From Natrinema salifodinae (lineage in GTDB: Archaea; Halobacteriota; Halobacteria; Halobacteriales; Natrialbaceae): DNA of 64,000 nt. How positions within the stretch are numbered: position 1 is the first letter of the stretch; each line of letters starts with the position of its first letter. The position numbers were made by a program, and so were the translations under genes. Shown one piece after another: positions 1-64,000 of this stretch. The stretch lies in contig NZ_FOIS01000002.1 in NCBI RefSeq assembly GCF_900110455.1, forward strand, positions 496,001 through 560,000, in the 5' to 3' direction. The notes under the pieces are model-generated. The model made no database searches and was not told the origin of the DNA. It worked only from the letters and a program-made list of their open reading frames with translations.

Positions 1-625
1 CGCGACCGGCGAGGAGCGCGTGCTCGCGGTGGCGGCCGCGGACGGGCGCCGCCACTGGGAGACGACCATCGACGCCGCGGGCGAGATTCGGACGGGGCCT
101 GCGGTCGCGGACGGCCGTCTCTACGTCGGCTGTGACGACCGGCTCCACGCGCTGTCGACCGCCGACGGCTCCCGGCGGTTCCGGTTCGACACCGGCGGCC
201 GGCTCGTCGCGTCGCCGGCCGTCGCGGACGGCCGCGTCTACGCCGCCAGCGCCGACGGGAGCGTCTACGCGATCGACGCGGCGACGGGCGCCGAAGCCTG
301 GCGGGCCGCCGTCGGCGAGGCGGTGACCGACCCGGTCGTCGTCGACGGCCTGGTCTGTCTGGGTACCGCCGACGGGCGCGTCCGGACGCTGGCGGCCGCC
401 GACGGATCGCAGCGGTGGGCCCTCGAGTCGCCGGTCGACGACGTCGTGGGCGCGGGCGCGAGCGCGGATGCAGACTCAGATCCGGGCACGGCGTCGATCG
501 CGGTCGCGAGCGGTCGCCTCTGTCTCGCCGGTCCGGACGGACTCGCCGCGATCGGGAACGGGCAGTCGTCGTGGAAGGAATCGCTCTCCGGGCTGTTCAC
601 GCGGTTCGGATCCGACGCGCCGTAG
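1..625 (+). CDS. PQQ-binding-like beta-propeller repeat protein, C-terminal part (partial)
   Basis: The frame is open from base 2 to the TAG at 623-625, so the gene begins before the window. The protein shows repeated blades with the pattern AxADGRVYxxxxDGxxxAIDAATG, typical of PQQ/YncE-like or BamB-like beta-propellers. At least four blades are visible. No heme, metal or catalytic motif can be read in this part. Such haloarchaeal proteins are usually secreted or membrane-anchored, but the signal region is outside the window. The role is unknown: it could be an assembly scaffold or a dehydrogenase-type propeller. A tandem pair of TlpA-like proteins lies just downstream on the other strand. 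The family call is confident; function is not assigned. Confidence 0.85.
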   Translation, partial: ATGEERVLAVAAADGRRHWETTIDAAGEIRTGPAVADGRLYVGCDDRLHALSTADGSRRFRFDTGGRLVASPAVADGRVYAASADGSVYAIDAATGAEAWRAAVGEAVTDPVVVDGLVCLGTADGRVRTLAAADGSQRWALESPVDDVVGAGASADADSDPGTASIAVASGRLCLAGPDGLAAIGNGQSSWKESLSGLFTRFGSDAP

Positions 626-745
626 CCCGTCCGGCTCTGAGTTCGGTCGGGCTGGGACCGCGGACGGTCCCCGGCGGCGCGACGGGCGCGGCAGTCGCCC
701 GTCGGCCAGGCGCCGCTCCGATCCGCGATTCCGACGGCCGCAAAA

Positions 746-1384
746 TCAGGCTGTCGTCGACTCGTTCGTCTCGTTTTCGTCGTCCGGGCTCGAATCCGCG
801 TTCGAGTCGGTCGACTCGTCGGCGCTGGCTTCGAGCACCGACTCGGCCGCGTCGACGATATCGGCGGCGGGGACCAGGCGGGTCACGTCCCACTGCTTCT
901 CGCCGTCGGCGTCGAGGACGAGGGTGGCCGGATAGCCGACTGCCCCGTAGGCGCTGGCGAGCGACGTGTCTCCGTCGTAGCCAACCGACCACTCCCCGCC
1001 GTGCTCGCGCCACCACTCTCGGAGTTCGGCCGCCGGGAGCCGGTCCGGCGACTGGTAGGTCACCGAGAGGAACGAGACGCGGTCCCCGTACTCGGCGGCG
1101 AGTTCGGTCCGCGCCTCGGCCAGGCGGGGAATCTGCGCCTGGCAGTTTCCACACCCGGTGACGAAGAACGTGACGACCGTGACGTCGTCAGTAGGGACGG
1201 TCATCGCGCCAGCCTGGCTGCCAGGCGCGTCGACCGTCTCGACCTCGATCGGCCCGTCGGAATCGTCGTCGCTCGTCGCGGAGGATTCGTCGGCGAACGA
1301 CGGCAGGCCGCGGAGGGCGACGCCGGTCCCCCCGGCGAGGACGCCGATGCTCCCGAGTCCGGCGACGAGTTCGCGGCGTTTCAT
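746..1384 (-). CDS. TlpA-type thioredoxin-fold protein, paralogue 1
   Basis: A 212-residue protein. The ATG at 1384 is chosen because it begins MKRRELVAGLG followed by a hydrophobic stretch, a signal or anchor that matches the start of the downstream paralogue. The open frame runs 96 codons further upstream, but that part is low-complexity and looks non-coding. Residues about 45-185 form a thioredoxin-like domain with the redox pair C78-G-N-C81 in FFVTGCGNC. TlpA/ResA-type proteins act outside the membrane as disulfide reductants, for example for cytochrome maturation, or as general thiol oxidoreductases. The C-terminus is a low-complexity acidic tail rich in Asp, Ser and Glu. The partner is unknown. 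Confidence 0.85.
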   Translation of the reverse strand: MKRRELVAGLGSIGVLAGGTGVALRGLPSFADESSATSDDDSDGPIEVETVDAPGSQAGAMTVPTDDVTVVTFFVTGCGNCQAQIPRLAEARTELAAEYGDRVSFLSVTYQSPDRLPAAELREWWREHGGEWSVGYDGDTSLASAYGAVGYPATLVLDADGEKQWDVTRLVPAADIVDAAESVLEASADESTDSNADSSPDDENETNESTTA

Positions 1385-1769
1385 GGGTCGCTCACCGGTA
1401 CCGGCAGCGTCACCGTCACCGTTGCGGTTCCGGTCGGCTCGGCCGGGGACGGGTTCGGGATCGGATTCGAAGCAGTCGCAGTTCTCGATCGCTCGCGGTC
1501 GGCCGTCGAGGCTGTTTGGGTTCCGGTTCGAGTTCGGATCCGGTTCCCGGTCGCGGAACGCGGGACGTGATGCGTCGCTGTGCCGTGCATGTGTACTGAG
1601 ACTGAGCGCGCGGTGGACCGTCGCGGCGATGCGCTCGGCGCTTGGTGCTCGTTCGTTCGCCGCGGCCATCAACCTAGGGCCGAGACGGGAGCGCTCGGAC
1701 GAGCGGATGCCGGCCGGGATTCGATAGCCGTGGCCCGTTCGGAGCGGCCGCGGGCCGGCGACGGACGCT
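1385..1769. other. Intergenic spacer between the two TlpA-like genes
   Basis: This 385-base GC-rich stretch separates two minus-strand paralogues. Open frames cross it on both strands, but their translations are runs of Arg, Pro, Ser and Asn with no domain, as expected by chance at this GC content. It presumably holds the promoter of the gene ending at 746. I see no clear TATA box, hairpin or RNA. Confidence 0.5.
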
Positions 1770-2354
1770 CTATTCTCCGGTGTCGTCGGCCGTCCCGAGG
1801 ATCGACTCGACCTGTTCGACCATCGTGTCCGTGCGGTTGGGACCCGTGTCTATCCAGCAGCTCTCGCCGTCGCCGTCGATCGCGACCGAACTGGTCGGAC
1901 CGGGAACCCCGTACCGCTCCCGGAACCGCGCCTCCGGATCGTACGCGACGGGCCACTCGCCGCCGTACTCCGCCCACCAGTCGCGGACCTCGTTCTCGGG
2001 AACCGTCCCGGGCGGATGGATCGTCACGGAGAGGAACCGGACGGCGTCGCCGTACTCGTCGCGGAGCCGCTCGCGCGCGTCCGCGGCGTTGGCGACCTCC
2101 TCCTCGCACGGATCGCAGTTCGTCGAGAACACTGAAACGAGCGCCGCGTCGGCCCCCTCGGGCGGGACGCGGATCGACTCGTCCCGGCTGCCGGGCGCGT
2201 CGATCGCGTCGACCGTGAGCGGGCCGGAGGGCTCGTCGTTTGTCTCGGAATCCGAGCCCGATCCGGACCCGAACCCGCCGCGCAACAGGACCGCGCCGGC
2301 GCCGCCGAGCACGCCGACGCTCCCGACGCCGGCGACGAGTTCGCGTCGGTTCAC
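1770..2354 (-). CDS. TlpA-type thioredoxin-fold protein, paralogue 2
   Basis: A 194-residue protein starting at a GTG (2352-2354) with MNRRELVAGVGSVGVLGG, nearly the same leader as the protein encoded at 746-1384. A Gly/Ser-rich linker leads to a thioredoxin-like fold with the redox pair C80-D-P-C83 in VSVFSTNCDPC. The shared signal, linker and fold layout points to a tandem duplication followed by divergence of the active-site dipeptide (GN versus DP). The protein is probably exported or membrane-tethered and acts as a thiol-disulfide oxidoreductase. The CxxC is intact. No substrate can be inferred. Confidence 0.85.
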   Translation of the reverse strand: MNRRELVAGVGSVGVLGGAGAVLLRGGFGSGSGSDSETNDEPSGPLTVDAIDAPGSRDESIRVPPEGADAALVSVFSTNCDPCEEEVANAADARERLRDEYGDAVRFLSVTIHPPGTVPENEVRDWWAEYGGEWPVAYDPEARFRERYGVPGPTSSVAIDGDGESCWIDTGPNRTDTMVEQVESILGTADDTGE

Positions 2355-2577
2355 GGCCGGTCCACCTCCGCTCCCGGTGCTGCGAGCGGGCCGCGAGCGG
2401 TCCGGTCCCCTGCGCTCGATCCGGACCAGGCGCCTCGCCCGCGAGCGATCGAGTAACGCGTCATACGAGGGCGGACGCGATCCGGGGAAAAGGACCCGTT
2501 GGTTCGCGCGCCGAAACCGGGCGGTTCGCCAGGCTGCGGCGGCACGAACTAAGGGCGGCCCGAACGTCGCCGATCAC

Positions 2578-3216
2578 GTGACCGACGATCGCGAGCGCTG
2601 GAACGACCGGTACGATCGACCCGACGACGATCGGGATCCCGACCCCATTCCCGAACTCGAACGCCGCATCGACGCGCTCCCGGACGGCCGCGCCCTCGAC
2701 GTCGCGACCGGCCTCGGCGCGAACGCGGTCTACCTGGCCGACCACGGCTACGACGTCGACGCGGTCGACATCTCCGACGTCGCCCTCGAGCGCGCCCGCG
2801 ACCGGGCCGCCGACCGCGGCGTCGACGTGAACTGGCTCCGCTCGGATCTGGCCGACTTCGATCCCGGCCGCGAGCGCTACGATCTCATCACCGTCCGCTA
2901 CTTCGCCGCCCTCGAGCACCTGCCCGACCTGAAGGCAGCGCTCGCGCCAGGCGGCGCGCTCGTCTACGAACACCACCTGCGCTCGAGCGATCCGGTGGCG
3001 GGGCCCTCGAGCGACCGGTATCGCTACCGATCGAACGACCTGCTCCGGGCGTGTCTGGACCTGACGATCGATGTCTACGAGGAGCGGCGGCGGCCGGTCG
3101 ACGGCGGTGCGGATGACGGGGGCGACGCCGAGGCGGTCGCGACGCTCGTCGCGCGGAAGTCCTGCGGCGGGACGCAGTCGTATCCGCTGCTCGCGCGCGA
3201 CGGCGACGAATCGTAA
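2578..3216 (+). CDS. Class I SAM-dependent methyltransferase (TehB-like)
   Basis: A 212-residue protein starting at the GTG at 2578 (MTDDRERWNDRYD). This start fits the usual N-terminus of small TehB/UbiE-like methyltransferases; the much longer frame upstream is antisense to the TlpA-like gene. Motif I is ALDVATGLGANAVYLA near residues 40-55, followed by the acidic motif II in VDAVDIS and later motifs around ITVRYFAALEHL. The substrate cannot be read. The fold family includes tellurite/thiol methyltransferases and many unassigned enzymes. It is transcribed divergently from the TlpA-like gene. Confidence 0.85.
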   Translation: MTDDRERWNDRYDRPDDDRDPDPIPELERRIDALPDGRALDVATGLGANAVYLADHGYDVDAVDISDVALERARDRAADRGVDVNWLRSDLADFDPGRERYDLITVRYFAALEHLPDLKAALAPGGALVYEHHLRSSDPVAGPSSDRYRYRSNDLLRACLDLTIDVYEERRRPVDGGADDGGDAEAVATLVARKSCGGTQSYPLLARDGDES

Positions 3217-3261
3217 CCGGTCGGTCAGCCAACGAGACGATACGCGAATCAGAATAGGAGA

Positions 3262-3310
3262 ACTGGTTGCTCCCAATCTGCTGATAAACCAGTAGTCTTT
3301 TCGATACTGG
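3262..3310. promoter_or_regulatory. Cluster of ACTGG half-sites around a TATA-like box
   Basis: Two overlapping inverted repeats are visible. ACTGGTT (3262-3268) is complementary to AACCAGT (3287-3293), and CCAGTA (3289-3294) is complementary to TACTGG (3305-3310). They flank and overlap the TATA-like GATAAA at 3283-3288, upstream of the small membrane protein at 3327. This is a plausible repressor site. The regulator is unknown. Confidence 0.4.
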
Positions 3311-3326
3311 TCCTCGATAGACCGAT

Positions 3327-3548
3327 ATGGCCCTTCGAGACCACTTTGAGTCCGACATCCGGTTCTATTACGCGATCGGGGTCTTCATCATTTTAGTCTA
3401 CAGCGTCGCAATCGTCGTCGCGACGATCGCGGACCTCGCCGTCATCGATCGACGGATGATTCCGCTCACCGTCGGCTTCTTCTTATTTATGTTCGTGTAC
3501 TTTATCTCGATAAGCGTCCAACTTCTCGAACCGGACGAGTCACCGTAG
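3327..3548 (+). CDS. Small two-helix membrane protein
   Basis: A 73-residue protein starting at ATG 3327. A short charged N-terminus (MALRDHFESD) is followed by two hydrophobic helices at about residues 14-36 and 44-65, separated by a short charged loop (IDRRM). I recognise no family. The length and the two-helix layout resemble many conserved hypothetical haloarchaeal membrane proteins. Repeated half-sites upstream (3262-3310) suggest regulated expression. Function unknown. Confidence 0.6.
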   Translation: MALRDHFESDIRFYYAIGVFIILVYSVAIVVATIADLAVIDRRMIPLTVGFFLFMFVYFISISVQLLEPDESP

Positions 3549-3695
3549 ACGGACGCTGGCAGCGGTATTCGTCTCTACCGCGTCTCCGGAATTAGTCGAC
3601 CGATACTGGCCGCTCACCGTCCGTCGCAGATCGTCTCTCCTCGCGCCGCGCTCGCGTCTTCTATTCGACTCGCTTGTATTCGGTGCAGCGCCGAC

Positions 3696-3724
3696 TAACG
3701 GGTCCATATTACCAACACCCGTTA
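3696..3724. promoter_or_regulatory. Inverted repeat TAACGGGT-N13-ACCCGTTA next to a TATA box
   Basis: Perfect 8-base arms at 3696-3703 and 3717-3724 are separated by 13 bases. The repeat ends seven bases before the TATA-like GATATAA at 3731. That position fits an operator or activator site overlapping the BRE region. The outer half-sites TAACG/CGTTA recur at 7214-7225 and 58300-58311. Confidence 0.45.
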
Positions 3725-3730
3725 ACAGTA

Positions 3731-3737
3731 GATATAA
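3731..3737 (+). promoter_or_regulatory. TATA-like box GATATAA
   Basis: The AT-rich hexamer lies about 26-32 bases before the first base of the hairpin-rich segment at 3763. Archaeal TATA boxes are centred near -27, so transcription would be predicted to start around 3758-3763, at the foot of the outer stem. Confidence 0.45.
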
Positions 3738-3762
3738 GTCCACACAGGTCAACAATCAGAAC

Positions 3763-3833
3763 GGAAGCCGATCTCCGAACCGGGGACGTACGGAAACGTC
3801 CCGGGTGGACCTAGCACCCGAGACTCGGCTTCC
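3763..3833 (+). ncRNA. Candidate structured RNA with a three-way junction
   Basis: The ends pair strongly: GGAAGCCGA (3763-3771) with TCGGCTTCC (3825-3833), continued by TCTC (3772-3775) with GAGA (3820-3823), giving 13 pairs with one bulged C at 3824. Inside are two hairpins. One is GGGACGT (3783-3789) with ACGTCCC (3796-3802) and a six-base loop; the other is GGGTG (3803-3807) with CACCC (3815-3819) and a seven-base loop. They abut and could stack. A TATA-like box upstream suggests plus-strand transcription. There is no T-arm or other tRNA signature and I match no known RNA family. It could be a small RNA, a long-leader element for the gene at 3989, or a chance fold in GC-rich DNA. Confidence 0.4.
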
Positions 3834-3988
3834 ATCCGAGCGGATCGAAGCCATGATTCCGTACATTCTACCGGGATATAAACGTCCCGAACGACCGCCG
3901 AATCGCTTGCGACGATCAGCCACGGCTCCATTTTCGGGCATCACGAGGAGCAACGCGGTCGATAACCGCACCGCCAACGGGGGAACCG

Positions 3989-4225
3989 ATGAGTAGCGAC
4001 TGCTGCGACGACCAGGCGACCGTGGAGAACGGAGAGACCGCGGGGACTACGGAGACCGCGGAAACCGCGGACGCCGACGCACCCACCCGGCCGCCGCTCC
4101 CCGACTGCCCCCATTGCGGCGACCCCGTCCTGATGGTCGTCGCCACCGGTCCCCACGAGGGCTCGGCCGTCCCCTGCGGGTGTTCGGTGCCGCCTGGCCT
4201 GATCGAGCGCCAGCGCGACTCGTAG
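3989..4225 (+). CDS. Small CPxCG-type zinc-finger protein
   Basis: A 78-residue protein. Its first half is low-complexity Glu/Thr/Ala (repeated ETAET units) after MSSDCCDDQ. The second half is a zinc ribbon-like segment with CPHCG near residue 38 and a CGC pair near residue 64, enough Cys to bind one zinc. Haloarchaea encode many such short zinc-finger proteins, mostly with unknown partners. It starts at ATG 3989 and a possible TATA element lies about 25 bases upstream. The candidate RNA at 3763-3833 lies upstream on the same strand, so that RNA might be its leader. Confidence 0.7.
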   Translation: MSSDCCDDQATVENGETAGTTETAETADADAPTRPPLPDCPHCGDPVLMVVATGPHEGSAVPCGCSVPPGLIERQRDS

Positions 4226-4429
4226 CGCCGGCGGCGCTCGGTCTCACGCTCGGGATCGAGCGCCGACTCCGAACTGCGGACTCGCGCTCGGCGCCTGGCG
4301 GACAGCCGGCCGCTCGGCGGTGTCGATCGAAACCACCACTACGACCACACTACCGCATCGACATCGTCTTACGGGCGGTCAGTCCGCGAACGGGGCCGAA
4401 ACGCGAATTCCTTCAGTATCGCGAGCGAA

Positions 4430-5308
4430 TTACTCGAAGTAGCTGCGCACGAATTCGTCTATCGAGCGAGCGGAAAATGCGGGGACGAATTCCGTTGCCA
4501 GTGATCTCCGGATTTCGACGTTGGTTTCAGTCGGTTCGCCTTCGATGACGTCGTTTCGCTTGGCAATCGCGTCGATCGCGTTCGAGAGGTCGACCGTCGC
4601 AATCGCTTCTTTCGTCTCTCTGGACCGGACGTCTTTGGCCCAGAGTACCCAGCGGAACCCGTCTGTGCCGATCGCAACGAGATATCGTTTCTCCCGACTC
4701 TCGAGGTACTTCGCGAACGTATTCGACTCGACGTACTCTTCGATGTCAGCGGTCGCATGTCGTTTGGCTCCCGACAGCTGTTCCTCATTTGCAGCCTTGG
4801 CTTCCAGAATGCAGTCGATTCGCGGCGAGACGTTTTTGAGGAGATAATCCGGGCGTTTAATCTCGATTTTACGATAGGTGCTCGGACGACGGACGAAATG
4901 CGGGCCCGTTCCGGTATAGTCCTCGGAAATTGGATTGAAATACCCGAGCCCGTGAAGCACCGGCTCGATGAGATACTGTTCCGTGAAGTGTTCTCGCGCC
5001 TGGTCGACTCGAGGACCCGATAGAGTATGTGGTGTACGACAGAGCTTCCGTAATTCTCCACCTTCTCCCAATTCACGAAACTTCTCGGGGAACACCTCGA
5101 GTTGTTGGCGGACGCGTTCCGCGAGAACCATATCCGCGTCGAGCTCCATAGTAGGGTTATCGGCAGTCATTCGTCGACAATTCGGGCCTGCCCCTCGATC
5201 GTTTGAACCCGCTCTTCTAGGGAAGGTCTCGGAAAGAAAGTCGAATTCGCGCAGTGGCAATCCGACATCTTCGTCTGTCTCATAATACCTGACATCTGGA
5301 ATTGTCAC
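4430..5308 (-). CDS. Stand-alone PD-(D/E)XK nuclease-like protein resembling HsdR N-terminal domain
   Basis: A 292-residue protein. Residues about 100-230 resemble the N-terminal nuclease domain of type I/IIG restriction enzymes. The literal motif is PD (153-154) in IKRPDYLL and then ExK (E169, K171) in DCILEAKA, followed by Gln/Tyr-containing helices and a YLVAIGTDGFRWVLWAKD strand pair. There is no helicase, methylase or specificity domain and no neighbouring restriction gene. The GTG at 5308 gives the longest frame; an ATG at 5170 (MTADNPTMEL) is an alternative that keeps the domain intact. GC is clearly lower than in the flanks, suggesting transfer. It could be a solitary defence nuclease, a remnant of a restriction system, or a type I R_N-domain protein of unknown role. 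Confidence 0.65.
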   Translation of the reverse strand: MTIPDVRYYETDEDVGLPLREFDFLSETFPRRAGSNDRGAGPNCRRMTADNPTMELDADMVLAERVRQQLEVFPEKFRELGEGGELRKLCRTPHTLSGPRVDQAREHFTEQYLIEPVLHGLGYFNPISEDYTGTGPHFVRRPSTYRKIEIKRPDYLLKNVSPRIDCILEAKAANEEQLSGAKRHATADIEEYVESNTFAKYLESREKRYLVAIGTDGFRWVLWAKDVRSRETKEAIATVDLSNAIDAIAKRNDVIEGEPTETNVEIRRSLATEFVPAFSARSIDEFVRSYFE

Positions 5309-5402
5309 ATCAAGAAATCACTGATCGACCAGACGTCCTCCATCGATCAGAGCAAAGTCACTACCCTTTTCACGACAGCTCACCGACTCGATACCGAGAA
5401 CA

Positions 5403-6083
5403 GTGGCTTCACTCGTCGTTACAGGCTTTGCAGGCGTGCTCTTCGGACTCGCTCTCGCGGCTCCGCCGGGGCCGATGAACGCGATTATCGCCGAGGAGAG
5501 CGTCGTCCGCGGCTGGGCGGCCGGCTTCCGGGCCGGTCTCGGCGCCATGCTCGCGGACGTCCTCTTCTTCGTGCTCGCGCTGGCCGGCGTCGTCGCCGTG
5601 ATCGACCGCTATCCGGCCGTCCGGCCCGCGCTCTACCTGGCCGGCGGCTGTCTGATGCTGTACTTCGCGATCGGCGCGGTCGAGGAGGCCAGAGCCGCCA
5701 CCTCGTTCACCGACGGCGGTCGCGCCGCGACTACGGGCTTTCGCAAAACGTTCGTCCTCTCGCTGACCAACCCCTACCAGATCGGCTTCTGGCTCACCGT
5801 CGGCGTCGGCCTGCTCGAACGGGGGACGCTGGACGTGCTCGCGTACGCCCCGGCCGTGGGCCAACTGCTCGAGGGCGTGCTGGTCGTCCAGACCGGCTCG
5901 CCGGCGCTGCTGCTCGGCTTCTTCGGCGGGATCGTCGTCTGGGTCGTGGCCTACCCCGCGGCCCTGGCCGCGGCCGGGCGGCGCGTCGACGCCTTCGCGC
6001 CCGCCGTCGCGGCGCTGAGCGCCGTCGTCCTCGTCGGGTTCGGCCTGCTGTTCCTGGCTATGGGAACGCTGCGGGTGGTCTGA
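5403..6083 (+). CDS. LysE/RhtB family translocator
   Basis: A 226-residue membrane protein starting at a GTG (5403). The family signature lies at the N-terminus, in the helix beginning FGLALAAPPGPMNAIIAEE with its PPGP motif. About six hydrophobic helices follow, and the mid-protein segment LSLTNPYQIGFWLTVG matches the conserved NP motif of the family. Such proteins export amino acids or similar small metabolites using the ion gradient. The substrate is not predictable. It is divergent from the nuclease-like gene, with a 94-base gap. Confidence 0.88.
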   Translation: MASLVVTGFAGVLFGLALAAPPGPMNAIIAEESVVRGWAAGFRAGLGAMLADVLFFVLALAGVVAVIDRYPAVRPALYLAGGCLMLYFAIGAVEEARAATSFTDGGRAATTGFRKTFVLSLTNPYQIGFWLTVGVGLLERGTLDVLAYAPAVGQLLEGVLVVQTGSPALLLGFFGGIVVWVVAYPAALAAAGRRVDAFAPAVAALSAVVLVGFGLLFLAMGTLRVV

Positions 6084-6347
6084 ACCGGCGCTGACGTCGA
6101 CGAGGGGCTCGTCGTCAATCGACTCGATTAGTTCGGCACCGGTCGACCGACTACCCGGGGTCGGCGAACGTCGCCGCGTGGATGCGGATCCAGCCATGCG
6201 TCCCGGTCCACTAGTCTGCGTCGAGACCCCACCGCTCTGAACGCCTGGCCGTTCCGAGACGTCCCGGGTCGCGAGCACCGCGATCACGTGATCGACGAGC
6301 CGCGGCCTGGTCGGTCGTCGTGTCGGCGAAAAGGGAGTGGGGTCGAC

Positions 6348-7022
6348 CTACTCCCCGAGGGCGGCGATCTCGTCTTCGAGCCACTCGCTGAACCACTTGA
6401 CGCGCTTGAGTCGCTGGTGGGCGATGCCTTCGGCGGTGTCGCTCTGGACGCGCGAGGCGGCGTCGTAGCCGCGCTCGAGGACCCGCTCGACCATCTCGTC
6501 GCAGTCCATGTGCGTGCGGGCCTCGTAGCCCATCCGCAACAGCATCAGGGCCGTGCCGTTCGCGCCGACCTTGTCGAGGAGGTCGGCCTCGATGAGACAC
6601 TGCGTCTCCAAGGTCAGGTCGGTCAGGTCGCCCTGATAGGAGTGGTGTTCGATGGCGCGACACACCTGCTTGATGAACGACTCGGGATAGTCCGCGCGGG
6701 ACTCGAGGTACTCGCGGGCGACGCGAGCGCCGGCCTCGGCGTGGAGCTCCTGGTCGGTCTCGAGCTTGGCGACGTCGTGAAAGAGGGCGGCGACGCGGGT
6801 GACGTCGACGTCCGCGCCCTCCTCTACGGCGATCTCGGTCGCGAGATCCACGACGTTGAGGATGTGATTGTGCCGGTACTCGGCAGAGTGCCACGGATAC
6901 CACCGCATCCGACCGCCTTCGTCTTCCTTCTCGACGCTGGCCGCGAGGTACTCGAAGACGAAGCCTTTCATCTCCTCGAACTCGGCGTCGGGCACCCTGG
7001 TTTCTTTTATTTCGACGCCCAC
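6348..7022 (-). CDS. HD-domain phosphohydrolase family protein
   Basis: A 224-residue soluble protein with a complete HD signature: H51/H53 in YRHNHILNV, the H82-D83 doublet in ALFHDVAKLE, a later His pair in AIEHHSYQ, and Asp in IEADLLDKVGANG. These residues bind one or two metals in HD phosphohydrolases acting on nucleotides, cyclic nucleotides or other phosphoesters. The WYPWHSAEYR stretch before the first His is distinctive. It starts at ATG 7022. No substrate-specific domain is fused. The upstream 235 bases are shared with the divergent mutase subunit gene. Confidence 0.85.
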   Translation of the reverse strand: MGVEIKETRVPDAEFEEMKGFVFEYLAASVEKEDEGGRMRWYPWHSAEYRHNHILNVVDLATEIAVEEGADVDVTRVAALFHDVAKLETDQELHAEAGARVAREYLESRADYPESFIKQVCRAIEHHSYQGDLTDLTLETQCLIEADLLDKVGANGTALMLLRMGYEARTHMDCDEMVERVLERGYDAASRVQSDTAEGIAHQRLKRVKWFSEWLEDEIAALGE

Positions 7023-7213
7023 GAGAGATCCCTCCGCAATAGACGAACGATAGTCATTGACTGAATGTTCGGTCGTTTCGCTCTTTAGCCTTTGGTTCGT
7101 GACGGTTTCCGTCCGCCGTGACAGTCACAAACGGCGACGAACCGCCGAAAATCGGCCGTTCGATCCCCGGCCGCCTGGCGGTTGGCGTCCCATCGCGGCG
7201 TCGAAAATACCAC

Positions 7214-7225
7214 TAACGTCCGTTA
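7214..7225. promoter_or_regulatory. Palindrome TAACG-TC-CGTTA upstream of the mutase B12 subunit gene
   Basis: Five-base arms with a two-base centre, 32 bases before the ATG at 7258. This is near or downstream of the expected TATA position, as for a repressor site. The same arms with a GC centre lie at 58300-58311 before another gene. Confidence 0.4.
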
Positions 7226-7257
7226 AAGTCAAACAGTCGGCCGAGGAAGGAGCGCGT

Positions 7258-7674
7258 ATGAGCAGCGAACAGGAAGCGGAGTCGATTCGGTGTCTCGTCG
7301 CCAAAGTCGGTCTCGACGGTCACGACCGCGGGGCCCACGTCGTCGCGCGAGCGTTCCGCGACGCCGGCTTCGAAGTCATCTACTCCGGGCTACACAAGTC
7401 GCCCGAGGAGATCGTCCAGGCGGCGGTTCAGGAGGACGTCGACGTGCTCGGGATTTCGATCCTCTCGGGTGCACACGACACGCTCGTTCCGAAGATCATG
7501 GACGGCCTCGAGGAGTACGGCGCCGCGGAGGACACCCTCGTCCTCGTCGGCGGCGTCATCCCCGACGAGGACCGCGCCGAACTCGAGGCGGAGGGCGTCG
7601 CGGCCATCTTCGGCCCCGGGACCTCCGTCGAGGAAACCATCGAGTTCGTCCGCGAGAACGCGCCCCAGCGATGA
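7258..7674 (+). CDS. Methylmalonyl-CoA mutase, cobalamin-binding subunit
   Basis: A 138-residue stand-alone B12-binding domain. The DGHDRG motif at residues about 19-24 provides the His that coordinates cobalt. LSGAH and VGGVIP, typical of the family, follow in order. Methylmalonyl-CoA mutase interconverts methylmalonyl-CoA and succinyl-CoA. In archaea the catalytic large chain is encoded separately and is not in this window. The start is ATG 7258. The stop overlaps the start of meaB by four bases (ATGA), so the two are co-transcribed and translationally coupled. Confidence 0.92.
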   Translation: MSSEQEAESIRCLVAKVGLDGHDRGAHVVARAFRDAGFEVIYSGLHKSPEEIVQAAVQEDVDVLGISILSGAHDTLVPKIMDGLEEYGAAEDTLVLVGGVIPDEDRAELEAEGVAAIFGPGTSVEETIEFVRENAPQR

Positions 7675-8822
7675 CCGCGGGCACGGAATCGGGAATGGAT
7701 CCCGACGACGAATCGCTGCTCGAAGCCCTGCTCGCCGGCGAGCACCGCGCGCTCGCCCGGACCATCTCGAAGATCGAGAACCGATCGCCTGGCTACCGGG
7801 ACCTGATCTCCGCGCTCTACGCGCACACGGGCCAGGCCGACGTGATCGGGATCACCGGCAGCCCCGGCGCGGGGAAGTCGACGCTGGTCGACAAGCTCGC
7901 GGAGGCCTACCGCGAGCGCGGCGAGACGGTCGGGATCATCGCGATCGACCCCTCTTCGCCCTTCACCGGTGGGGCCGTCCTGGGTGATCGCATCCGAATG
8001 GCCTCGACCGTCGGCGACATGGACGTCTTCGTCCGGTCGATGAGCGCCCGCGGCACCTTGGGCGGGCTCTCGACGGCCACCGCGGACGCCGTCAAGGCGA
8101 TGGACGCCTTCGGTAAGGACAAGATCATCATCGAGACCGTCGGCGCTGGGCAAAACGAGATCGACATCGTCCGGACCGCCGACACCGTCGCCGTGCTCGT
8201 GCCGCCTGGCTCGGGCGACGACGTCCAGACCCTCAAGGCGGGCATCCTCGAGATCGCCGACGTCTTCGTCGTCAACAAGGCCGACCGCGACGGTGCCGAC
8301 CGGACCGTCCGGGAACTCCGGGACATGATCTCCCTCGGCGAGGAAAACGGGGTCGGCGGCGGTGGCCACCACGGCGTCGACGCGATGGGCGACGTCGGCG
8401 GTCGCGATGGCGGTGGCGACACCTGGGGCGACGCGACCGAGGCGAGCGCTGACGACGAGGACGCGGCGGCCGAGGGCTGGACGCCGCCGATCGTCGAGAC
8501 GGTCGCCACGACGGGGACCGGCGTCGACGACTTCATGGACGAACTCGCGAACCACCGCGCGTACCTGGTCGACTCCGGCGCACGCGCTGAGAAGGCCCGC
8601 CAGCGCTCCGCCGAGGAGATCCGCACGCTGCTGCGGGAGGACGTCCACTCGCTGCTCGAGGACGAACTCGCGGCCGCCGGCGGCGTCGACGATCTCGCGG
8701 AGGCCGTCCGCACCGGCGAGACCGACCCGTACACCATCGCCGACGAGGTGCTCGAACCGGTCGCGGCCTGCATCGAGCACCTGGAGACCGACGCAGACGA
8801 CCGATCGGACGACGAACCGTAG
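7671..8822 (+). CDS. meaB: MeaB/ArgK-type G3E GTPase, chaperone of methylmalonyl-CoA mutase
   Basis: A 383-residue GTPase. The Walker A motif GSPGAGKST is at about residues 63-71. DPSSPFTGGAVLGDRIRM, the conserved ETVGAGQNEID and the base-specificity motif NKAD (202-205) follow in the order expected for MeaB. This protein loads and protects cobalamin on methylmalonyl-CoA mutase, in line with its overlap with the B12 subunit gene. Unusually, residues about 222-267 form a Gly/His/Asp-rich insert (GVGGGGHHG and following) between the G domain and the conserved GWTPPIVETVATTG, making it longer than the roughly 330 residues usual for the family. ATG 7671 lies inside the preceding stop. Confidence 0.92.
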   Translation: MTAGTESGMDPDDESLLEALLAGEHRALARTISKIENRSPGYRDLISALYAHTGQADVIGITGSPGAGKSTLVDKLAEAYRERGETVGIIAIDPSSPFTGGAVLGDRIRMASTVGDMDVFVRSMSARGTLGGLSTATADAVKAMDAFGKDKIIIETVGAGQNEIDIVRTADTVAVLVPPGSGDDVQTLKAGILEIADVFVVNKADRDGADRTVRELRDMISLGEENGVGGGGHHGVDAMGDVGGRDGGGDTWGDATEASADDEDAAAEGWTPPIVETVATTGTGVDDFMDELANHRAYLVDSGARAEKARQRSAEEIRTLLREDVHSLLEDELAAAGGVDDLAEAVRTGETDPYTIADEVLEPVAACIEHLETDADDRSDDEP

Positions 8823-8876
8823 CAGGTTCTGAATTCCGACCTGAGGTCTAAGGTCGTTGCCGTCCTATGCGGTCCT

Positions 8877-9821
8877 ATGAAGGCCCGAACAGTCCTCGGC
8901 GCGGCCCTCGGTACCGTCGGCGGGGCCGTCGTCGGCAACCGACTCCTGAAACGGCGCGCAGGCGACCTCGAGAACCCGCTCCCCGGAATCGAACGGACGT
9001 ACCGCTGGCGGGGGATCGAGACGACCTACACCGTCGCCGGCGATCCGAACGACCCGGACATGCTGCTTCTCCACGGGATCTACGCGGGTGCGAGCAGCCA
9101 CGAGTTCGAACCGATCGTCGAAGAGCTTTCCGAGGACTACCACGTCTACGCGGTCGATCTCCCCGGGTTCGGCCGCTCGGAGCGACCGCCGCTGGTCTAC
9201 TCCGGAACCCTCTACGGCGAGTTCGTCCGCGATTTCGCCGACGAGATCACCGACGAGCCGATCGTCGTCGCCTCCTCGCTGACCGGCACGTTCGCCGTCG
9301 ACGCCGCCGACGAGACCGACCTCGAGCGGCTCGTCCTCATCTGTCCGACCGCCGAGACCGGCGACGAACGGCCGTGGCTCCGCACGCTCATGCGGACGCC
9401 GATCGTCGGCACGACGCTGTACAACCTGCTCGCGAGCAAGCTCTCGATCCGGTACTTCTACGACCGCGACGGCTACTACGACGCCGACCGGATCAGCGCC
9501 GAGGAGGTCGACTACGCCTGGAACAGCGCCCACCAGCCTGGCGCGCGCTACGCGACCGCCTCCTTCGCCGCGGGCACGCTCGATCCCGACTTCGACCTGG
9601 CGACGGAACTGGCCGCCCTCGAAGCGCCGACCACGCTGATCTGGGGGCGGGACGCCGACCTCGTCCCGCTGCGCGAGGGCCGGGACCTGGCCGAGGCGGC
9701 CGATCTGGACCTGGTCGTCATCGACTACGCGACGCAGTTGCCCCACGCCGAACACCCCGACAAGTTCGTCGAGTACCTGAGCGCTGAACTGCCCCGGGCC
9801 GATCTCGAGGGCGGCAACTGA
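8877..9821 (+). CDS. Alpha/beta-hydrolase fold protein with atypical nucleophile elbow
   Basis: A 314-residue protein. A hydrophobic N-terminal stretch (about residues 5-20) may anchor or export it. The oxyanion-strand motif LLLHGIYAG, AVDLPGFGRS and the C-terminal His motif LPHAEHPDKF are typical. The nucleophile elbow reads ASSLT (S134 as candidate) instead of GxSxG, so both flanking glycines are replaced. The acid is probably D in WGRDADLVP. It may still be a serine hydrolase with an altered elbow, or have lost activity. It lies 54 bases after meaB on the same strand but shows no clear pathway link. Confidence 0.82.
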   Translation: MKARTVLGAALGTVGGAVVGNRLLKRRAGDLENPLPGIERTYRWRGIETTYTVAGDPNDPDMLLLHGIYAGASSHEFEPIVEELSEDYHVYAVDLPGFGRSERPPLVYSGTLYGEFVRDFADEITDEPIVVASSLTGTFAVDAADETDLERLVLICPTAETGDERPWLRTLMRTPIVGTTLYNLLASKLSIRYFYDRDGYYDADRISAEEVDYAWNSAHQPGARYATASFAAGTLDPDFDLATELAALEAPTTLIWGRDADLVPLREGRDLAEAADLDLVVIDYATQLPHAEHPDKFVEYLSAELPRADLEGGN

Positions 9822-10040
9822 CCGGGCCGAGCCGCGATCGAGCGCGAAAACGAGAGCGGGGCGCGTCGACCCGAGTCGTGACGTGACGAATCGACGACGC
9901 TGTCGAATAGGGTCGCCTGGTCGTCGCGGTTGGTACCGTATCGCTGGCGCTGGGGCCGGATTCGGATCGGATCCGGCCGGGACCGAACCGGGATCGACGC
10001 CGATTTTTCGGAGTTCGTTCGGTTCAGGGCCGAGGAGTGC

Positions 10041-10433
10041 CTATACCGGTCGGAACCCGATCACGCGTTCGTCCGTCGTCTCCGAGACCGCGATCTCGGG
10101 TTCGACGGTGAGGCCGGTCTCGACCGCGTCGGGATCGACGCCGACGATCTGGCCGGTGACGCGGACGGGGCCAAAGTCGACGATCGCCGTCGCGTACGGG
10201 GCGTCCTCCTCGAAGGCCGGCGTCGGGACGTGCGTGATGGTGAACGTCCGGACCTCGCCGGTGTCGGGAAGGGCGATTTCGTCGAGTTCGGTCGAGCCGC
10301 AGTCGGGACAGACCCGCCGCGGCGGCAGGGAGCCGTGCTCGTTCGGACACTCGAGGTAGTAGGCGTCGCCGTCCTCGGCGGCGTCGAGCCACTCGTCGAA
10401 GCCGGCGTCGGTGACGGGCTGGTCGTCGCTCAT
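10041..10433 (-). CDS. DUF35-type Zn-ribbon/OB-fold acyl-CoA-binding protein
   Basis: A 130-residue protein. An N-terminal helix (FDEWLDAAEDGDAYY) leads to a zinc ribbon with C..CPDCG, then a C-terminal OB-fold with VRTFTITHVPTPAFEEDAPY and IVDFGPVRVTGQIVG. DUF35 proteins pair with thiolases or HMG-CoA synthase in archaea and bind or channel acyl-CoA. Here it overlaps the upstream thiolase gene by four bases (10430-10433), so the pair likely forms one complex. It starts at ATG 10433. Confidence 0.9.
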   Translation of the reverse strand: MSDDQPVTDAGFDEWLDAAEDGDAYYLECPNEHGSLPPRRVCPDCGSTELDEIALPDTGEVRTFTITHVPTPAFEEDAPYATAIVDFGPVRVTGQIVGVDPDAVETGLTVEPEIAVSETTDERVIGFRPV

Positions 10434-11599
10434 TCTTCCGTCACCTCCAGGACGTGAACGGTCGCGCTCGCGACGGTGCCGCCCGCGTTGTGGGCGACGC
10501 CGGTCGTCGCGCCGTCGACGTGCTCGCTGTTGGGATGATCGCCAGCTAATAGATCGGTGACCTCTGCGATCTGGGACGCGCCGGTCGCGCCGACGGGATG
10601 CCCCTTCGCCTTCAGACCGCCCGAGAGGTTGATCGGCGTGTCGCCGTCGGCGGTCGTCCGCCCGTCGCGGGCCGCCGAAATGCCCTCGCCGATCGGCTCG
10701 ATGTCCAGGGCCTCGATCGCGAGCACTTCGGCGATCGTGAAGCAGTCGTGGACCTCCGCGAGGTCGACGTCGCCGGCGTCGACGCCCGCGTCGGCGTAGG
10801 CCTCCGCGCCGGCTTCGCGGGCGGCGGGGGAGCGCGCCAGGTGCTCGCGGTCGTGCAGCGCCATCCGGTCGCCGCCCTGGCCGGTGCCGGTGATCGCGAC
10901 CGGCGCGTCGAGGTCGTTCGCCTCGGCGTACGCCTCGCTGGTGAGCACGAGCGCGGCCGCGCCGTCGGAGAGGGGACAGGCGTCGTAGAGCCCGAGCGGT
11001 TCCGAGACCGGCGGGGCCTCGAGGACATCGGCGACGTCGATCGCGCTCTGGTACTGGGCCTTCTCGTTGGTCAGCGCGTTCTCGTGGTTCTTGACGGCGA
11101 TGTGGGCCAGGTCCTCGCGCTCGCCGTCGAACCGGTCGAAGTAGGCGCGGGCCATCAGGGCGTACGCGCCGGGGAAGGTGACGCCGGCCCGCACCTCCCA
11201 GAGGTCGTCGGCGGCGATCGCGAGCGCCTCGGTCGCGCCTGCGGTACCGAGGTTGGTCATCCGCTCGGCGCCGCCGACGAGGACGACGTCGTTCTCGCCG
11301 TTGCGGATCCGCGTGACCGCCTCGCGGACCGCGGTGCCACTCGAGGCGCACGCGGACTCGAAGCGGGTCGCGGGGGCCTGCACGCCCGCAGCTTCGGCCA
11401 TCAGCGGCCCCTGGTGGCCCTGGTGTTCGGAGAGTTCACCCATGAAGTTGCCGTAGAGGACGGCCTCGACGTCGTCGCGGGGAACGCCGCCGTCCTCGAA
11501 GGCCGCGATGCTCGCCTCGGCGAACAGATCCCGGCCGGTCCGCTCGGGACTGTTCCCGAACGGGGTCAACCCTGTGCCTGTGACACGTACGTCACTCAT
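10430..11599 (-). CDS. SCP2/SCPx-type thiolase (acetyl-CoA C-acyltransferase family)
   Basis: A 389-residue thiolase. The nucleophile is C84 in ESACASSG, the second active-site segment is EVHDCFTIAE, and the C-terminal His lies in GHPVGATGASQ, the pattern of SCPx-like archaeal thiolases. It should cleave or condense 3-oxoacyl-CoA, in beta-oxidation or a related acyl-CoA path. The ATG at 11599 (MSDVRVTG) is preferred over an in-frame GTG two codons earlier. It is followed with a four-base overlap by its DUF35 partner. Confidence 0.9.
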   Translation of the reverse strand: MSDVRVTGTGLTPFGNSPERTGRDLFAEASIAAFEDGGVPRDDVEAVLYGNFMGELSEHQGHQGPLMAEAAGVQAPATRFESACASSGTAVREAVTRIRNGENDVVLVGGAERMTNLGTAGATEALAIAADDLWEVRAGVTFPGAYALMARAYFDRFDGEREDLAHIAVKNHENALTNEKAQYQSAIDVADVLEAPPVSEPLGLYDACPLSDGAAALVLTSEAYAEANDLDAPVAITGTGQGGDRMALHDREHLARSPAAREAGAEAYADAGVDAGDVDLAEVHDCFTIAEVLAIEALDIEPIGEGISAARDGRTTADGDTPINLSGGLKAKGHPVGATGASQIAEVTDLLAGDHPNSEHVDGATTGVAHNAGGTVASATVHVLEVTEE

Positions 11600-11733
11600 G
11601 TGCACGGGTATACTGGGCCGATCCGTTAATACTCCCCGGTTGCGACCTTGACGGTCCGCACATCGGAACGATCACGCGAAGAGACTGGTCAGTTCGACAC
11701 AATTCGTAGCGATGCGGTAGAAATTTCACGGTG

Positions 11734-11739
11734 TTTATA
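11734..11739 (+). promoter_or_regulatory. TATA-like box of the M42 peptidase gene
   Basis: TTTATA lies 25 bases before the ATG at 11764. This is the spacing expected for a leaderless haloarchaeal mRNA and supports that ATG over the GTG at 11731, which the box overlaps. Confidence 0.5.
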
Positions 11740-11763
11740 ACGAATCGGGAGTCACGTGTGGGT

Positions 11764-12843
11764 ATGTCATCCGCATCCTTCGATCTGGACCTCCTGACGG
11801 AACTGACGGAGACGAGCGGGGTCCCCGGCTACGAGGATCGCGTCCGCGATATCGTCGTCCGAGAACTCGAGGACAGCGTCGACCGCGTCCGCACCGACGC
11901 GATGGGCAACGTCGTGGGGACGCTCGAGGGCGATGGCGACTATTCGGTCGCCGTGGCGGCCCACATGGACGAGATCGGCTTCATGGTGCGCCACGTCCGC
12001 GGCGACGAGGACGGCTTCGGCTTCGTCGAACTCGACGCCCTCGGCGGCTGGGACGCCCGCGTGCTCAAGGCCCAGCGCGTGACGATCCACGCCGCAGACG
12101 AGGACATCCCCGCCGTCATCGGGTCGCCGCCGCCCCACACCTTAGACGACGAGCAGCGGGAGAAGACGCCCGAGGTCGAGGACGCCATCGTCGACCCCGG
12201 CCTCCCCTACGAGGAACTTGAAGAGCGCGTCTCGACCGGCGATCTGGTCACGATGGACCAGACGACCGAGCGCGTCGGCGAGACGATCACCGGGAAGGCC
12301 CTGGACGATCGGGTCTGCCTGTTCGCGATGCTCGAAGCGGCTCGCCGGCTGTCCGAGTCCGACGACGACCCCGCGGAGACGATCCACTTCTGTGCGACCG
12401 TCCAGGAGGAGGTCGGACTGCGGGGCGCACACGCCTTGGGCGTCGACGTCGATCCGGACCTGGCGCTGGCACTGGACGTCACCGTCGCCAACGACGTGCC
12501 CGGCTTCGAAGACGGCGAGCACGTCACCGAACTGGGTGAAGGAACCGCGATCAAGCTCAAGGACTCGAGCGTCATCACGAACCCGAAACTCCACGGGCGG
12601 CTCCAGTCGATCGCCGAGGACGAGGGCATCGATCACCAGCTCGAGATTCTGCCGGCGGGCGGTACCGATACCGCCGGCTTCCAGCACTCGGCCGGCGCGA
12701 AGCCCGTCGGCGCGATCTCGGTCCCGACGCGGTACCTCCACACCGTCACCGAGGCGGCCCACGTCGACGACGTCGCGGCGACGATCGACCTGCTCGCGGC
12801 GTTCCTGGCCAGCGAGGACGGCGAGCACGATTACACGCTGTAA
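11764..12843 (+). CDS. M42 family metallopeptidase (tetrahedral aminopeptidase/endoglucanase type)
   Basis: A 359-residue enzyme. Metal-binding motifs appear in order: AAHMDEIGF (His, Asp), GKALDDR, QEEVGLRGA (the catalytic and metal Glu pair), LALDVTVANDVP and the C-terminal RYLHTVTEAAH. M42 peptidases form large tetrahedral shells that trim peptides from the N-terminus after proteasomal degradation. Length and motif spacing are normal. A TATA-like box 25 bases upstream supports ATG 11764 and a leaderless transcript. Confidence 0.92.
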   Translation: MSSASFDLDLLTELTETSGVPGYEDRVRDIVVRELEDSVDRVRTDAMGNVVGTLEGDGDYSVAVAAHMDEIGFMVRHVRGDEDGFGFVELDALGGWDARVLKAQRVTIHAADEDIPAVIGSPPPHTLDDEQREKTPEVEDAIVDPGLPYEELEERVSTGDLVTMDQTTERVGETITGKALDDRVCLFAMLEAARRLSESDDDPAETIHFCATVQEEVGLRGAHALGVDVDPDLALALDVTVANDVPGFEDGEHVTELGEGTAIKLKDSSVITNPKLHGRLQSIAEDEGIDHQLEILPAGGTDTAGFQHSAGAKPVGAISVPTRYLHTVTEAAHVDDVAATIDLLAAFLASEDGEHDYTL

Positions 12844-12920
12844 CCGGCGCGGCTCGTCGCTCGTCGGCACCCGTCATCGATCGGAGGGACCGAGACAGTC
12901 GCGCGTACGCGTCCCTGGAC

Positions 12921-14090
12921 TCAAGGCGTCAATATCGTCTTAATACATCCGTCGTCCTTCTCGTTGAACGTCTCGTACATCTCCGGTCCCTTCTCCAGCG
13001 GCTCCTGGTGCGTGACGACGAACGAGGGGTCGATCTCACCCTCCTCGATGGTCTCTAGGAGCGGATCGAGGTAGCGCTGGACGTGCGTCTGTCCCGTCTT
13101 GACCGTGATCGCCTTGTTCATCAGCGGTCCGAGCGGGACGTTGTCCCCGCGTCCGAGGTAGACCCCGGGCACCGAGAGCGTCCCGCCCTTCCGGCAGGAC
13201 TTGATCGCCTGGCGAAGCACGTGCGGCCGGTCCTCCTGGAGATGGGCCCGCTGTTTCGCCTGATCGGCGGCGCCGACGACGCCCGTGCCGTGAGCCTCCG
13301 TGCCGACCGCGTCGATACAGCGGTCCGGCCCGCGGTCGCCGGTCAATTCCATCAGCCGCTCGTAGACGTCTTCGCTCTCGAAGTCGATGGTCTCGGCGTC
13401 GCCGTGCTCGCGGGCCATCTCGAGGCGCTCGGAGATGCGATCGATGGCGATCACGCGGTCGGCGCCGAGCAGCCGCGCGCTCTGGATGGCGAATTGACCG
13501 ACCGGCCCGCAGCCCCAGACCGCGACCGTATCCTCGTCCTCGATCTCGGCGTTTTCGGCGGCCATGTAGCCCGTCGGAAAGATGTCCGAGAGGAAGAGTA
13601 CCTGCTCGTCCGGCAGGTCGGACTCGATTACGATCGGGCCGACGTCGGCGTAGGGGACCCGCAGGTACTCCGCCTGGCCGCCGGCGTAGCCGCCCAGCAT
13701 GTGCGAGAAGCCAAGCAGGCCGGCCGGTGAGTGACCCATGATCTTGCGGGCCATCTCGGCGTTCGGATTCGAGTTGTCACAGAGGGAGTACAGCTCGTTC
13801 TCGCAGAACCAACAGGAGCCACAGCTGACCGTAAAGGGGACGACGACCCGGTCGCCGACCTCGAGGGTCTCGACCGCCTCGCCGACCTCGACGACTTCGC
13901 CCATCGGCTCGTGGCCCAGGACGTCGCCCTCCCGCATGCCGGGCATGTAGCCGTTGTAGAGGTGCAGATCGGACCCGCAGATGGCGGTGGCCGTGATTTC
14001 GATGATCGCGTCGGTCGGGTTAACGATCTCGGGCTCGGGAACGTCGCTGACGCGGACGTCCTGCTCGCCGTGCCAGGTGAGGGCCCTCAT
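12921..14090 (-). CDS. Zinc-dependent alcohol dehydrogenase (glutathione-independent formaldehyde dehydrogenase-like)
   Basis: A 389-residue medium-chain dehydrogenase. The catalytic zinc site is C38 in [12 protein letters not shown] with GHEPMGEV. The structural zinc site shows four Cys in [18 protein letters not shown] long loop follows (about residues 105-140, containing [17 protein letters not shown]), as in formaldehyde dehydrogenase-like members. The Rossmann motif is [10 protein letters not shown]. It oxidises alcohols or aldehydes with NAD(P); the true substrate is not readable. It starts at ATG 14090. Confidence 0.9.
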
Positions 14091-14422
14091 CGGTCGACCC
14101 CGTCCCCGTTCCCGTCACCGGTTCCGTCGCGCTCGGTTCGCTTCGGTTCGATTCGCTCGCCAACGCTGGTGCCGTCCATTGTGCAGCCCTCGTAGGCATC
14201 ACACGCCCAAAATCCAACTAAAGCTGGGCCCTGCTTTTGCAGCAGTCGTTTGCAGTGACGTGGCGGGTCCGAGAACCCGCCGCGCTTCGCTCCGACGACC
14301 GCACTCGCGGGATACTGCGGTCTCTGCGGCCGTCCGCGCCCTCTTGATCTCGAGAGCCGATCGACCGGTTCGCCGAAGAGACTTTGACGAGCGACTATCA
14401 TTCCTCTCGTATCCGAGTAGAC
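14091..14422. other. Intergenic region between divergent dehydrogenase and regulator genes
   Basis: A 332-base gap. A 30-codon minus-strand frame (14087-14179, starting MDGTSVGERI) overlaps the dehydrogenase start by four bases but has low-complexity content and may be chance. A GC hairpin, GGCGGGT (14262-14268) with ACCCGCC (14275-14281), has a six-base loop. The sequence TTTAGTTGGATTTT on the minus strand near 14200-14215 may be part of the dehydrogenase promoter. Nothing else is evident. Confidence 0.4.
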
Positions 14423-14668
14423 ATGGACGCTTTCGAGGATTGGGAACCGGATCAGATCTCTCCGCTCGCCTGGCGACTCCTGCGGGTCGCGGCCGGATAC
14501 GAGCAACGGGCGGTCGAACGGGAAGTCGACGACCTCATGCAGGCGCACGTCTCGATGCTCGAAAGCGGCAGTCGGTCCCTCTCCCCGTCGCGGCGCCGGG
14601 TCCTCTTGGCCCTCTACGAGGCGGAGCTCACCGACGCTCAGATGCGGGCCATCGTCGATCACTTCTAG
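14423..14668 (+). CDS. Small XRE-like helix-turn-helix protein
   Basis: An 81-residue protein from ATG 14423 (MDAFEDWEPDQISPLAWRLL). An in-frame TTG at 14384 would add 13 residues but is a poorer start. Residues about 15-70 look like an XRE/Cro helix-turn-helix: LLRVAAGYEQRAVEREVDD, then the recognition-helix pattern QAHVSMLESGSRSLSPSRR, then a helix LLALYEAELT. It is probably a DNA-binding regulator. The SLC13 transporter gene starts 66 bases downstream on the same strand, with a palindrome at its start codon, so it is the obvious candidate target. Confidence 0.65.
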   Translation: MDAFEDWEPDQISPLAWRLLRVAAGYEQRAVEREVDDLMQAHVSMLESGSRSLSPSRRRVLLALYEAELTDAQMRAIVDHF

Positions 14669-14728
14669 CGTCCACCGCGGATGTGAGGACATAGCAAGAA
14701 TTAAAAACAATAATGAGTATTATCGCCT

Positions 14729-14741
14729 GTATCAATGATAC
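14729..14741. promoter_or_regulatory. Palindrome GTATC-AAT-GATAC across the transporter start codon
   Basis: The five-base arms flank AAT, and the ATG at 14735 lies inside the palindrome. An AT-rich stretch (TTAAAA at 14701) lies at the right distance to be the TATA box of a leaderless transcript. A protein bound here would block initiation. Confidence 0.4.
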
Positions 14742-16360
14742 ATGCCAACCTGAGTGAGTGTCACAAGCGATTGCTGCAGTTTTGCATCGCGGTTATTGGG
14801 ACGGTAGCGATCGCGGCCGCCCCGACGCCGTCGGGGCTTGAGATCTCAGGTCAGTACGCGATCGCGACGATGTTCTTCGCGGGCGTCCTCTGGGTCACCG
14901 GCGCGTTCCCGCTCGCGGTCACCGCGTTGACGATCCCGGTCTTGCTGACCGGCACGGGCATCTACGACGACATGGACACCGCGCTCGCGGGCTTCGCCGA
15001 TCACCTCATCTTCCTGTTTCTGGCCGGATTCATGCTCGCGAACGCGATCCAGAAGTACAACATCGACCGCCGGATCGCGCTGTACTCGATGGTCAAGATG
15101 GGGAGTTCTCCCCGTCGACTCATCCTCGCCGTGATGCTCGTGACCGCCGGCCTCTCGATGTGGGTCTCGAACACCGCGACGACCGCGATGATGACGCCCA
15201 TCGCCGTCGGCGTCCTCACGCAGGTTCTCAGCCGCGACGAGCTGGCGTCGGCCGACCAGGCGGCCGAGACTACCGACGCGGCCGGGACCGCGGCGGCGTC
15301 CGACGGCGGGACCGCCGAGGTCGCGCCCGAGTTTACGAACCTCCAGATCGGGATGCTCCTCGGGACCGCCTACGCCGCGAGCATCGGGGGTGTCGGAACG
15401 ATCATCGGAACGCCGCCGAACGCGATCCTCGTCGGCCAACTCAACGCCGTTCTGGACTACGAGATCGGGTTCGCGGACTGGCTGCTCATCGGATTCCCGG
15501 TCGTCGTCGTGACGCTCCCGCTCGTCTGGGTCCTCCTCACGTACGTCCTCTACCCGCCCGAGATCACCGGCGTCGACGACGCTCGCGCGGCCGCTCGGGA
15601 GCAACTCGCGGAGGAGGGCGCGCTCAGTCCGCGCGGTAAGCGGGTCGCGATGATCTTCGCCGCGACGGCCGGCCTCTGGGTCCTCGGCGGCCTCGGAGAG
15701 TTCTTCGACCCGTACCTCCCGAGCGTCTGGATGACGACGCTCTTCGGCGGTGACGGGGCGACCGTTTTCGGCGTCGCCGGTCATCAGGGACTTCTCTACT
15801 ACGTGATGGTCGGCGTCGCCGCGGTGCCCGCGCTCGTGCTCGCGGACACGATGGAGTGGGACGAACTCGTCGACATCGACTGGGGAACGCTGCTGCTGTT
15901 CGGCGGCGGCATCTCACTGGCCAACGCCCTCGCCGACACGGGCGCGACCGAGTGGATCGCGGAAACCGTCTTCAGCGGACTCGTCGGCGCACCGATCCTG
16001 CTCGTCATCGCCGCGGTCGTGTTGCTCGTCGTCTTCCTAACCGAGATGACCTCCAACGCCGCGACGACCAGTATCATCGTCCCCATCCTGATCAGCCTCG
16101 GAAGCGTCTTCTCCGCGACGCTCGGCCTCTCCGACTTCTCGACGGCGCTGTTCCTCGCAGTCGCCGGGACCATCGCCGCGAGCTTCGCGTTCGCGCTCCC
16201 GGTCGCGACCCCGCCGAACGCCATCGTGTTCGGCAGCGGCTACGTCGAGCAGCGCCACATGCTCCGGACGGGACTCATCCTGAACGCCATCATGACGGCC
16301 GTCCTGACGGGCCTCATCTGGCTGCTCTTCACCTTCGTCTGGCCCCACCTCCTGTGGTAA
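14735..16360 (+). CDS. SLC13/DASS family sodium-coupled anion (dicarboxylate) symporter
   Basis: A 541-residue membrane protein with roughly 11-12 hydrophobic helices. The two SNT-type sodium and substrate signatures are MWVSNTATTAMM (first half) and EMTSNAATTSIIVPI (second half), each followed by a PP-containing loop (GTPPNAILVG and ATPPNAIVFGSG). Family members import succinate, malate, citrate or sulfate with sodium. The loop at about residues 165-205 is Ala/Thr/Asp-rich and variable. It starts at ATG 14735 and follows a small HTH gene. Confidence 0.9.
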   Translation: MIHANLSECHKRLLQFCIAVIGTVAIAAAPTPSGLEISGQYAIATMFFAGVLWVTGAFPLAVTALTIPVLLTGTGIYDDMDTALAGFADHLIFLFLAGFMLANAIQKYNIDRRIALYSMVKMGSSPRRLILAVMLVTAGLSMWVSNTATTAMMTPIAVGVLTQVLSRDELASADQAAETTDAAGTAAASDGGTAEVAPEFTNLQIGMLLGTAYAASIGGVGTIIGTPPNAILVGQLNAVLDYEIGFADWLLIGFPVVVVTLPLVWVLLTYVLYPPEITGVDDARAAAREQLAEEGALSPRGKRVAMIFAATAGLWVLGGLGEFFDPYLPSVWMTTLFGGDGATVFGVAGHQGLLYYVMVGVAAVPALVLADTMEWDELVDIDWGTLLLFGGGISLANALADTGATEWIAETVFSGLVGAPILLVIAAVVLLVVFLTEMTSNAATTSIIVPILISLGSVFSATLGLSDFSTALFLAVAGTIAASFAFALPVATPPNAIVFGSGYVEQRHMLRTGLILNAIMTAVLTGLIWLLFTFVWPHLLW

Positions 16361-16372
16361 CGGGAGGCCCCG

Positions 16373-17563
16373 TCAGTCGGCCGTCGGCTCGAGGGCCACG
16401 CGGTAGTCGGTCAGGTTCTCGTAGCCGTTCTCGGTGACGACCACCAGGTCCTCGATGCGGACGCCGCCGACCGCGGGATCGTAGATCCCCGGCTCGATCG
16501 AGATCACGTGACCGGGCTCGAGTTCGCCGCCGGCCGGCGCGACGCTCGGTTGCTCGTGGATGTCGAGGCCGACGCCGTGGCCGGTGCTGTGGATGAATCC
16601 CGTGTCGGTGTTCGGATCGCTCCGCAGCGTCTCGTAGCCCGCTCGCTCGATCACGTCGCAGGCCACGCCGTGGACATCCGCGCCGGTAACGCCGGCTTCG
16701 ACCGCGCCGAGGGCTGCCTCGTAGGCCTCCCGGGTGACCTCGTAGCGCCGCCTGGCCTCCGCGCCGGGATCGCCGCGGGCGAAGGTGCGGGTCATGTCCG
16801 CGAAGTAGCCCGTCTCCTTGTCCCGCGGGAAGATGTCGATCACGATCAGTTCGTCGGGCTCGAGCGGCCCGCTGCCGCGATCGTGGGGGTCAGCGCCGTC
16901 GGCCCCGCAGGCGACGATGGTCTCGTCGAGGGCGCAGCCGTGGCGCAACAGGGTGACTTCGATCTCCTCTTTGACCCGCTCGCTGGTCAGCGGTTCGCCG
17001 TCGCGGACGAGGATCCCATCTTCGACGTCCGCGGTCGCGATTAGCTCCTCGGCCCTGGCCATCGCGGCCTGGTTGGCCCGCTGGCTCTCCCGAATTTGCT
17101 CGATCTCCCAGTCGGTCTTCGTCGCGCGGATGTCCGCGACGATGCCCTCGCGTTCGACCGCCACGTCGATCCCGCGCTCGCGCAGTCCGTCCGCCGTTCC
17201 GGTCGGAAAGGCGTGGGGGACCGCAATCGAGTCGACGCCGCGGTCGGCGAGAAACGCCGCGATCGTCCGGACCGTCCCCTCGTACTGCCCGTGGTCGGCG
17301 ACGAGTTCCTGGTAGTCGTAGGCGGCCCGCCTGGTGACCGAGTCCGCGTCGGCGTCCGTGCTCGCCCGGCCGTACTCGAGGCCGGAGACGAGCAGGTGGA
17401 CGCCGCCGTCGCGGGTCACGAGCGTCTGGTAGGGGTCGGGTGCGGTGAAGCCGGAGACGTACCGCTGGTCGGCGTCCTCGGCGTCGTCGTCGATCAGGTA
17501 GCCGTCCACGCCCGCCGATGCGAGGTACTCGCGGAGGGCGGAGAGGTCCGCGTCCACGTTCAT
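16373..17563 (-). CDS. M24 family Xaa-Pro aminopeptidase-like metallopeptidase
   Basis: A 396-residue protein with an N-terminal creatinase-like domain (about 1-160) and a C-terminal pita-bread domain. Metal ligands are visible in IDIFPRDKETGYFADMTRT (two Asp), HSTGHGVGLDIHE (His), SIEPGIY (Glu) and GVRIEDLVVV (Glu). Such enzymes remove N-terminal residues before proline; creatinase-like members exist too. ATG 17563 (MNVDADLSALREYL) is preferred over the longer frame to 17626, which runs into the neighbouring promoter region. It is convergent with the SLC13 gene, with only 12 bases between them. Confidence 0.9.
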   Translation of the reverse strand: MNVDADLSALREYLASAGVDGYLIDDDAEDADQRYVSGFTAPDPYQTLVTRDGGVHLLVSGLEYGRASTDADADSVTRRAAYDYQELVADHGQYEGTVRTIAAFLADRGVDSIAVPHAFPTGTADGLRERGIDVAVEREGIVADIRATKTDWEIEQIRESQRANQAAMARAEELIATADVEDGILVRDGEPLTSERVKEEIEVTLLRHGCALDETIVACGADGADPHDRGSGPLEPDELIVIDIFPRDKETGYFADMTRTFARGDPGAEARRRYEVTREAYEAALGAVEAGVTGADVHGVACDVIERAGYETLRSDPNTDTGFIHSTGHGVGLDIHEQPSVAPAGGELEPGHVISIEPGIYDPAVGGVRIEDLVVVTENGYENLTDYRVALEPTAD

Positions 17564-17660
17564 ATCGGGAGTGGGACCGGCGGCCACATAATCCCGCGGG
17601 ATGGGGACGAGCCACCGCGAACCCATACTCTTATCACCCGATATGACTTTCAGCTATCGT

Positions 17661-18812
17661 ATGCGCCGCCGACGGGTTCTGACAGCGAGCGCGGCGATGG
17701 CCCTCGCCGGCTGCGTCAGCTATCCCACGTCCGACGCCGACGCGCCCGCAAGCGACGCGCTCGTTCGGGATGCGATCGAGACGCGTCGACGCATGCACGA
17801 TCTCGCGGGCCGGCGAACGATGACGGTCGAGACCCCGGACGGGACCGTCGAACGGACCGAACGGGTGACCGGGCAACCGCCGGCTAAACAGCGGATCGAG
17901 GTCGTCGAGTCGACCGATCCGGACGTTCCGGTCGGCTCGGTCACCGTGACGAACCGGGCGGTCACCTGGGAGTACAATCCGGCGACGGAGACGGTGGACA
18001 AGCGGTATCACCCGAACAAGACCGACACCGACCGGACGCGCCGCGTGCTCGAGGACTTCCTCGACGAGTATCGGCTCGAGTACGCGGGGACGGCGACCGT
18101 CGACGGCCGCGACGCGCACGTCATCGAGACGCGGCCGCCGGTCGACGACATCGGACCGACGATCGACCTCGTCGTCGGGGACACGATGTTCGTCGTCCCG
18201 CTGCAGGCGACCGCTGACGCGGCGGAGATGACGGTTTCGCGGACCGTCTGGATCGACGACGAGTACCGGTATCCGGTCAAGGAGCGCAACGCGATCACCG
18301 AGGACGGCGAGACGCGCCACAGCCTGACCGTCGCGTACGAGGATCTCTCGATCGACGAGGGGGTCGACTCGGGAACGTTCACCTACGAGCCGCCGGCCGA
18401 AGCGGCCGTCGTCACCGACGGCCCCGAGCCCGAGGGCGTTTTCGAGTCCCGGGCGGACGCCGCGGCGGTCACGCCGTACGACCTGCCGGATCCGGACGTC
18501 CCAGGCAGATTCGTACTCGATCGGGTCACCGTCGTCGAGAAGGCCGAGCGGTTCGGGACGACAACGACGTTGTGGTACAACGATCCGAACGTAGTCGCGC
18601 GCGAGTGCTACGTGGCCGTCCGGGAGGTCCAACGGTTCAGCCCCGACGCGCCGACGCTCGAGGAGATCGAAATCGACGGGCACGCGGCCTACCGCCGCGA
18701 CGGCCGGAAACAGAGCATCTTCTGGACCTGCGATGAGCTGACCTACGAGGTCACGAGCCTGACGGACGACACCCCGATCGTCGAAATCGCGGCTTCGATC
18801 GGCTGTCAGTGA
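17661..18812 (+). CDS. LolA-like lipoprotein, paralogue 1
   Basis: A 383-residue lipoprotein. [18 protein letters not shown] gives an Arg-rich n-region and the lipobox LAGC. TTAT at 17631-17634 is about 26 bases before ATG 17661, supporting this start over ATG 17643. The mature part has a repeated beta-rich region ([35 protein letters not shown]) of the LolA/LppX type, then a C-terminal domain ending in SIGCQ. The gene at 40213-41388 has the same layout, so the two are paralogues. The role outside the membrane is unknown. Confidence 0.8.
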
Positions 18813-18925
18813 CGATCATCGGCCGAATCCGATGCTGGAACCCGGCCGAATCGCGGGCGCGATGGAGACTCGCAGTCACTGCGGGGATCGGTATCGGTAA
18901 GACCCGGCCACCCCACAGGGCGACC

Positions 18926-20221
18926 ATGAACGTCACTATCACGCCCTCGGCCGTCGCGGGGACGGCGCGAGCACCGCCCTCGAAGAGCTACACCCACCGG
19001 GCGATCCTCGCGGCCGGATACGCCGACGGCGCGACCGTCCGCGACGCGCTCTGGAGCGCAGACACGCGAGCGACCGCCCGCGCCGTGGAACTGTTCGGCG
19101 GCGACGTCGACCGAGCCGACGACGGCACGCTCGAGATCGACGGCTTCGACGGCCGCCCCGAGGTGCCGGCGGACGTCATCGACTGCGGAAACAGCGGCAC
19201 GACGATGCGGCTCGTCACGGCCGCTGCGGCCCTCGCCGACGGCACGACCGTCCTGACCGGCGACGAATCCCTCCGCTCGCGGCCCCAAGGTCCGCTGCTC
19301 GAGGCGTTGGCCGACCTCGACGCCGAGGCGTTCAGCACGCGCGGGAACGGCCAGGCGCCCCTGGTCGTCCCCGGACCGCTCGCGGGCGGCGAGGTCTCGA
19401 TCCCGGGCGACGTCTCCTCGCAGTACATCACCGCCCTGCTGCTGGCCGGCGCGGTGACCGACGAGGGGATCGCGATCGATCTCGAGACGGAACTCAAGTC
19501 CGCGCCGTACGTCGACATCACGCTTGAGATGCTCGAAGACTTCGGCGTCGAGGCCCGAAAGACCGATGCCGGGTTCGAAGCCGACGGCGGCCAGTCGTAC
19601 GCGCCCGCCGGCGGCGAGTACGCGGTGCCTGGCGACTTCTCCTCGATCTCGTACCCGCTTGCCGCCGGCGCGATCGCGAGCGACGAGGGCCTCCGCATCG
19701 AGGGCGCGAATCCGAGCGCGCAGGGCGACACCGCCATCGTCGAGATCGTCGAGCGCATGGGCGCCGACGTCGACTGGGACCGCGACGCGGGCGTGATCGA
19801 CGTCTCGAAGGCCCCGCTCTCCGGAATCGAGGTCTCCGTCGAGGATACCCCGGACCTGCTGCCGACGATCGCGACCCTCGGGGCGGTCGCCGACGGCGAC
19901 ACGCGCATTACGAACGCCGAGCACGTCCGATACAAGGAGACCGACCGCGTGAGTGCGATGGCCGAAGAGTTGGGCAAGATGGGCGTCGAGACGACCGAGC
20001 GGGAGGACTCGCTGACGATCCACGGCGGCGAGTCGACCCTCGAAGGCGCGACCGTCTCCGGCCGCGACGACCACCGGATCATCATGGCGCTGGCGCTGGC
20101 CGGCCTGGTCGCCGACGGCGAGACGACCGTCGAGGGCGCCGACCACGTCGACGTCTCGTTCCCCGGGTTCTTCGACTTGCTCGCTGATCTGGGGGTCGAC
20201 CTCGAGCGCGACGACGCGTAA
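18926..20221 (+). CDS. aroA: 3-phosphoshikimate 1-carboxyvinyltransferase (EPSP synthase)
   Basis: A 431-residue enzyme joining shikimate 3-phosphate and phosphoenolpyruvate in the aromatic amino-acid pathway. Key motifs are PPSKSYTHR near the N-terminus, [45 protein letters not shown] and [15 protein letters not shown]. The N-terminal ATG 18926 (MNVTITPS) fits the normal start; the frame extension to 18809 is unsupported. aroC lies 5.2 kb downstream on the same strand, but other genes intervene, so they are not one operon. Confidence 0.95.
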
Positions 20222-20282
20222 TAACGGCGGTCCGCTGACAGCGCACCTTCGACCGACTAGTTCGCGACCGGGCCGCGACGGA

Positions 20283-21299
20283 TCACTCGGGAATCTCGTA
20301 GCGATCTAAGATGATGTAGTGCTCTTGCTCCGGCCCTCGCCAGGCGATCCCGAGATACTCACTGGGGTCGGCGCTCGGAACCGCGACGGTGAGCCGGTCG
20401 CCGGGGGTAACCTCGCCGGAGAACTGCGCTTCGGTGAGGCCGGCTTCGAACTCGACCTGAACGTGATCACCCCGGAATGCGGGGCCGTTCTCGTGGACGA
20501 TCGTAATCGTCTTCGCGTCCGGATCGTACTCGAACGAGAAATCGACCACCGGAGCCGGGTCGTCCTCGTCCGCTTCGTTATAGTCCGGCTCCGTCGGGCC
20601 GACTCGAGTGGGAGCCACGGCGGCACCGAGTATCGATTCCGCTGCTTCGAGCGCCGTCTCGTCCCACTCTCTGTTCGTGAGCATCACCCGTTTCGACCGG
20701 TCGAGGCCGTTCTCGGGCGGCGTCTCGCCGTACTCGAGGGTCGCGCGATAGACGCCGTCGTGGTGCTCGGTAAACGCCACGTCGTGTCCGCGGACCGCCT
20801 GGTCCTCGTTCGGTCCCGTGAAGAATCGTCCGATCCAGAATTGGTGTGTGTCCCTGGCCTCGTAGTATGTGTCGTCGGCGTAGGCGTGGATTGTCCAGTT
20901 CTCGGCGTCGGCGTCGTAGATCGGGGCTAAAAAGAGGTTCTCCACATCGTCGGTCGTGTCGATGACCGGATCGACGGCTAACTCGGGGGTCGATTCGGCC
21001 GATCGATTGGACTCGAGAATTCGGTCGTACACCCAGACGACTTCGGGATCCCCGTCGTAGGATATTTGCATGGAGTCCTCGATCGACGCCGCTCGGTCGC
21101 TGACGGCGCCGATATCGACCCGGTAGACGCCGTCAGCCGTGGACTCGAGGTCCGACGGAAGATCCGCGTCGTTCGAGCCCGTCGACTGATCGTCGCCGTT
21201 TTCGTTTCGTTCATCGGAGGGATCGTCGCTCACGCAGCCCGCAGTACCGGCCGCTCCGGCAGCGAGCGTCGCGAGAAGGATCTGGCGGCGTCGAACCAT
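20283..21299 (-). CDS. Lipoprotein with C-terminal pilin-like beta domain
   Basis: A 338-residue protein. MVRRRQILLATLAAGAAGTAGC carries an Arg cluster and a lipobox, followed by a Ser/Asp/Asn-rich linker. The middle region has no family I know. The last 100 residues (FSFEYDPDAKTITIVHENG, then GDHVQVEF and VTPGDRLTVAVP) resemble the beta domain of haloarchaeal type IV pilin-like proteins. CTTATCA on the minus strand about 26 bases before ATG 21299 suggests a leaderless mRNA. GC is somewhat lower than in neighbours. Function unknown. Confidence 0.7.
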   Translation of the reverse strand: MVRRRQILLATLAAGAAGTAGCVSDDPSDERNENGDDQSTGSNDADLPSDLESTADGVYRVDIGAVSDRAASIEDSMQISYDGDPEVVWVYDRILESNRSAESTPELAVDPVIDTTDDVENLFLAPIYDADAENWTIHAYADDTYYEARDTHQFWIGRFFTGPNEDQAVRGHDVAFTEHHDGVYRATLEYGETPPENGLDRSKRVMLTNREWDETALEAAESILGAAVAPTRVGPTEPDYNEADEDDPAPVVDFSFEYDPDAKTITIVHENGPAFRGDHVQVEFEAGLTEAQFSGEVTPGDRLTVAVPSADPSEYLGIAWRGPEQEHYIILDRYEIPE

Positions 21300-21604
21300 A
21301 TCGAATAATTGTTTCGTAGTATGATAAGTTTTACCGAAGAAGAGGTAGCAAAATAATGGAGGCGTGGCGGAATTGCCAGCGTTCTCTTCTCAATATCATA
21401 GCGTTCGCGGTTGCGAACCCGGTCGACGTCGGCGAATTGACGATCGAGGACGCGGACTACGTTGGCGTCTCGTTGCCATCGCGACCCGAGCCTTTCCTTC
21501 CACTGTTCGATCGAACGGAGACTCGATTGCCCCGCGCTTCTCGCCGTCGTTGTGGCTTTCCGGCAGCGGTAAGCATTTAGGCTCTCGAAAAATTGTGGTA
21601 TACA
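21300..21604. other. Intergenic region with divergent promoters
   Basis: A 305-base gap. The left end carries a minus-strand TATA-like element (about 21320-21330) for the lipoprotein. The right end has CATTTAGG near 21573-21580, about 27 bases before ATG 21605, the expected TATA position for the thiolase gene. A short plus-strand frame (21356-21580) has no domain and no clear start signal and is not called. Confidence 0.45.
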
Positions 21605-22747
21605 ATGTCAGACAAAACCCCAGTAATAGTTAGCGCTGTTAGAACTGCTCAAGGAAAAGAGGACGGTGCACTCGCGGATATCCGCAGCGAGGACCTCTCG
21701 ATTCCGCTGGTCAACGAGATGCTCGCCGAGACCGGCCTGGCGGGCGAGGACGTCGACGACCTGATGTGGGGTTGCGCCCAGCAGCGCGAGGAACAGCGGG
21801 CGAACATCGCGCGACAGATCGCGCTCTTCTCGGAACTGGGCGAGGGGGTCCCGGCGACGACCGTCGACCGGCAGTGCGCCTCCTCCGCGCAGGCGATCAT
21901 CGGCGCCGCGGACTCGATCGCGGCGGGCCGGCACGACGCGGTCATCGCGGGCGGCGTCGAGAGCATGAGCCGGGTCAAGATGGGGTCCGCCGGCAGCGAC
22001 GACATGTACCCCGGCTTCGACGAGCGCTACGGGATGGAGAACCTCCAGATGGGGATGACCGCCGAGAAGGTCGCCGAGGAGTTCGGTATCTCCCGCGCGG
22101 AGCAAGACGAGTACGGCGCCCGCAGCCAGCGGCGCGCGGTCGAGGCCACCGAAGAGGGGCGCTTCGACGACGAGATCGTCCCCATCAAGACCGAGGACGG
22201 CGTCCACGACGAGGACGAGGGGCTCCGTCCCGGGACGACCACGGAGAAACTCGCCGACCTCCCGACGGTCTTCAAAGAGGACGGCACGGTGACGCCGGGC
22301 AACGCCTCGCAGATCGCCGACGGCGCGGCCGGCGTCATGCTCACCAGCCGTGAACTCGCCGACGAGCGCGGACTGGAGGTCCTGGCGGAAGTCGGCACCA
22401 GCTACGTCGCCGGCGTCGACCCGACGATCATGGGCGTCGGCCCAGTCCCCGCCACCGAAGGGCTGCTCGAGCGCGCCGGGCGCGACATCGACGACTACGG
22501 CCTGGTCGAGATCAACGAGGCCTTCGCCAGCCAGACGCTGTACTCCCAGCGAGAACTCGGTATTCCGGACAACCGGCTCAACGTCAACGGCGGCGCGATC
22601 GCCATCGGCCACCCGCTGGGCGCTTCGGGCGCTCGCCTGCCGGTGACGCTCGTCCACGAGATGAACCGCCGCGGCGTCGAGCGGGGCATCGCGACCGAGT
22701 GCGTCGGCTTCGGCCAGGGCGCGGCGATCGAGTTCGAACTGCCGTAA
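21605..22747 (+). CDS. Acetyl-CoA C-acyltransferase (thiolase)
   Basis: A 380-residue thiolase. The nucleophilic Cys is C91 in [11 protein letters not shown]; later motifs are [37 protein letters not shown] and the second active-site Cys in [10 protein letters not shown] (usually C-x-G-G-G). It catalyses thiolytic cleavage or condensation of 3-ketoacyl-CoA and is of the classical FadA/AtoB type, unlike the SCPx-type enzyme at 10430-11599. ATG 21605 is chosen because a TATA-like element is about 25 bases upstream. It stands alone, with a phosphodiesterase gene downstream. Confidence 0.93.
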
Positions 22748-22800
22748 TCCGCGCCGTCCGCCCCGGTGATGCTTTTTCGCTCGGCGACGTGGGACGTCGC

Positions 22801-24117
22801 ATGCGCACCGACCTCGAGTCCGAACTCCGCGAGCGGCTGTGCGCGGACGGGTACCTCTTCCCCGACTACGACGGCTACTGCTTCGCGAACGTACCCGAGA
22901 CGGTGCTGTCGGCCCTCGACGCGAACGTCGAGACGGACGACGTCCCGCCGTCCGGCGATCACCGACCGCTTCCCGCCGACGTGCTCGACGGGGTCGGGAG
23001 CGGGAACGGATACGACCGCGTTCTGGTCGTCCTCGTCGACGGCTTCGGGCTCGAATTCTGGAAGCGCCACGATCACCCGCTGCTCGATCGATTCGAGGCC
23101 GCGGGGACCGTCTCGCCGCTGACGACGATCTACCCCTCCGAGACTGCTGCGGCGCTGACCACCTTCCACACCGGGCGGTTGCCCGCCGCCCACGGCGTCC
23201 TGGGCTGGGACGTCTACGACCCGGCGGACGACGCCTCCTACGAGGCCTTCACCGTCGACGTCAAGGCCGGCGACGAGCCGGTCGACCGCGACATGCAGGA
23301 CGTCTTCGAGGGCCAGGCGATCTATCCGGCCCTCACCGACGCGGGGATCGACTGCCGCCACGTCGTCCCGTTCCCGGAGACCTACGACGGCGCAACTGCA
23401 CACACCTACGGCGGGGACGTCGACGCGCCGGCGTACGCCCTCGACGGGTTCGAGTCGGCGCTCCGGGAGGCGTTCACCGCGGCCGACGAACCCGCCTTCC
23501 TCTACGCGTACCTCCCGCAGATCGACGCCGCCGCGCACGCCGCCGGCACCGACAGCGACGCGTACCGGGAGGCGGTCGCGGACACCTTCGATGCGATCGA
23601 GCGCGCGCTCTCGGGGCTCCCGGGGGGCGACGCGACGGACGCGGCGGGATCGGCCCTCGACGAGACGCTCGTCCTCCTGACGGCCGATCACGGTCACGTC
23701 GACACCGACACCGCTCGCAGCGTCGACCTCGAATCGTTCGAGTCGGTAATGGACGGTCTCGACCGACACGCGAACGGCGAGCCGGTCCGCTACGCCGGCA
23801 GTCCGCGCAACGTCCACCTCCACCTGCGGGGCGGCGACGGCGTGTGCGACCGAGTTCGCTCGGACCTCGCCGACGCCCTCGACGCCCGGATCTTCTCCCG
23901 CCAGGCGGCCCGCGACCGCGACCTCTTCGGCGCCGGCCCGGAGAGCGACACCTTCCGTCGTCGGCTCGGCGACCTGGTCGTCTGTCACCGTGACCAGGCG
24001 GTCTGGTACGGCAGCGATTCCGCGAAGTTCGAGCTGGTCGGGATGCACGGCGGGCTCCACCCCGACGAGATGCTCGTGCCTGTCGCGGCGGCCGAGCTCG
24101 GTCGGCTTCGCGGCTGA
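22801..24117 (+). CDS. Alkaline-phosphatase-superfamily phosphodiesterase/nucleotide pyrophosphatase
   Basis: A 438-residue protein from ATG 22801. The type I phosphodiesterase core is clear: metal Asp in [11 protein letters not shown], the nucleophile Thr in [28 protein letters not shown] and the metal His pair in [12 protein letters not shown]. It likely hydrolyses phosphodiesters or phosphomonoesters such as nucleotides. No signal peptide is apparent, so it acts in the cytoplasm unless exported otherwise. It lies 53 bases after the thiolase stop; functional linkage is not obvious. Confidence 0.88.
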
Positions 24118-24139
24118 ATCCGGTGGCCGACGCCGGTGC

Positions 24140-24880
24140 CTACGAGACGTCGTAGGTCGTCTCGAGGTACGAGATCAGCTCGTCGACCGTCGCCGGATCG
24201 TACGTCCAGAATCCGTAGTACTGGCCCTCGTCGCGCTCTTCGGCGAGTAACGCGCAGGCGTCCAGTTCGTTGCCGCCGCCGTCGAACGCCACGATCCAGA
24301 ACGTGCCGAGTTCACCGCCGGCCTCGGACGCGACCATCACGTCGTCGGCGAGCGAGGTGTCCCACGCGTCGTCGACGAACACCGCTACCGCGAGCGAATC
24401 GCGGCTCGCTAACTGGTCGTAGACCTCGGTCTGTTCGGCGAGCGCGGTCGCGCGCTGGAACCCCGCGTACAGCGTGCCGGCGCCGACGCGCCAGGCCCGT
24501 TCTTCGATCTCGCGGGCGGTCGCCAGCATCTGGCGCCGGCTGTAGGACGTAAACAGGGTGTTCTCGAGGAAGTCGAACAGCTCCGCCCGGTCGTAATCGT
24601 CGTCGGCGAGTTTCCACGGCGGGTGGATCTCCGGCGAGAGGATCGATTGGAACTGCTCGAGCCCCACCGCGCCGCGGAACTCGCCGTCGGCGCTCCGAAC
24701 GATCACGAACCCCGACTCGCCGAGCGAGCCGAGCGAACGGCGGGTCACGTCGACGTTTCGCGTGTCGAACTGGCGGCGAAGCGCCGTGACGGCCGCGTCG
24801 TCGTCCGTGTGGACCTCGAGGGCCTTGCGCCGGCGTTCGATCGCCTCGATGAAGTCCCGAAGCGAGTTCACGGCGTTCAT
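24140..24880 (-). CDS. DICT sensory-domain protein
   Basis: A 246-residue soluble protein. The region about residues 100-205 ([33 protein letters not shown] onward, described by position) matches the DICT sensory domain seen in haloarchaea and some bacteria, predicted to sense light or small signals. The N-terminal 90 residues include a beta-rich part ([14 protein letters not shown]). It overlaps by four bases the upstream DUF7344-type regulator gene, so sensor and DNA-binding partner are made together. Confidence 0.75.
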
Positions 24881-25248
24881 GGCGATGAGTCGGTCACCCC
24901 CAGGGCGTCGGTGACCGCGTCCGGAATGTCGGCGTCGGTAACGGCCTTCGCGTCGGCGTCGAACGCGGCGAACCCCAGCGTATCGAGCCGAGGAAGGATC
25001 ACGTGATACAACCGGATCCGAACCCGATCGCGGTCCGCCGGGGTAGCGATCATCCCTTCGACGCTGGCCGTCTTGCCCGTGACAACGTCGGCGAGCTCCT
25101 CGAGCGTCCGCGTCGGCTCGTCGTGGAGCAAGACGATCGCGTAGCGGGCGGCGGGATCGGCGAGCAGGCGGACCACTCGGTCGACCGGAAGCTCGTCAGC
25201 GGCCGCTTGCAGGGTCACCAGGTCGGGTTCGATCCGTTTCTTGCCCAT
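24877..25248 (-). CDS. DUF7344-type winged-helix regulator, partner of DICT protein
   Basis: A 123-residue protein from ATG 25248 (MGKKRIEPDLVTLQ). Residues about 20-95 are winged-helix-like: VVRLLADPAARYAIVLLHDE, then TRTLEELADVVTG, then RVRIRLYHVILPRLDTLGF. This layout is that of the DUF7344 family common in haloarchaea. It is probably a transcription factor whose activity depends on the DICT protein overlapping it downstream. The longer frame to 25437 is antisense to the aroC upstream region and was rejected. Confidence 0.78.
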   Translation of the reverse strand: MGKKRIEPDLVTLQAAADELPVDRVVRLLADPAARYAIVLLHDEPTRTLEELADVVTGKTASVEGMIATPADRDRVRIRLYHVILPRLDTLGFAAFDADAKAVTDADIPDAVTDALGVTDSSP

Positions 25249-25426
25249 TCGTGAACCGTACGCGATCGACGCCGAAATAGCTGTGCCCAGCCCACCGACG
25301 GTATCCCGTCCGAGACGGCCGATCGCTCGATCGCGTCGCGTCGAGAGCGACCGCGTCGCGCCCGACGTCCGTGCGGTGTGCGCGAATCCTGCAGGGCTAA
25401 GTGGCCGCGTCACAGAGGACGGGGTA

Positions 25427-26578
25427 ATGAACGGCAACCGCTTCGGTCGCCTCTTTCAGGTGACCACGTTCGGCGAGAGCCACGGGGAGGCGATGGGTTG
25501 TACCATCTCGGGCTGCCCTGCCGGCCTCGAACTCTCCGAAGAGGACATCCAGGAGGACCTCGATCGCCGGAAACCAGGCCAGTCGATGATCACGACCAGC
25601 CGCGGCGAACCCGACGCCGTCTCGATCAAGTCCGGCGTTCAGGACGGCTACACCACCGGAACGCCGATCGGCCTGGTCATCCAGAACAAGGACGCCCGAT
25701 CGGGCAAGTACGAGCCATTCATCACCGCGCCCCGTCCCAGCCACGGCGACTTCACCTACTCGGCGAAGTTCGGCACGCGCAACTGGGGTGGCGGCGGCCG
25801 CTCGTCGGCCCGAGAGACCGTCAACTGGGTCGCGGCGGGCGCGATCGCAAAGCAACTCCTCGAGCGCGAGGGAATCGAACTCAAGGCCCACGTCAACCAG
25901 ATCGGCGACATCGAGGCCCCCGAGGTGAGCTTCGAGGAGATCAAAGAGCACTCCGAAGAGAACGACGTGCGGTGTGCCCACCCCGAGACCGCCGACGCGA
26001 TGCAGGACCTGATCGCCGACTATCAGGACGAAGGCGACTCCATCGGCGGGAGCATCTACTTCGAGGCCCAGGGCGTCCCCCGCGGGCTCGGCGCGCCGCG
26101 GTTCGACTCGCTGTCCGCGCGGCTCGGCCAGGCGATGATGGCGATCCCGGCCACGACGGCCTTCGAGTTCGGCCTCGGCCGCGAGGCGCGCGAGTGGACC
26201 GGCAAGGAGCGCAATGACGACTGGGAGTTCGACGACGAGGGCGACCCGACGCCCGTCGAGAACGACCACGGCGGCATTCAGGGCGGCATCTCCTCCGGCG
26301 AGCCGATCTACGGCGAGGTGACGCTGCACGCGCCGACGTCCATCCCGAAGCCCCAGCAGACGGCCGACTGGGAGACCGGCGAACTAAAAGAGGAGAAGGT
26401 CATCGGCCGCCACGACCCCGTGTTGCCGCCTCGCGGCGTCCCCGTCGTCGAGGCGATGCTCGCGCTGACGCTGGTCGACTTCATGCTGCTGTCGGGCCGG
26501 CTCAACCCCGACCGCGTTGACGACCAGCCCGGCGAGTATGACACGGATTACCACCCGAGCAACCCGCGGAACGAGTAG
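25427..26578 (+). CDS. aroC: Chorismate synthase
   Basis: A 383-residue enzyme converting EPSP to chorismate using reduced flavin. The N-terminus MNGNRFGRLFQVTTFGESHG is diagnostic, as are RRKPGQSMITTSR, RPSHGDFTYSAKFG with GGGRSSARETV, and the C-terminal GGIQGGISSGEPI and HDPVLPPRGVPVVEAMLAL. The ATG 25427 start is the standard one. Length is normal. The C-terminal acidic tail is halophile-like. Confidence 0.96.
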   Translation: MNGNRFGRLFQVTTFGESHGEAMGCTISGCPAGLELSEEDIQEDLDRRKPGQSMITTSRGEPDAVSIKSGVQDGYTTGTPIGLVIQNKDARSGKYEPFITAPRPSHGDFTYSAKFGTRNWGGGGRSSARETVNWVAAGAIAKQLLEREGIELKAHVNQIGDIEAPEVSFEEIKEHSEENDVRCAHPETADAMQDLIADYQDEGDSIGGSIYFEAQGVPRGLGAPRFDSLSARLGQAMMAIPATTAFEFGLGREAREWTGKERNDDWEFDDEGDPTPVENDHGGIQGGISSGEPIYGEVTLHAPTSIPKPQQTADWETGELKEEKVIGRHDPVLPPRGVPVVEAMLALTLVDFMLLSGRLNPDRVDDQPGEYDTDYHPSNPRNE

Positions 26579-26949
26579 CTCGTCGATCCGTAAGCGATCT
26601 CTCAATTCTGTTTCGCAGACGTATATAGCATACTGAGCCGAGAGTAGTCAGAAGCGAAATAATCGACTCTGTCTCCCTAATCATTCAGATGATTCTCTGA
26701 AGGCGCACACTACGCGTGCGAACTGAACGGCTGAATATTGACCGTCACTAAGTGGATTTATAATCATATATGACCAATTTCTTAAACCCCCTCAGCTACG
26801 CCCCATCCACTTCGTTCAACATTTATAGCCTAACCCCACTACTATTTAAATAGTAAAGCGCATATTTTACGTGTTTCCCCATTTCTTGTACGTCTATTAT
26901 AACATGTGTGTACAACCATTAAATTGCTTGAGAGGGTACAGAATAGTCC
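26579..26949. other. AT-rich promoter region before the amine-oxidase-like gene
   Basis: This 371-base stretch is far richer in A and T than the rest of the window. It holds the perfect 14-base palindrome ACTATTTAAATAGT (26841-26854). Six-base inverted arms TTGTAC and GTACAA flank an AT-rich core at about 26886-26915 that includes ATTATAA, a good TATA box about 50 bases before ATG 26950. No coding sequence is seen. The composition suggests DNA of foreign origin. Confidence 0.5.
26841..26854. promoter_or_regulatory. Perfect 14-base AT palindrome
   Basis: ACTATTTAAATAGT is self-complementary along its full length and lies about 95 bases before the start of the amine-oxidase-like gene. It could be a regulator site or a TATA-containing bidirectional element. 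Confidence 0.35.
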
Positions 26950-28836
26950 ATGCCAGACGATAGCATGAGACACGGGTCGGAGTGGTATCGACGGGGGGTT
27001 ATGAAGGCGGCCGGAGGGGCCACGGTACTCGGGCTCCAGACCGGCGTCGCCGGCGCACAGGAAAGCGAAACCGAATCAAGTCAGGAAGCACCAGACGCAA
27101 CAGACCGAATCTCTGGAGCTGAACGCCTGTCAGTGCGGGATTTCCACGAGGAGAACTACGAAATCACCCACATCCATCGTCGGAAGGAGGCGGTTGAAAC
27201 CCTTCTGAAGGATCCAGAGGCCAATAGTGTTGCACGAGAGTGGATTGCAAATTTCGTTGGGTACGAACCGCTCTCGAATCACCTTGACGCGATTAGCATT
27301 CAGGGACCAACGGATTACACCGTCGAAGGCGGACTCGACCAAGGTGGCTGGGAGATCACAGCGAGGAATCGACAGACGATATTCGGCCTCGTCGATCGCC
27401 AGCATAACGAGCTAGTTGCACTCCACATCAGCGACCCGATAGATGTGTCATGGCAGGAGGAGTATTCGCAAGAGGAACTCCAGCGGGTACGGGTTATGCG
27501 CGAGCACCCGGATGTACAAGACTTCGCACAGGATAGAGACACATGGGCGGTGTTCAAGGTCGCTGAGGAGATTTTCGCTTGGAAGGACAGACCACACGGT
27601 GAAGTTTCATCGCTTATCTTCTACGGGGTTGGTGACGACGAGGTTTCGGTAGCGGTTGGCTATCTCGACGTGACCGACTCGGAAAACCCCGAGTTGGTTG
27701 ATCTGCATTTCGTCGAGGACTTCGTCCGATATCCGGTTCAGAAGATGGCCCGGCAGATCTCACCGGCTGATCAAACAGTCCTCGGGGAAGTGCCGGCTGT
27801 TCCACTCGAGCAGCGCCCGCTCAAGACGGCCGAAGATGGGTTCCATCGATTCGATCTATTGCCTGAAGAATCGTTCGAGCAGGACAACTGGCAGATCGAG
27901 TGGGAACCGCCCGAAACAATGGGGGTGACGTTCTACGGTGACTACAACGGGACGCCGGTCTTCCGGACGATGAATGCAATGGCCACTCCAACGGGCTATA
28001 ACTTACCGCCGCGAGAGGGGCGAAACACGGTCGACTGGTTCTTCCCAGATCATGAACCCGTCTTCAACGGACATCACCTATACTGGGACATTCACAGTAT
28101 TCCGTTCGGCGGGCCAGGTCAGCTTGGAAAGATCGACTATCCCGAACGCAGAGGGCATCCATCCGGGTTCCAGTTCCGAACCCATTACCATACCGGGGCC
28201 CAGGGACGGGGGAGTATCGACTTCCACTCAGGAGCACAGTTCGGTCCGTACAACTACAATATCTCATACGAATTTTTCAGCGACGGACGAATCGTCCCAA
28301 TCTGGCGCCGACACGGACCAGGGCACGAAGTGGAGTCACTGAGGAACTATGGAGCTACAGAGAACTGGGATGGGGAAGACAATGTGACAATGCAGTACCT
28401 CCACTACACGGCGCTTGAGGTGACTCCTGGGACGACAGAAGGTGTTGAAACCCACGTCTTCGACGGAGACCAGTGGATTACCCCTGATGAAGAGTTCTAC
28501 CTTGAGGGTGAACCCGGACAGAAGGTTCGATTCTCGAACCCAGACGGAAGTGAACAAATTGACATTCCGATGGATCGGAGCTTGGAACTCGTCGTAGTCC
28601 CAGTCAACTCTGACGAGATCGGGCCAGCGGACTCTCAGAAAACGCGGGTCGAAGACTTAGAGACTGAACTCGAGTTCTACCATCCGGCGCAGTATGTCGA
28701 TGGAGACTCTATCCAAAATCAACGAGTGATCACCTGGCTCATCATGGAAGGCACAGTGGCTGAGGTCCCCCATCCTGCTGCTGTGAGTGGATACGTAGCT
28801 CAATCCGAATTGCAGATTAACGGCTATGACGACTGA
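26950..28836 (+). CDS. Copper-amine-oxidase-like Tat-exported protein with altered active-site motifs
   Basis: A 628-residue protein with a Tat-like signal (WYRRGVMKAAGGATVLGLQTG) ending near AGAQ. The second half resembles the catalytic domain of copper amine oxidases: a WQIEWEPPETMGVTFYGDYN beta segment, then FGPYNYNISYEFFSDGRI aligning with the quinone-cofactor region, then MQYLHYTALEV, and near the end ITWLIMEGTVAEVPHP. In true amine oxidases the tyrosine sits in NY(D/E), copper is held by an HxH pair, and a third His follows near the C-terminus. Here the reading is NYN (Y436), YLH (H485) and no His at the expected third position. It may be a divergent or non-copper member. GC is clearly lower than in flanking genes. 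Confidence 0.6.
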   Translation: MPDDSMRHGSEWYRRGVMKAAGGATVLGLQTGVAGAQESETESSQEAPDATDRISGAERLSVRDFHEENYEITHIHRRKEAVETLLKDPEANSVAREWIANFVGYEPLSNHLDAISIQGPTDYTVEGGLDQGGWEITARNRQTIFGLVDRQHNELVALHISDPIDVSWQEEYSQEELQRVRVMREHPDVQDFAQDRDTWAVFKVAEEIFAWKDRPHGEVSSLIFYGVGDDEVSVAVGYLDVTDSENPELVDLHFVEDFVRYPVQKMARQISPADQTVLGEVPAVPLEQRPLKTAEDGFHRFDLLPEESFEQDNWQIEWEPPETMGVTFYGDYNGTPVFRTMNAMATPTGYNLPPREGRNTVDWFFPDHEPVFNGHHLYWDIHSIPFGGPGQLGKIDYPERRGHPSGFQFRTHYHTGAQGRGSIDFHSGAQFGPYNYNISYEFFSDGRIVPIWRRHGPGHEVESLRNYGATENWDGEDNVTMQYLHYTALEVTPGTTEGVETHVFDGDQWITPDEEFYLEGEPGQKVRFSNPDGSEQIDIPMDRSLELVVVPVNSDEIGPADSQKTRVEDLETELEFYHPAQYVDGDSIQNQRVITWLIMEGTVAEVPHPAAVSGYVAQSELQINGYDD

Positions 28837-29101
28837 ATAGTAACTCTCCCCTCTTGTTATTTTATCTTTTCTGCCAAGGGATTCTTGCTACCGTTAGAAC
28901 CATCAACGCGGAAATTCACGCTAAAAAGACTGTCTCTTTGGATTCACTCGCTTCGGCAGCGAACCACTTGCTCTGATCACGGATCCTCGTGGGATAAGTC
29001 TTCACTTGTACTGATCGTTGGGGAATTCAATAGAGAGAAAGTACCGTATCAGGTGGCGTCTCTCCACTGCGGAGCCCACTTACCCGAGCGCGACCGACTC
29101 G

Positions 29102-29310
29102 CTAGTATCCCAGTTGATCGCGGATCAACACGACGGTTGTGCGATCCTCCTCGAGTTCCTGTCGGAAGATGAGTTGCTTGGCGATAGCGGAATCGACGCC
29201 GTAGGCCTCTTCGCTCGTTCGTTCTCGAGGGGGTAGGCCACCGACTCGAGGCGATCGAGCGCGTCGTCGAGCGTCGCGTCGATCTCGGTGTCGCCTACGT
29301 AATCTGATTT
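29102..29310 (-). pseudogene. Remnant of a small haloarchaeal gene, frameshifted
   Basis: On the minus strand one frame encodes an acidic helix-like segment (GDTEIDATLDDALDRLES, then VAYPLENER) and a shifted frame continues with SEEAYGVDSAIAKQLIFRQE to a TAG at 29102-29104. The join needs a frameshift near 29211-29224. The acidic composition in both pieces suggests a formerly continuous small protein. No start codon remains; upstream lies a tandem duplication that also changes frame. The family is not recognised. Confidence 0.4.
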
Positions 29311-29326
29311 CTACGTAATCTGATTT
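29295..29326. repeat. Perfect 16-base tandem duplication
   Basis: CTACGTAATCTGATTT occurs twice in direct succession (29295-29310 and 29311-29326). Being 16 bases, the extra copy shifts the reading frame of the minus-strand remnant and introduces an in-frame stop. Confidence 0.9.
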
Positions 29327-29540
29327 TTGCTGTGATATTTGCTGTATCTGTACGTTCGTTTGGAGCCGAGACGACTTAAGCGCTCGCGGATACCAGTGTT
29401 AGTGATTACACCGGTGTTATCCCGTCCGTACTAGTCGTTCCGTCACCGGAACGAAAACCAGCAACTCATCGCTCGCGAAACCCCGACGAACCGTGTTCCG
29501 CGAGCAAAACGACTAACACGTCGCTCGTGGTCGACGACGT

Positions 29541-30320
29541 ATGCGGGATTTTCACGTCCACTCGAACTACTCGGACGGCGACTTTCTCCGGTCGATGGTT
29601 CGGGCCGCCGAGTCGGCCGGCCTCGAGGGCATCGGCTTCGCCGACCACTGTAACGTGGCCGCGCGCGAGGGTCCCGAATTGATGCGGGGTCTCTACGGGT
29701 TCAACCTGGACCGGACTTACGAGCGCCGTCGCCGGGGGATCGAGCGCCTGCGGGAGAACTTCGATATCGAGGTCTACGACGCGGTCGAGATGGACTACGA
29801 CCCGCGCGACGAGGCGGCCATCGACGAATTCCTCGCGGAGGCGGGGTTCGACTACGCGATCGGAAGCGTCCACGAGGTCGACGGAAAGAACGTCCAGATC
29901 GCCTCGCACTTCGCGGAGTTGGACGAGGCCGAGCGCGACGCGGTCGTCGACGAGTACTTCGATCGGCTCGTCGCGCTCGTCGAGTCGGAACTGTTCGAGA
30001 TCGCGGCCCACGCGGACCTGATCGAGCGTACGCCGCCGCTGCGGGGTCGAGCGACCACCGACCACTACCGGCGCGTGGCGCAGGCGTTCGCCGACTCACG
30101 GACGGTCCCCGAGATCAATGCCGGGCGGGCGCTGACCGACGCCGAGATCGTCCACCCGGCTTCGGAGTTCCTCCGGGTCCTGCGCGAGCACGACGTCTCG
30201 GTGACCGTGGGCACCGACTCCCACCACCCCGACGAGATCCCCGCTCGCGCCGACTTCCTTGCCGACTTCGCCGACGAGTACGGGCTCGAACCGGTTACGG
30301 CCAGCGTGCTCGACCGGTAA
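29541..30320 (+). CDS. PHP-domain metal-dependent phosphohydrolase (histidinol-phosphatase-like)
   Basis: A 259-residue protein. PHP metal ligands are in MRDFHVHSNYSDGD, FADHCNV, AIGSVHEV, IAAHADLIE and the C-terminal GTDSHHPDE. These place three metals as in bacterial histidinol-phosphate phosphatases (HisK/HisJ type) and related phosphoesterases. Haloarchaea need a histidinol phosphatase, so this is possible, but several PHP proteins share these motifs. The start is ATG 29541. It is separate from the dehydrogenase operon that begins 160 bases downstream. Confidence 0.85.
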   Translation: MRDFHVHSNYSDGDFLRSMVRAAESAGLEGIGFADHCNVAAREGPELMRGLYGFNLDRTYERRRRGIERLRENFDIEVYDAVEMDYDPRDEAAIDEFLAEAGFDYAIGSVHEVDGKNVQIASHFAELDEAERDAVVDEYFDRLVALVESELFEIAAHADLIERTPPLRGRATTDHYRRVAQAFADSRTVPEINAGRALTDAEIVHPASEFLRVLREHDVSVTVGTDSHHPDEIPARADFLADFADEYGLEPVTASVLDR

Positions 30321-30479
30321 CCGCGAGCCCGCTCGGGTGGGATCGTCCGCGTTCGACCGACGGCCGAACGCATTCGCGAACTCGCAAGATTCACGCTATA
30401 TAGTTCTTTTATCGGGTGATCTCGGCTGAGCCCGGATGCTAGATATATGTGTAGTGATGTCGTACCTCACAGCTGTCTC

Positions 30480-31526
30480 ATGGCAGAGTTTACTCTCGAG
30501 AGCGCGGACGGCCGACGGGAGGCGATGCGACGAATGGTAACAATACGGGCGTTCGACGAGGAAGCAGGGGAACGGTTCGCGGACGGCGAGATACCCGGCT
30601 TCGTCCACCTCTACATCGGCGAGGAGGCGGTCGGCGTCGGGGCCTGTGCGGCGCTCGATCCGGACGACTACATCGCGAGTACCCACCGCGGCCACGGCCA
30701 CTGCATCGCGAAGGGACTGGATCCGAAGTACATGATGGCCGAACTCTACGGCAAGGCCGAGGGCTACTGCAACGGCAAGGGCGGCTCGATGCACATCGCC
30801 GACGTCGACGCCGGCATGCTCGGCGCGAACGGCATCGTGGGGGCCGGGCCACCGCTCGCGACCGGCGCGGCGCTGTCGATCGACTACCAGGACCGCGACC
30901 AGGTCGCGGTCGGCTTCCTCGGCGACGGGGCCGTGGCCCAGGGCCAGATTCACGAGGCAATCAACCTGGCTGCCACGTGGGACCTGCCGGCGATCTTCGT
31001 CGTCGAGAACAACCACTACGGCGAGGGGACGCCGGTCGAGAACCAGCACAACCTCGACAACCTGAGCGACACGGCCCAGGCCTACGATATCCCCGGCGTG
31101 ACCGTCGACGGGATGGACGTCACCGCCGTCGCAGAGGCGGTCGCCGAGGCCCGGTCGCGGGCCCGCGCCGGCGACGGGCCGTCGCTGATCGAGGCGGAGA
31201 CGTACCGCTACCGCGGCCACTACGAGGGCGACGAGGAGCCCTACCGCGACGAGGACGAACTCGAGCGCTGGAAGGACCGCGACCCGATCACGTCGTTCAG
31301 GGACCGACTGATCGAGCGCGGCGAACTGACCGAGGCGGAGTTCGAGGACCTCCGCGCCGAGGTCGAATCGACGATCGACGACGCCGTCGAGTACGCGCAG
31401 GCGGCGGACCCACCGGAACCCGCCGACGCCTACGAGGACGTGTTCGCCGAGCGGCCGCCCGAAATCGAGCGGTTCGCCGACATCGCGCGTGCCGACGGCG
31501 GCCCGAACGGAGGTGATCGACGATGA
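30480..31526 (+). CDS. Thiamine-dependent 2-oxoacid (acetoin/pyruvate-type) dehydrogenase E1 alpha subunit
   Basis: A 348-residue E1 alpha chain. The TPP-binding motif is GDGAVAQGQIHEAINLAA ending in VENN; other family segments are STHRGHGHCIAKG and YCNGKGGSMHIAD, the latter typical of PdhA/AcoA. With E1 beta it decarboxylates a 2-oxoacid or acetoin and passes the acyl group to the lipoyl domain of E2. The neighbouring AcoX-like gene favours the acetoin-type branch, but substrate cannot be proven. ATG 30480 is chosen over the GTG-initiated extension at 30447. Its stop overlaps the E1 beta start by four bases. Confidence 0.92.
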   Translation: MAEFTLESADGRREAMRRMVTIRAFDEEAGERFADGEIPGFVHLYIGEEAVGVGACAALDPDDYIASTHRGHGHCIAKGLDPKYMMAELYGKAEGYCNGKGGSMHIADVDAGMLGANGIVGAGPPLATGAALSIDYQDRDQVAVGFLGDGAVAQGQIHEAINLAATWDLPAIFVVENNHYGEGTPVENQHNLDNLSDTAQAYDIPGVTVDGMDVTAVAEAVAEARSRARAGDGPSLIEAETYRYRGHYEGDEEPYRDEDELERWKDRDPITSFRDRLIERGELTEAEFEDLRAEVESTIDDAVEYAQAADPPEPADAYEDVFAERPPEIERFADIARADGGPNGGDRR

Positions 31527-32530
31527 CCGCACAGGCCGATCTCGAAGCGCAGACCGAGACCGAGACGCTGACCGTCCGCGAGGCGATCCGCCAGGCGCTC
31601 CGCGAGGAACTCGAGCGCGACGAGGACGTCTACGTTATGGGCGAGGACGTCGGCCTGTTCGGCGGCGTCCTCGAGGTGACCAGCGGCCTCTACGAGGAGT
31701 TCGGCGAGGAGCGAATCCGGGACACGCCGATCAGCGAGGCCGGGTTCATGGGGGCCGCGACCGGCGCGGCGGCGACCGGGACGCGGCCGGTCGTCGAGCT
31801 CATGTTCTCGGACTTCGCGGGCGTCTCGATGGAACAGATCATGAACCAGATGGCGAAGATGCGCTACATGTTCGGCGGGAAGGCCGACATGCCGGTCACC
31901 GTCCGGACGACCGAGGGCGGCGGCATGGGCGCCGCCAGCCAGCACTCGGGGACGATCCACTCGTGGATCGGCCACTTCCCCGGGCTGAAGGCCGTCGCGC
32001 CGGGGACCCCGGCGAGCGCGAAGGGCCTGACGAAGGCGGCCATCCGCTCGGACGACCCCGTGTTCGTCTTCGAGAACAAGATGATCTACGAGCAGTCCGG
32101 CGCGGTGCCGGCCGACGAGGACTACACGATCCCGCTCGGCGAGGCGGCCGTCGAGCGCGAGGGCGAGGACGTCACCGTCGTCGCCACCCAGCGCCTGGTC
32201 GGCGAATCGCTCGACGTCGCCGAGGACCTCGACGGCGACGTCAGCGTCGAGGTGATCGACCCCCGCTCGCTGTACCCGCTCGACACGGACACGATCGTCG
32301 AGAGCGTCGAGAAGACCGGCCGGCTCGTCGTCGCCGACGAGAGCCCGCTGTCGTACGGGACCCACGCCGAGATCATCGCGCGCGTCCAGGAGGACGCGTT
32401 CTTCAGCCTCGACGCGCCGATCCAGCGGGTCGGCACGCCCGACACCCACGTCCCGTTCAGCCCGCCCCTCGAGCAGGAGGTCCTGCCCGACGGCGACGAG
32501 GTGACGGCGGCGATCGAGCGGCTCGCGTAG
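31523..32530 (+). CDS. 2-oxoacid (acetoin/pyruvate-type) dehydrogenase E1 beta subunit
   Basis: A 335-residue E1 beta chain. Typical segments are VYVMGEDVGLFGGVLEVT, RDTPISEAGFMGAATGAA, FSDFAGVSMEQIMNQMAKM and the C-terminal VEVIDPRSLYPLDTDTIVES. It completes the TPP active site with E1 alpha, which it overlaps by four bases (ATGA), indicating a fixed stoichiometry. An AcoX-like gene follows after 11 bases. The cognate E2 is on the opposite strand at 34233-36170. No E3 gene is present here. Confidence 0.93.
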   Translation: MTAQADLEAQTETETLTVREAIRQALREELERDEDVYVMGEDVGLFGGVLEVTSGLYEEFGEERIRDTPISEAGFMGAATGAAATGTRPVVELMFSDFAGVSMEQIMNQMAKMRYMFGGKADMPVTVRTTEGGGMGAASQHSGTIHSWIGHFPGLKAVAPGTPASAKGLTKAAIRSDDPVFVFENKMIYEQSGAVPADEDYTIPLGEAAVEREGEDVTVVATQRLVGESLDVAEDLDGDVSVEVIDPRSLYPLDTDTIVESVEKTGRLVVADESPLSYGTHAEIIARVQEDAFFSLDAPIQRVGTPDTHVPFSPPLEQEVLPDGDEVTAAIERLA

Positions 32531-32541
32531 CGGGGCCGCAC

Positions 32542-33573
32542 GTGACCACCATCGGTCTGCTCGTCAACCCCGCCGCGGGACGGGATATCCGCCGGCTCAC
32601 CGGCGGTGCGAGCGTCGTCGACAACTACGCGAAACGGCGGGTCGCCGAGTGCGTCGTCGACGGCCTGGCCGTCGCGGGCGACCGCCCCGAGGTTCTGGTC
32701 ATGCCCGACCGGGCCGGGATCGCCGAGCACGCGGTCGCGGAGGCCCCCGCGGACGTCGAGGCCGCGACCCTCGAAATGCCCGTCGAGGAGACCGCGGCTG
32801 ACACCCGGCGAGCGGCGGCCGAGTTCCGCGACGCGGTCGATGTCGCGGTCGTACTGGGCGGCGACGGCACGACCCGCGACGCCGCGCTCGAACTCGGCGA
32901 CGTGCCGCTCGTGGCCGTCTCGACCGGGACGAACAACGTCGTCCCCGCGGCCGTCGACGGCACCGTCGCGGGCGCGGCCGCGGCCCTGGTCGCGACGGAC
33001 GCGGCGTCCCCCGACGCGGTGACGACCCGCCACGAGATGATCGAGGCCCGCGCCGAGACCCCGACCGGCGAGCGCGGGCTGACCGGCCTGGCCGCCGTCG
33101 AAGTCTCCTCGAAGTCGTTCATCGGGACCCGAGCGCTGCTCGATCCCGACGACCTCCGCGGTGGCCTGGTCTCGCGGGCCCACCCTGGGGACGTCGGCCT
33201 GCCAGCCGTCGCGGGCGCGCTCGAGTCGGTCGCGCCGGCCGATCCGGGCGGCGTCGCGCTCCGGCTCGCCGATCCGGACGCGACGCCCCGGTCGGTTCGA
33301 GCGATCGTCGCGCCAGGCGTCACCGCGGAGATCGGTATCGGATCGGTCGAGCGAGTCGCTCCTGACGAGCCCGTCCGGTTCGACGTGCCGGACGGCGTCG
33401 TCGGCGCCGACGGCGAGCGCGAACTCGAACTCACGGACGCGATGGTCGAACTGACGACCGTCCCGGACGGGCCGCGCCTGGTCGACGTCGACGCCGCGCT
33501 CGCGGCGGGCGCGCGAAACGGCGGCTTCGACGCCGCCGAGGTCGCCGCCGTCGACGAGATGAGCGGGGAGTGA
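32542..33573 (+). CDS. AcoX-like ATP-NAD kinase-fold protein
   Basis: A 343-residue protein from GTG 32542. The N-terminal part has the NAD-kinase-like start TTIGLLVNPAAGRD and the GGDGTTRD nucleotide motif, then VAVSTGTNNVVP. This matches AcoX, a protein of unclear function encoded inside acetoin dehydrogenase operons. Its position 11 bases after E1 beta fits that assignment. A second, more divergent NAD-kinase-like protein is encoded at 55474. It may bind NAD or a similar nucleotide; kinase activity is not established. Confidence 0.82.
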   Translation: MTTIGLLVNPAAGRDIRRLTGGASVVDNYAKRRVAECVVDGLAVAGDRPEVLVMPDRAGIAEHAVAEAPADVEAATLEMPVEETAADTRRAAAEFRDAVDVAVVLGGDGTTRDAALELGDVPLVAVSTGTNNVVPAAVDGTVAGAAAALVATDAASPDAVTTRHEMIEARAETPTGERGLTGLAAVEVSSKSFIGTRALLDPDDLRGGLVSRAHPGDVGLPAVAGALESVAPADPGGVALRLADPDATPRSVRAIVAPGVTAEIGIGSVERVAPDEPVRFDVPDGVVGADGERELELTDAMVELTTVPDGPRLVDVDAALAAGARNGGFDAAEVAAVDEMSGE

Positions 33574-33650
33574 GGGCGGTAGCCCGTTCCGACCCGCCCC
33601 CGGCGCGGCCAAAGAATTACTTCGACTCTCGTGGTACCGTTCGCCCCGAT

Positions 33651-34160
33651 ATGTCAATCGGTGACGCCCCACAACTAGACGTCGAGATCCCCGAACTGTC
33701 CCAGGTCGCGTTCGTCGTCGAGGACATCGAGGACGGGATGGACCGCTTCGGCTCGATCCTCGGGATCGGTCCCTGGCAAGTCCACCGCTTCGAGCCGCCG
33801 GCCCTGTCCGATCGTACCTTCTGCGGCGAGTCCGCCGAGTACTCGATGGTGCTCGCGCTCGCCCAGCTCGGGGACACGATGATCGAACTGATCGAACCCC
33901 TCGAGGGACCGAGCCTCTACACGGAACACCTCGAGGAACACGGCGAGGGGCTCCACCACGTCGCCTGTTTCGCCTTCGACGACCCCCACGCGGTCGTCGA
34001 CGCGTTCGAGGACGCGGGAATGCCGGTCGTCCAGAGCGGCGACTACGCGGGCACCGAGTTCTGGTACTTCGACACCGCCGCGGAGCTCAACGGCGCGATC
34101 TTCGAGACCGCAGCGAACGTCGACGCGATGCCGGAGCCCGACCGGACGTACCCGGAATAG
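33651..34160 (+). CDS. VOC (glyoxalase/epimerase-fold) family protein
   Basis: A 169-residue protein from ATG 33651 (MSIGDAPQLDVEIPELSQVAFVV, described by position). It has two beta-alpha-beta-beta-beta modules; candidate metal ligands are in LIEPLEGPS (Glu), GLHHVACF (His) and NGAIFET (Glu). It looks most like methylmalonyl-CoA epimerase and related VOC enzymes. It lies 77 bases after the AcoX-like gene on the same strand and may be the last gene of the operon. Which substrate it takes is unknown. Confidence 0.75.
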   Translation: MSIGDAPQLDVEIPELSQVAFVVEDIEDGMDRFGSILGIGPWQVHRFEPPALSDRTFCGESAEYSMVLALAQLGDTMIELIEPLEGPSLYTEHLEEHGEGLHHVACFAFDDPHAVVDAFEDAGMPVVQSGDYAGTEFWYFDTAAELNGAIFETAANVDAMPEPDRTYPE

Positions 34161-34232
34161 CGGCCGGCAGACTGTGGGCGGGCGGCCACGACCGCTCGCA
34201 CGGATTCGGGCTCCGGTCGCGGGACCGCGGGC

Positions 34233-36170
34233 TCAGAGCTGATCCCAGGTGAGGTTCAGGTCCAGATCCGCCCGAAGTAACTGCGAGACGTGACAGCCGC
34301 GCTCCGCGAGGTCGACGATCCGCTCGAGAGTCTCGTCGTCCTCGTCCGAATCGATCTGGATCGTCGCCTCGATGCGCTCGACCGAGCCCTCTTCGGGCGC
34401 CGCATCGACGTCGACCCGGATTTCGTCGACCGCAGCGTCGCGCTTGCTCGCCTGGTACCGCGCGCTCAGCGAGAGACACGACGCGAGCCCGCCGAGGAAG
34501 ACGTCGACCGGGGTCGGACCGGTCTCGGTGCCGCCGCTTGACTCGGGTTCGTCGTAGGACCACTCGAAGGAGCCGGCTTCGATGCGACCGCGCATACCCT
34601 CGGGGTTCGCCGCGGAGACGCTGCGGCCGGGCATCTCCGTTTCCGCGTCGGCTCCGGCGGGACCGCCGTCGACCTCGGCCGCCTCGGATTCGCTCTCGGC
34701 TGCGACTCCGCCGGCCCCGTCCGCCGCGTCGGCGGCCTCGGCGACGGCGTCGGGCAGGAGCGGCCACGGCTCGGCGACGTGACCGACGAGGGTCTCGAGG
34801 AACCTGGCGGCGTCCGCGCCGTCGACGACCCGGTGGTCGAACGTAAGATCGAACGGGAGGTGGCGCCGCCACTCGACGCCGTCGTCGTCGCCGCGGGTCG
34901 GCCGCTCCGCGACGGCGTCGACGCCGAGGATGGCGACCTGCGGGGGGTTGATGATCGGATCGAACGACTCCACGCCGAGGACGCCGAGGTTCGTCACGGT
35001 GAACGTCCCGCCCTGGAGGTCGTCCATCGTGTAGTCGCCGCTGACCGCGCGGTCGACCAGGTCCCGGCGCTCGTCGGCGATTTCGGCCAGCGACTTCTCC
35101 CCGACGTCGGGGAGGACCGGTGCGATGAGCCCCTGTTCGACGTCGACGGCGATCCCGAGGTTGCGTTCCGACCAGTGCTTGTGGACGTCGTCCTCGAACG
35201 TCGCGTTGAAACCGGGATGCTCCGCGAGCGTCGCCGAGACGGCCCGAAGGAGAACGTCCTGAACCGAGACGTCCGTCTCGAGGACGTCGGACGCAACGTC
35301 GGCGGCCGCGAACAGCGCCTCGGCGTCGGCCTCGCGGTGGACCGTGACGTGGACGGCTTCGCGGTAGCTCTCGCTGAGCCGCGAGGCGATCGTCCGGCGC
35401 ATCCCGTCGAACGGGCGCTCCTCGTCGAGGGTTCGGGGTGCGGCTCCGCCCGCCGTCGCGTCAACCGCTGCGGGTTCGCTCTCCGCGGCGGCTTCGACGT
35501 CCGACGCGGAGATCGCGCCCTGGTACCCCGTTCCCTCGACGGTCGAGAGATCGACGCCCAGTTCCTCCGCGCGTTTGCGCGCCCGCGGGGACGCGTCCGG
35601 CTCGCTACCGTCTTCGTCCCCGGTGTCGGCCTCTTTTGCCGCCCGCTCGACGTCCGCTTCGCTGATCGACCCCTGGTAGCCGGTCCCCTCGACGGTCGTC
35701 AGATCGACGCCCAGCGCCGCCGCCCGCTCCCGTGCGCGGGGCGAGGCCTTGATCTCGTCGGCCGACGCGCCGTCGCCGTCCGTTGTCTCCGCGTCGGCTC
35801 CGCCGGCAGCCGACGGCTCGGCGGCCTGGTCGTCCGCCGCGGGTTCGATCTCGGTTTTCGGGCCGTCCTCGAGTTCGACGTTCGCCTCGAGATCCGCCGT
35901 CGCCTCGCTCTCGAGCCCCGAGATGTCGCTCTCGGGCGGCGCGACGATGCCGATCGGCGTCCCCGGCGGGACCGACTCGCCGGCCTCGAGGTACGTCCGC
36001 CGGAGCGCGCCGTCCTCGCGCGCCTCGACGTCTGCGACGCTCTTTTCGGACTCTACCTCGGCGATCAGATCCCCCTCGGACACCGAGTCGCCCTCGTCGG
36101 CGGCCCAGTCGAGGAGCGTCCCCCGTTCCATCTCGAGACCCAGCTTCGGCATCCGGACGATGTATCCCAT
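34233..36170 (-). CDS. Dihydrolipoamide acyltransferase (E2) fused to a C-terminal OsmC domain
   Basis: A 645-residue fusion. Residues 1-77 are a lipoyl domain with K43 in VESEKSV. Two nearly identical peripheral subunit-binding domains follow at about 143-176 and 193-226 (each with VEGTGYQG), joined by acidic linkers. The acyltransferase core spans about 250-470, with FDHRVVDGA (H446, D450). A linker of about 45 residues leads to an OsmC-like domain (about 510-645) with its two redox Cys, C565 in LGGLASCLSLSA and C626 in AERGCHVSQ. OsmC proteins reduce organic hydroperoxides and can use lipoylated partners as electron donors. ATG 36170 (MGYIVRMPKLG) is preferred over the longer frame. It sits on the opposite strand to E1. 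Confidence 0.92.
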   Translation of the reverse strand: MGYIVRMPKLGLEMERGTLLDWAADEGDSVSEGDLIAEVESEKSVADVEAREDGALRRTYLEAGESVPPGTPIGIVAPPESDISGLESEATADLEANVELEDGPKTEIEPAADDQAAEPSAAGGADAETTDGDGASADEIKASPRARERAAALGVDLTTVEGTGYQGSISEADVERAAKEADTGDEDGSEPDASPRARKRAEELGVDLSTVEGTGYQGAISASDVEAAAESEPAAVDATAGGAAPRTLDEERPFDGMRRTIASRLSESYREAVHVTVHREADAEALFAAADVASDVLETDVSVQDVLLRAVSATLAEHPGFNATFEDDVHKHWSERNLGIAVDVEQGLIAPVLPDVGEKSLAEIADERRDLVDRAVSGDYTMDDLQGGTFTVTNLGVLGVESFDPIINPPQVAILGVDAVAERPTRGDDDGVEWRRHLPFDLTFDHRVVDGADAARFLETLVGHVAEPWPLLPDAVAEAADAADGAGGVAAESESEAAEVDGGPAGADAETEMPGRSVSAANPEGMRGRIEAGSFEWSYDEPESSGGTETGPTPVDVFLGGLASCLSLSARYQASKRDAAVDEIRVDVDAAPEEGSVERIEATIQIDSDEDDETLERIVDLAERGCHVSQLLRADLDLNLTWDQL

Positions 36171-36412
36171 GGGTGAACACACCATGAAACGAGTGTAAAA
36201 GCTATCGTCCGTCGAGCTGCCGAACGGACCGCGAGCGCCGCTCGCGTCCGGAGTAGCGGGATATCGGAAAGAATTCAGATTCAGGTTCTCTGTACAAATG
36301 AGGACAATCATGAACGGGTTACTCACCTACAATAATGATTTTTAATACATATTTTTGAATGTACGTCAATTCTTCACGAAAGATCCTTGGTAATCTATAG
36401 CAAAGGCTTTAG

Positions 36413-36424
36413 GTTCGGTCGAAC
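36413..36424. promoter_or_regulatory. Palindrome GTTCG-GT-CGAAC before porA
   Basis: Five-base arms with a two-base centre, 42 bases before ATG 36467, in the divergent region between the E2-OsmC gene and porA. It is a candidate regulator site for porAB. It resembles no site that I can name. Confidence 0.3.
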
Positions 36425-36466
36425 GAAAATCTTGCCACGGTTGGCCAATCGGCCACTGATCCACCT

Positions 36467-38371
36467 ATGAGCAGCGACGAACTTATCTGGCGAATTGCGG
36501 GGGGTTCCGGCGACGGAATCGACTCGACGAGCCAGAATTTCGCAAAAGCGCTGATGCGCTCGGGGCTCGACGTATTCACCCATCGACACTATCCGTCGCG
36601 GATCCGCGGCGGCCACACCTACGTCGAGATTCGGGCCGCAGACCACGAGGTACAGTCACGTGGTGACGGCTACAACTTCCTGCTCGCGCTGGGCGACTCG
36701 TTCGCCCGCAACCCGCAAGAAGAAGCCTACTACGGCAACGAAGAGGTCAAACCCCTCTCGGAGAATCTCGATGATCTCCGCGAGGGCGGGGTCATCATCT
36801 ACGACGAGGGCCTCGTCAGCGAGGAGGACGTCGAGGCGCTGGACCTCGAGGCCCGTGCCGAGGAGAACGACTGGCACGTCTACCCGATGGACCTCCGGTC
36901 GCTCGCGCGAGACCACGGCCGCGAGGTCATGCGCAACACTGCCGGCGTCGGCGCGACCGCCGCGCTGCTGGATATGGACCTCGAGCACATCGAGGACCTG
37001 ATGGAAGACGCCATGGGCGGGGAGATCCTCGAGTCGAATCTCGATATCCTCCACGAGGCCTACGAGATCGTCGAGGAGGAGTACGACTTCGAGCACGACC
37101 TGCGCGTGCCCGAGGGCTCCCACGAGACCGAACAGGCGCTGCTGTCGGGCTCGAACGCGATCGCCTACGGCGCGATCGACGCCGGCTGTCGGTTCATCTC
37201 CGGCTACCCGATGACGCCGTGGACCGACGTGTTCACCATCCTCAGCCAGAACTTCCCCGACATGGGCGGGATCTCCGAGCAGGTCGAAGACGAGATCGCC
37301 GCCGCGGCGCTGGCCGTCGGCGCGAGCCACGCCGGCGTCAAGGCCATGTCCGGGTCCTCCGGCGGCGGCTTCGCACTAATGTCCGAGCCGCTCGGCCTCG
37401 CCGAGATGACCGAGACGCCGCTCGTCCTCATCGAGGCGATGCGCGCCGGTCCCTCGACCGGGATGCCGACCAAGCCCGAACAGGGCGACCTCGAACACGT
37501 CCTGTACACGAGTCAGGGCGACTCCCAGCGCGTCGTCTTCGCGCCGGGTAATATCGAGGAGGCCTACGAGCAGACCCGCCTGGCCTTCGACATCGCGTGG
37601 GACTACCAGATTCCGGTCATGCTCATCTATGACCAGAAGCTCTCCGGCGAGAACACCAACGTCGACGTCGAGTTCTTCGACCGCGAACCTTCGCCGGACC
37701 TGGGCTCGACGCTGACCGAGGAAGAGCTTCGCGAGGCCGCCCACGACAACTCCGGGAAATTCAAGCGCTTCGACTACGAGAACGCCGAGGATGGCGTCGC
37801 GCCGCGCTCGCTGCCCGGTCAGAAGGGCGGCCGGTACCTCGCGACGGGCAACGAGCACAGCCCCGTCGGCCACATCAGCGAGGACCCCGACAACCGCGTC
37901 TACCAGATGGACCGGCGCCTCGAGAAGCTCGAGTCGATCCGCGAGGAACTCGACGAGGAACGCGAGTCCAACCAGACCTACTTCGGCGACGACGACGCCG
38001 AGTACGGGATCATCACGTGGGGCTCGAGCCAGGGCGCGGTCGAAGAGGCCATCGCCCGGCTCAACGACAACGGCCACTCGGTCAAGGGGCTGAGCGTCTC
38101 CGACATGATGCCGTTCGCCGAGCAGGAGGTGACGGAGTTCTTAGAGAGCGTCGACGAGGCGATGGTCGTCGAGATGAACGCCACCGCGCAGTTCCGCGGA
38201 CTCCTGCAGAAGGAACTGGGCCAGTTTGGCGAGAAGCTGACCAGCCTCCTGAAGTACAACGGCAACCCCTTCGAGCCCGCCGAGATCGTCGAGGGCTACG
38301 AGGTCAACCTCGCTGAGGAGGACCGCGAACCGACCGCACAGGTACGAATCGAACCCGCTGCAGGTGACTAA
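36467..38371 (+). CDS. porA: 2-oxoacid:ferredoxin oxidoreductase alpha subunit, probably pyruvate-specific
   Basis: A 634-residue fused gamma-alpha chain. The N-terminal gamma domain begins LIWRIAGGSGDGIDSTSQNFA and contains YPSRIRGGHTY; the alpha domain has GSNAIAYGAIDAGCRFISGYPMTPWT (described in part) and MSGSSGGGFALM, with LIEAMRAGPSTGMPTK. With the beta chain it oxidises a 2-oxoacid to acyl-CoA, reducing ferredoxin. Halobacterial enzymes come as a longer pyruvate pair and a shorter 2-oxoglutarate pair; the 634/311 lengths fit the pyruvate pair. ATG 36467. PorB follows after three bases. Confidence 0.87.
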   Translation: MSSDELIWRIAGGSGDGIDSTSQNFAKALMRSGLDVFTHRHYPSRIRGGHTYVEIRAADHEVQSRGDGYNFLLALGDSFARNPQEEAYYGNEEVKPLSENLDDLREGGVIIYDEGLVSEEDVEALDLEARAEENDWHVYPMDLRSLARDHGREVMRNTAGVGATAALLDMDLEHIEDLMEDAMGGEILESNLDILHEAYEIVEEEYDFEHDLRVPEGSHETEQALLSGSNAIAYGAIDAGCRFISGYPMTPWTDVFTILSQNFPDMGGISEQVEDEIAAAALAVGASHAGVKAMSGSSGGGFALMSEPLGLAEMTETPLVLIEAMRAGPSTGMPTKPEQGDLEHVLYTSQGDSQRVVFAPGNIEEAYEQTRLAFDIAWDYQIPVMLIYDQKLSGENTNVDVEFFDREPSPDLGSTLTEEELREAAHDNSGKFKRFDYENAEDGVAPRSLPGQKGGRYLATGNEHSPVGHISEDPDNRVYQMDRRLEKLESIREELDEERESNQTYFGDDDAEYGIITWGSSQGAVEEAIARLNDNGHSVKGLSVSDMMPFAEQEVTEFLESVDEAMVVEMNATAQFRGLLQKELGQFGEKLTSLLKYNGNPFEPAEIVEGYEVNLAEEDREPTAQVRIEPAAGD

Positions 38372-38374
38372 CCC

Positions 38375-39310
38375 ATGAGTGCATTCAACGCAATCGGTGA
38401 GGAACGGGAGATCGACCGGGACGAGTTCACCCCCGGCGTCGAACCGCAGCCGACCTGGTGTCCGGGATGCGGTGACTTCGGCGTCCTGAAGTCGCTCAAG
38501 CAGGCCCTGCCGGAAGTCGGCAAGACGCCCGAAGAGGTGCTGACCGTCACCGGGATCGGCTGTTCCGGCAAGCTGAACAGCTACCTGGATACCTACGGCT
38601 TCCACACGATCCACGGGCGCTCGCTGCCCGTGGCCCGCGCCGCGAAGCTCGCCAACCCCGACCTCGAAGTCATCGCCGCCGGCGGTGACGGCGACGGCTA
38701 CGGGATCGGCGGCAACCACTTCATCCACACGGCCCGGGAGAACCACGATATGACCTATATCGTGTTCAACAACGAGATCTTCGGCCTGACGAAGGGCCAG
38801 ACTTCGCCCACGAGCCCGAAGGGTCACAAGTCCAAGACCCAGCCCTCGGGCAGCGCGAAGACGCCGATCCGGCCGCTGTCGCAGTCGCTGACCGCCGGCG
38901 CGAGCTACATCGCTCGCACCGCCGCGGTCAACCCGAACCAGGCCAAGGAGATCATCAAGGAGGCCATCGAGCACGACGGCTTCGCACACGTCGACTTCCT
39001 GACCCAGTGTCCGACCTGGAACAAGGACGCCCGACAGTACGTCCCCTACGTCGACGTTCAGGAGTCCGACGATTACGACTTCGACGTGACCAACCGGACT
39101 GAGGCCGCCGAGATGATGCGCGAGACTGAGGACGTCCTCAACGAGGGGACCGTTCTGACCGGCCGCTACTACGTCGACGAGGACCGGCCGTCCTACACCC
39201 AGGAGAAGAAGGCCGTCGGCGAGATGCCCGACGAGCCCCTGGCCGAGCGGTACTTCGACGACGACGCCGAGTGGGAGCGTAGCTACGACCTGATCGACCG
39301 TCACAAGTAA
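38375..39310 (+). CDS. porB: 2-oxoacid:ferredoxin oxidoreductase beta subunit, probably pyruvate-specific
   Basis: A 311-residue TPP- and iron-sulfur-binding chain. Cluster ligands are in TWCPGCGDFG, GIGCSGK and TQCPTWN. The TPP motif is GGDGDGYGIGGNH with FNNEIFGLTKGQTSPTS. It begins three bases after porA, so both are translated together. Ferredoxin reduced here feeds anabolic or respiratory chains. Assignment to pyruvate rather than 2-oxoglutarate rests on chain length and is an inference. Confidence 0.88.
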   Translation: MSAFNAIGEEREIDRDEFTPGVEPQPTWCPGCGDFGVLKSLKQALPEVGKTPEEVLTVTGIGCSGKLNSYLDTYGFHTIHGRSLPVARAAKLANPDLEVIAAGGDGDGYGIGGNHFIHTARENHDMTYIVFNNEIFGLTKGQTSPTSPKGHKSKTQPSGSAKTPIRPLSQSLTAGASYIARTAAVNPNQAKEIIKEAIEHDGFAHVDFLTQCPTWNKDARQYVPYVDVQESDDYDFDVTNRTEAAEMMRETEDVLNEGTVLTGRYYVDEDRPSYTQEKKAVGEMPDEPLAERYFDDDAEWERSYDLIDRHK

Positions 39311-39706
39311 CGAGCGCCGAGTAGCGACGACGCGGCGGAAGTCGCGTCGATACAGCCACCTGCCGTCCGTTCTTTGACGCCGTCTATCGCCGTCGAGCGG
39401 TAAGTCCGGGGGCCGTCGATCGCTGCAGAGCGGCTCGCGCCTGATCCGGTCCCTACCGCCGACGGTGACGGACCGCGGATATCAGCGTCGCCGGCCAGGC
39501 GACGGAACCGATCGTCGACACCCATTCGGTTACGGCGCTCAGAGCCGGTACTAGTAGCATGGGGTGTTTTCTTCCCCCAGAATGGAAATTAAATATTCTA
39601 TTTCTATAGGTGAAGGGGAGCGAGTTTGTATATAAGTATGAGAGAATTGTTAGTGATTTCTGCTGGTAGGTCGTCTATTTATACCGGATAGGGTGCGGTT
39701 TCTGGT
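39311..39706. other. Intergenic region changing from GC-rich to AT-rich
   Basis: The first half is GC-rich non-coding sequence after porB. From about 39560 the composition turns AT-rich. A GGGG...CCCC hairpin with a T-rich loop at about 39560-39577 could be a terminator. Inverted GAAAT/ATTTC arms follow, then a TATA box at 39678. No gene is recognised. Confidence 0.45.
39678..39683 (+). promoter_or_regulatory. TATA box of the HTH gene at 39707
   Basis: TTTATA in CTATTTATACCGG is 24 bases before ATG 39707, the spacing of a leaderless haloarchaeal promoter. Confidence 0.55.
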
Positions 39707-40108
39707 ATGGGTGAACTGGAGGTGCGGGCTGAGAATGGACAGCGGGTCATCGAGGGATGGGATACCGTTTTCAAGGCCCTTGCAGCAGAACCGCGCCGCC
39801 AACTCATCGTTTCGCTAGTAGATGCGCCAGCAGACCAACCAGTTCCATTACCGGAAAGTGCGATAAACCCTAACGTTCCTGCCGATCCCGAAAGACTTCG
39901 ACAGGAGTTACGGCATCAACATCTGCCGCTGTTGGGTGATCAGGGATTCATCAACTGGGAGACTGACCCGTTGATAGCATCGCGTGGCCCACAGTTCGAT
40001 CACGTTTCTGTCGTATTTAAGGCACTACACGAAACCTCGACTGACATTCCAGATTCATTAGTGATCGGTTGTCAACGGCTTGAACGGGAACGACAGGAAA
40101 ATCTATAG
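39707..40108 (+). CDS. DUF7344/ArsR-like helix-turn-helix regulator
   Basis: A 133-residue protein. TVFKALAAEPRRQLIVSLVD is the first helical part of a winged helix; LRQELRHQHLPLLGDQGFINW supplies a recognition helix and wing. The C-terminal helix (FKALHETSTD onward) may dimerise. The pattern is that of haloarchaeal DUF7344/ArsR-like regulators. Base composition is lower in GC than in neighbours, and the upstream AT-rich region suggests a recently acquired gene. Targets unknown; it stands alone. Confidence 0.65.
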   Translation: MGELEVRAENGQRVIEGWDTVFKALAAEPRRQLIVSLVDAPADQPVPLPESAINPNVPADPERLRQELRHQHLPLLGDQGFINWETDPLIASRGPQFDHVSVVFKALHETSTDIPDSLVIGCQRLERERQENL

Positions 40109-40212
40109 GCGGATCCCATTTCGATCGCGGTCCATTCGCACACGTACGTACCGAACTAGCCGCTCCCGCCTCGCTACGTACTGTGAATAAGAGACCATGC
40201 TACCGACAACTG

Positions 40213-41388
40213 TTAACAGCCCGTCGGCAGCGACTCGCCGACCGTCACGGCCGTCTCGGTCCCGTCGTCGACGGCCCGATCGACGAACACCGAATAGTAC
40301 CTATCGCCACAGGACCACTGCAGTTCCGTCCCTTCGTCGGTCTCGGCGATCGTTCCCGTCGCGGAGCCGATCGCGATCGCGTCGCCGCCGGTCGCGAACC
40401 GCCGCGGCCCGTCGCTCGTCGTGACCGCCACCGTCCCGCCGTCGTCGGTCCGGTACTGCAGGGACACCTGCGTCCGGTTCTCGTCGGGGAACTCGTAGCC
40501 CGTCACCGAGTCGAGTTCGACCCCGGCGGGCAGCACGTCCGCCGGCGGCTCGGCGACCGCGAACGGGACGGCTTCGGCGGCCTCGTCGACGGCCTCGTAG
40601 GACTCGATCGACGGGAACGAGACGTCCTCGACATCGCCCTCGTCGGCGCCCACTGCCGCCGGATCGAACGCGAACCGCTCGTCGTCGATCCCCTCGTCGA
40701 TCGCGAGGTCCCGATACGTCGTCTCGAACTCGATGCCGTCGCCTTCGATCGCGTGCTTGACCGGGAACAACGTCGCCTGGTCGTACCAGACCTCGACGCG
40801 ATCGGCCCCTCGCTCGACGGGAGCGCCCTCGCTGGTCGTCAGGGGCACGACGTACTCGGTGTCCTCGATCAGCACGCTGATCGAGCGGTCGATCGTCTCG
40901 TTGTCCGGGGGATCGAACGCGACGCGGTAGGTCTCCCGTCCGTCGAGGGTCGTCTCTTCGATTTCCGCGACGTCGTAGGCGTCGAAGTACCGCTCCTGCT
41001 GGGCGTAGAGGCCCTCGAGAAACGGCGTTGCCGACGGGTCGGTCTCGAGGCGGGTCGCCCAGTTGGCCGACGCGTCGTAGTGCCACCGCCGCTCACCCTC
41101 GTCGACGATGATCACCTCGGATCCGGTCGTGCCGGTTTCGATCCGGGCCGCGCCGTCGGCGCGGAGCCAGACGTCCTCGGTAGAGGCCGTCGTCTCGCCG
41201 TCGATCGTCCGCTGAACGGTGACCGTTGCGGCGACGTCGGCCGGCGGTTCGGCGGCGCTCAATTGCTCCTCGAGATCGTCCGTCGTCGGACCGTCGTTCG
41301 GCAAGGCCACGCAGCCCGCCGTCAGGAGGACGAACGTCAGCGCCAGCGCGGGGAGGGCAGCTGGAACGCCGGTATCGCCGGATAACAT
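40213..41388 (-). CDS. LolA-like lipoprotein, paralogue 2
   Basis: A 391-residue protein. MLSGDTGVPAALPALALTFV leads to the lipobox TAGC. The mature region repeats the layout of the protein at 17661-18812: a WHYDASANWATRLE segment, an internal YRVAFDPPDNETIDR strand, VWYDQATLFPVKHAIEGDG, TTYRDLAIDEGIDDERFAFDP and a Cys-containing end. An ATG at 41388 is preferred; the GTG four codons earlier (41400) is possible. The C-terminus ends in TGC. It is exported and lipid-anchored. Role unknown, possibly lipid or ligand carriage by analogy with LolA/LppX. Confidence 0.78.
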   Translation of the reverse strand: MLSGDTGVPAALPALALTFVLLTAGCVALPNDGPTTDDLEEQLSAAEPPADVAATVTVQRTIDGETTASTEDVWLRADGAARIETGTTGSEVIIVDEGERRWHYDASANWATRLETDPSATPFLEGLYAQQERYFDAYDVAEIEETTLDGRETYRVAFDPPDNETIDRSISVLIEDTEYVVPLTTSEGAPVERGADRVEVWYDQATLFPVKHAIEGDGIEFETTYRDLAIDEGIDDERFAFDPAAVGADEGDVEDVSFPSIESYEAVDEAAEAVPFAVAEPPADVLPAGVELDSVTGYEFPDENRTQVSLQYRTDDGGTVAVTTSDGPRRFATGGDAIAIGSATGTIAETDEGTELQWSCGDRYYSVFVDRAVDDGTETAVTVGESLPTGC

Positions 41389-41518
41389 GTTACATTTCAC
41401 GCTAGTGCGCCGTTATCAATTCATCGATCCGGTCGAGAAACGAAGGACACGGAAGAACGATTGCACGGGCAACGGCCGACGACAGCAGATGGGCGAACCT
41501 ACGGCGGCCACGAGAGGC

Positions 41519-41833
41519 TCACTCTCCGGCACCGAACCCGCCGGCGAACAGCTTCGAGAGGTAGCTCAGGACGAGCAGAGCGACGACCAGGCCGGCGAGC
41601 AACTGGGGCTGGAAGCCGTGGCGGAGCTCGCGAATCCCGTAGGCGACGACGAGCAGCCCCATGACCAGGGCCGTTCCTCCGGCCCACCGCGCGGCGTATG
41701 CGGGGTCGACCGACTCGTCGTAGTTCGCGTGGAGATCGACGCGGCCGCGAAACGCGATGAGCGAGGCCAGGCCCAGGATCGCGAGCCCGCAGACGATCCA
41801 GACGGCGCCGCTGATGAGGTTCGGATCGACCAT
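41519..41833 (-). CDS. Small three-helix membrane protein
   Basis: A 104-residue protein starting at ATG 41833 (MVDPNLISGAVWIVCGLAILG). Three hydrophobic helices lie at about residues 7-27, 48-66 and 72-95. The longer frame to 42004 runs antisense through the Lrp promoter and was not used. No family is recognised. It is convergent to nothing obvious and divergent from the Lrp-family regulator gene at 41976. Confidence 0.7.
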   Translation of the reverse strand: MVDPNLISGAVWIVCGLAILGLASLIAFRGRVDLHANYDESVDPAYAARWAGGTALVMGLLVVAYGIRELRHGFQPQLLAGLVVALLVLSYLSKLFAGGFGAGE

Positions 41834-41975
41834 TCCGATGGTGACCCTGGGTGCAGCGACCGAATAAGTCCGGCGGTCGCCCCGCCGCAACCGCCGGCTC
41901 GCGGGTGCTTCCGATTGGATATCCGTCGTTTTCGTATACAAAAGATATTTTTCTGCCGGAGCAAAAGGTACGTCC

Positions 41976-42404
41976 ATGAGTACCCAGGCGACGGAAGATC
42001 GCATCCTCGAGGTTCTCGAGGAGGACGCCCAGGCGTCCTACGCCGAGATCGCCGAGCGGGCGAACGTCTCGAAACCGACGGTGCGCAAGTACATCAACCA
42101 GCTCGAAGAGGATGGCGTCATCGTCGGCTACTCGGCCGATATCGACCCGAAGAAGCTCTCGAGCCAAACGATCGCGATGGTCGGAATCGACGTCGCGAGC
42201 GAACGCTACGTCGAGGCGACGAAGGCGCTCAAGGATCTGGATCAGGTCGAAGCGCTGTACAGCTCCAGCGGCGACCACATGCTGATGGCCGAGGTGCGCG
42301 CCGAGGACGGCGACGCACTCGGTGAGATTATCTCCGGGGACCTGCTCGAGATCGACGGCGTCACGGCGGCCCACCCGTCGTTCCTCCAGGAGCGACTGAA
42401 GTAA
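41976..42404 (+). CDS. Lrp/AsnC family transcriptional regulator
   Basis: A 142-residue protein: an N-terminal winged helix (ILEVLEEDAQASYAEIAERA, then VSKPTVRKYINQLEEDGVIVGY) and a C-terminal RAM domain (SQTIAMVGIDVASERYVE to LLEIDGVTAAHPSFL). Length is standard. Such regulators control amino-acid, nitrogen or central metabolism genes and form octamers; ligand unknown. An AT-rich element (TATACAAAAGATATTTT, about 41934-41950) sits upstream in the expected promoter position. It is divergent from the membrane-protein gene. Confidence 0.9.
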   Translation: MSTQATEDRILEVLEEDAQASYAEIAERANVSKPTVRKYINQLEEDGVIVGYSADIDPKKLSSQTIAMVGIDVASERYVEATKALKDLDQVEALYSSSGDHMLMAEVRAEDGDALGEIISGDLLEIDGVTAAHPSFLQERLK

Positions 42405-42507
42405 CGCGCTCGGTGCTCAGTACCCGATCCGCCGTCGCCGGCGACCGGACTCGAACCGGAACTGGGACCCACGTTTTCACGCTGGCCGCTGTAGATACGG
42501 CCGATTC

Positions 42508-43008
42508 ATGCCGACGTACAAACGCGAAACGACCCTTCGGGCGCCGCTCGACGACGTCTGGGCGTTTCACTCCCGCATCGCCGGTCTCGAGGCGGTGACC
42601 CCCGACTGGCTGGCGCTGCGCGTCGAACGCGTGCTCGGTCCGGACGGCGAGACCGATCCCGACGCGCTCGAACCCGGATCGGAGGTCGCGCTGTCCGTCC
42701 GGCCGTTCGGCGTCGGACCCCGCCAGCACTGGACCTCCGTGATCACGGACCGCGAGCGCGACGCCGGAACCGCGTACTTCCGCGACGAGATGGTCCACGG
42801 CCCGTTCGACCGCTGGGAGCACACCCACGCGTTCTACGCCGACGGGGACGACACGCTGCTCCGCGACCGCGTCGTCTACGAACTTCCGCTTGGCCGCCTC
42901 GGTGACGCGGCCGCACCGCTCTCCCAGCTCGGCTTCGAAGCCATGTTCCGAGAACGACATCGCTTAGCGAAATCGGAACTCGAGTCCGGAGGACGGAGCG
43001 ACGGGTGA
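42508..43008 (+). CDS. SRPBCC (START-like) family protein
   Basis: A 166-residue protein: MPTYKRETTLRAPLDDVWAFH is the typical first strand and helix of SRPBCC/polyketide-cyclase-like folds, followed by FRDEMVHGPFDRWEHTHAFY and a C-terminal helix (PLSQLGFEAMFRERH). These folds bind hydrophobic ligands. No enzymatic residue is evident. It lies between the Lrp-like and NosL genes, both on plus. A second SRPBCC protein is encoded at 58743. Confidence 0.8.
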   Translation: MPTYKRETTLRAPLDDVWAFHSRIAGLEAVTPDWLALRVERVLGPDGETDPDALEPGSEVALSVRPFGVGPRQHWTSVITDRERDAGTAYFRDEMVHGPFDRWEHTHAFYADGDDTLLRDRVVYELPLGRLGDAAAPLSQLGFEAMFRERHRLAKSELESGGRSDG

Positions 43009-43088
43009 GCCGACGGCGGCCCGCACGAACCCGTCGGGGTCGATACTCGAACCACGCTGGTTTTGCTCGCTGATGCAGTAGGAGTGGT

Positions 43089-43697
43089 ATGACCGGACGC
43101 GACGGACTCGAGCGGCGACGGCTGCTCGGGCTCCTCGGGGCGAGCGCGACCGCGGCGGTCGCGGGCTGTCTCGTCGACTACTCCGAGGGCGAAGACGGGA
43201 GCGAGGACGACGGCGACGACCAGGCTCAGGTGTACGAACCGACCCACGAGGACGTCGAAGCGGGACCGATCGAGTTCGTCGACACGCAAGGCTGTGCGGT
43301 CTGTAGCATGACCCCGACCAACTATCCCCGCCGGCAGAGCCAACTCGTCCACGAGAACGGCCAGGCGGCGGTCTTCGACTCGCCCGGCTGTCTGTTCGCG
43401 TACATCGCCTCGTCGACGCCCGACTCGCCGATCGCGGACGCCTGGACGACCGACTTCGGGACGCGGGAACTCATCGATGCGACCGAGGCGCACTTCGTGC
43501 TCATCACCGACGAGGACGCGGCCGACGACCCGATGGGGATCGATCCGCGGCCGTTCGCCGACCGCGAGGACGCCATGGCGTTTCTCGACGAGTGGGAGGC
43601 CGAGGAGCTGACGGAAGACGACGTCATGGTCGGGATAGACGACGTCGACCTCGAGACGGCGTCGATCTACCGCGGGAAGCGCCTGCCCGACGAGTAG
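43089..43697 (+). CDS. NosL-family lipoprotein, probable copper chaperone
   Basis: A 202-residue lipoprotein. Arg-rich MTGRDGLERRRLLGLLGASA leads to the lipobox AVAGC (C27), then an acidic linker. The NosL domain shows the copper-binding motif C69-A-V-C72-S-M74. Downstream are FDSPGCLFAYI and later beta strands. NosL delivers Cu(I) to nitrous-oxide reductase in denitrifiers, but haloarchaea also carry stand-alone members. No nos gene is seen here. A ribosome-binding-like TAGGAG lies just before ATG 43089. Confidence 0.82.
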   Translation: MTGRDGLERRRLLGLLGASATAAVAGCLVDYSEGEDGSEDDGDDQAQVYEPTHEDVEAGPIEFVDTQGCAVCSMTPTNYPRRQSQLVHENGQAAVFDSPGCLFAYIASSTPDSPIADAWTTDFGTRELIDATEAHFVLITDEDAADDPMGIDPRPFADREDAMAFLDEWEAEELTEDDVMVGIDDVDLETASIYRGKRLPDE

Positions 43698-43759
43698 GAT
43701 CGAACTCGACGGCGGTCCCTTTCGGAATCGGTTTGGTTCTCCGAGCGAGTCCGACTGAC

Positions 43760-44665
43760 GTGTCCGTCGATCGCGAGGTCAGCGAAGTCACGCCGGCGGC
43801 CGCCCTCGCCGTCGCGGTGTTCGCGGCGAGCACCAGCGCGATTCTGGTCCGCTGGAGCGCGGCTCCGAGTTCCGTCGCGGCCTTCTACCGGGTGTGCTTC
43901 ACCACGGCGCTGGTCGCACCCCTCGCCCTGGCTCGCCACCGCAGGGCCTTCGCGCGGCTCTCGCGACGCGACCTCGCCGGGGCCGTCGTCGCCGGCGTCG
44001 CGCTGGCCGTCCACTTCGCCGCCTGGTTCGAGAGCCTCGACCACACCAGCGTCGCGGCCAGCGTCACCATCGTCCAGAGCCAACCCATCTTCGTGGCGCT
44101 CGGCGCCGCCCTCCTGCTCGGCGAACGGGTCGGGCGCGCCACGGTGGCGGGCATCGCGGTCGCGGTCGTCGGCGGCGCCGCGATGTCGCTCGGCGACGCT
44201 GGACGAGCGCCCCTCTCCGACGCGACGCTGTACGGCAACGCGCTCGCGCTGCTGGGCGCGGTGACCGTCGCCGGCTACGTGCTCGCCGGACGGTCGATCC
44301 GTCAGCGAGTTCCGCTATTTCCGTACGTGACCGTCGTCTACGGCGTCTGTACGGCCGTCTTACTGCTCGTCGTCGGCGCGCAGGGCCACGCCTACGTCGG
44401 CTACCCCGCCCGCGAGTGGCTGCTCTTCCTCGGCCTGGCCGTCGGCCCCGGCATCGTCGGCCACACGGTGAGCAACTGGGTGCTCGAACACCTCGAGTCG
44501 GTCGTCGTCAGCGTCGCCTGGCTGGGCGAGCCCGTGGGCGCGACGCTGCTCGCGCTGGCGCTGCTCGGCGAGGTGCCAGATGCGATCACCGTGGTCGGCG
44601 GGGTCGTCGTACTCGCGGGGATCGCGGTGACGACGCTGGATCGCGAGCGACGGGGCGGCGTGTGA
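43760..44665 (+). CDS. EamA/DMT family transporter
   Basis: A 301-residue membrane protein with ten predicted helices in two EamA repeats. FAASTSAILVRWSAAPSSVA opens the first; the second follows GNALALLGAVTVAGYVLAGR, and a loop carries LEHLESVVVSVAWLGEPVGA with the typical E-P-V motif. GTG 43760 (MSVDREVSEVTP) gives a sensible N-terminus. Drug/metabolite transporters of this type export or import amino acids, sugars or drugs. Substrate unknown. Confidence 0.85.
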   Translation: MSVDREVSEVTPAAALAVAVFAASTSAILVRWSAAPSSVAAFYRVCFTTALVAPLALARHRRAFARLSRRDLAGAVVAGVALAVHFAAWFESLDHTSVAASVTIVQSQPIFVALGAALLLGERVGRATVAGIAVAVVGGAAMSLGDAGRAPLSDATLYGNALALLGAVTVAGYVLAGRSIRQRVPLFPYVTVVYGVCTAVLLLVVGAQGHAYVGYPAREWLLFLGLAVGPGIVGHTVSNWVLEHLESVVVSVAWLGEPVGATLLALALLGEVPDAITVVGGVVVLAGIAVTTLDRERRGGV

Positions 44666-44691
44666 TCGCGCAGGAGCCGCTCGGTCCTCGG

Positions 44692-45534
44692 TCAGAGCCC
44701 GAGAATCTCCCGCGCCTGGCCGGGCGTCGCGACCTCCCGCCCCAGTTCTTCAGCGACGCGGCCGACGCGCTCGACTAGCTGCGCGTTGCTCTCGGCGAGT
44801 TCGCCTCGGCGGTAGTAGACGTTGTCCTCGAGGCCGACGCGGACGTGGCCCCCGAACAGCAGCCCCATCGTCGCGAACGGCAGCTGGTGGCGGCCGAAGC
44901 CGAGGGTATTGAACAGCGCTCCCTCGGGGAGGTTGTCGATCTGGTTCAGGAAATTTCGGGGCCGGGGCGGGGTTAACGTCCCGGGGCCGAAGATCAGCGT
45001 CGCGTAGACCGGCTCGGCCAGGTCCCGGCGCTCGAGCAGCCCGTGGACCTCGTTCAGGTGGCCGTCGTTGAACACCTCGAGTTCGGGTTTGATCCCGCGG
45101 TCGACCATCGCCGCGTGCAGCGAGTCGACCAGGCCGCGCGTGTTCTCGCTGGTGAGGTGCTCGTAGCGGTTCAGCGGGCCCATGTCGAGTGAGGCCATCT
45201 CCGGCGGCGGATCGGTGCGCAGCGGGAGGTGGCGATCGCCGTCCGGCGCGCCCGTGCCGCCGGTGGAGTGCTGGATGATTACGTCGTTGGCGTACCGGCG
45301 GATCGCGTCGTCGATCTCCTGGAACCGCTCGGTCGCGAAGGTGCGCTCGCCGTTCGGCCGACGCGCGTGGACGTGGACGACCGACGCGCCGGCGGCCTCG
45401 GCGTCGGCCGCGGCCATCCCGATCTCCTCCGGCGTCTCCGGGAGGTGCGGCGTCGTCTCCTTCCCGTGGACGCCGCCAGTCAGCGCCGCCGTAACGATGA
45501 CCGGCTCGTCGGCGAGGAACTCTTGGTAGGTCAC
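44692..45534 (-). CDS. BKACE family beta-keto acid cleavage enzyme
   Basis: A 280-residue (beta/alpha)8 enzyme. Zinc ligands are H54 and H56 in VVHVHARRPNGERT and the later Glu (E226) in VGLEDNVYY; substrate-binding HSTGGTGAPDG and LTGGVHGKETTPHLP are also present. BKACE enzymes use acetyl-CoA to split 3-keto acids into acetoacetate and an acyl-CoA; 3-keto-5-aminohexanoate cleavage enzyme is the founding member. Other substrates are known, so the true one is open. The GTG at 45534 overlaps the stop of the preceding Cys-rich gene by four bases. Confidence 0.88.
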   Translation of the reverse strand: MTYQEFLADEPVIVTAALTGGVHGKETTPHLPETPEEIGMAAADAEAAGASVVHVHARRPNGERTFATERFQEIDDAIRRYANDVIIQHSTGGTGAPDGDRHLPLRTDPPPEMASLDMGPLNRYEHLTSENTRGLVDSLHAAMVDRGIKPELEVFNDGHLNEVHGLLERRDLAEPVYATLIFGPGTLTPPRPRNFLNQIDNLPEGALFNTLGFGRHQLPFATMGLLFGGHVRVGLEDNVYYRRGELAESNAQLVERVGRVAEELGREVATPGQAREILGL

Positions 45535-45800
45535 GCGTCGTCGCCCTCCGTTTCCGCCGTTCCGTTCGGTTTCACGGATGGAACGTCCGCGCCCGCCGGC
45601 GAGGCGTCGTCGGCGTGCTCGCGGTAGATCTCGCAGTCACGGTCGTGAGTCAGGTCGTAGCGGTCGTTGCAGATGTCGGCCCGCATCGGCTGGACGAACC
45701 GGTCGGCCGCCGTGCAGTAGGCCCGCGGCTCGTCGAACGAATCGTGGTCCCGGTCGGGATCGTCGGACCCGTCGCGGTACGCCAGGTATGGACAGCCCAT
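45531..45800 (-). CDS. Cys-rich small protein overlapping the BKACE gene
   Basis: An 89-residue protein. Four Cys occur: MGCPYL, RAYCTAADRF, RADICNDRY and RDCEIYRE, the last three separated by 15 and 12 residues. The pattern could bind zinc or an iron-sulfur cluster. The C-terminal third is acidic and low in complexity. The four-base overlap with the BKACE gene shows co-expression. I recognise no family by name. It might be an electron carrier, metal donor or small regulatory subunit. Confidence 0.7.
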   Translation of the reverse strand: MGCPYLAYRDGSDDPDRDHDSFDEPRAYCTAADRFVQPMRADICNDRYDLTHDRDCEIYREHADDASPAGADVPSVKPNGTAETEGDDA

Positions 45801-45934
45801 ACGCCCCGTTACGGCTGCGGGATGTTAACGGTCCTTGCCGACCGAGCGTCGCGGTCTATCGGGCGGTAACATCCGCGTCACCCGGTGACGCGGCCGCGAG
45901 CAAACGATTCAAGGCGAGAGCGACTATGGACGGT

Positions 45935-46897
45935 ATGTCACTGAACACGCCCGGACTCCACCACGTCACGGCGATCGCCGGCGACCCGCAGCGCAACGCC
46001 GACTTCTACGTCGGCACCCTCGGCCTGCGGTTCGTCAAGAAAACGGTCAACCACGACGATACGGGAACCTACCACTTCTACTTCGGCGACGAAGAGGGCA
46101 CCCCAGGCACGAACATCACCTTCTTCCCCTGGACCGATCGGGGCCGCCAGGGTCGGTTCGGCGCCGGCCAAACGCGGACGACCGCCTACGGAATCCCCGC
46201 GGACGCCGTCGACTACTGGCGCGACCGCCTGGCGTCCGCGGACGTCGAGTTCGAGGAAGCCGAGCGGTTCGACGAGACCGTCCTCCGATTCGCGGATCCG
46301 GACGGGATCGAACTGGAACTCGTCGCGACCGACGCCGAGTTCGACGCGACGCCCTGGGAGGGCGGTCCGGTTCCCGAAGAACGCCAACTGCGGGGCTTCT
46401 ACAACGTCACGCTCGCCGTCGACGAGTTCGGCCCCACCGAGCAGATTCTGACCGAGGTGCTCGGTTACGAACTCGAAGCCGAGGACGAAAGCGAGGGACG
46501 GCGGTGCTACCGCAGCGCGACCGGCGGGCCGGGCTCGCTCGTCGACCTGATCGAGACCGACGCCGGCCGCGGGCGGATGGGCGTCGGAACGGTCCACCAC
46601 GTCGCATTCGAGGCCGAGAGCGTCGAGGAACAGGAGCGCTGGCGCAAGGCCTTCGCCGATCAGGGGCTCGCGCCCTCGGAGGTCATCGACCGGAAGTACT
46701 TCCAGTCGATCTACGTCCGCGAGCCGGGTGGCGTCCTCTTCGAGATGGCGACGACCGGCCCGGGCTTCACCGAAGACGAGGATCGCGACGAACTGGGCTC
46801 GCGGCTCGCGCTGCCCGAGTGGCTCGAGGATGAACGCGAGCAGATCGAGGCCCAACTGCCGGCGTTCGACGGGCCGACCGTCGAGTCCGAGGACTGA
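45935..46897 (+). CDS. VOC-superfamily ring-cleaving dioxygenase-like protein
   Basis: A 320-residue protein with two VOC modules. GLHHVTAIAG (His), VGTVHHVAFEAES (His) and GVLFEMATTGPGF (Glu) supply the Fe/Mn ligands expected for extradiol-type ring-cleaving dioxygenases. In the family it is closest to LinE/PcpA-like proteins and to the glyoxalase-type BRP proteins. ATG 45935 (MSLNTPGLHH) and an ATG nine bases earlier are both possible. Substrate unknown. Confidence 0.82.
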   Translation: MSLNTPGLHHVTAIAGDPQRNADFYVGTLGLRFVKKTVNHDDTGTYHFYFGDEEGTPGTNITFFPWTDRGRQGRFGAGQTRTTAYGIPADAVDYWRDRLASADVEFEEAERFDETVLRFADPDGIELELVATDAEFDATPWEGGPVPEERQLRGFYNVTLAVDEFGPTEQILTEVLGYELEAEDESEGRRCYRSATGGPGSLVDLIETDAGRGRMGVGTVHHVAFEAESVEEQERWRKAFADQGLAPSEVIDRKYFQSIYVREPGGVLFEMATTGPGFTEDEDRDELGSRLALPEWLEDEREQIEAQLPAFDGPTVESED

Positions 46898-46959
46898 GTT
46901 CGAATCGGTGCGGGAACGAGTCCCACAATCTCTTTGACCGACCCGTTCGAACGGCCGGT

Positions 46960-47883
46960 ATGAAATTCGCTGTCTTCGGCGCCGGCGGCGTCGGCGGCTA
47001 CCTCGGCGCCCGCCTGGCCGACGCAGGGCACGACGTCCACCTCGTCACGCGGGGCGAGCACCTCGATGCGCTCCAGGCCGACGGGCTTCGAGTCGAGAGC
47101 ATCGCGGGCGACACAGCGGTCGAACTGCCGGCGACCGACGACCCGGCCGACATCGGCCCGTGCGACTCCGTCCTCTTCTGCGTGAAAGCGCACGATACGA
47201 AGACGGCCGCTGCAGACCTCGAGCCGCTGCTCGAGGAGGAGACGGCCGTCGTCTCCGTCCAGAACGGCGTCGACAACGAGCGCTGGCTCGCCGACGAGAT
47301 CGGCGACGAGCACGTCGTCGGCGGCGTGGCCTACATCTTCTCGACGATCGGGGCGCCAGGCGTCGTCGAACACACCGGCGGGCCGGCGCGGTTCGTCTAC
47401 GGCGAACTCGACGGCCGGCGGACGGACCGGATCGAGGCGCTCGACGGCGCGCTGTCGGCAAGCGAGGGGATCGACGCGGTGCTCGCGGACGACATCCGCG
47501 TCGAACTCTGGCGGAAGTTCGCGTTCATCTGCGCGCAGGCGGGGATGACGGCGACGACGCGGCTCCCGGTGGGCGAACTCCGCGAGACCGACGCGTCCTG
47601 GGAGATGTACCGCCGCATCATGGCGGAGGTCTGCGCCGTCGCGCGTGCGGAGGGCGTCGACCTCTCCGAGGACACCGTCGACGAGTGGCTCGACTTCGCG
47701 CACGACCTCGACCCGGAAATGTACTCCTCGCTGCACTACGACCTGACCCACGACAAGCGGCTGGAACTCGACGCGCTGCACGGCTCCGTCGTCCGCCACG
47801 CGAGCGACGTCGGCGTCGACGTCCCGATGAACGAAGCCGTAAACGCGATCCTGCGGCCCTGGGCCGAACGAAACGAGCGATAG
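46960..47883 (+). CDS. Ketopantoate reductase-like protein (2-dehydropantoate 2-reductase family)
   Basis: A 307-residue protein. The Rossmann motif FGAGGVGGYLGARLA is at the N-terminus, followed by VKAHDTKTA and VQNGVDNE, both family hallmarks. Helical C-terminal motifs include LWRKFAFICAQAGMTA. It would reduce ketopantoate to pantoate with NADPH in coenzyme A synthesis. Some archaea use a different ketopantoate reductase set, so confirmation by phylogeny is desirable before calling it panE. Confidence 0.85.
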   Translation: MKFAVFGAGGVGGYLGARLADAGHDVHLVTRGEHLDALQADGLRVESIAGDTAVELPATDDPADIGPCDSVLFCVKAHDTKTAAADLEPLLEEETAVVSVQNGVDNERWLADEIGDEHVVGGVAYIFSTIGAPGVVEHTGGPARFVYGELDGRRTDRIEALDGALSASEGIDAVLADDIRVELWRKFAFICAQAGMTATTRLPVGELRETDASWEMYRRIMAEVCAVARAEGVDLSEDTVDEWLDFAHDLDPEMYSSLHYDLTHDKRLELDALHGSVVRHASDVGVDVPMNEAVNAILRPWAERNER

Positions 47884-48019
47884 CGCGGAATCGATCCCGG
47901 ACCGGCGGACGCCCGCGATACCGGGGTGTCGATCGCGGACGCCGTCGCGACGCGAACCCGACGAAACGTCAGTCGCCGGCTCGCTCCCTTTTAACACCGC
48001 GTCCCTCGTACCGAACGGC

Positions 48020-49246
48020 ATGTCGCTGTCCTACTCGAACGACCGCGTCGCGTCGTTCCGATTCGAGTACGAGCCCACGGCGATCAGGTTCGGCGCCGGT
48101 AGCGCCGATGAACTCGAGGCGGAACTCGAGCGCCAGGGCCTCAACCGCGCCCTGGTCGTCTGCGGCGAGACCGTCGGCAGCACGCCAGAAGTGATCGATC
48201 CGGTCCGCCGTGGCCTGGGCGATCGCCTGGCCGGCGTGTTCGACGAGACGACGCCCGCGAAGCGGCTCGGAACCGCGATAGAGGGCCGCGAGCGGCTGCG
48301 CGAAGCGGACGCCGACGTCCTCGTGAGCCTCGGCGGCGGCAGCAGCTTAGACGTCGCGAAGGTGACCAGCACTCTGGCGGCGAGCGACCGGTCTGCCGAG
48401 GACGTCTACGGTGAGTTCGCCGAGCGAGGAACGATCACCGTCCCCGACGACGGCCTGGTGCCGATCGTGGCGATCCCGACGACGCTGGCCGGGGCCGACC
48501 TCTCGACGGTGGCCGGCGTCACCGCCGGTCCCGATACCGGTCCGGTCGACGAGGAGATCGGCGGCGGCATCGGCGATCCGGGGCTGATGCCGGCCGCGGC
48601 GGTCTACGATCCGGAACTGGTCGCGACCACGCCCGAGTCGGTGCTCGCGGGCTCGGCCATGAACGGCTTCGACAAGGGGATCGAGACGCTGTACGCGAGC
48701 AACGCGACGCCGGTCACCGACGCGACGGCCGGACACGGACTCGAGAAGCTCGAAGACGGGCTCCGAGCGTTCGGCGAGGGGAATCGCGAACTCGAGGTCT
48801 TCGAGACGATCTTAGAGGGAATCGTCCTCGTCCAGTACGGCATCTCGCGGCCCGAGGAGACGACGCTCTCGATCATCCACGCCTTCGGCCACGGACTCAC
48901 GCGCACTTACGACGTCCAGCAGGGGGCAGCCCACGCCGTCGTCGTCCCGCACGTCCTCGAGTACCTCTTCGAGCAGGCGGACGTGGACGCGCGGTCGGGG
49001 ATGCTCGCGAGCGCGCTCGGCGTCGACAACGCCGCGGACCACGAGGCCGCGGTCGTCGACGCGGTCGCGGAAATTCGGGACGCGCTCGATCTCCCCTCGC
49101 GGCTGCGAGACGTCGACGGCCCCCGACCCGAGGAATTCACCGCCGTCGCGGAGGCGATCCTCGCGGATAGCTTCATGGCGAACGCGCCGCCGGGGCTCGA
49201 TCCCGCCGTCGACGAGATCGAAGCCGTGCTCGAGGCGGCCTGGTAG
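48020..49246 (+). CDS. Iron-containing alcohol dehydrogenase family protein
   Basis: A 408-residue group III alcohol dehydrogenase. Motifs include the nucleotide-binding SLGGGSSLDVAKV, IPTTLAGAD, the metal-site IHAFGHGLTRTYDVQQGAAH and VVVPHVLEY. Group III members reduce aldehydes or use glycerol-type substrates with NAD(P). Substrate unknown. It follows the reductase gene on the plus strand with a 136-base gap. Confidence 0.87.
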   Translation: MSLSYSNDRVASFRFEYEPTAIRFGAGSADELEAELERQGLNRALVVCGETVGSTPEVIDPVRRGLGDRLAGVFDETTPAKRLGTAIEGRERLREADADVLVSLGGGSSLDVAKVTSTLAASDRSAEDVYGEFAERGTITVPDDGLVPIVAIPTTLAGADLSTVAGVTAGPDTGPVDEEIGGGIGDPGLMPAAAVYDPELVATTPESVLAGSAMNGFDKGIETLYASNATPVTDATAGHGLEKLEDGLRAFGEGNRELEVFETILEGIVLVQYGISRPEETTLSIIHAFGHGLTRTYDVQQGAAHAVVVPHVLEYLFEQADVDARSGMLASALGVDNAADHEAAVVDAVAEIRDALDLPSRLRDVDGPRPEEFTAVAEAILADSFMANAPPGLDPAVDEIEAVLEAAW

Positions 49247-49294
49247 TCCAGTTCAGGACCGCCCCGGAATAGCGATCGATAGCGAGAAATCAGC

Positions 49295-51640
49295 TCACGC
49301 CGACGAAGGGGGAAGCCGAACGTAGAACGTCGAGCCCTCGCCCGGTTCCGATTCGACCCGGATCTCCCCGTCGTGGCGTTCGACGATCCGCTTGCAGAGC
49401 GCCAGGCCGATGCCGGCGCCGTCGTACTCCCTGCGGCTGTGGAGGCGCCCGAACACCTCGAAGATTCGCTCTTGCTGGTCCGTCTCGATGCCGATGCCCT
49501 CGTCGCGAACGGCGACGATCCAGTCCGCGCCGTCTCGCTCGGCCGAGAGCTCCACGCGCGGCGGTTCGTCGCCGCTGTACTCGAGCGCGTTCGAGATCAG
49601 GCTCCGGAACAGTCGGTGCAGTTGGTTCGGGTCGCCGGTGACCCGCGGGAGAGCGCCGGCTTCGACGTCCGCGTCGCGCTCCTCGATTCGGAACTGGAGG
49701 TCGGTCAGAACGTCGTCGAGCACGTCGTCGAGGTCGACCGGTTCGAAGGGCTCGCCCTGCGTCTCGATCCGCGAATAGGCCAAGAGGCCGTCGATCATCT
49801 CGCGCATCCGCTCGGCGCCGTCGATCGCGTACCCGAAGAACTCCTGCCCGTCCTCGTCTAGGGCCGACTCGTACCTGCTCTCGATCAGCTGGAGGTAGCT
49901 CGAGACCATCCGCAAGGGCTCCTGGAGGTCGTGGGAGGCCGCGTACGCGAACCGCTCCAAGCGCTCGTTCGACCGTTCCAGCCGCTCGATCGCCTCCTCG
50001 AGTCGGCGCTCTCGCTGGCGTCGCTCGAGCTCGTACTGCACCCACTGGCCCATCAGGTGGTGGAACGTCCGGTCGTCGTCCGAGAATCCGTTCTCGCGGG
50101 GGTCGCTCGAGACGAAGAAGAACGTCCTGTCGAGGGCGTCCTCGATCTCGAGGCGCGTCCCGAGGTACGACTCCACGCCGAACTCCTCGTAGGCCATCGT
50201 CCCCTCGAAGCCGCTGCGTTCCGGGTCCGTGATACACGCCGTGGTCTCGTCGTCTTCGCCGGCGAACACGCGGCAGTACGTCTCCGAGAGGGCGACCTGC
50301 GCGCCCGGTCGCAGGTGCTCGTGGTCGCCGCTGACCGCCTCGACGACGAACCGATCGGTCTCGGGATCGATCCGGGCCAGGCCGCCCAGTTCGAGGTCGA
50401 ACCGCTCGCAGCCGAGGTCGAAGACCGCCTGGAGCTTGTCGTCGAACGAGCGGTCGGGATCGGCCGCGATCTCGTACAGGCGGCGCTGTGCGCGCTCGCG
50501 TTCCTTCCGCTCGCTGACGTCGCGGACGATCGCGAGCATGCAAGGACGGCCGTCGACCGTGATACGGGAGGCCGATATCTCCGCCGGAATCGGGTCGCCG
50601 CGCTTGGGGCGACAGGTGAGGTCGTCGGTCCAGCCGGAGCTCTCCTCGAACACGGTGTCGACGAACTCGCGGAACTCGTCTAGCTCGTCGGGGTGGCAGT
50701 CGGAGGGACCGAGCGATAGCAGTTCCTCGCGGGTATATCCGAGCATCTCGCAGCCGGCCGGGTTGGCTTCGAGGATCTCGTCCGCGTAGGGATCGTTGAT
50801 GAAGATCGCGTCTTGACTGTTCTCGAAGATCCCCTCGAAGTGGTCTTTCAGCCGCTTGAGCTCCGCCTTGCCGGTCGTTCGCTCGCGCAGCGTATGCGTC
50901 ATTCGCTCGACCTCGCGGGCGGTATCCTCCGGGCCGAAGAACTCCTCGGGCGGCGTGTAGTAGACGTTCTCGGAGACGACGCCGTCGTGGACGAGGAGCG
51001 GATGCGTGCGGATCACGTCGTAGATGACCGCGTCCGGGAACCGCTCGCGGTTGTACTGACAGAGGACGGCGTAGTCCTCGTCCCGGTACACGTCGTTGAG
51101 GACCGACTCGTACTCGGTCAGCAGATCGAAATCGGCGTTGACGTCGGCGGCGGCGTCATCGTCGCCGGAAAGCGCCCACGTCATCTCCGCGGCCGCCCTG
51201 ATCCCCGCGTAGTCGCCCTCGCTGGTGGCGTCTTCGAGCGACTCCTCCCAGAACCGGACCATCGCGTCCCGATCGAACTCGCCGGTCCGCCGGTACGTGT
51301 CCGACGGCGTGACCACCGAGAGCGCCCCGGAGTCGAGGGCCGCGTCCACGTCGATGCCGCGCTCGGCCATCGCGTTCAGGACCGCGTCCCTGGGGTTCTC
51401 GTCGGCGACGTACAGACACCGCTCGTCCCGTTCGAGTCCCTCCTCGATGAACGGGATCGCGGCCGCGAACTGCTCGTCGCGGTCCTCGTAGAGGAGTGCG
51501 TAGTGATCGGTCGAATGGTCCGCGTGTCCGTGGGGCGGCTCGGGCGGCCCGCGAAGCGCCGCGTTTTCGCGAACGGCGTCGAAACCGGGGTTGTGGCCGA
51601 ACCCACTGTGTCGATCACCGTAGTCCACCCGCTGATTCAT
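49295..51640 (-). CDS. Hybrid-sensing histidine kinase: MEDS, PAS, GAF and kinase domains
   Basis: A 781-residue soluble sensor. Residues about 43-215 resemble MEDS (DcmR-type) with DHYALLYEDRDEQFAAAIPF; PAS about 265-378 (ENSQDAIFINDPYADEILEA); GAF about 395-535; a coiled linker; phosphoacceptor H570 in YAASHDLQEPLRMV; N684 in ISNALEYSG and the ATPase motifs RDEGIGIE (D713) and YDGAGIGLAL. It has no membrane segment, so it senses cytoplasmic cues. MEDS domains bind one-carbon or halogenated compounds in known cases; ligand here unknown. No response regulator is adjacent. It starts at ATG 51640. Confidence 0.9.
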   Translation of the reverse strand: MNQRVDYGDRHSGFGHNPGFDAVRENAALRGPPEPPHGHADHSTDHYALLYEDRDEQFAAAIPFIEEGLERDERCLYVADENPRDAVLNAMAERGIDVDAALDSGALSVVTPSDTYRRTGEFDRDAMVRFWEESLEDATSEGDYAGIRAAAEMTWALSGDDDAAADVNADFDLLTEYESVLNDVYRDEDYAVLCQYNRERFPDAVIYDVIRTHPLLVHDGVVSENVYYTPPEEFFGPEDTAREVERMTHTLRERTTGKAELKRLKDHFEGIFENSQDAIFINDPYADEILEANPAGCEMLGYTREELLSLGPSDCHPDELDEFREFVDTVFEESSGWTDDLTCRPKRGDPIPAEISASRITVDGRPCMLAIVRDVSERKERERAQRRLYEIAADPDRSFDDKLQAVFDLGCERFDLELGGLARIDPETDRFVVEAVSGDHEHLRPGAQVALSETYCRVFAGEDDETTACITDPERSGFEGTMAYEEFGVESYLGTRLEIEDALDRTFFFVSSDPRENGFSDDDRTFHHLMGQWVQYELERRQRERRLEEAIERLERSNERLERFAYAASHDLQEPLRMVSSYLQLIESRYESALDEDGQEFFGYAIDGAERMREMIDGLLAYSRIETQGEPFEPVDLDDVLDDVLTDLQFRIEERDADVEAGALPRVTGDPNQLHRLFRSLISNALEYSGDEPPRVELSAERDGADWIVAVRDEGIGIETDQQERIFEVFGRLHSRREYDGAGIGLALCKRIVERHDGEIRVESEPGEGSTFYVRLPPSSA

Positions 51641-51713
51641 TACTGGCCGTTCCTCGGGCAGCCCATTAAATGTGAAGGGCGCGTGAATCAGTCGGTCCGG
51701 AGAACGATACGAA

Positions 51714-52445
51714 CTACGCCTGGTCGACGTACGACGGCCGCTCGGCGTACTCGATCGGGTCGCGGACGCCGACGTTCTGGAACGCCTGGAGGCGGAACGC
51801 GCAGGCGTCGCAGGTACCGCAGGCGGGCTCGTTCTCGCGGTAGCAGCTCCAGGTGTGCTCGTAGGGAACGTCGAGGTCGACGCCGCGCTCGGCGATATCG
51901 GTCTTCGACCATTCGACGAACGGCGCTTCGATGGCGATCTCGGTCTCGGGTTTCGTCCCGACGTCGACCACGTTTTCGAAGGCCTCGAAGAACGCGGGTC
52001 GACAGTCGGGATACCCTGAGAAGTCCTCGCTGTGGGCGCCGATGAAGACCGCGTCGCAGTCGTTGGCCTCGGCGTAGGAGACGGCCATCGCGAGCAGGTT
52101 CGCGTTCCGGAAGGGGACGTACGACGTGGGGATCTCGTCGCTCTCCATGTCGGCGTCTTCGACAGCCATTTCGTCGTCGGTCAGGCTCGAAGCACCGATG
52201 GCCGAGAGGTGGCCGGTCTCGATCTGCAGGAAGTCGGCCGCATCGAGTTCGTCGGCGAGCCGGCGAGCGCACTCGAGTTCGCGGTCCTCGGTGCGCTGGC
52301 CGTAGGAGGTGTGCAGCGCGTAGATCTCGTAGCCCCGCTTGCGGGCCTCGTAGGCGGCCGTGGCGCTGTCCATGCCCCCGGAAAGGAGGACGACGGCGCG
52401 TTTCGAAGGCGATTCGTCGGTCGCAGTACTGACGTCGTCTGACAT
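51714..52445 (-). CDS. queC: 7-cyano-7-deazaguanine (preQ0) synthase QueC
   Basis: A 243-residue protein. The ATP-binding PP-loop LLSGGMDSATAAY is near residue 20; four Cys in TWSCYRENEPACGTCDACAF bind zinc. QueC converts 7-carboxy-7-deazaguanine to preQ0, the precursor of archaeosine in archaeal tRNA. It is the last of the queD-queE-queC group on the minus strand, 30 bases after queE. The normal start is ATG 52445. Confidence 0.94.
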   Translation of the reverse strand: MSDDVSTATDESPSKRAVVLLSGGMDSATAAYEARKRGYEIYALHTSYGQRTEDRELECARRLADELDAADFLQIETGHLSAIGASSLTDDEMAVEDADMESDEIPTSYVPFRNANLLAMAVSYAEANDCDAVFIGAHSEDFSGYPDCRPAFFEAFENVVDVGTKPETEIAIEAPFVEWSKTDIAERGVDLDVPYEHTWSCYRENEPACGTCDACAFRLQAFQNVGVRDPIEYAERPSYVDQA

Positions 52446-52475
52446 AGCTCGGATCGTGTGCGGTTAGTTCGGCGG

Positions 52476-53270
52476 TTACGTTTCGGGCGCGTCGTTCCAG
52501 AGGTCGACGTGCAGCCGCGGCGTGTACCGGAACCCGTACTCCATCGCCAGGTCGGCGACGCGCGTCCGGGTCTCCGCGAGCCGGTCTCTGGTCGCCCCTT
52601 CGGGCATCAGGAGTACGTCGTCGTCCCGGATCGGGACGTCGGCGACCGCCCGGAGGTCCGCGAGCAGGTCGCAGATCTCCGGCATATCGTCTTCGTCGGT
52701 CACGACGAACTTCAGCTGGAACTCGTAGTCCTCGACCAGGCGAGCGAGCGTCTCGAGGTCGATCCGGTCTCGCTCGTGTCGGTCTTCCCACTCGCCTTCG
52801 CCTTTCGGATCGCGCTCGGGCGTGGGCGTGCTGCTCTCGAGTTTTGGGCTGATCGAGGCGAGGTCGATCGGCGCGTCCCGGTGGATCGTCCCGTTGGTCT
52901 CGACGGTAGTGTGGTACCCCCGGTCGTCGAGCGCCGCGAGCAGTTCGACGCTCTCCTCGTGGATCAGCGGCTCGCCGCCGGTGAGGACCACGTGGTCGGC
53001 GTCGTGGGATTCGATCTCCGCGAGGATTTCCTCGAGGGGCAACCAGGCGTGGGTCGGCTCCCAGGAGGTGTGGTAGGAGTCGCAGAACCAACACCGGAGG
53101 TTGCAGCCGCTCGTGCGGACGAACACGGAGGGGACGCCGGCGAGCGTGCCCTCCCCTTGCAGCGAGTAGAACAGCTCGTTGATCGGAAGTCCGTCGCCGG
53201 ACGCGTCGCGCTCGGCGTCGGTGTCGGCCTCGGCCTCGCCATCGAGGTCGACGGAGTCGGAGACCGGCAT
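52476..53270 (-). CDS. queE: 7-carboxy-7-deazaguanine synthase QueE (radical SAM)
   Basis: A 264-residue radical SAM enzyme. The 4Fe-4S motif is C56-NLR-C60-WF-C63. FYSLQGEGTLAGVPSVF and LTGGEPLIHEE are typical of QueE. It rearranges carboxytetrahydropterin to carboxydeazaguanine. ATG 53270 (MPVSDSV) begins one base before the queD stop; a longer in-frame start at 53306 would overlap queD more. Acidic inserts of the halophile type lie around residues 165-180. Confidence 0.93.
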   Translation of the reverse strand: MPVSDSVDLDGEAEADTDAERDASGDGLPINELFYSLQGEGTLAGVPSVFVRTSGCNLRCWFCDSYHTSWEPTHAWLPLEEILAEIESHDADHVVLTGGEPLIHEESVELLAALDDRGYHTTVETNGTIHRDAPIDLASISPKLESSTPTPERDPKGEGEWEDRHERDRIDLETLARLVEDYEFQLKFVVTDEDDMPEICDLLADLRAVADVPIRDDDVLLMPEGATRDRLAETRTRVADLAMEYGFRYTPRLHVDLWNDAPET

Positions 53271-53271
53271 C

Positions 53272-53757
53272 TCAGAACTCGCCGCCCCCGCCGCCGCAGA
53301 GTTCACTCGTCTCGCTGACGTCGACGGCGACGTCGGTGATGGTTTCGGGTAGCGCCGCGGCGAGTTTCCGCTCCAAGACGACGCTCATCACCTCGGCCGT
53401 CGGCGGATGGTCGAGGACGACGACCGCGTCGTCGTCGCCGGCCGCCTCGAAGGCCTCGATAAGGGGATCGCCGGCCTCGAGCAGGAACTTGTGATCCCAC
53501 TTGTATATTACGTCGGTAATATCGCCTTTGTCGGCGATCCACCCCTCCTCGGTGAGCCGGCCCGCGAGCGTAACGGTGATCTCGTAGTTGTGACCGTGGG
53601 GTCGCGAGCATTTGCCGTCGTGGTGTCGGATCCGGTGGCCCGTACTGATCCTGATCGGCCGGTCGCGGCCGACGCGAAGCACGCGGCGGCTGCCGACGAG
53701 TTCATCGTCGGTCGTCCCGTCGGCCCCGCGCTCGCGGTCGTCGACTGACTCTGTCAT
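53272..53757 (-). CDS. queD: 6-carboxytetrahydropterin synthase QueD
   Basis: A 161-residue member of the 6-pyruvoyl tetrahydropterin synthase family. Zinc His residues: TGHRIR (H41) and the pair in SRPHGHNYE (H54, H56); the nearby C50 is the catalytic Cys of KCSRPHGH. KWDHKFLL and the C-terminal SETSELCGGGG close the fold. It makes carboxytetrahydropterin from dihydroneopterin triphosphate in the preQ0 pathway. It is the first gene of a queD-queE-queC group. A TTAAGTATT element on the minus strand, roughly 25 bases before ATG 53757, is a fair TATA box. Confidence 0.93.
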   Translation of the reverse strand: MTESVDDRERGADGTTDDELVGSRRVLRVGRDRPIRISTGHRIRHHDGKCSRPHGHNYEITVTLAGRLTEEGWIADKGDITDVIYKWDHKFLLEAGDPLIEAFEAAGDDDAVVVLDHPPTAEVMSVVLERKLAAALPETITDVAVDVSETSELCGGGGGEF

Positions 53758-53988
53758 ACTTCGGTATCCTCACGAGAATACTTAAGGATGACCGACTGTC
53801 GGTGAGCGCGGGATCGACGCCTGGCCCGCAGGACGGAAGACGAGAATCGAGGTACCAACGCGGTGATCGGATCGATCGCGTCCGATCGAACCGAAAACCC
53901 GAGATCCGAACCCAAACTTGAACTCCGCTCGAGTCTCCGCTCCCCCGGTCGGCGACGACGCAGCGAGAATCGATCGGCGACCGCGACG

Positions 53989-54345
53989 TCAGTCTTCGAG
54001 CTTATCCTGGAGCTTGTTTTTGGCTTCGGTGCGACGTTTCCGCGAGAACGCGGGCGCGTCGTCCGAGAAGTCGATCTCGATCTCGTCGAGCGTTCGCCGG
54101 TAGATGTTCGTCCGGCGCCCTTGTTCGGAGAGTTGTCGTCCCTCGCAGGTTAACAACCCCGCGTCGACGAGTTCCTCGATCCGGCGATAACAGGTCGCGA
54201 TCGGGATCTCGATATCCTCGCTGAGTGCCTGTGCCGACTTCGGCGTCCCCGCCGCACAGAGGATCTCCGCGCTGTATTTACTCCCCAGCGCAGAGAGGAC
54301 CGCAGCGGAATCCGCGTCGTCTTGTGTCGTCCGACTCCGAGACAT
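53989..54345 (-). CDS. Winged-helix (ArsR-like) transcriptional regulator
   Basis: A 118-residue protein from ATG 54345 (MSRSRTTQDD). Winged-helix core: ALGSKYSAEILCAAGTPKSA, then LSEDIEIPIATCYRRIEELV, and the wing LLTCEGRQLSEQGRRTNIYR. The C-terminus is basic-charged. The longer frame starts 24 bases earlier and is less likely. The ligand and target are unknown; a divergent promoter pair (54346-54493) links it to the CinA-type gene. Confidence 0.82.
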   Translation of the reverse strand: MSRSRTTQDDADSAAVLSALGSKYSAEILCAAGTPKSAQALSEDIEIPIATCYRRIEELVDAGLLTCEGRQLSEQGRRTNIYRRTLDEIEIDFSDDAPAFSRKRRTEAKNKLQDKLED

Positions 54346-54493
54346 CGTTCCCCCGTTACTAAGTATCAAAATTGAATCTTATGGTTACCGAGAATACCGC
54401 TTTATATGAGTGTTGCTGTTAGTGACCGGTCCGATCGCTGACTGTCGCGATCGCGGCGAGACGCATTTGGGCACCCGGAGCGAAGGACTCGAC

Positions 54494-55177
54494 ATGAACG
54501 TCGCGGTCGTGACGGTCGGGGACGAACTGCTCGCCGGACGAACGACGGACACGAACGCCACTTGGCTCTGCGAACGGCTCGCCGATCGCGGCGTCGACGT
54601 CGAGCGCGTCACCACCGTTCCAGACCGGGTCGCCGACATCGCCCGCGTCGTCAACGAGTACCGCGCCGAGTACGACGCCGTCATCGTCACCGGCGGCCTC
54701 GGTCCGACCCACGACGACGTCACCATGGACGGCGTCGCGGCCGCCCTCGGCCGCTCGCTCGAGGACCACGAGGAAGCCCTCGCCTGGCTCGCGGAGGACG
54801 GCTACACTCGCGACGACCTCGCGGCGGGCACTGCCGAACTGCCGCGGGGCGCTCGCGCGTTGCACAACGAGGCTGGCGTTGCCCCCGGCGTGGCCGTAGA
54901 CGGCGTCTACGTGCTGCCGGGCGTCCCGTCGGAGATGAAGGCGATGTTCGAGACGATCGCCGACGAGTTCGAGGGGACGCCGACGTACCGGGAGGCGGTC
55001 GTCGCCGACGAACCCGAGAGCGCCCTCCTCGATCGGATCGCCGACCTCCGCGAACGGTTCGACGTCTCCGTCGGGAGCTATCCCGGCGAGTCCGTCCGGA
55101 TCGAACTCACCGGCACCGACGAAGCGACCGTCGCGGACGCGGCCGCCTGGCTTCGCGAGCGGGTCGACTCGCCGTAA
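54494..55177 (+). CDS. CinA-type molybdopterin-binding domain protein
   Basis: A 227-residue protein. The MoCF/CinA fold shows VVTVGDELLAGRTTDTNATW and VIVTGGLGPTHDDVTMDGVA. It lacks the C-terminal deamidase domain of bacterial CinA. Standalone CinA-N proteins may bind nucleotides or pterins, and some have pyrophosphatase activity. The ATG 54494 start is chosen since the upstream 28 codons look non-coding. A TATA-like TTTATAT is at 54401-54407. A 42-codon gene on minus lies just downstream. Confidence 0.85.
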   Translation: MNVAVVTVGDELLAGRTTDTNATWLCERLADRGVDVERVTTVPDRVADIARVVNEYRAEYDAVIVTGGLGPTHDDVTMDGVAAALGRSLEDHEEALAWLAEDGYTRDDLAAGTAELPRGARALHNEAGVAPGVAVDGVYVLPGVPSEMKAMFETIADEFEGTPTYREAVVADEPESALLDRIADLRERFDVSVGSYPGESVRIELTGTDEATVADAAAWLRERVDSP

Positions 55178-55217
55178 TCGTCGGTTCTCTCTGTGCCGTA
55201 CTCGACTCGCGGGCCCG

Positions 55218-55346
55218 TCAGCGGTAGAAGTACGCGACCCAGGCGATCGTGACGAGCAGGCTCAGGGCAAGCGCGCCCCAGCCGACCGCGGTCATCGGGA
55301 GCTCCGTTTCCGTCGCGAGGACGGTGGCGTCGTACAGCGTGTTCAT
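55218..55346 (-). CDS. 42-residue single-helix membrane microprotein
   Basis: ATG 55346 to TGA 55218-55220 encodes MNTLYDATVLATETELPM followed by one clear transmembrane helix (about residues 20-38: TAVGWGALALSLLVTIAW) and a short AYFYR tail. The helix and aromatic boundary residues look like a genuine protein rather than a chance frame. It lies between two plus-strand genes. Function unknown; a single-span protein of this size may associate with a larger complex. Confidence 0.55.
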   Translation of the reverse strand: MNTLYDATVLATETELPMTAVGWGALALSLLVTIAWVAYFYR

Positions 55347-55473
55347 GGGTAGCGATCGGTCCCCGCCCCTCTTAATCTTTCAGAAACCGAGCCAGTCGCC
55401 GCGACGTCGGCGATCCGGACGCCTCGTCGGCGGACGCGACACGGCTTTCAGACTGGCGTCGCCATACACCGGT

Positions 55474-56670
55474 ATGGAGTCCATCGGCGTCGTCGTCAAC
55501 CCGATCGCGGGGATGGGCGGTCGGGTCGGACTGAAGGGCACTGACGGGAAACTCGACGAGGCGCGCCGCCGCGGAGCCGAACCCCGAGCGCCCGAGCGAG
55601 CGCGCCAGGCGCTGCGATCGCTTCACCGCCGCGAACCAGCCCTCACCGTCTACACGGCCGCCGGCGTGCTGGGCGAGCGAGCGGTGCGGGACGCCGGGTA
55701 CGAGCCCGTGGTGGTCTACGATCCGGCGGGCGCGGAGGCAGATGTGGATGCGGGGGCGGGGGCGGAGATCGACGGCGCGACCGATCGCGGACCGGCCGAT
55801 CCGGCGCGACCGGACGACCCCGGCGACGCCGAGACGACGGCGGACGATACCCGTGCGGCCGTCCGGGCGATGCTCGATCGAGGCGTCGACCTCCTGCTCT
55901 TCGTCGGCGGCGACGGGACCGCGGTCGACGTCGCCGAGGTGCTCGAAGACGCGGACGCCGCCGAAACGCCGATGCTCGGCGTGCCGGCCGGGGTCAAGAT
56001 CTACTCGTCGGCGTTCGGCGTGACGCCGGCCGACGCCGGGCGGATCGCCGCCGAGTTCGACCGCGTCGAGGACCGCGAGGTCAACGACATCGACGAGGAC
56101 GCCTATCGCGACGGGGAAGTCCGAACGGAGCTGAAAGCCGTCGTCCCGGTTCCCGTCGCGCCGGACGTCCAGGCGAGCAAACAGGTTTCGAGCGGCAGCG
56201 TCGACGCCCTGGCTTCGGGAGTCGCTCGCGAGGTCGAGCCGGGTCGCACCTACGTCTTCGGCCCCGGTAGTACGGTCGGTGCGATCGAGGCGGAACTCGG
56301 GATCGACCCGTCGCCACTGGGAGTCGACGTGTGGCGCGCCGCCGAAGCCGAGTCGAACGGACGGCGAGGCGACGTCCTCGCCGCGGATGCCGCCGAATCC
56401 GAGATCCTCGCCGTCCTCGAAGACCCGGTGACGATCGTCGTTTCCCCGATCGGCGGGCAGGGCTTTCTCTTCGGCCGGGGGAACCACCAGATCTCGCCGT
56501 CGGTGATCCGCCGAGCCGACGAGATCGAGGTCGTCGCCGCGGCGGAGAAACTCGACGGGATCGACGCGCTGCGCGTCGACACCGACGACGAGGACCTCGA
56601 CGAGGACCTCCGCGGCTGGACGCGGGTTCGGACCGGCCGGTTCACGACGCGCCTGGTCACCGTCGTCTGA
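55474..56670 (+). CDS. ATP-NAD kinase-fold protein, AcoX-like relative
   Basis: A 398-residue protein from ATG 55474 (MESIGVVVNPIAGMGGRVGLKG, described by position). The NAD-kinase-like GGDGTAVDVAEVL and VPAGVKIYSSAFGVTP are conserved, and VSPIGGQGFLFGRGNHQISP closes the domain. An acidic insert rich in Asp and Ala (about residues 87-120) is halophile-like. The paralogue at 32542 lies in the dehydrogenase operon; this one stands alone. It could phosphorylate NAD or bind a nucleotide; activity is unknown. Confidence 0.8.
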   Translation: MESIGVVVNPIAGMGGRVGLKGTDGKLDEARRRGAEPRAPERARQALRSLHRREPALTVYTAAGVLGERAVRDAGYEPVVVYDPAGAEADVDAGAGAEIDGATDRGPADPARPDDPGDAETTADDTRAAVRAMLDRGVDLLLFVGGDGTAVDVAEVLEDADAAETPMLGVPAGVKIYSSAFGVTPADAGRIAAEFDRVEDREVNDIDEDAYRDGEVRTELKAVVPVPVAPDVQASKQVSSGSVDALASGVAREVEPGRTYVFGPGSTVGAIEAELGIDPSPLGVDVWRAAEAESNGRRGDVLAADAAESEILAVLEDPVTIVVSPIGGQGFLFGRGNHQISPSVIRRADEIEVVAAAEKLDGIDALRVDTDDEDLDEDLRGWTRVRTGRFTTRLVTVV

Positions 56671-56798
56671 GCGGTGCCGGCCGCCAACGTGTTTAAGGGA
56701 CGTGCCGAAATGCCCTCTCGACCTAACCATATAACCATTCATCCCCAGATAATGAGCATATAGTCAAGATTAAGGTCGAGACCGGTGTATGGGATGCC

Positions 56799-57830
56799 AT
56801 GGAAACGCGGAAAGTGCAGCGACTCGGTCCGTCGACGCTCGCGATGACCCTCCCCGCGGAGTGGGCGTCCGAACACGATGTCGAGAAGGGCGACGAGGTG
56901 TCGCTGCGGACCAGCGGCAAGGGCACCCTGACCGTGATGCCCGAATCCGCGAGCTCGGAGGAGACGGAGGCGATCATCCACACCGACGACCTCGACGCCG
57001 ATGCCGTCGAACGCGCGATCGTCGCCCAGTACGTTCTCGGTCGACGCATCATCCGCATCGAGCGCGAGGACGGCGCCCTCGAGTCGGCCCACATCAACGC
57101 GGTCTACCAGGCCGAGACCCAGTTGATGGGGCTGGGCGTCATCGAGGAGACCCCCGAAAGCATCTCGATCCGTTGTTCCGTCGACCCCGAGGACTTCACG
57201 CTCGACAACCTTCTCGAACGGCTCGAGCGGACCGGCCAGACCATGCGCGGCGAGGGGATCAAGGCCCTGGCCCACGGGAACCCCGACTTAGCCCAACGAG
57301 CGCTGAACCGGGAGCGCCAGGCGAACAAGATCTTCGTCCTGCTGCTGCGATTGATTTTCACGGCCTACCAGAACCCGAACCTCGCGCGGGCGGTCGGTCT
57401 GAACAGCGGCTTCCCGCTGATCGGCTACCGGTCGATCGCGAAGAACCTCGAGCTGACCGCCGACAACGCCGAGGATATCGCCGAAATCGTCATCGAGACC
57501 GAGGGCCACGCCTTGAACGTCGAGGGATCGGTGATGCGGGACATCCGCGAGCTAAACGACATCGTCGACGAGATCATGTCCAAGGCGGTCGAGGCAGCCG
57601 TCGAGCGCGATTACGACAAGTGGACGGAAGTCCAGCGGCTGTTCCACGACATCTCCGAGCGCGAGCAGGAGATTCTCGCGGAGCTCCCGGAGATGTCAAA
57701 CGAGGAACTGCTGCGGATCCGAGAGGTGCTCGTTAGCCTCCAGCAAACCGCCCAGTACGCCATGCGTAACGCCGAGATTGCGGCGAACCTGGCGCTCAAC
57801 GAGGAGTCCGAGCACACGACGATCAAGTAG
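56799..57830 (+). CDS. PhoU-domain phosphate-uptake regulator with AbrB-like N-terminus
   Basis: A 343-residue protein. The N-terminal 48 residues (RKVQRLGPSTLAMTLPAEW) form an AbrB/SpoVT-type swapped-hairpin DNA-binding domain; the rest is an all-helical PhoU-like domain (two bundles, with ERQANKIFVLLLRLIFTAYQ and IREVLVSLQQTAQYAMRNA). Archaeal proteins with this layout likely regulate phosphate transport genes directly. No pst genes are in the window. ATG 56799 is the start; the AT-rich TATAGTCAAGATTAAGG upstream may be promoter. Confidence 0.88.
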   Translation: METRKVQRLGPSTLAMTLPAEWASEHDVEKGDEVSLRTSGKGTLTVMPESASSEETEAIIHTDDLDADAVERAIVAQYVLGRRIIRIEREDGALESAHINAVYQAETQLMGLGVIEETPESISIRCSVDPEDFTLDNLLERLERTGQTMRGEGIKALAHGNPDLAQRALNRERQANKIFVLLLRLIFTAYQNPNLARAVGLNSGFPLIGYRSIAKNLELTADNAEDIAEIVIETEGHALNVEGSVMRDIRELNDIVDEIMSKAVEAAVERDYDKWTEVQRLFHDISEREQEILAELPEMSNEELLRIREVLVSLQQTAQYAMRNAEIAANLALNEESEHTTIK

Positions 57831-57969
57831 CGAGCGAGCAGGTCGTCGCAGCGCCCGATTACCCGTCCCCGTTCCGAGCAATTCCGTTCCGTTCGCGATT
57901 TTCGCGTCGTCGGCCGTCATTCGCTCAGGAAAGAGAGAAGTTAAGACACCCCACACACAACGCCCGGAC

Positions 57970-58155
57970 ATGGCTACGGAATCCGAGTCGACGGACAAGG
58001 GTGTTGGACTCGCGCTCGCGTTGAGTGCACTCGCAGTGATCGGCGCGCTGGTGATGGTAACCGGCGCACCGGAGCCGACGGCGGCCTGGGGCTTCGCCGC
58101 GGCCGTGCTCTTTAGTTCGCTGGCGGTCGTCGGCATCCACCTCTACTGGGACTGA
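57970..58155 (+). CDS. Small membrane protein with two helices
   Basis: A 61-residue protein from ATG 57970 (MATESESTDKGVGLALALSA). Two hydrophobic segments span about residues 11-29 and 37-57, separated by GAPEPTAAWG. The longer frame to 57778 runs through the PhoU gene end and is not used. Resembles small haloarchaeal DUF-type membrane proteins. Function unknown. Confidence 0.62.
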   Translation: MATESESTDKGVGLALALSALAVIGALVMVTGAPEPTAAWGFAAAVLFSSLAVVGIHLYWD

Positions 58156-58299
58156 GCGCACTGCGCGGCGACGGCCGCAATCGAACCGGACGATCGACGG
58201 TCGACGATCGGTTACCGACCGGATCGCGTCGCGCTCTCCACACACCGAGACAGCCGTGTCCGCGCATCGATCCACACCGATCCGCGTCGAACCGGCCCG

Positions 58300-58311
58300 T
58301 AACGGCCGTTA
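58300..58311. promoter_or_regulatory. Palindrome TAACG-GC-CGTTA before the DUF7123-type gene
   Basis: The arms match those at 7214-7225 exactly, and the end lies 40 bases before the ATG at 58352. A likely regulator site shared by two unrelated genes. Confidence 0.4.
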
Positions 58312-58351
58312 AGAGTTAAGACCGACGCCCCCCTAGCCGAACGTACGGACG

Positions 58352-58576
58352 ATGACCGACTACTCCGACGAAGAGCAGCGGATCCTCTCGTACCTCCGCG
58401 AGAGCGCCGCCCGCGGCGAGCAGTACTTCCGGGCGAAGAATATCGCAAACGCGATCGGACTCTCGTCGAAACAGGTCGGCGCTCGGCTGCCGCATCTCGC
58501 GGAAAAGGCCGACGAAGTCGACATCGAGAAGTGGGGCCGCGCTCGCTCGACGACCTGGCGCGTCACGATCAGCTGA
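58352..58576 (+). CDS. DUF7123-type small winged-helix protein
   Basis: A 74-residue protein. EEQRILSYLRESAARGEQYF, then KNIANAIGLSSKQVGARLPHL and a wing ending RSTTWRVTIS, form a compact winged helix of the kind named DUF7123 in haloarchaea. It probably binds DNA. ATG 58352 is the only plausible start. The upstream TAACG palindrome suggests it may autoregulate or be regulated with the mutase operon. Confidence 0.78.
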   Translation: MTDYSDEEQRILSYLRESAARGEQYFRAKNIANAIGLSSKQVGARLPHLAEKADEVDIEKWGRARSTTWRVTIS

Positions 58577-58712
58577 GCGACGGTCTCGATCGGCGGCTCC
58601 GCTTCTTCCATCGGACTCCGACGGTCCGAGCCGAGCGCCTGGCCCCAGCGACGGCGCTCGCGGCGACGTCGCACCGCCGCCCGATCGCGACTCCGTCGCG
58701 CGGTCCACGGTC

Positions 58713-58719
58713 TTTTTAT
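58713..58719 (+). promoter_or_regulatory. TATA-like box before the SRPBCC gene
   Basis: TTTTTAT lies 24 bases before ATG 58743, the spacing of a leaderless promoter. Confidence 0.45.
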
Positions 58720-58742
58720 CCGACAACCCCACACGTACGGGC

Positions 58743-59177
58743 ATGACTGTACGGGTCGACCGGTCGTTCGACGTGTCGGCGCCGCCGGAGCGCGTCTGGG
58801 AGTTCATCGCCGATCCCGAGAACCGCGCCCGGGCGATCAGCGTCGTCGAGGAGTACTCCATCGACGATCCGGACGGGCGGCGAGTGACCTGGCAGGTGTC
58901 GCTGCCGATCCCCCTCGTCCGGAAGACGGTTCGCGTCGACACCGAAGACGTCACGCGCAGACCGCCGGAGTTCGTCAAGTTCGTCGGGAAATCGAAGGTG
59001 CTGAAGGTCACCGGCGAACACGAGATCGTCGAAACCGGGACCGGCTCCCGCCTCGAGAACCACTTCATCGTCGACGGCAAGCTCCCAGGCGTCGAGAAGT
59101 TCTTCAAGCGCAACCTCGACGCCGAACTAGCGAACCTCCGCCGAGACCTCGAACGGGACTTGGAGACGGGACAGTAA
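58743..59177 (+). CDS. SRPBCC family protein (CoxG-like)
   Basis: A 144-residue protein. MTVRVDRSFDVSAPPERVWEF and a central beta sheet (VTWQVSLPIPLVRKTVRVDT, then KFVGKSKVLKVTGEHEI) with a C-terminal helix (VEKFFKRNLDAELANLRR) define the fold, which most resembles CoxG-type SRPBCC proteins. The ligand is unknown. TTTTTAT about 24 bases upstream of ATG 58743 suggests a leaderless transcript. A nitrilase gene follows after 39 bases on the same strand, so the two may be co-transcribed. Confidence 0.8.
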   Translation: MTVRVDRSFDVSAPPERVWEFIADPENRARAISVVEEYSIDDPDGRRVTWQVSLPIPLVRKTVRVDTEDVTRRPPEFVKFVGKSKVLKVTGEHEIVETGTGSRLENHFIVDGKLPGVEKFFKRNLDAELANLRRDLERDLETGQ

Positions 59178-59216
59178 CGGTCACGGTTACGTTCCTGGAG
59201 CGGCCATAGAGTGAGT

Positions 59217-60143
59217 ATGTCGACCGATACGGACGCCGATCTCGAGTCCGAATCCGAGACCGGAGCCGGGCCTGGTGCCGAAACGGATCCCGGGGCTGGA
59301 ACCCGCAGAACCCAAACGGAAACAGGGACCGGTAATGGACTCTCCCTCGCACTCGCGCAGATTCACGTCGAGGCCGGCGACGTCGAGGCGAACGTCGAGC
59401 GAGCGCTCGCGGCCGTCTCGCGAGCCGCCGACCGCGGCGCGGACCTGGTCGCGCTCCCGGAACTATTCAACGTCGGCTACTTTGCGTTCGACCGCTACGC
59501 GCGCAACGCCGAGCCGTTCGGAGGCGAGACGTTCACCCGCCTCCGGGAGGCCGCGGCCGACCGCGGGATCGCCGTCCTCGCGGGCAGCATCGTCGAGGAC
59601 CTGGCAGCGACCGACTCCGTCGCGACCCCCGCCGACGAGGGCCTGGCCAACACCGCCGCGCTGTTCGACGCCGACGGCGAGTTACAACTGGTCTACCGGA
59701 AACACCACCTGTTCGGCTACGAGTCGGCGGAATCGGAGCTGCTCGTCCCCGGCGAGCGCCTCGAGACGGCCGCGATCGGCGACGTCACCGTCGGCGTGAC
59801 GACCTGCTACGACCTGCGGTTTCCGGAGCTCTACCGCGAACTGATCGACGCCGGCGCAGAACTGCTCCTCGTCCCGAGCGCCTGGCCCTATCCGCGCATC
59901 GAACACTGGCAGACGCTCTCGCGGGCCCGCGCGATCGAGAACCAGGCCTACGTCGCGACGATCAACGGATCGGGCGAGTTCGACGACGCTACGCTGCTGG
60001 GTCGCTCGAGCGTCTACGATCCGTGGGGCGTCTCGCTGGCTTCGAGCGGCGACGAGCCGGCGCTGGTGACGACGGAGATCGAGCCGACGACGGTCGCGGA
60101 CGTCCGCAAGGAGTTTCCGGCGCTGCGGGACCGGCGGCTGTAA
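59217..60143 (+). CDS. Carbon-nitrogen hydrolase (nitrilase superfamily)
   Basis: A 308-residue enzyme. The Glu-Lys-Cys triad lies in LVALPELFNVGYF (Glu), LVYRKHHLFG (Lys) and VTTCYDLRFPELY (Cys). The first 45 residues are an acidic Thr/Glu/Gly-rich halophile-type extension. Omega-amidases, deaminated-glutathione amidase and carbamoylputrescine hydrolases share this layout; the substrate is uncertain. ATG 59217 is preferred over the GTG at 59211. It is convergent with the GlmU-like gene. Confidence 0.88.
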   Translation: MSTDTDADLESESETGAGPGAETDPGAGTRRTQTETGTGNGLSLALAQIHVEAGDVEANVERALAAVSRAADRGADLVALPELFNVGYFAFDRYARNAEPFGGETFTRLREAAADRGIAVLAGSIVEDLAATDSVATPADEGLANTAALFDADGELQLVYRKHHLFGYESAESELLVPGERLETAAIGDVTVGVTTCYDLRFPELYRELIDAGAELLLVPSAWPYPRIEHWQTLSRARAIENQAYVATINGSGEFDDATLLGRSSVYDPWGVSLASSGDEPALVTTEIEPTTVADVRKEFPALRDRRL

Positions 60144-60532
60144 CGGTCGGTCGATCGCACCCCGCGTCGGCGGGCCTCGCGATCGGCGCGAACTCGTGGG
60201 TGCCGACCGCTGACTTTTTGGTGTGGCGGGCCTTTTGTTCGCGTGCCGGCAAAGGCGCTTTTCACGTCAGACCCGGCATTGCGCGTCGCTCCGGCCCGTC
60301 GCACGCTCGGTTCCCGGGAACCGAGCGCCACGCCCGCACCCGTCTCCTCGCCTTCATCCACGTCCCACCTTTCGGCGCTTTGGTTCTCGACCGAGCAGTA
60401 GGAACGCCGCCGGTAGGCAGACCGCTACCTGACAGAAGCAACGAGAGTAACGAGCAACAGCACCTGCGATCGGATTCGGACCCGAAGCGGCCGGACCGAC
60501 GGTTCCGAAGTCCGGTCGACGGCCGGGTTCGG
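60144..60532. other. 389-base spacer between convergent genes
   Basis: No gene is supported. One feature stands out: the perfect palindrome at 60304-60327. Two T-rich tracts (CTTTTT near 60213, CTTTTG near 60231) follow the nitrilase gene and may end its transcript. Frames on both strands translate to low-complexity Arg/Pro/Ser-rich sequence. Confidence 0.45.
60304..60327. repeat. Perfect 24-base palindrome
   Basis: The half-site CGCTCGGTTCCC is followed directly by its reverse complement. As RNA it would form a strong stem with almost no loop, and as DNA it could be a cruciform or a protein site. Its place between two converging genes fits a bidirectional terminator or boundary. Confidence 0.6.
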
Positions 60533-61714
60533 TTACCGGTCCCGATCGACTGTCTCGCCTGGTAGCGTCGTCGCGCCGGTATCGAGTTTCAGGCCGGGCG
60601 TGAGGCTCGCGTTGATCCCGGTCTTGACGCCGTCACCGGCGACGACGCCGAACTTCCGTCGCCCGGTCGAGACCCGCTCGCCCTTGACGGTGAATCGAAT
60701 GTCGTCCTCGTCGTGTCGGAGGTTCGCGACGTTCGTTCCAGCCCCAAAATTCACGTCCCGACCGAGCACGCTGTCGCCGACGTACGAGAGGTGGCTGACC
60801 GACGCCCCGCGCGAGAGCACGCTGTTTTTGACCTCGGCCGCGTGGCCGACCTTCGCGTCTGGGCCGACCAGCGTCGTCCCGCGGACGTAGGCGTTCGGTC
60901 CGACGGTCGCACCCTCGCGGATCAGCGCCGGTCCCTCGATCACGACGCCTGGTTTCACCGTCGCGCCCGCCTCGACGACCACGTTGCCCTGGATCGTCGC
61001 ACCGTCACTGACGTCACCGTCGATGCGGCGCTCGAGCTCGCCGAGCATCCACTCGTTGGCCTCGAGCAGTTCCCAGGGGCGGCCGACGTCCAGCCAGCGC
61101 TCGAGCGTGACGGGAGTGACGTCGTACGCGTCGATCACTTGCGAGACGACGTCGGTGATCTCGCGCTCGCCGCGCTCGCTCTCGGAGACCTCGAGCCACT
61201 CGCGGGCCTTGGCGGGAAACGCGTAGGCGCCGGCGTTGGCGAGGTTCGTCGGCGGATCCGCAGGCTTCTCGACGATTTTCGTCACCCGGCCGGCCGCGGT
61301 GCTGAGCACGCCGTAATTGCTCGGCTCGTCGACCTCGATCGCACAGACAGCCGGACACGTGTCGAACAGGTCGGCGATCGCGGCCGGATCGTAGAGGTTG
61401 TCGCCGTTCAGGACGGCGAACGGGCCCTCGAGGTGATCGCGCGCGGCGTTGACCGCGTCGGCCGTGCCCGCCTGGTCCTCCTGAACGGCGTAAGAAACGG
61501 GGACATCGCGGTACTCGTCGCCGAAGTAGTTCCGGATCATCTCGCCCTCGTAGCCGATCACGAGCACGATCTCGTCGGCCCCGGCGTCGATCGCCGCGTC
61601 GACGGTGTGAGCCGCGAGCGGTCGGTCGGCGACCGGCAGCATCGGCTTCGGAATCGATTCCGACAGCGGTCGCATCCGTGTTCCCTGACCCGCCGCGAGA
61701 ACGACTGCTTTCAT
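60533..61714 (-). CDS. GlmU-like sugar-1-phosphate nucleotidylyltransferase/acetyltransferase
   Basis: A 393-residue two-domain protein. N-terminal nucleotidyltransferase: MKAVVLAAGQGTRMRPLSES and KPMLPVADRPL; VLNGDNLYDP binds metal. The C-terminal half (from about residue 240) is a left-handed beta-helix of hexapeptide repeats (ATIQGNVVVEAGATVKPGV and following). Together these make UDP-sugar precursors, as in archaeal GlmU/RmlA-type enzymes. ATG 61714 is preferred over ATG 61729. It probably feeds surface glycosylation. Confidence 0.88.
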   Translation of the reverse strand: MKAVVLAAGQGTRMRPLSESIPKPMLPVADRPLAAHTVDAAIDAGADEIVLVIGYEGEMIRNYFGDEYRDVPVSYAVQEDQAGTADAVNAARDHLEGPFAVLNGDNLYDPAAIADLFDTCPAVCAIEVDEPSNYGVLSTAAGRVTKIVEKPADPPTNLANAGAYAFPAKAREWLEVSESERGEREITDVVSQVIDAYDVTPVTLERWLDVGRPWELLEANEWMLGELERRIDGDVSDGATIQGNVVVEAGATVKPGVVIEGPALIREGATVGPNAYVRGTTLVGPDAKVGHAAEVKNSVLSRGASVSHLSYVGDSVLGRDVNFGAGTNVANLRHDEDDIRFTVKGERVSTGRRKFGVVAGDGVKTGINASLTPGLKLDTGATTLPGETVDRDR

Positions 61715-61818
61715 ATCCGCCTCTTCCATGAATAATCGGATAAGGGATTCGCTCGCCGTCGCGCTCCGAAGCCGCGACGCGGGCCCCGATCGATGGCCCT
61801 CGGATCGTTTCGGCGAAC

Positions 61819-63360
61819 TCAGTCCTCGGAGGTCTTGATGTCGGCTGACAGCCCCTGTGCCATCTCGATGTCTTTCGAGTTGTTCATCGTCCAGGCGGTG
61901 CGCTCGGTGACGGCCTCGATGGCTTCGCGCGCGCTGGGGTAGCCGTTGCCGGACTTCTTGACGCCGCCGAACGGCAGCTGGACCTCCGCGCCGATACACG
62001 GCAGGTTCGCGTACGCCAGGCCGAGGTCGGCGCGGTCGCGGAAGTAGTTGAGCTGGCGGTAGTCCTCCGAGATGATCGCGCCCGCCAGGCCGTAGGGAGT
62101 GTCGTTGTGGATCTCGACGGCGTCCTCGATGTCCCCGGAGTACTCGATGAGGGCGACGTGGGGGCCGAAACACTCCTCGTTGAGACAGCGCAGATCGGAC
62201 TCGTAGTCGATCTCGTAGACGAACGGGCCGACCCAGTGGCCGTTCGCGTGACCCTCGGGAATCTCCTCGTCTTCGAGTTCGAACCGGTCGACCAGAACGT
62301 TCGCGCCCTCCTCGCGGGCGAGTTCGTTGTGCTGGCGGATCTTCTCGACGTGGTCGGCCTCGATGGCTGGACCCATGAAGGTGTCCTCGTCGAGCGGGTC
62401 GCCGACCGCGACGTCTTCCGCGATGTCGACGAATCGTTCCGTGAACTCGTCGTAGACGTCCTCGTGGACGATCAGGCGCTCGCTCGAAACGCAGCGCTGG
62501 CCGGTCGTCTTGAAGCTCGACATGACGGCCGAGTGGACGGCGACGTCCATGTCCGCCGCCTCGGTGACGACGATCCCGTTCTTGCCGCCCATCTCGCAGG
62601 CCGCGAGCTTCCCGGTCTCGCCGCCGACCTTGCCGGCGATTTCGTGGCCGACCTCCGCCGAGCCGGTGAACAGCACGGTATCGACGCGCTCGTCGTCGGT
62701 GATGGCCGCGCCGGCGTCGCCAAAGCCCTGAACCATATTGAACACGCCCTCCGGAATCCCGGCGTCCTCGAACATCTCGGCGATGACCTGGCCACACCAG
62801 GGCGTCTGCTCGGCGGGCTTCCAGACGACCGTGTTGCCCTCGACTAAGGCGATAGCCATGTGCCAGAAGGGGATCGCGACCGGGAAGTTCCACGGCGTGA
62901 TACAGCCGACGACGCCCCGCGGTTTGCGTCGCATGTACGAATCCTTACCTGCAACCTCCGAGGGAACGACGTCGCCGTGGGGGTGGCGTGCGTTGCCAGC
63001 GGCCCACTCGACCATGTGCCAGGCCTCGGTGACGTCGGCCTTGCCCTCCGAGATCTCCTTGCCGCACTCCTTGGTGACGATCTCCCCGAGTTCCTCGTGG
63101 CGGTCTCGGAGTTCGTGGTAGATGTCCCAGAGGTACTCCGCGCGGTCGATGTAGGACAAGGAGCGCCACTCCTCCTGAGCGTCTTCGGCGGCCGCGAGGG
63201 CCGCATCGACGTCCGCCTCGGTTCCGCGTTGGAACGTCGCCAGCGTCTCCCCGGTGGCGGGGTTCTCGCTCTCGAAGGTATCGCCGCCGTCGCCGCCTCC
63301 GTCGGTCCACTCGCCGCCGATGTAGTGGCCGTGTACTTGTTCGGTGACTTGCTGGCTCAT
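61819..63360 (-). CDS. Aldehyde dehydrogenase (NAD(P)-dependent)
   Basis: A 513-residue enzyme. The catalytic Cys is in TTGQRCVSSERL, the general-base Glu in ACEMGGKN, and the Asn in TPWNFPVAIP; VLFTGSAEVG binds the cofactor. It is of the P6C/AMADH-like or semialdehyde-dehydrogenase branch by overall look. No signal peptide. It oxidises an aldehyde to a carboxylic acid. The upstream gene is the acyltransferase; no operon is suggested. Confidence 0.92.
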   Translation of the reverse strand: MSQQVTEQVHGHYIGGEWTDGGGDGGDTFESENPATGETLATFQRGTEADVDAALAAAEDAQEEWRSLSYIDRAEYLWDIYHELRDRHEELGEIVTKECGKEISEGKADVTEAWHMVEWAAGNARHPHGDVVPSEVAGKDSYMRRKPRGVVGCITPWNFPVAIPFWHMAIALVEGNTVVWKPAEQTPWCGQVIAEMFEDAGIPEGVFNMVQGFGDAGAAITDDERVDTVLFTGSAEVGHEIAGKVGGETGKLAACEMGGKNGIVVTEAADMDVAVHSAVMSSFKTTGQRCVSSERLIVHEDVYDEFTERFVDIAEDVAVGDPLDEDTFMGPAIEADHVEKIRQHNELAREEGANVLVDRFELEDEEIPEGHANGHWVGPFVYEIDYESDLRCLNEECFGPHVALIEYSGDIEDAVEIHNDTPYGLAGAIISEDYRQLNYFRDRADLGLAYANLPCIGAEVQLPFGGVKKSGNGYPSAREAIEAVTERTAWTMNNSKDIEMAQGLSADIKTSED

Positions 63361-63436
63361 ACTAGAACGGACGGCGAGCGCGGTGAAAGTCTTGGTGGTG
63401 GTTCACACGTACCGAATCTTCGCGCGTACGGAGTCG

Positions 63437-64000
63437 TCAGTCCGGCGGGTGCATTCCGGTCCCGCTTCGACCGGTGTTCCGACGCCGACGGAGCCGTGGC
63501 AGGTGAGAGCCGCCGATTTCGATGAGTCCCAGCCGATGCGCCGCGAGATAGACGAGGAGGGCCCCGAAGAACGTCGCGGGGGTCAACCCGAGGTGCCAGA
63601 GAATCGCGGACCAGGTGCCGTTTCCGAGCAGCGCTTCGCCCGTCCGCTCGAGGACGTACAAGACCGGTGGGTGTGCGACGTAAATTCCGACGGCGTATTT
63701 CCCCCACGACGGTAACGGGGTGGCTTTGCCAAGGTTCGGTCGCGAGAGGAGAAAGAGGAACAGCGAGACGGTAACCAGCGCGGTCGCGATCGTGTAACTC
63801 GCCGTGTAGACGCCCTGTACAATCGTCTCTCCCGAGAAGACGTATCCCAGCACGTATCGCTCGACGAGATGGAGCGCTCCAAAGCCGACGGTCGCACCGA
63901 GATAAAGCGTGCTTCGCTCGCTACTCGGCTGCCAGTCGGACGAGTAGATGACGTAGCCGAGGCTGGTGTAGAAGAACCCGAAGAACAGCGCGTCTCTGAT
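63437..64000 (-). CDS. Acyltransferase 3 (OafA/YrhL-type) membrane protein, C-terminal part (partial)
   Basis: The frame is open from the window edge to the TGA-side end at 63437; 187 residues are visible, so the start lies outside the window. At least five hydrophobic segments appear, for example FFYTSLGYVIYSS, ATALVTVSLFLFLLS and GKYAVGIYVAHPPVLYVLE, the last being typical of the C-terminal half of acyltransferase 3 proteins that O-acetylate sugars. The tail is basic and Arg-rich. It may modify surface glycans with the neighbouring sugar nucleotidyltransferase. Confidence 0.75.
   Translation of the reverse strand: MRDALFFGFFYTSLGYVIYSSDWQPSSERSTLYLGATVGFGALHLVERYVLGYVFSGETIVQGVYTASYTIATALVTVSLFLFLLSRPNLGKATPLPSWGKYAVGIYVAHPPVLYVLERTGEALLGNGTWSAILWHLGLTPATFFGALLVYLAAHRLGLIEIGGSHLPRLRRRRNTGRSGTGMHPPD

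Follow-up and report, generated by a model that had tools for sequence, protein, structure and literature searches.

In the hok/mok/sok system, the leader frame mok is coupled to a second small frame, hok. Leader-peptide attenuators with translational coupling make use of hairpins near the start and of a short upstream frame overlapping the gene that follows, and the T-box and other structured bacterial leaders possess a long structured 5' UTR with competing helices. Antisense-controlled mRNAs engage in kissing contacts via U-turn loops with the YUNR motif, as the accessible part of one report describes (PMC7472228), and on the protein side the accessible part of another introduces the C(P)XCG zinc-finger micro-proteins of Haloferax volcanii, which are very small, contain two Cys motifs and number many per haloarchaeal genome (PMC11241148).

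Here we describe a structured leader with two overlapping small frames, sORF1 and ORF2, found in the window, by which we mean the whole 64-kb stretch of DNA that was analysed. Like hok/mok/sok, it is a leader mRNA with predicted alternative pairings around the start, with an overlapping leader frame and with paralogs that would have to avoid cross-reaction; the leader frame overlaps or nearly overlaps the second frame in 133 of the 146 copies of our set (defined below), the coupling itself being putative. Unlike hok, however, ORF2 is an acidic zinc-finger protein and no small hydrophobic membrane toxin (mean GRAVY -0.46, thus hydrophilic; Cys4 motif in 135 of 137). In addition, the leader is archaeal, and an antisense RNA is putative here, where a minus-strand TTTAWA could start it. 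With leader-peptide attenuators it has in common that sORF1 is short, overlaps ORF2 and has hairpins near its start, but there is little constraint on the tail of sORF1 (pN/pS 0.90 from codon 23 onwards), and the leader forms a large multicopy family with a hypervariable loop. The long structured 5' UTR and the predicted competing helices recall the T-box and other bacterial leaders, but the leader has no Rfam match. Finally, ORF2 resembles the C(P)XCG micro-proteins in being very small, in its two Cys motifs and in being numerous within haloarchaeal genomes; for those micro-proteins the accessible part of the report mentions no leader RNA (PMC11241148), and ORF2 itself matches no curated Pfam or NCBIfam family at cut-off.

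Used as a BLAST query, the segment retrieved three copies from the genome to which the window belongs, and many other genomes of this family gave good matches. A covariance model (R1) built from 32 aligned copies gave six copies in the own genome (G000), at E < 1e-18, and detected the RNA in 80 of the family's 125 genomes, with 22 matches in genome G072 and 28, the highest number, in genome G029. Among 292 genomes of the class, 59 had matches; 10 of these genomes do not belong to the family and have a single weak match each. The named records that show the core pattern, among the matches listed, are all from what we take to be Natrialbaceae (Natrinema, Natrialba, Halovivax, Halopiger and others). 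Copies are found on plasmid records as well, where the leader region bears no annotation and ORF2 is either unannotated or a "hypothetical protein". For the counts given below we used a set of 146 copies, selected by a sequence pattern that covers P3, CATG and P4 and with repeats of the same DNA removed; this leaves out, for example, L026 and L092, and retains 24 of the 28 G029 copies. One leader of the family, with the loop CACCAA, stands on a viral contig (L301, 8508-8647) before a frame that matches phrog_27279, of unknown function. PHROGs gave a match only for this protein, and a search of phage records gave no match.

The features of the locus are collected in Table 1. An earlier note on this DNA had proposed an undescribed structured RNA with its own promoter, built as a three-way junction, and indeed the junction at 3763-3833 is present with its outer stem and its 7-pair and 5-pair hairpins, the outer stem P1 being composed of 9 pairs, a bulged C and 4 pairs. 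The fold of 3755-3840 is better than that of shuffled DNA, with -41.6 kcal/mol compared to -27.7 (sd 3.3) in 200 dinucleotide shuffles, none of which reaches the energy of the real segment (z = -4.2). The stems also covary in relatives. In alignment A4, which comprises 99 matches from 99 sources selected among the collected loci and fitted to a covariance model, stems P1-P4 show 98 two-sided changed cells compared to 24.7 in shuffles, 0 of 500 of which reach this number. The modelled stems are 97.8% paired across the 99 copies, with two-sided changes at 14 of 23 pairs: 6 of 9 modelled pairs in P1 (helix 1), 3 of 4 in P2 and 4 of 5 in P4, which occurs across copies as CGGGATATAAACGTCCCG and also as CGAGACATAAACGTCTCG and CGAGACAAAAAGGTCTCG. 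In the stem of P3 (helix 3), 99.8% of the cells are paired, with one two-sided cell, and the junction nucleotides are near-invariant among the copies. P5 is very variable in sequence (125 distinct sequences); its pairing is mostly retained, with an MFE under the shuffled mean in 125 of 146 copies.

Table 1. Positions in the window of the promoter, the RNA elements and the two reading frames.
Feature	Positions	Strand	Sequence and remarks	Basis
Promoter element	3726-3738	+	CAGTAGATATAAG; TATAA (3733-3737) begins 30 nt before the first P1 nucleotide	
P1 5' strand	3763-3775	+	GGAAGCCGA plus TCTC	fold
P2 hairpin	3783-3802	+	GGGACGT / loop ACGGAA / ACGTCCC	fold
P3 hairpin	3803-3819	+	stem GGGTG/CACCC, near-invariant	
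P3 loop	3808-3814	+	GACCTAG, hypervariable between copies	
P1 3' strand	3820-3833	+	GAGA, bulged C, TCGGCTTCC	
P6 5' strand	3827-3832	+	GGCTTC, shared with the P1 3' strand	
P5 hairpin	3834-3845	+	ATCC-GAGC-GGAT	
P6 3' strand	3847-3852	+	GAAGCC, pairs with 3827-3832, ends at the AUG; excludes P1	
sORF1	3853-3996	+	47 codons, basic leader peptide MIPYILPGYKRPERPPNRLRRSATAPFSGITRSNAVDNRTANGGTDE	
P4 hairpin	3872-3889	+	CGGGAT-ATAAAC-GTCCCG, within sORF1 codons 7-13	
ORF2	3989-4225	+	zinc-ribbon-like, acidic, 78 aa; Cys4 (CPHCG...PCGC); 8-nt overlap of its start with the sORF1 stop	

The conserved segment extends to about 3896. The elements come in the order TATA box, P1/P2/P3, variable hairpin P5, GAAGCC strand, CATG and sORF1 with P4, and a covarying RNA structure stands upstream of, and at fixed relation to, the start codon. 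The Rfam search gave no family at gathering score over the 64-kb window, nor did 3600-4000 yield any with E values of up to 5, and a tRNA search of the segment gave none, in line with the absence of a tRNA signature that had been noted before. The leader is an RNA family of its own, real and uncatalogued, and absent from Rfam.

The promoter element of the proposal is there as well: the TATA-like box is present, and in 126 of 146 copies it begins 30 or 31 nt ahead of P1. The perfect inverted repeat next to it (TAACGGGT at 3696-3703, ACCCGTTA at 3717-3724) can also be seen, but its suggested role as an operator finds no support, as an 8-bp repeat occurs at the same place in only 1 of 146 copies, outside the conserved unit. 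The proposal had further left a choice between a stand-alone small RNA and a leader for the Cys-rich protein at 3989. CATG and the putatively coupled frames, found in almost every copy, speak for the leader and disfavour the stand-alone RNA. We therefore regard it as quite unlikely that a small RNA gene stands here by chance before a separate gene with its own promoter. The own TATA box and a second TATA-like stretch before ORF2 (TATAAA, 3877-3882) would suit such an arrangement, but CATG follows directly after P6 and opens a frame that is open to ORF2, with the overlap in 133 of 146 copies. A processed leader RNA may come from the segment.

The absence of an open reading frame of note, as claimed earlier, did not hold, since the invariant ATG at 3853 opens a frame of 47 codons whose end overlaps the Cys-rich gene. 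Of the earlier note, then, the fold, the promoter and the leader option stood, while the operator and the missing frame did not. Across the copies, sORF1 encodes a basic peptide of 28-50 aa, is opened by a CATG common to nearly all of them, and has its frame open as far as the ORF2 start in 133 of 146. In the first 32 copies examined, where ORF2 was found by its Cys motif and the sORF1 stop was not used, the small CPxCG...PCGC protein lies downstream of 28 (the chance frame of L019 is not counted). The same way of finding ORF2 was used for the overlap check, and with the Cys motif alone the ORF2 start again overlaps the sORF1 stop. In the 146-copy set, in which ORF2 was sought only at most 30 nt from the sORF1 stop, the offset between this stop and the ORF2 start is -4 in 70 copies, -8 in 46, -11 in 9, +1 in 6 and another value in 6, and 9 copies have no ORF2 by the rule used. 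The first stop of the sORF1 frame falls within -12 to +2 nt of the ORF2 start in 133 of the 137 copies with ORF2, compared to 0 of 137 for each other frame, in a test that favours frame 0 because ORF2 was sought near the sORF1 stop. The 13 exceptions among the 146 consist of the 9 copies without ORF2 and 4 with ORF2 at other offsets. From the layout of TATA box, RNA and CATG-sORF1, together with the overlap of sORF1 and ORF2, we therefore take the RNA to be the structured 5' leader of a putatively coupled two-gene message. The leader copies without an overlapping zinc-finger frame by our rule are L018, L019, L057, L074, L090, L094, L107, L132 and L179, some of which may be decayed.

Among the 137 ORF2 proteins, 115 are of type A (PCGC) and 20 of type B (CxxC..CxxC), and the mean pI is 4.7 for ORF2 and 11.3 for sORF1. 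Pfam and NCBIfam gave no family above the curated cut-off for ORF2 (best E 0.005). The codon test was made with 79 non-independent pairs having an ORF2 identity of at least 0.85, and it gave a pN/pS of 0.24 for ORF2, hence purifying selection. Codons 2-14 of sORF1 are frozen at all positions (pS 0.010), and the constraint therefore acts on the nucleotides. Codons 15-22 have a pN/pS of 0.76 and the codons from 23 to the end the 0.90 given above; sORF1 therefore has the look of a leader peptide that is translated but has a tail of little importance. The ORF2 profile matches stand behind a leader in 5 of 5 cases in the own genome and in 21 of 24 in G072. Locus L350 (G072:C3:1193935) holds an ORF2 relative with the conserved TATA stretch and no recognisable leader, perhaps a decayed copy. 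Two loci of one genome, L317 and L324 (both G235), contain sORF1-like frames (MFNHTRPGFKRPDRR.. and MTRYTQTGQKAPARL..) and P4 behind a differently built 5' RNA, and in L324 the sORF1-like stop overlaps a second frame in the same ATGA type. The sORF1 module may therefore have other leaders too.

Next to the junction, an alternative pairing is available: the 3' strand of P1 (GGCTTCC) can pair with the GAAGCC at the AUG to give helix P6, which encloses P5. The two conformers of the copy in the window are predicted at -47.0 and -45.4 kcal/mol. Among the 146 copies, the P1 and P6 conformers lie within 5 kcal/mol of each other in 104, and P1 is the lower one in 118. The cognate P6 duplex has -9.16 compared to -8.57 (sd 0.08) for swapped partners, a difference that 0 of 200 permutations reach (107 distinct pairs). 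Covariation in the P6 columns is modest when counted in A4, an alignment fitted to a model without P6: 81.7% of the cells are paired and 18% unpaired, and there are 5 two-sided cells, which 11 of 500 shuffles reach. In distant leaders from other haloarchaeal families (L318, L319, L321 and L323) the P6 strands change jointly, with pairing still possible. They read GGTCTTCC with AAAGACC-ATG in L318, GGGTCCCC with GAACCC-ATG in L319 and GTCTTTTC with GAAAGACC-ATG in L321; on the viral contig they are GGCATC with GATGCC. In several of the distant leaders there is no sORF1, and the ATG belongs to an ordinary single gene that is often Cys-rich; the leader therefore reaches beyond the sORF1-ORF2 pair. 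Neither ORF2 nor the proteins encoded after distant leaders reached a curated family at cut-off, the sole match named, below threshold, being SWIM. As a junction stem is in competition with a hairpin whose end coincides with the AUG, the predicted folds suggest a translation switch.

The P3 loop is hypervariable. Between ten near-identical G072 paralogs it differs at 0.61 of sites compared to 0.12 at ORF2 third positions, 0.08 in the 3' flank and 0-0.03 elsewhere in the junction; these paralogs also vary in P5 with the P6 arm (0.28) and in a stretch far upstream (0.31). The 146 copies contain 89 distinct loops of 6-7 nt, 60 copies having 6 nt. Within one genome, identical loops occur in 1 of 639 pairs, where 8.0 are expected (P = 0.001, cluster-preserving permutation), and between genomes in 117 of 9383 pairs of non-orthologous copies. 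The loop GACCTAG is kept in L005, L006 and L008, which are close relatives from different species; other close relatives change the loop. Its first and last positions avoid pairing (6 of 51 seven-mers, 18 expected). From these patterns we read the P3 loop as a putative copy-specific RNA-RNA recognition loop. Seven regions of the same transcript were searched for the complement of the loop, and none exceeded permutation at k = 5 or 6; loop-loop pairing between copies of one genome amounts to 3 pairs compared to 7.3 permuted (k = 5) and to 43 compared to 47.4 (k = 4). Mimicry of an anticodon loop, which the 7-nt loops would suit through a T at position 2 (63%) and a purine at position 6 (98%), was set aside, with 60 of 146 loops having 6 nt. 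The loop also bears on a ligand riboswitch, for example for metal, that would control a set of zinc-finger genes. Near-invariant junction nucleotides, two competing structures and many Cys-rich downstream genes, distant members included, would all suit an aptamer, but one would not expect the aptamer of a shared ligand to contain a hypervariable loop that hardly ever recurs within a genome, and we consider this explanation unlikely.

A further pattern, noticed prior to its test, is YUNR at loop position 1, which is present in 28 of the 89 distinct loops in sense, in 20 as reverse complement and in none as both, leaving 41 loops without it. The total of 48 compares to 10.8 in letter shuffles and 33.7 in column shuffles, and 0 of 2000 shuffles of either kind reach it. 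This strand symmetry fits sense-antisense kissing, but also an inversion of the loop in DNA. P3 would then mainly be a DNA site, namely an inverted repeat with a 6-7 bp spacer, in which a recombinase or hairpin-loop inversion flips the loop. Indeed, the stem is self-inverse and some close pairs resemble flips (GTAACAG/CTGGTAC; GATCCAG/CTGGAAC). The flip fits only some close pairs, however, and P1, P2 and P4 covary as RNA helices, which makes the DNA site very improbable.

Kissing would lead to a module of the hok/mok/Sok kind, in which a putative antisense RNA contacts the P3 loop and blocks sORF1 and hence ORF2, the two small proteins forming a regulatory or toxin-antitoxin-like pair. We hold this to be possible, if rather doubtful. 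Pointing in this direction are the YUNR loops, U-turn-like in either the sense or the antisense reading, and the overlap of a basic and an acidic small protein; the avoidance of identical loops within a genome is also what one would expect of antisense RNAs that have to stay specific to their own copy. Moreover, a box stands on the minus strand at a fixed place: TTTATA at 3882-3877, within P4 and about 25 nt from the 3' boundary of the leader, could start an antisense RNA at this boundary. TTTAWA is present in 108 of 146 copies. The box is missing, however, from type B copies (CAAAAA in 22 and CATAAA in 15 of 146) and also from distant members without sORF1, and ORF2 is hydrophilic.

The explanation that we prefer, with a probability of roughly 0.6, is a structured 5' leader that acts in cis on a bicistronic mRNA and combines the choice between P1 and P6, translational coupling and a copy-specific contact at P3; its structure, layout, frame overlap and loop evolution are direct observations. 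Judged from the TATA spacing, transcription would start just before P1, about 30 nt after the TATA box. The leader would then fold either as the P1/P2/P3 junction or as the P6-with-P5 hairpin that ends at the start codon, and this choice would set how frequently ribosomes start on sORF1. Ribosomes that end sORF1 would, as the overlap suggests, restart on ORF2 by translational coupling. The P3 loop would be the contact that recognises each copy separately, most likely by pairing with a putative partner RNA, which may be an antisense transcript from the same locus.

One may speculate that the paralogous leaders of a genome, with their distinct loops, act as RNA address labels that are read by putative antisense or trans RNAs, an idea that we offer as tentative. 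If true, up to dozens of leaders per genome would allow each zinc-finger gene to be controlled separately, through rapidly changing loops of 6-7 nt that differ within a genome and whose vocabulary is recycled between genomes. The parts of the literature covered by our searches describe neither such a system in archaea nor the leader RNA or the sORF1-ORF2 protein pair. The family is large, still expanding and mostly coupled to a two-gene micro-operon of unknown proteins, and a loop that outpaces silent sites yet stays distinct within a genome offers a testable case of diversifying RNA recognition in archaea.

Two observations concern the neighbourhood in the window, both on the minus strand. 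By eye only, the frame at 4430-5308 recalls the N-terminal domain of type I restriction enzymes, and the neighbouring frames at 746-1672 and 1770-2354 look, by eye, like exported thioredoxin-like proteins.

What the first reader, a model, noticed from the sequence alone, without database searches (positions are those of the whole stretch)
34233..36170. Fusion of a 2-oxoacid dehydrogenase E2 with an OsmC peroxidase domain
One continuous frame joins lipoyl, subunit-binding, acyltransferase and OsmC domains; both OsmC cysteines (C565, C626) and the E2 catalytic His (H446) are present. Known biochemistry: some bacterial Ohr/OsmC proteins take electrons from lipoylated E2 and lipoamide dehydrogenase. 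A covalent fusion would put a hydroperoxide reductase next to its lipoyl electron donor, shielding the complex from organic peroxides or using it as a reductant source. I am not aware of this being a standard architecture.
Basis: partly seen in the sequence, partly recalled or inferred. Interest (0 to 1): 0.72.

Follow-up and report, generated by a model that had tools for sequence, protein, structure and literature searches.

The report
Haloarchaeal E2–OsmC fusion protein
A lipoic-acid-carrying enzyme of salt-loving archaea carries an extra OsmC-type redox domain at its end; relatives that lost the rest of the enzyme keep this domain but lose the lipoic-acid attachment site, so the domain does its own job and does not simply draw on the lipoic acid beside it.

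Summary
One 645-aa gene (34233-36170, minus strand) encodes lipoyl, two E3-binding, acyltransferase and OsmC domains, with K43, H446, C565 and C626 intact. It is no oddity: 42 of 392 Halobacteriales genomes surveyed, in five families, have the fusion, usually beside E1alpha-E1beta-AcoX genes. I found no paper describing it.

The proposed mechanism is only partly supported. The domain has an OsmC fold and both cysteines, but is not Ohr: the two residues Ohr needs for lipoyl-dependent peroxidase activity are replaced (Glu in 0 of 36, Arg in at most 3 of 36). On a supported tree, six independent lineages lost the E3-binding and acyltransferase domains and the nearby E1 genes. Each kept the OsmC domain with both cysteines under unchanged purifying selection, and each lost the lipoyl lysine. 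That lysine is present in 45 of 45 fusions with a readable lipoyl domain and in 0 of 12 reduced forms.

The best reading is a self-sufficient two-cysteine OsmC-type thiol-redox domain tethered to a working-type E2, whose reductant need not be the lipoyl arm of its own chain. Its substrate and donor are unknown. Novelty: new variant of a known kind.

The parts
34233..36170 (-). E2-OsmC fusion gene (645 aa + stop)
35949..36158 (-). lipoyl domain (residues 5-74)
   Evidence: Pfam PF00364
36042..36044 (-). lipoyl-attachment lysine K43 (VESEKS)
   Evidence: conserved in 45/45 fusions with a readable lipoyl domain
35637..35747 (-). first E3-binding domain (about residues 142-178)
35493..35594 (-). 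second E3-binding domain (residues 193-226)
34758..35423 (-). acyltransferase catalytic domain (residues 250-471)
   Evidence: PF00198, 2.5e-64
34833..34835 (-). catalytic His446 of DHRVVDG
34236..34637 (-). OsmC domain (about residues 512-645; Pfam core 547-640)
   Evidence: AlphaFold2 mean pLDDT 95.5; OsmC fold by Foldseek
34476..34478 (-). OsmC first (peroxidatic-type) Cys565
   Evidence: 67/67 conserved
34293..34295 (-). OsmC second (resolving-type) Cys626 in ERGCHV
   Evidence: 67/67 conserved
30447..31526 (+). E1 alpha
   Evidence: PF00676
31523..32530 (+). E1 beta
   Evidence: PF02779/PF02780
32530..33573 (+). NAD-kinase-like gene of AcoX type
   Evidence: PF01513; AcoX label from general knowledge of acetoin operons
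33570..34160 (+). VOC / methylmalonyl-CoA-epimerase-like gene, convergent with the fusion
   Evidence: PF13669; present in only part of the orthologous loci
36467..39310 (+). 2-oxoacid:ferredoxin oxidoreductase alpha and beta, divergent from the fusion; marks the locus in the family

Best explanation
The protein is a working-type E2 acyltransferase (lipoyl domain, two E3-binding domains, acyltransferase domain) of an acetoin/2-oxoacid-dehydrogenase-like complex, carrying at its C-terminus, after an acidic linker that is probably flexible, a two-cysteine OsmC-superfamily thiol-redox domain. Shown: the architecture, the intact E2 and OsmC key residues, wide conservation in haloarchaea, and repeated retention of OsmC after loss of the E2 core and E1. 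Inferred: C565 is oxidised by a peroxide or another sulphur-oxidising species, C626 resolves it as a disulphide, and a dithiol or low-molecular-weight thiol reduces it back. In the intact complex dihydrolipoyl groups (from any chain) may serve, but the lipoyl arm of its own chain is not obligatory. The tether most likely serves to hold this redox activity at the complex, next to E1 and the lipoyl arms; the activity is useful enough to be kept when the complex is lost.
For: All four domain types over Pfam cut-offs. OsmC fold at pLDDT 95.5, best PDB matches all OsmC/Ohr/YhfA-type proteins. C565 and C626 in 67/67 sequences; H446 and K43 intact in the fusions. 42 of 392 Halobacteriales genomes carry the fusion, in families f1, f4, f5, f12, f14; nearly all have E1 alpha/beta in the locus. 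In g43 the OsmC is a separate 195-aa gene beside E1 alpha of the same locus, a second link to the complex. Reduced lipoyl-OsmC forms are nested among fusions, six independent changes forced by supported branches. K43 is lost in 12/12 reduced forms, 6/6 independent pairs, sign test p 0.031. dN/dS of OsmC is 0.17-0.26 in comparisons with reduced forms against 0.12-0.28 between fusions, while the lipoyl domain rises from 0.09-0.21 to 0.24-0.42. 8/8 reduced forms of the window's family located at the KORalpha-PHP site lack E1 and AcoX there; none of the nine in the survey has a close E1 beta anywhere in the genome.
Against: No activity is known to me for this OsmC subgroup, so 'thiol-redox' rests on fold and cysteines. 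Loss of K43 may reflect a changed donor after the complex was lost and does not prove that the intact fusion ignores its own lipoyl arm. About half of the loci with this E1 type (37 of 75 genomes) have neither a fused nor an adjacent OsmC (20 of them inspected), so the domain is not required for the complex.
Confidence: 0.55

Rival explanations
1. One reading: the OsmC domain is an organic hydroperoxide reductase whose disulphide is reduced directly by the dihydrolipoyl arm of the same chain, recharged by E1 (substrate) or by E3 and NADH.
For: Ohr/OsmC proteins reduced through lipoylated E2 or GcvH and lipoamide dehydrogenase are established (Cussiol 2010, cited in PMC10332631; Trichomonas OsmC, PMC7946386; Ohr structures with dihydrolipoamide 6ebg/6ebd). 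K43 is always present where E1 and E2 are. E3 genes and a ligase of the LplA family exist in the genome.
Against: Ohr catalytic Arg and Glu replaced; Ohr R19A and E51A keep only residual dihydrolipoamide-dependent activity. OsmC is kept while the lipoyl lysine is lost in six independent lineages. K43 is needed for E1/E2 turnover anyway, so its presence in fusions is no evidence of coupling.
Confidence: 0.22
2. The OsmC domain acts in something other than peroxide reduction: a thiol switch or sensor on the complex, or handling of a reactive by-product (aldehyde, persulphide, acyl thioester).
For: It belongs to an OsmC subgroup nearest NF041052 (OsmC-related (seleno)protein), not to Ohr or OsmC. 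Its conserved neighbours D556 and E623-R624 differ from the Ohr residues. An acetoin-type E1 and a VOC gene lie in the locus.
Against: No direct evidence for any such substrate; the VOC gene is absent from many loci.
Confidence: 0.15
3. The domain is structural: OsmC proteins are obligate dimers, and a C-terminal OsmC dimer would join E2 trimers.
For: OsmC-fold proteins are intertwined dimers (general knowledge); the domain sits after the acyltransferase C-terminus.
Against: Both cysteines are invariant (67/67) and the domain is kept without any acyltransferase domain in 12 reduced forms; a pure assembly role predicts neither.
Confidence: 0.06

Closest known systems
Dihydrolipoyl acyltransferase (E2) of 2-oxoacid / acetoin dehydrogenase complexes
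   Same: Lipoyl domain with lysine, E3-binding domains, acyltransferase domain with HxxxDG, beside E1 alpha and E1 beta
   Different: Two E3-binding domains and a C-terminal OsmC domain; gene convergent with, not inside, the E1 operon
Ohr / OsmC lipoyl-dependent peroxidases
   Same: OsmC fold, two cysteines in the same positions, physical link to a lipoyl protein
   Different: Catalytic Arg and Glu replaced; scores far below the Ohr and OsmC curated cut-offs; fused to E2
OsmC-related (seleno)proteins (NF041052), YhfA (1ml8) and Ta0195 (2onf)
   Same: Best sequence-model match (NF041052) and best solved-structure match (2onf); YhfA shares an acidic residue nine before the first Cys and E-[RK]-x-C around the second
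   Different: Stand-alone proteins without E2; the domain stays below the NF041052 cut-off
Alpha/beta hydrolase-OsmC fusions (9wo1)
   Same: OsmC domain at the C-terminus of a longer protein; similar cysteine context
   Different: Different partner domain (hydrolase label from general knowledge; the PDB entry itself is named only osmotically inducible protein C)
Trichomonas hydrogenosomal OsmC with glycine-decarboxylase H and L proteins
   Same: OsmC drawing electrons from a lipoylated protein of an incomplete complex (PMC7946386)
   Different: Separate proteins; there the lipoyl carrier is kept, here the reduced forms lose the lipoyl lysine

Membership tests
E2 of 2-oxoacid dehydrogenase complexes | Lipoyl, E3-binding and 2-oxoacid_dh domains over curated cut-offs | tested here: met
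E2 of 2-oxoacid dehydrogenase complexes | Lipoyl lysine and catalytic HxxxDG | tested here: met
   K43, H446 and D450
E2 of 2-oxoacid dehydrogenase complexes | E1 genes in the neighbourhood | tested here: met
E2 of 2-oxoacid dehydrogenase complexes | Acyl transfer to CoA by an assembled complex | not testable with these tools
   needs biochemistry
OsmC superfamily (PF02566) | Profile match over cut-off and OsmC fold | tested here: met
   65.4 bits against 27.5
OsmC superfamily (PF02566) | Two conserved cysteines | tested here: met
   67/67
Ohr hydroperoxide reductase | Catalytic Glu ten residues before the first Cys (Glu51 of X. fastidiosa Ohr) | tested here: not met
   0/36; Val in 33/36
Ohr hydroperoxide reductase | Catalytic Arg (Arg19) | tested here: not met
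   3/36 at the aligned position, Met or Leu in most; loop alignment moderately certain
Ohr hydroperoxide reductase | Curated Ohr model score (TIGR03561) | tested here: not met
   28.8 bits against 88.85
OsmC family peroxiredoxin (TIGR03562) | Curated model score | tested here: not met
   18.3 bits against 85.8
OsmC-related (seleno)protein (NF041052) | Curated model score | tested here: not met
   70.5 bits against 95; still the strongest model for the window domain and matched by 36/36
Lipoyl-dependent peroxidase system | OsmC function depends on a lipoyl group | tested here: inconclusive
   lysine lost in 12/12 reduced forms with OsmC kept speaks against dependence in cis; lipoyl in trans not testable
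Lipoyl-dependent peroxidase system | Hydroperoxide reduction with dihydrolipoamide | not testable with these tools
   needs enzyme assay

The most novel reading that the evidence does not exclude
A previously undescribed class of E2-tethered OsmC enzyme with a different active site from Ohr, whose activity protects or regulates a haloarchaeal acetoin/2-oxoacid dehydrogenase complex. It has been repeatedly released from the complex by evolution, keeping a folded lipoyl domain that can no longer carry lipoate.
Probability: 0.4. Interest if true: 0.68.

Novelty: new variant of a known kind. Interest (0 to 1): 0.55.

Why it matters
Whether lipoyl complexes routinely power peroxide defence is usually argued from separate proteins; here nature fused the two and then took them apart several times. 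The reduced forms are a natural experiment on what the OsmC domain needs, and a minimal ~240-residue protein in which to measure it. Substrates could not be identified for several haloarchaeal 2-oxoacid dehydrogenase complexes (PMC8305020, table 1i), so a tethered redox domain is also a clue to what such complexes do.

Tried and rejected
Chance read-through or assembly error: rejected, the architecture is conserved in five families. Unique oddity of this genome: rejected. Assignment to Ohr: rejected on catalytic residues and model scores. Four further OsmC hits in long open frames (G264, G087, G194, G320) proved to be stand-alone OsmC genes in spuriously open GC-rich frames. Outside the order: none among the 295 genomes drawn from the phylum at E <= 1e-14; bacterial chromosomes were not systematically searched. 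Plasmid search gave only weak OsmC matches. A genome-contig scan with the broad OsmC alignment failed and was repeated with a narrower one, which named 21 loci. An OsmC gene 2.3 kb from another E1 pair in the same genome (L038) is separated by unrelated genes and probably coincidental. Literature: nine searches found no report of an E2-OsmC fusion; subscription journals and database-only annotation were not covered.

Full report
The finding is real. The minus strand of 34233-36170 reads as one 645-residue protein from ATG to stop. Pfam finds, each above its curated cut-off, a lipoyl domain (5-74), two E3-binding domains, the 2-oxoacid dehydrogenase acyltransferase domain (250-471) and an OsmC domain (547-640). 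The second E3-binding domain was not in the finding.

Surroundings. On the plus strand, converging on the fusion, lie a PHP-domain gene, E1 alpha, E1 beta, an NAD-kinase-like gene of the kind called AcoX in acetoin operons, and a VOC gene; divergent on the other side are the alpha and beta subunits of a 2-oxoacid:ferredoxin oxidoreductase. E3 is not in this locus, but two lipoamide dehydrogenases over the curated cut-off, a ligase of the LplA/BPL family and two further stand-alone OsmC genes occur elsewhere in the genome. Which substrate the complex uses cannot be told from sequence; E1 beta matches an NCBIfam pyruvate-type subfamily model and E1 alpha falls just under its own, while the AcoX neighbour points to acetoin. 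For the Haloferax volcanii complexes oadhAB2 and oadhAB3, compared with acetoin dehydrogenases in that paper, no substrate was found (PMC8305020).

How common. In the window's genus 10 of 29 genomes have the fusion. In an even draw of 392 genomes of the order, 42 have it, in five family codes (my count). Named examples holding this OsmC type include Natrinema, Natronococcus, Natronorubrum, Halobiforma, Natrarchaeobius and Halobellus. Of 75 genomes with E1 beta at least 73% identical to the window's, 34 have the fusion, 4 have a separate OsmC gene beside E1 alpha, and 37 have neither (20 of the 37 inspected). None was seen outside the order in 295 genomes drawn from the phylum. No paper in the library searched describes it.

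What the OsmC domain is. AlphaFold2 gives an OsmC fold with mean pLDDT 95.5; the nearest solved structures are Ta0195, OsmC-like proteins, YhfA and Ohr proteins. Both cysteines are present in all 67 sequences aligned. But it is not Ohr. The Glu that in Ohr sits ten residues before the first cysteine is Val in 33 and Glu in none of 36; the Ohr Arg position is Met or Leu in most and Arg in 3. [quoted passage not shown] All 36 match the OsmC-related (seleno)protein model, the strongest for the window domain, below its cut-off and well ahead of Ohr and OsmC. Conserved instead are D556 and E623-R624 near the two cysteines, a pattern shared in part with YhfA.

A natural experiment. In three genomes of the genus, and in five more of the family, the same chromosomal site between the ferredoxin-oxidoreductase and PHP genes holds only a ~240-280-residue protein: a lipoyl-like domain followed directly by OsmC; E1, AcoX and the E3-binding and acyltransferase domains are gone. 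Four more such proteins occur elsewhere in the order. In the maximum-likelihood tree of OsmC domains these reduced forms fall among the fusions, and supported branches force six independent changes. The direction, loss and not gain, is inferred from nesting and synteny. Every one of the 12 reduced forms lacks the lipoyl lysine, by substitution (SERR, SESG, SGAS and others) or by insertion into the lysine hairpin, against 45 of 45 fusions whose lipoyl domain reads in frame; in the paired test 6 of 6 independent pairs go this way, p 0.031. The OsmC cysteines are kept in all. Pairwise dN/dS of OsmC stays at 0.17-0.26, as between fusions (0.12-0.28), while the lipoyl domain relaxes from 0.09-0.21 to 0.24-0.42. 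The lipoyl-like part of one of the most diverged reduced forms is still predicted to fold (pLDDT about 75-92) and matches the human E2 lipoyl domain at 1.1 A; in two others only its first half is left. One protein, L114, looks like an intermediate: acyltransferase and OsmC intact, E3-binding domains missing, lipoyl domain without lysine, no E1 in the locus.

Interpretation. The OsmC domain has a function worth keeping when E1 and E2 are gone, and that function does not need lipoate on its own chain. It does not exclude that in intact complexes dihydrolipoyl groups reduce OsmC, for which there are good precedents with separate proteins. The co-localised stand-alone OsmC of g43 supports a link to the complex independent of covalent fusion. 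I therefore favour an autonomous two-cysteine thiol-redox domain tethered to the E2, with donor and oxidant unknown; peroxide reduction is the likeliest chemistry by fold, but with a different active-site environment from Ohr.

Limits. No enzyme has been assayed; counts depend on one draw of genomes and on BLAST thresholds; the Arg-loop alignment is less certain than the Glu position; the tree rests on 140 columns; bacterial chromosomes and subscription literature were not searched.

Noticed in passing
L095-L098, L129, L174-L184: At the same E1 alpha-E1 beta-AcoX locus, 16 of 16 examined E2 proteins of a second type have an acyltransferase domain that lost the catalytic motif (DHRxxDG became e.g. 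YDTRAIG or YDPRVLD); nearly all keep the lipoyl lysine. A lipoylatable, apparently acyltransferase-dead E2.
   Followed up: partly
L095-L098: OsmC is a separate 195-aa gene divergent from E1 alpha, and the E2 of the same locus is of the acyltransferase-dead type.
   Followed up: partly
L114:8691-10169: Apparent intermediate of decay: acyltransferase and OsmC intact, E3-binding domains missing, lipoyl domain without lysine, no E1 nearby.
   Followed up: partly
L118:7704-8462: A second, ordinary OsmC gene lies directly downstream of an E2-OsmC fusion; no E1 was found in that locus, only fragments similar to AcoX.
   Followed up: no
L134:6034-9223: A different locus with E1 alpha, E1 beta, a 141-aa frame with a weak lipoyl-domain match and a stand-alone acyltransferase domain: a split E2 (similar stand-alone acyltransferase in L133 and L135).
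   Followed up: no
L041:8589-10603: In G016 the fusion's lipoyl domain lies in an overlapping different frame, either a frameshift mutation or a sequencing error.
   Followed up: no
L038:3347-8332: A stand-alone OsmC gene lies 2.3 kb from another E1 alpha/beta pair in the window's genome, with unrelated genes between.
   Followed up: partly
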